Assembly (NCBI GenBank): GCA_023244795.1
Contig: JAHFLR010000021.1
Location: 1 to 10,029 of the forward strand
DNA length: 10,029 bases
Direction: 5' to 3'
Source of the DNA: a bacterium
GTDB taxonomy: Bacteria > Patescibacteriota > Minisyncoccia > UBA9983
Shown here: one piece after another, positions 1 through 10,029 of the stretch
Layout of the letters: every line of letters begins with the position of its first letter
Numbering within the stretch: position 1 is the first letter of the stretch
Notes under the pieces: generated by a model
Told to the model about the DNA's origin: nothing
Seen by the model: the letters and a program-made list of their open reading frames with translations, nothing else
Database searches by the model: none
Translations under genes and position numbers: made by a program

Positions 1-142
1 CGTCTAATGTGCCGTAAACTATATATCGGGCGGTATTTTTTTTGCCCTCCTTCATTACATAGTTAATAAGCTTCTCTATTTTTACCGAGTTGTATAAAAA
101 GTCCGGTTGTATTTCTATTCTCTTTTTTACTTTTCTTCTCAT
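1..142 (-). CDS. rpsG: 30S ribosomal protein S7 (uS7), N-terminal part, runs off the window
   Basis: S7 binds the 3' major domain of 16S rRNA and nucleates assembly of the 30S head. About 47 residues are visible, starting at the ATG at 142. They read MRRKVKKR, then a basic stretch, then [15 protein letters not shown] and [10 protein letters not shown], which matches the S7 start (family pattern: R-K, NYVMKDGKK, A..IVYGAL). The gene lies 19 bases downstream of rpsL on the same strand, the usual str-operon order (rpsL-rpsG). No Shine-Dalgarno is visible before the ATG (context AATAATTAGCC). The C-terminal part lies outside the window, so completeness cannot be judged. Confidence 0.9.
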
Positions 143-161
143 GGCTAATTATTTTTACTGA

Positions 162-578
162 TTATTTCTTTTTTCCTCTTTTGGCGCCGTACTTGCTTCT
201 TTGCTGGTGTCTGTTTTCCACTCCACCGGCATCTAGCACGCCTCTTACAATGTGGTATTGCACGCCCGGCAAATCTTTTACTCGTCCACCTCTAAGCATA
301 ACCACGGAGTGCTCTTGCAAGTTGTGCCCAATGCCCGGGATGTAGGCGGTAACCTCCATGCCGTTGGTTAACCTCACTCTGGCGATTTTTCGGAGCGCGG
401 AGTTCGGCTTTTTTGGGGTCATTGTTTTAACGTTAATGCACACGCCTCGCTTAAATGGAGAGGGGTAAGTAATCGGTTTGTTTTGCAGTACGTTAAAACC
501 ACGCTTTAAAACGACAGATTTTGCTCTGCCGCTTACTTTCTTCCTTCCGTTCTTTACTAGTTGGTTAATTGTAGACAT
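162..578 (-). CDS. rpsL: 30S ribosomal protein S12 (uS12)
   Basis: S12 sits at the 30S decoding centre and controls accuracy of translation. The 138-residue product keeps the hallmark blocks: INQLV near the N-terminus, [11 protein letters not shown] (about residues 54-64), [12 protein letters not shown] (about 80-91) and GRVKDLPG (about 98-105). K57 and K101 occupy the positions linked to streptomycin sensitivity, and D102 is the usual methylthiolation site. The protein is longer than the usual 124-135 residues because about 13 residues lie between the N-terminal basic segment and FKRGVC (about residues 22-43); I recall similar insertions in CPR S12 proteins. A good promoter lies at 614-642, giving a leader of roughly 30 bases without a clear Shine-Dalgarno. 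rpsG follows on the same transcript. Confidence 0.97.
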
Positions 579-613
579 TCTTAAATAAAAATCGTGCTTT
601 GTCGCACTAAAGT

Positions 614-642
614 AGATTAGCAGAAAGAAATTAGGACGTCAA
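614..642 (-). promoter_or_regulatory. Sigma-70-type promoter of the rpsL-rpsG operon
   Basis: On the minus strand, TTGACG (637-642) and TAATCT (614-619) are separated by exactly 17 bases. Transcription would start near 607, about 28 bases before the rpsL ATG. The promoter lies just downstream of the terminator at 658-697, so rpsL-rpsG appears to be a unit independent of the upstream membrane-protein gene. Confidence 0.65.
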
Positions 643-657
643 ATGCCGAAGGTGCCC

Positions 658-697
658 AAAAGAAAAAGCCGGCGGCGCGAGAAGCGCGCACACCGGC
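658..697 (-). terminator. Rho-independent terminator of the 705-1139 gene
   Basis: Plus-strand arms GCCGG (668-672) and CCGGC (693-697) enclose an inner perfect 5-bp stem, GCGCG (675-679) with CGCGC (685-689), around a 5-base loop. Read on the minus strand the hairpin is followed by TTTTTCTTTT (658-667). It sits 8 bases past the stop codon at 705 and upstream of the rpsL promoter. No T-run follows on the plus strand, so it acts in one direction. Confidence 0.75.
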
Positions 698-704
698 CAC
701 GAAC

Positions 705-1139
705 CTACTTGGGGCTGGAAGGAGGTTGCGTGTCGCCATCCTCCTCCCCGTCCTCTTCTTCGTGTTCACAACAAATCTCAATATGGAAACCCGAGATTCC
801 CCCAAAGATTCCACAAAAGACCATCCCGAATCCGCAGCAGATGAGCGCGAAGTCTACAACTTGACGCAAAGAAATGGTGGAACCGCTGCTCGTGGTCACG
901 AGTACAACGAAAACGCTACCGATCAAGATATCGAGAACGCCTCGAATACTCATGCCTATCCTGCACACCAGAAAAAGGGTTAGGGCCATTACGCCCATAG
1001 AGCCGCCAACGAAGATGCCCAGGTTCCCGCCGATGTACTTACGGAGTTGCGCGGCAATCAGGATCATAGCTACGGCGATAACCGTGATAACCCAAGAAGA
1101 CGACCAATGATTTGGGGTCTTTTCGGATCTTGCTTCCAC
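705..1139 (-). CDS. Orphan small membrane protein, four predicted helices, acidic tail (cassette 1)
   Basis: I do not recognise this protein. The reading frame is open up to 1220, but the likely start is the GTG at 1139 because AAGGAG (1146-1151) lies six bases upstream; no such site precedes the farther ATG. The 144-residue product has a short polar N-terminus, hydrophobic helices at about residues 16-30, 39-59, 66-83 and 95-118, Cys pairs at 101-102 and 123-124, and a strongly acidic, Ser/Pro-rich C-terminal tail (EEED, GEEDGD). The helices are rich in Gly and small residues. Base composition is richer in GC than in the neighbouring core genes. The gene stands alone, with its own promoter (1201-1228), a small hairpin in the leader (1153-1167, TCGGC/GCCGA) and its own terminator. 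Membrane location is inferred from hydrophobicity; the function is unknown. Confidence 0.7.
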   Translation of the reverse strand: MEARSEKTPNHWSSSWVITVIAVAMILIAAQLRKYIGGNLGIFVGGSMGVMALTLFLVCRIGMSIRGVLDILIGSVFVVLVTTSSGSTISLRQVVDFALICCGFGMVFCGIFGGISGFHIEICCEHEEEDGEEDGDTQPPSSPK

Positions 1140-1200
1140 TTTTTTCTCCTTTTCGGCTATATGCCGATGTTGTAGGGTGCGGAATACGAATCTAAACAGA

Positions 1201-1228
1201 ATACTACTACATTTGACCAAAAAGTCAA
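1201..1228 (-). promoter_or_regulatory. Candidate promoter of the 705-1139 gene, with an inverted repeat over the -35
   Basis: On the minus strand TTGACT (1223-1228) is followed after 16 bases by TAGTAT (1201-1206). An inverted repeat covers the -35 region at 1210-1231: the arms CATTTGAC and GTCAAGTG pair over 8 positions with one G-T pair around a 6-base A-rich centre, so a repressor site is possible. A run of nine C lies just upstream at 1235-1243. The leader to the GTG would be about 55 bases. Confidence 0.45.
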
Positions 1229-1261
1229 GTGGCGCCCCCCCCCGCAGAAGCGTGGCAAATC

Positions 1262-1876
1262 CTACAAGAAAAAGTGTAAAATCGTTTGGATGATTGGAGA
1301 AATATAATTACCAAAAAAGACGATAAAAATTATCAGGAAAATAAAGCCGTACTTCTCTAAAATGTTCTCTATGTGTTGGAGGCCCCTTGGCAATAAGGCA
1401 AAAAGTATTTTTGAGCCGTCGAGCGGCGGGAGAGGCAAAAGGTTAAAGGAGCCCAAGCTAACATTAACTATAATTATTAGTGTCGCCACATTTAAAAAGG
1501 CCGGGGTCATAAAGGACAAAGCGCCGCCATAATGGACAATCAAGCTAAAAATACCGGCGATTATAAAATTGGAGGTTGGCCCGGCGGCGCCGATTAGCCC
1601 TCCCCCGATTTTTGGATTAACCGCTTTTATGTTGTATGGATTATACGGCACCGGCTTGGCCCAGCCAAAAATCATACCCGAGGACAAATAAAAGACAGTG
1701 GGCACCAAAAACGATCCCAGAAACTCTAGGTGCTTGATTGGGTTAAGAGTAAGCCGGCCCTCGTACTTTGCCGTTGGGTCGCCCAAGAGATATGCAGTAA
1801 AGCCGTGCGAGACCTCGTGCACAATGACCGACATCAGCAAAATCAGTATGGAAAATATAAAATCAACTCCTTGCAT
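1262..1876 (-). CDS. Site-2 protease family (peptidase M50) membrane metalloprotease
   Basis: Intramembrane zinc metalloprotease of the S2P/M50 family, compact type without a PDZ domain. Zinc-ligand motif HEVSH is at residues 20-24 in the first helix, AAGPTSN at about 97-103 matches the conserved AGP..N segment, and LPLPPLDG at 147-154 carries the third zinc ligand D153. Helices occur at about 6-25, 52-72, 94-115, 124-150 and 172-200. At 204 residues it has the usual length for this bacterial Rv1735c/YwhC-like group. Family members cleave membrane-embedded substrates, often in regulated proteolysis; the substrate here is unknown. The gene diverges from rpmB across a 32-base gap. It has no Shine-Dalgarno, and its -10 lies only 13 bases before the ATG, implying a very short leader. 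Confidence 0.9.
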   Translation of the reverse strand: MQGVDFIFSILILLMSVIVHEVSHGFTAYLLGDPTAKYEGRLTLNPIKHLEFLGSFLVPTVFYLSSGMIFGWAKPVPYNPYNIKAVNPKIGGGLIGAAGPTSNFIIAGIFSLIVHYGGALSFMTPAFLNVATLIIIVNVSLGSFNLLPLPPLDGSKILFALLPRGLQHIENILEKYGFIFLIIFIVFFGNYISPIIQTILHFFL

Positions 1877-1889
1877 AAATAGTGTTTGT

Positions 1890-1898
1890 ATTATAGCA
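1890..1898 (-). promoter_or_regulatory. Extended -10 promoter of the M50 protease gene, back-to-back with rpmB
   Basis: The minus strand reads TGCTATAAT, a perfect extended -10 (TATAAT at 1890-1895). Start of transcription near 1883 would leave a leader of only about 7 bases before the ATG at 1876. The same bases read TATTAT (1889-1894) on the plus strand and may serve as the -10 for rpmB, so the two genes probably share an overlapping, mutually exclusive promoter. No good -35 is evident for either direction. Confidence 0.55.
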
Positions 1899-1908
1899 TA
1901 TTGTTGTT

Positions 1909-2106
1909 ATGACAAAAGAATGTTCATCGTGCGGCAAGGGCACAATAATGGCCAGAAAGAGAAATCTTTTAAGAGGCAAATATAACCCAACCGATAAATC
2001 AAAAAGATACCCCAACTTACAGTGGGCTAAGATTGACGGCAAACGGGTAAAAGTTTGCACTTCTTGCATAAAAAAACAAAGCAAGGTTAGTAAAAAGGCC
2101 AAATAA
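1909..2106 (+). CDS. rpmB: 50S ribosomal protein L28 (bL28), short zinc-ribbon form
   Basis: L28 is a small basic protein of the 50S subunit near the E site. The 65-residue product has the C+ form of the family: CSSC at residues 5-8 and CTSC at residues 50-53, able to bind one zinc, with PNLQ (35-38) followed by a short strand and KRVKVC, as in L28. It is shorter than the 78-residue E. coli protein, which lacks the cysteines and has a longer C-terminus. The tail is lysine rich. There is no Shine-Dalgarno before the ATG, and the intergenic gap to the divergent protease gene is only 32 bases. A terminator starts inside the stop codon region, so rpmB is a single-gene unit. Confidence 0.85.
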   Translation: MTKECSSCGKGTIMARKRNLLRGKYNPTDKSKRYPNLQWAKIDGKRVKVCTSCIKKQSKVSKKAK

Positions 2107-2126
2107 TCCGCTACGGCGGATTTTTT
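2105..2126 (+). terminator. rpmB terminator with UACG tetraloop
   Basis: TCCGC (2107-2111) pairs with GCGGA (2116-2120), extended by two A-T pairs, around a four-base TACG loop closed by C-G. C(UACG)G is one of the very stable UNCG tetraloops. Six T follow (2121-2126). The hairpin begins within the rpmB stop codon. Confidence 0.85.
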
Positions 2127-2128
2127 GG

Positions 2129-2209
2129 CTCGCCCGTAGGGTTACGCCCGAGGGAGGAGTGCCAGCCTCGCCCGTAGGCTGTAAATAATTGAATAGGGAG
2201 GAGTGCCAG
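2129..2209 (+). repeat. Imperfect tandem duplication containing the 5' end of tRNA-Ser
   Basis: Two blocks repeat in the same order. CTCGCCCGTAGG occurs at 2129-2140 and 2167-2178. AGGGAGGAGTGCCAG occurs at 2151-2165 and 2195-2209. The second copy of the latter is the start of tRNA-Ser (2197-2209), so the upstream copy is a detached piece of the tRNA's first 13 bases with two flanking bases. The units are about 38-44 bases apart with unlike spacers. Confidence 0.75.
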
Positions 2210-2286
2210 AGTGGTTTAATGGGACAGTCTTGAAAACTGTTAGGTCCGCAAGGGCCTCGTGAGTTCGAATCTCACCTCCTCCGCCA
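2197..2286 (+). tRNA. tRNA-Ser (anticodon UGA)
   Basis: The acceptor stem GGAGGAG (2197-2203) pairs fully with CTCCTCC (2276-2282), followed by discriminator G and an encoded CCA (2284-2286). The anticodon arm has stem ACAGT/ACTGT and loop CTTGAAA, giving anticodon TGA. The long variable arm (AGGTCC, GCAA, GGGCCT) and the T-loop TTCGAAT fit a class II serine tRNA. It is the only one of five tRNA genes here with an encoded CCA. A piece of its 5' end is duplicated upstream, and a terminator follows. Confidence 0.96.
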
Positions 2287-2295
2287 AAAATTAAC

Positions 2296-2319
2296 CGGCT
2301 CTCAACGAGCTGTTTTTTT
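2296..2319 (+). terminator. Terminator after tRNA-Ser
   Basis: CGGCTC (2296-2301) pairs with GAGCTG (2307-2312), with one G-T pair, around the loop TCAAC. Seven T follow (2313-2319). It ends the tRNA-Ser transcript and separates it from the downstream orphan gene. Confidence 0.75.
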
Positions 2320-2330
2320 GTCTTTACGAT

Positions 2331-2359
2331 TTGATTCTTGCCCCTTATTTTGCTAGTTT
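2331..2359 (+). promoter_or_regulatory. Candidate promoter of the 2424-3113 gene
   Basis: TTGATT (2331-2336) and TAGTTT (2354-2359) are 17 bases apart, and TGC directly precedes the -10. A start near 2366 would give a leader of about 58 bases before the GTG at 2424. The -10 match is only moderate. Confidence 0.4.
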
Positions 2360-2423
2360 TTAATTGGAATCACAAAGCACATACCAAGCACAATTATGCA
2401 CAACCGAAAACAGGAGGCCCCTC

Positions 2424-3113
2424 GTGAAAGAGAAAGAGGAAAAGATAGTTTTTATTGCGCATCCGATTAAGGGAGATGTGCTGGGCAACTCAAGCAAGGT
2501 TTTGGAAATCTGCAAAAAAATACATTCCGATAAGATTATCCCCTTTGCTCCCTACCTTGTGTTGCTGAGCTATCTCAACGATGACGACCCAATGGAGCGT
2601 GAGCTCGGCATTGCCGCAAGCCTCAAGGCCTTTTACCGCGGCTATATCGATGAGCTCTGGCTTTACGGCGATTGCATCTCCGCCGGCATGAAGAAGGAGA
2701 TACTTTTGGCGCTCGACCTCGGCATACCTATTATCCCCAAAACCCCAGAGACCAAAATAGGATTGGCGGAAATCGTGGAGACACTTAACACCGCCAACGA
2801 AGAGAGCGCTAGCGACGACCGCCTCGCCGAAGCAACAAACGGCAAGCTGCACTGGAACGATCCGGGCATGACCGACCTCGAGGAGGGCTGGGAAGACTTC
2901 CCCATCGGCACGTTCGTTGAGGTTAGGACGGATGACAATATTTGGCGCGCAGGAATGGTTGTTGAAACCTGGGAGGAAAACGACCGCGGCATCGAGGTGC
3001 GCTGCAACGATAAGTGGCACGACAACCTTGAGTTCTACGGGGGTCATGGCGCCAGCGTGATGGTCTACATGAACACCCGCCGAGGTATCCTTTCCAATAT
3101 TCGCAAATTGTAG
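2424..3113 (+). CDS. DUF4406/nucleoside deoxyribosyltransferase-like protein with C-terminal beta domain (cassette 2)
   Basis: The start is taken as the GTG at 2424 because AGGAGG (2412-2417) lies six bases upstream; the frame is open to a TTG at 2364 that lacks such a site. The 229-residue product has two parts. Residues about 7-104 resemble the DUF4406 / nucleoside 2-deoxyribosyltransferase-like Rossmann fold: strand KIVFIAHPI, then IPFAPYL, NDDDPMER, IDELWLYG and SAGMKKEI, where D76 and E92 sit like the family's acidic active-site residues. A variable linker follows. Residues about 160-229 (PIGTFVEVRTDD, IEVRCNDKWHDNLEFYGGHG) suggest a small all-beta, perhaps SH3-like, domain that I cannot name. 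Members of this fold often occur in phages and as orphan accessory genes; substrate and partners are unknown. The gene is alone, GC-richer than its neighbours, with its own terminator. Confidence 0.75.
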   Translation: MKEKEEKIVFIAHPIKGDVLGNSSKVLEICKKIHSDKIIPFAPYLVLLSYLNDDDPMERELGIAASLKAFYRGYIDELWLYGDCISAGMKKEILLALDLGIPIIPKTPETKIGLAEIVETLNTANEESASDDRLAEATNGKLHWNDPGMTDLEEGWEDFPIGTFVEVRTDDNIWRAGMVVETWEENDRGIEVRCNDKWHDNLEFYGGHGASVMVYMNTRRGILSNIRKL

Positions 3114-3125
3114 CTTCTGCTTTTT

Positions 3126-3163
3126 GAGGCGGGCGAGAGAGATCTCCCCGCCTCGTTCTTTTT
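3126..3163 (+). terminator. Terminator of the 2424-3113 gene
   Basis: GAGGCGGG (3126-3133) pairs perfectly with CCCGCCTC (3147-3154), with an inner GAGA/TCTC helix, followed by GTTCTTTTT. The tail TTCTTTTTAAAAACAA (3156-3171) is repeated identically after the terminator of the other orphan gene at 4597-4612. Confidence 0.85.
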
Positions 3164-3175
3164 AAAAACAAAATA

Positions 3176-3184
3176 TGCTAAAAT
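3176..3184 (+). promoter_or_regulatory. Extended -10 promoter of the 3192-3908 gene pair
   Basis: TGCTAAAAT (TAAAAT at 3179-3184) ends exactly seven bases before the ATG at 3192, so transcription probably starts at or next to the start codon. The -35 region (TTCTTT, 3156-3161) is poor. Confidence 0.5.
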
Positions 3185-3191
3185 TTAATTT

Positions 3192-3344
3192 ATGAGCGAA
3201 ACAAATTTAGATAAATACAACGATCCCCAACCAATCTCTAGTGATATGGATAAGTTTAAAACCGATTTAGAGGAAATGACATCCGCCATCCTCATGAGAG
3301 TAACCTCAGAGGAAGATGGGGTTTATCTTTATTGGGATTTCTAA
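3192..3344 (+). CDS. Small protein of 50 residues, unknown
   Basis: This short frame has ATG at 3192 and TAA at 3342-3344. The product begins MSETNLDKYNDPQPISSDMD and ends GVYLYWDF. It is acidic and soluble-looking, with a probable helix in the middle (about residues 19-38) and no cysteine, signal or membrane segment. Support for it being real: an extended -10 lies seven bases before its ATG, it stays open through a region otherwise lacking a gene, and it ends nine bases before the next start on the same strand, so the two form a pair. No Shine-Dalgarno is present, as for other core-type genes here. I know no homologue; the function is unknown. Confidence 0.65.
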   Translation: MSETNLDKYNDPQPISSDMDKFKTDLEEMTSAILMRVTSEEDGVYLYWDF

Positions 3345-3353
3345 AAAATAACC

Positions 3354-3908
3354 ATGCAAGATATCATCGTCAAAAAAAGAGAGGGAGAAAAAGTGGAAGT
3401 AAACAAAAAAGCAGAGCAACTTGCTCCGGAAAAGATTATCCCAACCAACCCGGATATTTTGGAGTGGAGCATGCCGGAATACATTTTTAAAAACAAGAGC
3501 AACGACTGGTATTGGTCGGTGGGTATAATCGCTCTTGCCCTAGTGGCGCTGGCTTATTTTATCAACAATTTTTTCTTTGCGGTTATCGCTATCATCGGCG
3601 GTTTTGCAATGATGTTATTGGGCGCCAAAAAACCGGTCGTTCTCAATGTTAAAGTCTCTCCAAAAGGAATAACGATTAACAAAACAATATTTTTGATGGA
3701 GGACATAGAATCTTTTTGCCTCAACGAAGATCTCCCCGAGGAGCCGAGACTTTTTATAAAACTTAAAAAGGGCCTCTCGAGATTTGTTAGCATCCCAATT
3801 AATAAAGGAGAGGAGAAGAGAGCGGAAGACTTTCTTAAAAAGTTTTTGGTAGAAGAAACTCTTTCGGAGTCTTTTACCTTGATTTTAACCCGGCTTTTGG
3901 GTATTTAA
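3354..3908 (+). CDS. Two-helix membrane protein with C-terminal cytoplasmic beta domain, unknown
   Basis: The 184-residue product has a charged N-terminal segment (about 1-50, including LEWSMPEYIFKNKSNDWYW), two closely spaced helices (about 53-70 and 73-90) forming a membrane hairpin, then about 90 residues alternating hydrophobic strands with charged turns (VVLNVKVSPKGITIN, LFIKLKKGL, FVSIPI) and a final helix. The layout resembles small PH-like or DUF5673-like membrane proteins common in CPR genomes; that resemblance is from memory. Both termini probably face the cytoplasm. It follows the 50-residue gene by nine bases and precedes tRNA-Arg by 12, so all three may share a transcript. Start ATG at 3354 has no Shine-Dalgarno. 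An in-frame ATG lies at about codon 40, but the upstream residues look genuine. Confidence 0.75.
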   Translation: MQDIIVKKREGEKVEVNKKAEQLAPEKIIPTNPDILEWSMPEYIFKNKSNDWYWSVGIIALALVALAYFINNFFFAVIAIIGGFAMMLLGAKKPVVLNVKVSPKGITINKTIFLMEDIESFCLNEDLPEEPRLFIKLKKGLSRFVSIPINKGEEKRAEDFLKKFLVEETLSESFTLILTRLLGI

Positions 3909-3920
3909 TTAAATAGCCTT

Positions 3921-3992
3921 GCCCTTGTAGTTCAACGGATCGAATGCAGGCCTGCGAAGCTTGCGATCGAGGTTCGACTCCTCGCAGGGGCA
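3921..3992 (+). tRNA. tRNA-Arg (anticodon GCG)
   Basis: The acceptor GCCCTTG (3921-3927) pairs with CAGGGGC (3985-3991) with one T-G pair; the discriminator is A. D-arm GTTC/GAAT, anticodon stem CAGGC/GCTTG with loop CTGCGAA, and T-arm CGAGG/CCTCG around TTCGACT are all present. The anticodon reads GCG, decoding CGC and probably CGU. Acceptor and D-arm closely match the tRNA-Arg(UCU) at 9577-9648, supporting arginine identity. CCA is not encoded. Most bacteria read these codons with an ACG tRNA whose first base is converted to inosine, so GCG is unusual. Confidence 0.9.
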
Positions 3993-4000
3993 CAAAATAA

Positions 4001-4014
4001 GAGGTTTTTACCTC
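4001..4014. other. Small perfect hairpin after tRNA-Arg
   Basis: GAGGT (4001-4005) and ACCTC (4010-4014) enclose TTTT. On the plus strand the next bases are ATATAT rather than a T-run, so it is at best a weak terminator of the tRNA transcript. It lies just upstream of the promoter at 4025-4052. Confidence 0.35.
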
Positions 4015-4024
4015 ATATATAAAA

Positions 4025-4052
4025 TTGACTTTATTATAATACATGCTATAAT
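4025..4052 (+). promoter_or_regulatory. Strong promoter of the 4145-4534 gene
   Basis: TTGACT (4025-4030) and a perfect TATAAT (4047-4052) are separated by 16 bases, and TGC just before the -10 makes it an extended -10 as well. This is one of the strongest-looking promoters in the window. Transcription would start near 4059, giving a leader of roughly 85 bases. Confidence 0.75.
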
Positions 4053-4053
4053 T

Positions 4054-4115
4054 AAGGCAGAAAAAATTGTTCTGCCTTTTGGCTACGCATTGGCCCAGTA
4101 AGCCACGCGCTAGCC
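4054..4115 (+). promoter_or_regulatory. Structured 5' leader: two consecutive hairpins before cassette 3
   Basis: The first hairpin pairs AAGGCAGAA (4054-4062) with TTCTGCCTT (4070-4078) around seven bases and is followed by TT, so it could act as a weak early terminator or an RNA-protecting 5' stem. The second pairs GGCTA-CGC-TGGC (4081-4094) with GCCA-GCG-TAGCC (4102-4115), with a small internal loop, one bulged C and the loop CCAGTAA. The Shine-Dalgarno AGGAGG (4131-4136) lies outside both stems. I cannot match this to a known riboswitch; a cis-acting RNA is inferred only from the pairing. If transcription starts near 4059, only part of the first stem would be transcribed. Confidence 0.45.
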
Positions 4116-4144
4116 GATTGGCAAAATTGAAGGAGGGAAAGAGG

Positions 4145-4534
4145 ATGAGTACCTGGATCTGCCTCAAGCATTACGGGCCGTACCGAGAGGGGCTCGGCTT
4201 CGTTATCGCGACAGCGAACGCCGATGACATCGCCGACCTGGTGCGTCTGCTGGACGCGGGCGCGCTCAAGCCCGCGCCGCAGAAGCAGTGCGCGTGTGGC
4301 GGCAAGTGCGGGGGCAAGGAGCCCGAGAGCTCCCCGTTCGCCCACCCTGCGGTGCAGGAGTGGCTGCAGAGCTGTCATGTGCTGTTCCAGCGTGTGCTGG
4401 ACCAGAACGAAAAGCTGGCGGCCGAAAACAAGCAGCTCACCGAAGCGAACGACGCGTTGCGGGCGGAGAGCAATCTCCTGCGCGCCAACAGCACGCCGGG
4501 GTACAACCCGCTCAACTTCGGTCTCCCACTCTAG
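4145..4534 (+). CDS. Orphan Cys-cluster and leucine-zipper protein (cassette 3)
   Basis: I do not recognise this 129-residue protein. The start is the ATG at 4145, eight bases after AGGAGG (4131-4136). Residues 1-41 form a small alpha/beta-looking segment (TWICLKHYGPY, ADDIADLVRLLDAG). C49, C51 and C55 lie in CACGGKC, a possible metal or disulfide site. Residues about 78-115 form a coiled coil with V84, L91, L98, L105 and L112 exactly seven apart and N88, N95 and N102 at the matching a positions, a pattern that favours parallel dimers. The tail is short and Pro/Asn rich. Composition is very GC rich: 40 of the 60 bases at 4201-4260 are G or C, against 25 of 60 at 3541-3600 in the membrane-protein gene. 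It stands alone between a strong promoter with structured leader and a strong terminator. The function is unknown. Confidence 0.7.
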   Translation: MSTWICLKHYGPYREGLGFVIATANADDIADLVRLLDAGALKPAPQKQCACGGKCGGKEPESSPFAHPAVQEWLQSCHVLFQRVLDQNEKLAAENKQLTEANDALRAESNLLRANSTPGYNPLNFGLPL

Positions 4535-4560
4535 CTCTAGGGGGGCGGCAACCTCCGATT

Positions 4561-4604
4561 AGAGCCCCGCGCGGGATTCGCATCCGCCGGGGCTCTTTCT
4601 TTTT
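4561..4604 (+). terminator. Terminator of the 4145-4534 gene
   Basis: AGAGCCCCG (4561-4569) pairs perfectly with CGGGGCTCT (4588-4596). An inner GCGG(G)AT/ATCCGC helix caps on TCGC. The tail is TTTCTTTTT. The following TTCTTTTTAAAAACAA (4597-4612) is identical to the sequence after the other cassette terminator at 3156-3171. Confidence 0.88.
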
Positions 4605-4633
4605 AAAAACAAGAAGCCCCGCAAATGCGGGGC
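4605..4633 (-). terminator. rpsT terminator
   Basis: GCCCCGC (4616-4622) pairs with GCGGGGC (4627-4633) around AAAT. On the minus strand it is followed by TTCTTGTTTTT. It may also stop plus-strand read-through, since ACTGTG and six T follow at 4635-4647, so convergent insulation between cassette 3 and rpsT is likely. Confidence 0.75.
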
Positions 4634-4685
4634 AACTGTGTTTTTTGAGAGTCCGTCTAAGCTTTAGGCGAAGGCGATTTAGAGA

Positions 4686-4943
4686 TTATTTTTTTAGAGA
4701 TTTGGCTAACCTCGATTTTTTGCGGTCGGCTGCTCCCTTTTTGATAACTCCCCTTTTGGCCGCCTTATCGATAGCTCGGTAGGCAGCGGCGAGCATGTTT
4801 TGAGTCTCTTGAGCTTCTCCGGTTGTTTTAAGTTGTTTAACTTTTTTAACAACTTCCTTCATCGCTCGAGATCTCTTTGAGTTTATCGCCTTTTTTCTCT
4901 TTGATTGGCGCAAGGCCTTTTTTGCTGATTTTGTTATTGGCAT
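4686..4943 (-). CDS. rpsT: 30S ribosomal protein S20 (bS20)
   Basis: S20 binds 16S rRNA in the body of the 30S subunit and is a three-helix bundle. The 85-residue product shows the family features: MPITKSAKKALRQSKRK at the start, the K-R-rich first helix (INSKRSRAMK), then AYRAIDKAAKRGVIKKGAADRKKSRLAK, the conserved C-terminal block. Length equals the usual 83-90 residues. It is transcribed alone, divergent from ruvA, with a terminator at 4605-4633. There is no Shine-Dalgarno: the start codon lies six bases after a -10-like TAAAGT, so the mRNA may start at or beside the ATG. Confidence 0.95.
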   Translation of the reverse strand: MPITKSAKKALRQSKRKKAINSKRSRAMKEVVKKVKQLKTTGEAQETQNMLAAAYRAIDKAAKRGVIKKGAADRKKSRLAKSLKK

Positions 4944-4949
4944 GGAATT

Positions 4950-4978
4950 ACTTTATCAATTTTTGTTAAAAAATGCAA
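4950..4978 (-). promoter_or_regulatory. rpsT promoter, near-leaderless
   Basis: On the minus strand TTGCAT (4973-4978) and TAAAGT (4950-4955) are 17 bases apart. Only six bases separate the -10 from the ATG at 4943. The element overlaps the ruvA promoter on the other strand (4963-4990), so the two units may compete. Confidence 0.5.
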
Positions 4979-4990
4979 ATGCTCTATAAT
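4963..4990 (+). promoter_or_regulatory. ruvA promoter, leaderless
   Basis: TTGTTA (4963-4968) and a perfect TATAAT (4985-4990) are 16 bases apart. The ATG at 4998 begins seven bases after the -10, which is where transcription itself should start, so the ruvA mRNA is predicted to begin at its start codon. Confidence 0.65.
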
Positions 4991-4997
4991 GTAAGTA

Positions 4998-5579
4998 ATG
5001 ATAGCCAAGATAACCGGGGGTGTAATACTAAGCGCGGAGAAGTTTGTTGTTATTGAAGCCGGCGACGGCGTTGGGTACAAAGTTTTTGTGCTGCCCGAGT
5101 TTTTTAGAGAGCACAAAAAAGAGAGCGCCGTCTCCGTTTGGACCTTTTTGAGAGTACGCGAAGACGAGATGAGCTTATACGGATTTTTAGAGTATGCCGA
5201 ACTGGAGTTTTTTGAGCTACTACTTTCTGTTTCCGGTGTCGGCCCCAAATCGGCAATGAACATCCTCTCTATCGCCCCACTAGATATTTTAAAGAGAGCG
5301 GTCTCGGCCGGCGATGTTTCTTATCTCACCAAAGTCTCCGGCATCGGCCGTAAAATTGCCGAAAAGATTGTGCTGGAGCTTAAAGAAAAAATGGGAGCCA
5401 CCGCCTCCACCGAGGAGGGCAAGGCCATGCTCAAAGACGACCAAGACACCATTGAGGCGCTACAATCGCTCGGCTACAGCCAACGCGAGGCCCGCGACGC
5501 GCTAAAAGAAATACCGGAATCAATCTCCGGCATCAGCAACAAAGTAAAAGAAGCGCTCAAGCTTTTGGGCAAAAAATAA
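4998..5579 (+). CDS. ruvA: Holliday junction branch migration protein RuvA
   Basis: RuvA forms a tetramer that grips the four-way DNA junction and loads the RuvB motor during recombination and repair. The 193-residue product has the full domain order: N-terminal OB fold (about 1-63, starting MIAKITGGV), two helix-hairpin-helix motifs (GVGPKSA at 80-86 and GIGRKIA at 115-121) and the C-terminal RuvB-contacting domain (about 150-193, EALQSLGYSQREARDAL). Residues D56 and E57 within the REDEMSLYGF segment match the acidic junction-splitting loop of the family. Length is typical. ruvB and ruvC are not adjacent. It is divergent from rpsT and convergent with the ABC ATPase gene, 14 bases from its stop, with no obvious terminator between them. 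Confidence 0.96.
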   Translation: MIAKITGGVILSAEKFVVIEAGDGVGYKVFVLPEFFREHKKESAVSVWTFLRVREDEMSLYGFLEYAELEFFELLLSVSGVGPKSAMNILSIAPLDILKRAVSAGDVSYLTKVSGIGRKIAEKIVLELKEKMGATASTEEGKAMLKDDQDTIEALQSLGYSQREARDALKEIPESISGISNKVKEALKLLGKK

Positions 5580-5593
5580 TACCGGAGATATTT

Positions 5594-6571
5594 TTACGGC
5601 TTAAAGATATGGCGAATTACGTCATCAACATCGGCTTCGTCTATAACAATATCGTCTACCGGTAAATTTGAGGAGAGCAAAGCAACCGCCACTTCTTTGG
5701 CTTTTTCTCTGCTAGTTTTAATGGTGCAGCTGTAAGGAGTAAAATCATCCACCTCGCCGAACCTTTGCGCCTCCTCTTTTTTGATGCCGTTTTCGCTAAA
5801 AGTGATTTTTAGCAATTTGTGAGGCGCGTATTTTTTAATAAGATCTTCCAGCTTGCCGTCGTAAATTATTTTACCCAAGTTAACAATCACCACCCGCTGG
5901 CAAAGCTCTTTAATATCCTCCATGTAGTGGGAGGTTAAAATAACGGTAGTCTTATATTTTTGATTATATTTTTTTATAAAGTCGCGGATATTTTTTTGCG
6001 CCACCACATCTAGCCCGATGGTTGGCTCATCCAAAAATAAAACTTTAGGCCGGTGCAAAAGAGCGGAGACGAGCTCGCACTTCATCCTTTGGCCGAGAGA
6101 AAGTTTTCTAACCTGGATGTCTAAAATGTCTTTAATATCAAAAACATTTATTAACTCCTCGAGTGTTTCGTTAAATTCTTTGTCTGGTATCTCGTAAATC
6201 TCCTTGTTAACAATAAAAGTTTCGATAGCGGGCAAATCTTTAATTAGCTGGTTCTTTTGGCCGGTTACCAGCGCAAATTGTTTTTGATATGCCGGCTCTC
6301 TCTTGGAAGGGTCAAAACCCAGTACTTGCGCAGAGCCACCCGAGGGCTGCAAAATGCCGGAGAGCATTTTTAAGGTTGTGGTTTTACCGGCGCCGTTGGG
6401 CCCCAAAAAACCGACTAGCTCGCCCGGCTCCACCTTAAAGCTAATGTCTTTAACGGCCTCCGAGTAAAGTTTTTTTCTGTAAAAAAGAGATTTTAAAGAA
6501 CCGGCAAATCCTCGCTGTTTCCGGTAAAACTCATATTTTTTAGATAAACTTTTTGCTTCGATTATCGGCAT
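5594..6571 (-). CDS. ABC transporter ATP-binding protein (COG4586/NatA-like)
   Basis: Cytoplasmic ATPase that powers an ABC-2 type exporter. The 325-residue product contains Walker A GPNGAGKT (57-64), Q-loop Q105, signature LSLGQ (157-161), Walker B VLFLDE (177-182), D-loop and H-loop H215 in LTSHYMED. An N-terminal insertion before the core (about 14-38, FYRKQRGFAGSLKSLFYRKK) and a C-terminal domain of roughly 90 residues fit the COG4586 group, usually encoded beside permeases of the COG4587 and COG3694 types. The substrate is unknown. It lies five bases after the permease gene on the same strand and is certainly co-transcribed. No Shine-Dalgarno is present; translation may depend on coupling to the permease gene. 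It converges on ruvA. Confidence 0.94.
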   Translation of the reverse strand: MPIIEAKSLSKKYEFYRKQRGFAGSLKSLFYRKKLYSEAVKDISFKVEPGELVGFLGPNGAGKTTTLKMLSGILQPSGGSAQVLGFDPSKREPAYQKQFALVTGQKNQLIKDLPAIETFIVNKEIYEIPDKEFNETLEELINVFDIKDILDIQVRKLSLGQRMKCELVSALLHRPKVLFLDEPTIGLDVVAQKNIRDFIKKYNQKYKTTVILTSHYMEDIKELCQRVVIVNLGKIIYDGKLEDLIKKYAPHKLLKITFSENGIKKEEAQRFGEVDDFTPYSCTIKTSREKAKEVAVALLSSNLPVDDIVIDEADVDDVIRHIFKP

Positions 6572-6576
6572 AATTT

Positions 6577-7371
6577 TTAAATTCCTACCCCTTCGTACCT
6601 TTTAAGACCGCGGTTCCAAACTATTTTAATAATTCCATAAAGCGCGGCAATCCAAACAATTTGCACCAACAAACCCTTAACCCCGGCCATTAAACTCATT
6701 TTGTTTAAATAAATCTGCGCCGGCACAAAAAAGGAATAGGCAAACGGCAAAAGAAAACTAACTTTTACAAAAGCCAGCGGAAGCAAGCTGATTGGAAAAT
6801 ATCCTCCGGAAAAAAACTTTTTAACTCTTTCTATTGTGGCATAAAGACCGTCTGTTTCGTCTACCCAAAAAGCAATAAGGCCAACCAAATACGAAAGCAG
6901 CAGCTCGGTAATAAAGGCCAAAATAACCATCGCAGCAATCAGCAATATACGCAAAATATTAAAGTTCCAAATAAAAGAGCCGGCGAAAAACAAAATTACC
7001 ACAGCCTGAGAGAGTATCGACATAATAGTAGCCACCGAAATGCGACCGATTTCTCTGGAGATAATAAAACTAAAATAACTCATCGGCCGAACCAGCGCCA
7101 TGGAAAGATTGCCGTCTTTAATATCTCCGGCCACGAGACTGGCCAAAAAGTTTCTAATCATCACATAAAAAATGTTACCTATAAGCACATAGGTAATCAT
7201 TTCCTTAAGCGTTAGGCCGCTAATGGTATGCTGGCCACCATAGATGGCGCTCCACATCAGAACCAGAACCGCCACCTCGCCCATCTCGCCCACTCGATAG
7301 GCAAAAATGGTAAAGCGGTATGTTAGCGCCCTTTGCCAGAACGCTTTGATGATGGTTAATATCTTTTTCAT
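6577..7371 (-). CDS. ABC-2 family transporter permease (COG4587/DUF990-like)
   Basis: Integral membrane part of the exporter powered by the ATPase encoded next. The 264-residue product has six hydrophobic segments (about 30-45, 57-80, 110-131, 138-169, 190-218 and 230-252). The cytoplasmic motif DGNLSMALVRPMSY (86-99) matches the conserved 'G.ls..LlrP' segment of this permease family. Related systems usually encode two unlike permeases; here only one is present, since tRNA-Leu lies directly upstream and ruvA follows the ATPase gene, so a homodimer or a second subunit elsewhere is implied. The ATG at 7371 is only 17 bases after the tRNA 3' end, with no promoter between, suggesting a shared tRNA-mRNA transcript. 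Confidence 0.9.
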   Translation of the reverse strand: MKKILTIIKAFWQRALTYRFTIFAYRVGEMGEVAVLVLMWSAIYGGQHTISGLTLKEMITYVLIGNIFYVMIRNFLASLVAGDIKDGNLSMALVRPMSYFSFIISREIGRISVATIMSILSQAVVILFFAGSFIWNFNILRILLIAAMVILAFITELLLSYLVGLIAFWVDETDGLYATIERVKKFFSGGYFPISLLPLAFVKVSFLLPFAYSFFVPAQIYLNKMSLMAGVKGLLVQIVWIAALYGIIKIVWNRGLKRYEGVGI

Positions 7372-7388
7372 CTGATAGAAATTGTCTG

Positions 7389-7472
7389 TGCGCGGGAGAG
7401 GACTCGAACCTCCATGCCCTTGCGAGCGTTACCACCTCAAGGTAGTGCGTCTACCAGTTTCGCCACCCGCGC
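7389..7472 (-). tRNA. tRNA-Leu (anticodon GAG)
   Basis: On the minus strand, acceptor GCGCGGG (7466-7472) pairs with CCCGCGC (7390-7396); the discriminator is A at 7389. The anticodon region CTACC-TTGAGGT-GGTAA gives anticodon GAG, with a C-A mismatch at the bottom of the stem. The long variable arm (AACGCTCGCAAGGGC) and T-arm GGAGG/CCTCT around TTCGAGT fit leucine. CCA is not encoded. A TATAAT box ends five bases before the mature 5' end, so the primary transcript has almost no 5' leader. The ABC permease gene follows 17 bases later. Confidence 0.95.
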
Positions 7473-7477
7473 ATATG

Positions 7478-7483
7478 ATTATA
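7478..7483 (-). promoter_or_regulatory. -10 box of tRNA-Leu and probably the ABC transporter genes
   Basis: A perfect TATAAT on the minus strand, five bases from the mature tRNA 5' end. The upstream sequence is AT rich with no clear -35. Because no terminator lies between the tRNA and the permease gene, this promoter may drive all three genes. Confidence 0.5.
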
Positions 7484-7511
7484 TTAAACTTTTTAAATAT
7501 TTTTTCCAGCC

Positions 7512-7546
7512 CCAAAAAGAGACCGCCCCGACAAAAGATCGGGGCG
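7512..7546 (-). terminator. Terminator of the 7550-7855 gene
   Basis: CGCCCCGA (7524-7531) pairs perfectly with TCGGGGCG (7539-7546) around seven bases. On the minus strand GTCTCTTTTT follows, so the T-run starts about five bases after the stem. It sits three bases past the stop codon. Confidence 0.7.
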
Positions 7547-7549
7547 TAA

Positions 7550-7855
7550 TTAAAACCTAAAACCAGCTTGGCAACTGATTTCCACGCAAGGGGGATCAAC
7601 ATCAACCTTAATCCGTTGCCATGAGTACTTGTTCTGCTGAGGAAAAATCGCAATTTCTATTACCCACTTTAGTGGTCGGGGAAAATCTCCCTCCACCCGA
7701 CTCAAAACAGCCCTCGCCACATGCAAGCTGTCGCCGTAATTAATCTTTGGCTTGTAAGTTAGCGGGTCAATATAAATATTGCACTTCTGGCCCCAAGCAT
7801 TACCGGGAAGGGCCAAAAAACAAAAGAGTATCGCCACCCCAACAACCCTTTTCAT
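7550..7855 (-). CDS. Orphan small secreted protein (cassette 4)
   Basis: The 101-residue product begins with a clear signal peptide: MKRVV, a hydrophobic core (about 5-17), then PGNAWG, with probable cleavage after G22 (A at -3, G at -1). The mature part of about 79 residues has C25, C90 and C95, beta-type segments (HVARAVLSRVEG, LKWVIEIAIF, WQRIKVDVD) and ends in FRF. It is therefore exported, probably to the cell surface or medium. I recognise no family. The start is firm: GGAGGAGG (7860-7867) lies four bases before the ATG. It has its own -10 (7888-7896) and terminator and sits between rplS and tRNA-Leu, both on the same strand. Residues LSRVEG resemble a translated interspersed repeat I recall from CPR genomes, but the match at DNA level is imperfect. 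Confidence 0.72.
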   Translation of the reverse strand: MKRVVGVAILFCFLALPGNAWGQKCNIYIDPLTYKPKINYGDSLHVARAVLSRVEGDFPRPLKWVIEIAIFPQQNKYSWQRIKVDVDPPCVEISCQAGFRF

Positions 7856-7887
7856 CGCCCCTCCTCCATTAATGAGCCTCTTGCCTT

Positions 7888-7896
7888 ATTTTACCA
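7888..7896 (-). promoter_or_regulatory. Extended -10 promoter of the 7550-7855 gene
   Basis: The minus strand reads TGGTAAAAT (TAAAAT at 7888-7893), directly after the T-run of the rplS terminator. A start near 7881 gives a leader of about 25 bases that contains the Shine-Dalgarno. No -35 is apparent. Confidence 0.45.
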
Positions 7897-7897
7897 C

Positions 7898-7933
7898 AAA
7901 AACCAAAACCGAGGATTACTCCTCGGTTTTGGT
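7898..7933 (-). terminator. rplS terminator overlapping the rplS stop codon
   Basis: A 14-bp perfect stem, plus-strand arms 7902-7915 and 7920-7933 (ACCAAAACCGAGGA with its complement), around a four-base loop that contains most of the TAA stop codon. Five T follow on the minus strand. The last codons of rplS form one arm, so translation to the end should disturb the hairpin. Confidence 0.85.
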
Positions 7934-8329
7934 AATTTCTTCTATTATTTCCTCCGCTATCGCTTCTCCCTCTGCGTCCTCCTTTTTGGCCGGTTTAATA
8001 AACACTCGTTTCATCTTCTTTCTGATCTCTTTAGCGGCCTTCTCTCTTACATAATATAGCTTGGCGCGCCTGGCTCTCGATTTGGAGACCTGCTCTATCT
8101 TTTCTATATTAGGAGAAAATACCGGAAATACTCTTTCCACGCCAATTCCACTGGAAATCTTTCTAACGGTAAAAGTAGCGCCAGCCTCAAAACCATGCTT
8201 GTGAGCAATAATCAAACCCTCAAAGGCCTGGAGCCTAAATTTATCGCCTTCTTTGATCTTCTGCCAAACTTTAATAGTATTGCCCGGCTTTAGATCCCAT
8301 TTTTTTCTTGATTCTACGTTCACTGACAT
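7916..8329 (-). CDS. rplS: 50S ribosomal protein L19 (bL19)
   Basis: L19 lies at the 30S-50S interface. The 137-residue product has the family core: KPGNTIKVWQKIKEG (about 14-28), RLQAFEGLIIA (32-42), TFTVRKISSGIGVERVFP (52-69), SPNI (72-75) and RRAKLYYVRE (87-96). Compared with E. coli (115 residues) it lacks about ten residues at the N-terminus and carries an acidic C-terminal extension of about 27 residues (EDAEGEAIAEEIIEEITKTEE region). The ATG at 8329 is seven bases after a TGC-preceded -10 (8337-8342), so the mRNA is predicted leaderless; there is no Shine-Dalgarno. A strong terminator overlaps its stop codon. Confidence 0.95.
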   Translation of the reverse strand: MSVNVESRKKWDLKPGNTIKVWQKIKEGDKFRLQAFEGLIIAHKHGFEAGATFTVRKISSGIGVERVFPVFSPNIEKIEQVSKSRARRAKLYYVREKAAKEIRKKMKRVFIKPAKKEDAEGEAIAEEIIEEITKTEE

Positions 8330-8336
8330 GTTCAGT

Positions 8337-8365
8337 AATTTAGCACATAATTATTTGGCGCGCAA
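8337..8365 (-). promoter_or_regulatory. rplS promoter inside the end of the pseudouridine synthase gene
   Basis: On the minus strand TTGCGC (8360-8365) and TAAATT (8337-8342) are 17 bases apart, with TGC before the -10. The -35 overlaps the last codons of the upstream gene. The distance from -10 to the rplS ATG is seven bases. Confidence 0.5.
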
Positions 8366-9079
8366 CTCCGCAAGCGTGGTTTTAAGGTCTGCCGGCAACT
8401 CGGCCTCAATTTTGAGATTTTTGCCATTGAGCAACAAAAGCTCTATTGATTTGGCGTGGAGAAACTGTCTCTCCAATCCGGGCGGGCAAATGCTACCATT
8501 AAAACCGTAAAGCTTATCGCAAACAACAGGATGATTAAGCGCCCTCAAGTGTACTCTAAGTTGGTGGGTTCTGCCGGTTTTGGGGAAAAGTTGCACCAGG
8601 TCGTACTTATCAAATTTTTCCAACACTCTGTACTCTGTTTGAGCTTCTCTTGTCTTGCCGGCTGATTTTGTTTGAGTTGTTTTTTTTCTAAAGTCGGCCT
8701 TACTTTTGCCGATGGGTAAATCTATGATACCCCAATCTTTTTTTAAGTGGCCGTCCACTAGCGCCAAGTACTCCTTTTTAATTTCCCTCTCGGCAAATTG
8801 CTTTTTAAAAAAATCAAAAGCTTCTTGAGTTTTGGCGACTATTAAAACGCCGGAGGTGTCTTTATCTAAGCGGTGTACAATACCGGGCCTAAGCGGGTCC
8901 ACTTGCCCTGAGCTTGCCGATGGGTCGCCCACTCCCTCAATCTTTGGGTATTTTTTAAGCAACCAGTCAACTAAAGTCTTTTCTTTAGTATCGGCGGTAG
9001 GGTGCACCATTAAACCTGCTGGCTTGTTAATAGCCAGCAGGTTTTTATCTTCGTATATTATTTTTATTTCTTTTTTCAC
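8351..9079 (-). CDS. RluA-family 23S rRNA pseudouridine synthase
   Basis: Converts specific uridines of large-subunit rRNA to pseudouridine. The 242-residue product has the catalytic-domain motifs: INKPAGLMVHP (17-27), HRLDKDTSG (69-77) with catalytic D72, and FPKTGRTHQLRVHL later in the chain. The N-terminal S4 RNA-binding domain of RluC/RluD is absent, so the exact target uridine cannot be assigned. The start is a GTG at 9079, four bases after the stop of the upstream small gene, indicating translational coupling; there is no Shine-Dalgarno. Residues about 53-62 (DPSASSGQVD) are an insertion between the conserved EGVGDP and LRPGIVHRLD segments, created by a short interspersed repeat described separately. 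rplS follows, with a promoter inside this gene. Confidence 0.93.
   Translation of the reverse strand: MKKEIKIIYEDKNLLAINKPAGLMVHPTADTKEKTLVDWLLKKYPKIEGVGDPSASSGQVDPLRPGIVHRLDKDTSGVLIVAKTQEAFDFFKKQFAEREIKKEYLALVDGHLKKDWGIIDLPIGKSKADFRKKTTQTKSAGKTREAQTEYRVLEKFDKYDLVQLFPKTGRTHQLRVHLRALNHPVVCDKLYGFNGSICPPGLERQFLHAKSIELLLLNGKNLKIEAELPADLKTTLAELRAK
8901..8925 (-). repeat. Short interspersed repeat inserted in frame in the pseudouridine synthase gene
   Basis: The minus strand contains CGGCAAGCTCAGGGCAAG (within 8901-8919), which encodes SASSGQ-type residues. I recall near-identical sequences (TTCGGCAAGCTCAGG) as a multicopy repeat in CPR and other environmental genomes; this is memory, not a search. 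GACCC occurs on both sides (8921-8925 and 8897-8901) and GTGG precedes it on both sides with a two-base gap, so the flanks look like a short duplicated target. The length is a multiple of three and the frame is kept. Confidence 0.6.
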
Positions 9080-9083
9080 AAAA

Positions 9084-9404
9084 TTATTTGCTACTGCGAT
9101 TTCTTTTGAGTCGGTCGATTTCTAGTTCCAGGGCAAGGGTGCCATTGTTTGCCCTCTCCAAGAGATTCTCTAGGCCCTTAACCATCACGCCGTCTCCTTT
9201 AGATTTTTCTATTTGCTGAGAAACAAAAGCCGATAGCTTTTTATCTCTTTTCTCAAGAGCTTCGCCAAACGCTCCGAGATCTATTCCGTTAAACATTGCC
9301 TCCTCCTCCGCAGAAATACTATAGGTTCGGGGAAGCTCAAAAAGCTCCTCTTGTTTGTCGGATTCGTTAGATTCGTTAGATTGATGTCTTTTTTCTCCGT
9401 CCAT
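9084..9404 (-). CDS. Hypothetical small acidic/basic helical protein
   Basis: I do not recognise this 106-residue protein. It has a polar, low-complexity N-terminus (residues 8-16, SNESNESDK, from a 9-base tandem repeat GATTCGTTA at 9361-9378), then segments predicted helical (AEEEAMFNG, FGEALEKRDKKLSAFVSQQIEKSK, GLENLLERANNGTLALELEIDRLKRN) with heptad-like spacing that suggest a soluble coiled-coil protein. No cysteine, signal peptide or membrane helix is seen. It is the first gene of a unit with the pseudouridine synthase, four bases apart, behind a consensus promoter at 9437-9465. The leader is about 26 bases without Shine-Dalgarno. Being tied to an rRNA-modification gene hints at a translation-related role, but that is only context. 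Confidence 0.75.
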   Translation of the reverse strand: MDGEKRHQSNESNESDKQEELFELPRTYSISAEEEAMFNGIDLGAFGEALEKRDKKLSAFVSQQIEKSKGDGVMVKGLENLLERANNGTLALELEIDRLKRNRSSK

Positions 9405-9436
9405 GGTTGGGTTTTAGTTAATCTTTTAATAATCTA

Positions 9437-9465
9437 ATTATATCACTTTTTAGCTCAAAAGTCAA
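9437..9465 (-). promoter_or_regulatory. Consensus promoter of the 9404-8351 unit, with inverted repeat over the -35
   Basis: On the minus strand TTGACT (9460-9465) and a perfect TATAAT (9437-9442) are exactly 17 bases apart. TAGCTCA (9451-9457) and TGAGC(G)CTA (9466-9474) form an inverted repeat around the -35, which could be an operator or a weak terminator hairpin for the upstream tRNA genes. No T-run follows it on the minus strand. Confidence 0.75.
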
Positions 9466-9489
9466 TGAGCGCTATTTGCCCATATTTTG

Positions 9490-9562
9490 TGGGCGGTACA
9501 GGACTCGAACCTGTGACATCTTCAGTGTAAATGAAGCGCTCTACCAACTGAGCTAACCGCCC
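9490..9562 (-). tRNA. tRNA-Val (anticodon UAC)
   Basis: On the minus strand acceptor GGGCGGT (9556-9562) pairs with ACCGCCC (9491-9497); discriminator A. D-arm AGCTCAGTTGGTAGAGC, anticodon stem CTTCA/TGAAG with loop TTTACAC (anticodon TAC), and T-arm ACAGG/CCTGT around TTCGAGT are canonical. CCA is not encoded. It lies 14 bases after tRNA-Arg and is probably cut from the same transcript. Confidence 0.97.
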
Positions 9563-9576
9563 TTAATTTATCCCTG

Positions 9577-9648
9577 TGCCCCCGCTAGGAATCGAACCTA
9601 GATCTAGACCTTAGAAGGGTCCTATTCTATCCATTGAACTACAAGGGC
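9577..9648 (-). tRNA. tRNA-Arg (anticodon UCU)
   Basis: On the minus strand acceptor GCCCTTG (9642-9648) pairs with CGGGGGC (9578-9584) including T-G pairs; discriminator A. Anticodon stem GGACC/GGTCT with loop CTTCTAA gives TCT, decoding AGA/AGG. T-arm CTAGG/CCTAG around TTCGATT. CCA is not encoded. It starts three bases after the stop of the one-helix membrane-protein gene, so mRNA and tRNAs share a transcript. Confidence 0.96.
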
Positions 9649-9651
9649 ATC

Positions 9652-9984
9652 CTACCTGATTGGTGTTGAAGACGAAGAGGGCGCCACCAAAATAAAATTT
9701 TTGTTAAAAATTTCCTTCCGGGCGCTGATATCGCCCAAGGCTTTTTGAAGGAGGGCGTCGTTTATCCTTACCTCCTTATCCTTGGAGCCACTCTCCACCG
9801 GCGCCTCTATCTTATCCTTAACAGAGAGCAGCGTGGAAGCATCAACCGCAAAAACAATCACTAAAAGCATAAAGGAGCAAACCAGGGCCACCTTCCAATC
9901 CCTGGACCAATTAACAAACAAGCCCCTCTCGCTGTTTAGATTAAAATAACCTATTACCCTTTTAAAATCAACCTGCAGCTTCAT
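9652..9984 (-). CDS. Single-helix membrane protein, unknown
   Basis: The 110-residue product has a basic, likely cytoplasmic N-terminus (about 1-31), one helix (about 32-50, ALVCSFMLLVIVFAVDAS) and an outer part of about 60 residues with charged, helix-prone sequence (LLSVKDKIEAP, INDALLQKALGDISARKEIFNKN) and a Ser-rich end. By the positive-inside rule the C-terminus faces outward. The topology resembles pilus-accessory or division-type bitopic proteins, but there is no motif to choose one. The ATG at 9984 follows a TATAAT by 11 bases, without Shine-Dalgarno. The gene is followed after three bases by tRNA-Arg and then tRNA-Val, with no terminator between. Confidence 0.7.
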   Translation of the reverse strand: MKLQVDFKRVIGYFNLNSERGLFVNWSRDWKVALVCSFMLLVIVFAVDASTLLSVKDKIEAPVESGSKDKEVRINDALLQKALGDISARKEIFNKNFILVAPSSSSTPIR

Positions 9985-9995
9985 ATGATATTAAG

Positions 9996-10001
9996 ATTAT
10001 A
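9996..10001 (-). promoter_or_regulatory. -10 box of the 9984-9490 unit
   Basis: A perfect TATAAT on the minus strand, 11 bases before the ATG at 9984, so the leader is only about 4-5 bases. No convincing -35 lies 16-18 bases upstream within the window. Confidence 0.5.
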
Positions 10002-10029
10002 TCAAAATTAACTTGCCAGGAGGCAGGCT

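Follow-up and report, generated by a model that had tools for sequence, protein, structure and literature searches.

Why a few single genes should carry strong Shine-Dalgarno (SD) sequences among core genes that have none is the question raised by this locus, a 10,029-nucleotide stretch of DNA (positions 1-10,029 of contig JAHFLR010000021.1, assembly GCA_023244795.1; Patescibacteriota; Minisyncoccia; UBA9983) referred to here as the window. The first-pass annotation had singled out four such genes, here cassettes A to D (Table 1), as imported or exchangeable one-gene units with their own transcription and translation signals. It is likely that the four are members of a genome-wide, exchangeable class of accessory genes and that the SD is the mark of this cassette pool. 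SD strength was scored as duplex energy to the canonical 16S tail and controlled with shuffles of each gene's own leader, and start sites were picked by rule, not measured.

Table 1. Positions of the cassettes, their signals and neighbouring features in the window
Feature	Position	Strand	Description
Cassette A terminator hairpin	655..704	-	With T-run; -24.3 kcal/mol, z -3.2
Cassette A	705..1139	-	144-aa membrane protein (by eye); GTG start; SD AAGGAG 6 nt before start
Cassette A promoter-like site	1201..1228	-	TTGACT-16-TAGTAT; sigma-70 consensus match only
tRNA-Ser(tga)	2197..2286	+	Resident; ends 138 nt upstream of cassette B
Cassette B	2424..3113	+	229 aa; DUF7768 N-half, SH3/Tudor-like C-half; GTG start; SD AGGAGG
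Cassette B terminator hairpin	3117..3166	+	-23.7 kcal/mol, z -4.1
tRNA-Arg(gcg)	3921..3993	+	Resident; ends 152 nt upstream of cassette C
Cassette C promoter-like site	4025..4052	+	TTGACT-16-TATAAT; sigma-70 consensus match only
Cassette C	4145..4534	+	129 aa; Cys cluster and coiled-coil-like C-part (by eye); SD AAGGAGG
Cassette C terminator hairpin	4556..4606	+	-27.0 kcal/mol, z -3.9
ruvA start (resident, for contrast)	4985..5000	+	Leaderless-type promoter; TATAAT ends 7 nt before ATG
tRNA-Leu	7388..7472	-	Resident; 77 nt downstream of cassette D; anticodon not resolved in window
Cassette D terminator hairpin	7510..7549	-	-19.3 kcal/mol, z -4.0
Cassette D	7550..7855	-	101 aa; apparent signal peptide (by eye); SD GGAGGAGG

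Duplex energies of -9.3, -10.7, -13.5 and -12.5 kcal/mol for cassettes A to D bear out the proposed strong, properly spaced SD at all four genes. The companion claim, that no other gene of the window has one, holds for 12 of the 13 other listed starts (-4.3 to +1.3 kcal/mol). The exceptions are the ABC ATPase (5594-6571), which scores -9.8 from a badly spaced purine run (p 0.20), and an internal start at 9296 of ORF 9084-9404, which has GGAGGAGG at good spacing (-12.1). Because the p values against shuffles of the purine-rich leaders are modest (0.07 for A, 0.004 for B, 0.06 for C and 0.13 for D), the single sites are not individually decisive, unlike the SD class as a whole, which is. The GC-rich terminator hairpin described behind each unit is present in every case (z -3.2 to -4.1). 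Candidate transcription signals of their own are seen for A and C, with their promoter-like sites, and for D, whose start is preceded at 32 nt by the end of a -10-like hexamer, but not for B: no searched promoter hexamer was found upstream of it, and an own promoter is therefore not shown. Against a mean GC of 0.449 (sd 0.051) for the 211 ORFs in 40 stretches of the window's metagenome-assembled genome (MAG), which form the own-genome sample, the cassettes have a GC of 0.52, 0.52, 0.65 and 0.46 and a GC3 of 0.60, 0.67, 0.86 and 0.48; the raised GC reported for the first three is thus strong in C and moderate in A and B, and D is not raised. Three of the four adjoin a tRNA gene, as noted earlier, tRNA-Ser lying upstream of B, tRNA-Arg upstream of C and tRNA-Leu downstream of D.

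Resident genes appear to start by another mechanism, as the first-pass annotation had supposed. SD rarity before core genes, on which that proposal depended, extends to 129 long resident genes, which have no SD signal (mean -2.73 versus -2.64 in shuffles, P 0.63), and -10-like hexamers ending 4-9 nt before the ATG occur 30 times in resident genes where 10.9 are expected. Predicted resident promoters therefore often reach right up to the start codon, an arrangement typical of leaderless mRNAs; the placement at ruvA is repeated at gene 3192, rpsT and rplS. Hexamers at that place are absent from 30 cassettes, which is in part built into the comparison, since cassettes have their SD there.

The 16S tails of relatives give this contrast its significance. 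The anti-SD (CCUCC) is missing from 43 of 47 distinct 16S 3' ends of relatives, among them all six readable tails of the window's own family; no 16S was found in the window's own MAG, and so we infer the tail of this organism. With the anti-SD gone in its relatives, the cassettes carry an SD for a tail that their ribosomes apparently lack, and this missing anti-SD beside SD-bearing cassettes is the new point of the present analysis. SD-less residents of leaderless type fit ribosomes without an anti-SD, as seen in the family and as would hold for this MAG, and it is the combination of the two that would make the SD mark out the cassette pool. The idea that anti-SD-less genomes have a second canonical tail elsewhere was rejected. 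The word GATCACCTCCTT is present in 7 of 30 genomes: three matches belong to the 16S tails of G372, G019 and G411, one lies outside the 16S of G049 (whose tail reads GAATCACCTCC and is missed by the word), one is antisense within gatB of G083, and two, in G044 and G010, are antisense of close SD matches. A shorter substitute for the canonical tail could still exist. A relocated CCUCC within the 16S or the downstream spacer was also considered, and none is conserved among 26 aligned 16S sequences and 47 tails.

Comparison of core junctions, proposed earlier as a test of the exchangeable nature of the four genes, showed that they are not conserved at these loci in the family. A tblastn search of 40 loci from 10 family members gave no match to any of the four proteins, and the junctions there are empty or occupied by other genes. 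The M50-rpsL junction, filled here by A, measures 97-207 bp in four of eight readable family members; the tRNA-Arg/rpsT junction, filled by C, is a gap of only 6-21 bp in five of eight; and the rplS/tRNA-Leu junction, filled by D, is 44-263 bp in all nine that are readable, tRNA-Leu(gag) coming after rplS in nine family members. In these genomes tRNA-Ser(tga) adjoins L28 or a gene of the 3354 type. The same flanks with a different gene or none between them occur at tRNA-Arg/rpsT, where relative G002 has an unrelated SD unit, at M50/rpsL, and at tuf/fusA, which within one genus holds one SD unit in G039 versus seven in G083.

The anticipated patchy distribution of the proteins was also found. 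In 383 genomes of the taxonomic class, cassette A has one weak match besides itself (25%, E 1e-4) and D has no match. Cassette A has no Pfam family above cut-off, and the sole match of C among 5.8 billion proteins is itself. The halves of cassette B are two parts shared separately among other proteins. Its N-half matches DUF7768 (PF24963, E 2e-20) and in fold weakly resembles nucleoside deoxyribosyltransferase, and its C-half weakly resembles Tudor/KOW-type small barrels, with no structural match at E 0.001 or better for either half. The C-half has two matches in the 383 genomes and sits behind tRNA-Ser, tRNA-Lys and tRNA-Leu in three families, two of these copies having leader DNA in common. 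By eye, the terminator of B looks like that of a module gene in locus L203. A phage reservoir for this module was rejected, as viral contigs gave no match.

The units are single genes without integrase, transposase or repeats of their own, and word and tRNA-end scans led to the rejection of a common recombination site and of a duplicated target: leaders of 31 own units have no common word of at least 14 bases, the words this long that tails have in common come from terminator T-tracts, and exact words of at least 8 bases revealed no tRNA-end duplication in five own cases (Ser, Arg, Ala, Met and Leu). A 10-nt match listed for tRNA-Leu arises where the two search ranges overlap. Between loci L032 and L080 a 339-nt block comprising the leader and first part of a gene is 97% identical, whereas the 3' part of the gene is 46% and the outer flanks 75-77% identical, a pattern that an exchange ending inside the gene would fit better than one through both flanks. 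The description of the four genes as imported or exchangeable is upheld as a statement on presence, absence and odd composition rather than on a transfer event.

SD-bearing genes in the 40 own stretches are mostly small units of this kind, and 244 kb of own sequence holds up to 32 of them, 21 with a terminator. Were the class a by-product of purine-rich stretches before chance ORFs, one might expect the modest excess of own SDs without terminator (19 versus 9.4 +/- 3.3 in 25 permuted motif sets, maximum 16) and the artefacts among the hits, late internal starts accounting for 7 of 39 own hits and some hits in fusA being internal artefacts. SD-plus-terminator units, however, number 11 in the own stretches versus 2.8 +/- 2.0 expected (maximum 6) and 65 at 171 relative loci versus 12.5 +/- 2.5 (maximum 17), members include recognisable enzymes (aldehyde dehydrogenase, class-III aminotransferase and thymidylate synthase), and the SD is conserved between orthologues. 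Given these controls such an origin is very improbable for the class, and single members could be chance ORFs.

Proteins of the class are patchy, ORFan or confined to Patescibacteria. The own genome shows an association of SD with high GC (odds ratio 8, P 1.4e-4), but SD has no significant link to GC deviation in 78 relative loci (P 0.25), for which reason GC was left out of the general definition; SD genes of another family in the taxonomic class are ordinary in GC and stay at conserved places. Of 18 own tRNAs, four are followed on the same strand by an SD unit at a distance of 72-152 nt; a fifth tRNA-linked unit, at 280 nt, corresponds to the doubtful internal start within 9084-9404. As a possible assembly chimera, a fusion protein of VirB4 with the module (P0034) was set aside. 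A typical unit would consist of one gene, sometimes two or three, with a strong-SD leader and, in most cases, a GC-rich terminator; it would occupy a gap between core genes, sometimes directly after a tRNA. The pool is probably common to Patescibacteria, and its units would come, go and replace one another at fixed junctions, the simplest route being DNA uptake and recombination, while residents would start without SD from leaderless-type mRNAs, their promoters often directly on the start codon.

One plausible explanation for the SD in such cells, to which we give somewhat under an even chance, is that it is a relic: the units would be recent imports from donors with normal ribosomes, the SD useless and decaying, and translation would start on the A-rich leader without pairing. 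The deviating GC and GC3 of A to C, the ORFan and patchy nature of the genes, and the few relatives that retain an anti-SD (G372 among them, with a relative of cassette B) all agree with this, as does the own family's genus pair, in which 35 orthologues have SD on both sides in 0 cases, on one in 3 and on neither in 32. (A further pair, G015/G044, has SD on both sides in 0 of 13 orthologues.) Anti-SD-bearing relatives, however, are not obvious SD-using donors, since little SD use is seen in the long genes of four such genomes. Genus g37 (G039/G083), without anti-SD, also speaks against decay, its orthologues having SD in both genomes in 9 cases, in one in 7 and in neither in 67 (odds ratio 60). 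SD persists in G083 for 9 of 11 G039 SD genes at protein identities of 37-82%, although the leaders apart from the SD are near background identity; the listed genes have ordinary GC. Likewise, one unit of L032 (without anti-SD) and L080 (tail not readable) holds its SD block at 86% within a leader of 51% identity. Retention is shown for another family only, because the own genus pair has no SD on both sides.

Since an anti-SD-less genus keeps the SD while orthologue leaders have diverged, the balance tips towards an SD that would still aid translation of the leadered cassette mRNAs. We propose tentatively, and as rather less than evenly probable, that two start systems coexist, one of leaderless residents and one of a mobile SD class whose matching tail has been lost, with the SD functional and read by a second reader, either a factor or RNA of the same cell that stands in for the lost anti-SD or the ribosome of another cell. 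T-DNA, which carries plant-type signals, offers an analogy for the last of these: units may be meant for a cell whose ribosomes are normal, for instance the host on which the Patescibacterium lives, and be delivered there as DNA or RNA. In L032 and G010 some SDs do pair with 12-15 nt of the canonical tail, while the 16S tails of these genomes are without that word and no other copy was found in them. The products of several units, however, look by eye like lipoproteins or proteins with a signal peptide, or are ordinary enzymes, which suit expression in their own cell, and delivery to another ribosome is quite improbable.

Our reading of the cassettes is therefore that of a pool of accessory genes open to exchange and resembling minimal mobile elements (MMEs). 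MMEs of Neisseria (Saunders and Snyder 2002, cited in PMC1538595) are, like the cassettes, different whole genes that lie between the same two conserved genes in different genomes, without mobility genes. MMEs are not defined by translation signals, whereas the cassettes carry an SD that residents lack and the C-half family of cassette B occurs at unrelated loci behind different tRNAs. The likeness is one of gene content and place, to which transfer by flank recombination, as in MMEs, would be a putative addition. A group of anti-SD-less organisms offers a second comparison: Amin et al. (2018; PMC6107228) list 128 of 20,648 taxa without anti-SD, concentrated in Bacteroidetes, Mycoplasma and Carsonella and generally also without recognisable SD. 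As in the organisms of that account, CCUCC is missing from the 16S tail, here in nearly all relatives, and the resident genes, here those of the own genome, have no SD; the difference is that a subset of genes here keeps it.

Other mobile gene arrangements have features in common with the cassettes. Phage morons, lone accessory genes inserted between core genes together with a promoter and a terminator, have a layout that the cassettes resemble, although the cassettes sit among chromosomal ribosomal-protein, tRNA and core genes and not in a prophage. Genomic islands targeted to tRNA genes have an integrase and a duplicated tRNA end; the SD units behind own tRNAs recall them, yet the cassettes have neither. 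Integron gene cassettes are marked by an attC site and an integron integrase, and the shared-word scan of the own units gave no common site. If the reading of the SD as the mark of a cassette pool is true, a large group of Patescibacteria would be a natural test of the role of the SD once the anti-SD is gone, and the SD would serve as a simple genome marker of the mobile accessory pool in uncultured cells. For gene finders that score the SD, that score would in these genomes flag accessory rather than core genes.

A well-spaced Shine-Dalgarno (SD) sequence and a terminator hairpin are present in each of the four single-gene cassettes, as the first-pass annotation had described. Because the individual SDs reach p values of only 0.004-0.13 against shuffled own leaders, the evidential weight falls on the SD genes as a class. 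The first three cassettes had been called higher in GC than their neighbours, and relative to the genome mean of 0.449 (sd 0.051; 211 ORFs) C is strongly and A and B are moderately elevated, with no deviation for D. The proposal that cassettes carry their own transcription signals is supported by all four terminators and by promoter-like sites in A and C, but not at B, upstream of which none of the searched promoter hexamers was found. That no other gene in the window has an SD holds in general, the exceptions being a poorly spaced purine run upstream of the ABC ATPase gene and a well-spaced SD before an internal ATG, which may be the true start of a 70-aa SD gene or a second start of the longer one. 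Several cassette tails have recurring T-tracts of the form TTTCTTTTT, and the start of the cassette B hairpin recurs after another SD gene of the same genome.

Coordinates of the cassettes and other features (window positions unless a locus, L, is named)
Feature	Location	Strand	Properties
Cassette A	705..1139	-	GC 0.52; promoter-like site
Cassette B	2424..3113	+	GC 0.52
Cassette C	4145..4534	+	GC 0.65; promoter-like site
Cassette D	7550..7855	-	GC 0.46; -10-like hexamer ending 32 nt before start
Gene with internal start	9084-9404; ATG at 9296		GGAGGAGG, good spacing
Cassette B hairpin start	3127-3139; L114, downstream of 8388		AGGCGGGCGAGAG
Short tandem duplication	2129-2209		AGGGAGGAGTGCCAG and CTCGCCCGTAGG each twice, 38-44 bp apart
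Thymidylate kinase unit	L112:997-2069		PF02223, then overlapping ThyX-like gene (by eye)
Thymidylate synthase unit	L026:1458-2357 (relative)		PF00303, inside SD unit
SD-rich cluster	L018:5970-10112		small beta-grasp-like (6752), ThiF/E1-like (7017), two larger proteins
Adjacent SD units	L278:482-3881		some with common leader stretch resembling GCTATTTTGTTTTTGGATTGAAAATT (by eye)

The contig (C20) belongs to a 573-kb genome of 83 contigs, 84.7% complete, whose class we take to be 'Paceibacteria'; terms of relationship (own family f1, 'class') follow the labels of the genome database searched, and among named relatives the M50 protease gene is closest to those of MAGs assigned to Patescibacteria and Parcubacteria. 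The order rpsL-M50-L28-tRNA-Ser(tga)-(3354-type gene)-tRNA-Arg(gcg)-rpsT-ruvA recurs wholly or in part in family members, as does rplS-tRNA-Leu, and at these core junctions the relatives lack cassettes A-D, the junctions being short or holding other contents. A tblastn search of 40 loci from 10 family members gave no match to any of the four proteins. Junction gaps were measured from BLAST matches, and small ones may include gene ends. The M50/rpsL junction spans 97-207 bp in four of eight readable members and 329-1317 bp, with different contents, in the other four; G008 has an 84-aa ORF with GGAGG there and G001 a 46-aa ORF with AAGGAG. In G004 only a few nt separate tRNA-Ser from the start of the 3354-type gene, and four other members have 500-1320 bp without cassette B, including pilin-like ORFs in two (by eye) and a 51-aa ORF with GGAGG in G005. 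Cassette C fills a gap that is next to nothing in most relatives, since tRNA-Arg and rpsT lie 6-21 bp apart in five of eight members; one has 77 bp, G010 a 79-aa ORF with no SD, and in G002 the gap is taken by a 215-aa unit, unrelated to cassette C, that has an SD and a terminator of its own. The rplS/tRNA-Leu junction is cassette-free (44-263 bp) in 9/9 members, and a 70-aa ORF with GAGGAG there in G004 resembles the acidic end of rplS itself. The tandem duplication in the window extends from the upstream side of tRNA-Ser over its 5' end. At L173 and L174 (G001, G003) the orientation of tRNA-Arg(gcg) relative to its 3354-type neighbour is opposite to that in the window.

The proteins themselves are patchily distributed, as had been anticipated. 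A search of 5.8 billion proteins gave no match to cassette C besides itself, and among 383 genomes D matches only itself and A has one further weak match (25%, E 1e-4). Cassette B encodes a mosaic protein. Its N-half, DUF7768, is shared with small proteins of Patescibacteria; its C-half (about 95 aa) matches segments of other proteins at 63-79% identity and has different partners there, such as a DUF4406-like N-half (our own reading) in protein P0031. The C-half was found at unrelated loci in 3/383 genomes from three families, and every copy follows a tRNA (Ser, Lys, Leu); the tRNA-Lys and tRNA-Leu copies have leader DNA in common, and the terminator of the latter is similar by eye to that of cassette B. 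The predicted structure (pLDDT 82.5, pTM 0.59; best Foldseek E 4.6e-3) is no more than suggestive of a deoxyribosyltransferase-like domain with a small Tudor/KOW-like barrel. At L202 and L203, from two other families, the HWNDPG module gene follows tRNA-Lys and tRNA-Leu, and in protein P0034, possibly an assembly chimera, this module is joined to a VirB4-like ATPase (by eye).

A strict SD scan of 40 own stretches (244 kb) gave 64 matches, 39 without nested and internal ones; 7 of these are late internal starts, and of the 32 others, 21 were assigned a terminator by that program. With a narrower motif set and 25 permuted sets as control, SD-plus-terminator units numbered 11 versus 2.8 +/- 2.0 (maximum 6) in own stretches and 65 versus 12.5 +/- 2.5 (maximum 17) in 171 de-duplicated loci of relatives (1.54 Mb); for SD alone the counts were 19 versus 9.4 +/- 3.3 (maximum 16) and 122 versus 50 +/- 10 (maximum 70). 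SDs are linked to GC of at least 0.50 in the own genome (9/23 versus 14/188; odds ratio 8, P 1.4e-4) and not in 78 relative loci (1231 genes, P 0.25). A same-strand SD unit lies 72-152 nt downstream of 4/18 own tRNAs. The pool includes nucleotide enzymes, given the thymidylate kinase, ThyX-like and thymidylate synthase genes in the table; 1025 relatives were found for a thymidylate kinase from an SD unit of the own genome, and among the 120 listed the organism-named ones are Patescibacteria except one 'bacterium'. The SD-rich cluster looks by eye like a ubiquitin-like conjugation operon, and the common leader stretch at L278 stands before unrelated genes.

Resident genes form a separate class. 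The SD energy of 129 long ones equals that of shuffles (-2.73 versus -2.64, P 0.63), and the suggestion that they start differently is upheld by -10-like hexamers ending 4-9 nt before the ATG of operon-first genes: 30 versus 10.9 expected in the own genome, 40 versus 15.3 in the family, 38 versus 20.5 in f30, 49 versus 20.5 in other anti-SD-less genomes and 24 versus 19.2 in anti-SD-bearing ones, with the distance peaking at 6 nt in all five groups. Such hexamers precede ruvA, rplS and the 3192 ORF (7 nt each) and rpsT (6 nt) in the window and 0/30 cassettes, the latter partly by construction as the SD occupies the place. Judged from sequence, hexamers abutting the ATG would be the pattern of leaderless resident mRNAs.

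16S genes were sought in sets of 11, 30 and 35 genomes (the last partly overlapping) and matched in 8, 25 and 28, giving 47 distinct ends after helix 45, 28 from same-class genomes and 19 from Patescibacteria-like genomes reached via M50 loci and carrying no class label. CCTCC is present in four (G019, G049, G372, G411) and missing in 43 (25/28 same-class, 18/19 M50-derived), including 6/6 readable tails of the own family, which has lost the anti-SD; two of the 43 keep CTCCTT (L208, L209). No conserved CCTCC was found downstream of the tail or elsewhere in 16S. No 16S was found in the window's own MAG, from which the anti-SD has presumably been lost as well. The cassette SDs therefore fit a tail that is apparently absent from their own ribosomes. 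A 12-base word, GATCACCTCCTT, was rejected as a second tail, as in anti-SD-less genomes it was found only antisense in gatB (G083) or on the strand opposite close SD matches (G044, G010); the match in G010, a family member, agrees with the canonical tail over 15 nt.

Retention of SDs is seen in one genus, g37, where G039 and G083, both with tails lacking the anti-SD, have 83 largely syntenic orthologues. At an energy of -8.5 or less, 9 have an SD in both, 2 only in G039, 5 only in G083 and 67 in neither (odds ratio 60, P 3e-7). Protein conservation is lower in the SD pairs (median identity 58% versus 78%, P 0.003), whose leaders outside the SD are near background identity. One of the nine, a RarA-like pair (by eye; L285), is weak and maybe chance; for an aldehyde dehydrogenase pair scored one-sided, choosing a better start gives an SD in both members. 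The tuf-fusA junction holds one SD unit in G039 and seven in G083, and a 238-aa unit in G083 lies at the site of a 113-bp gap in G039. Between L032, whose tail lacks the anti-SD, and L080, whose tail is not readable, one unit has a leader and gene start 97% identical and a 3' part 46% identical, another an SD block 86% identical in a leader 51% identical, and at M50/rpsL each carries a small SD gene of its own. SDs on both sides were found in 0 of 35 orthologue pairs of G002/G009, from the window's family, and 0 of 13 of G015/G044, so retention is demonstrated for the one genus and not for the window's family.

In the portions available, Amin et al. 2018 (PMC6107228) is the closest survey on organisms without an anti-SD, and those of the Patescibacteria/CPR literature (including PMC10582724, PMC6851277, PMC9723584, PMC8321222 and PMC12455944) hold no report of the SD-cassette/anti-SD pattern; loss of the anti-SD in these bacteria may have been published already, for example in Tsurumaki et al. 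2022 (CPR ribosomes) or elsewhere. The cassettes can be likened to minimal mobile elements, and would be acquired by DNA uptake. Most likely they are accessory transcription units from a pool open to exchange, in cells whose own genes are SD-less.
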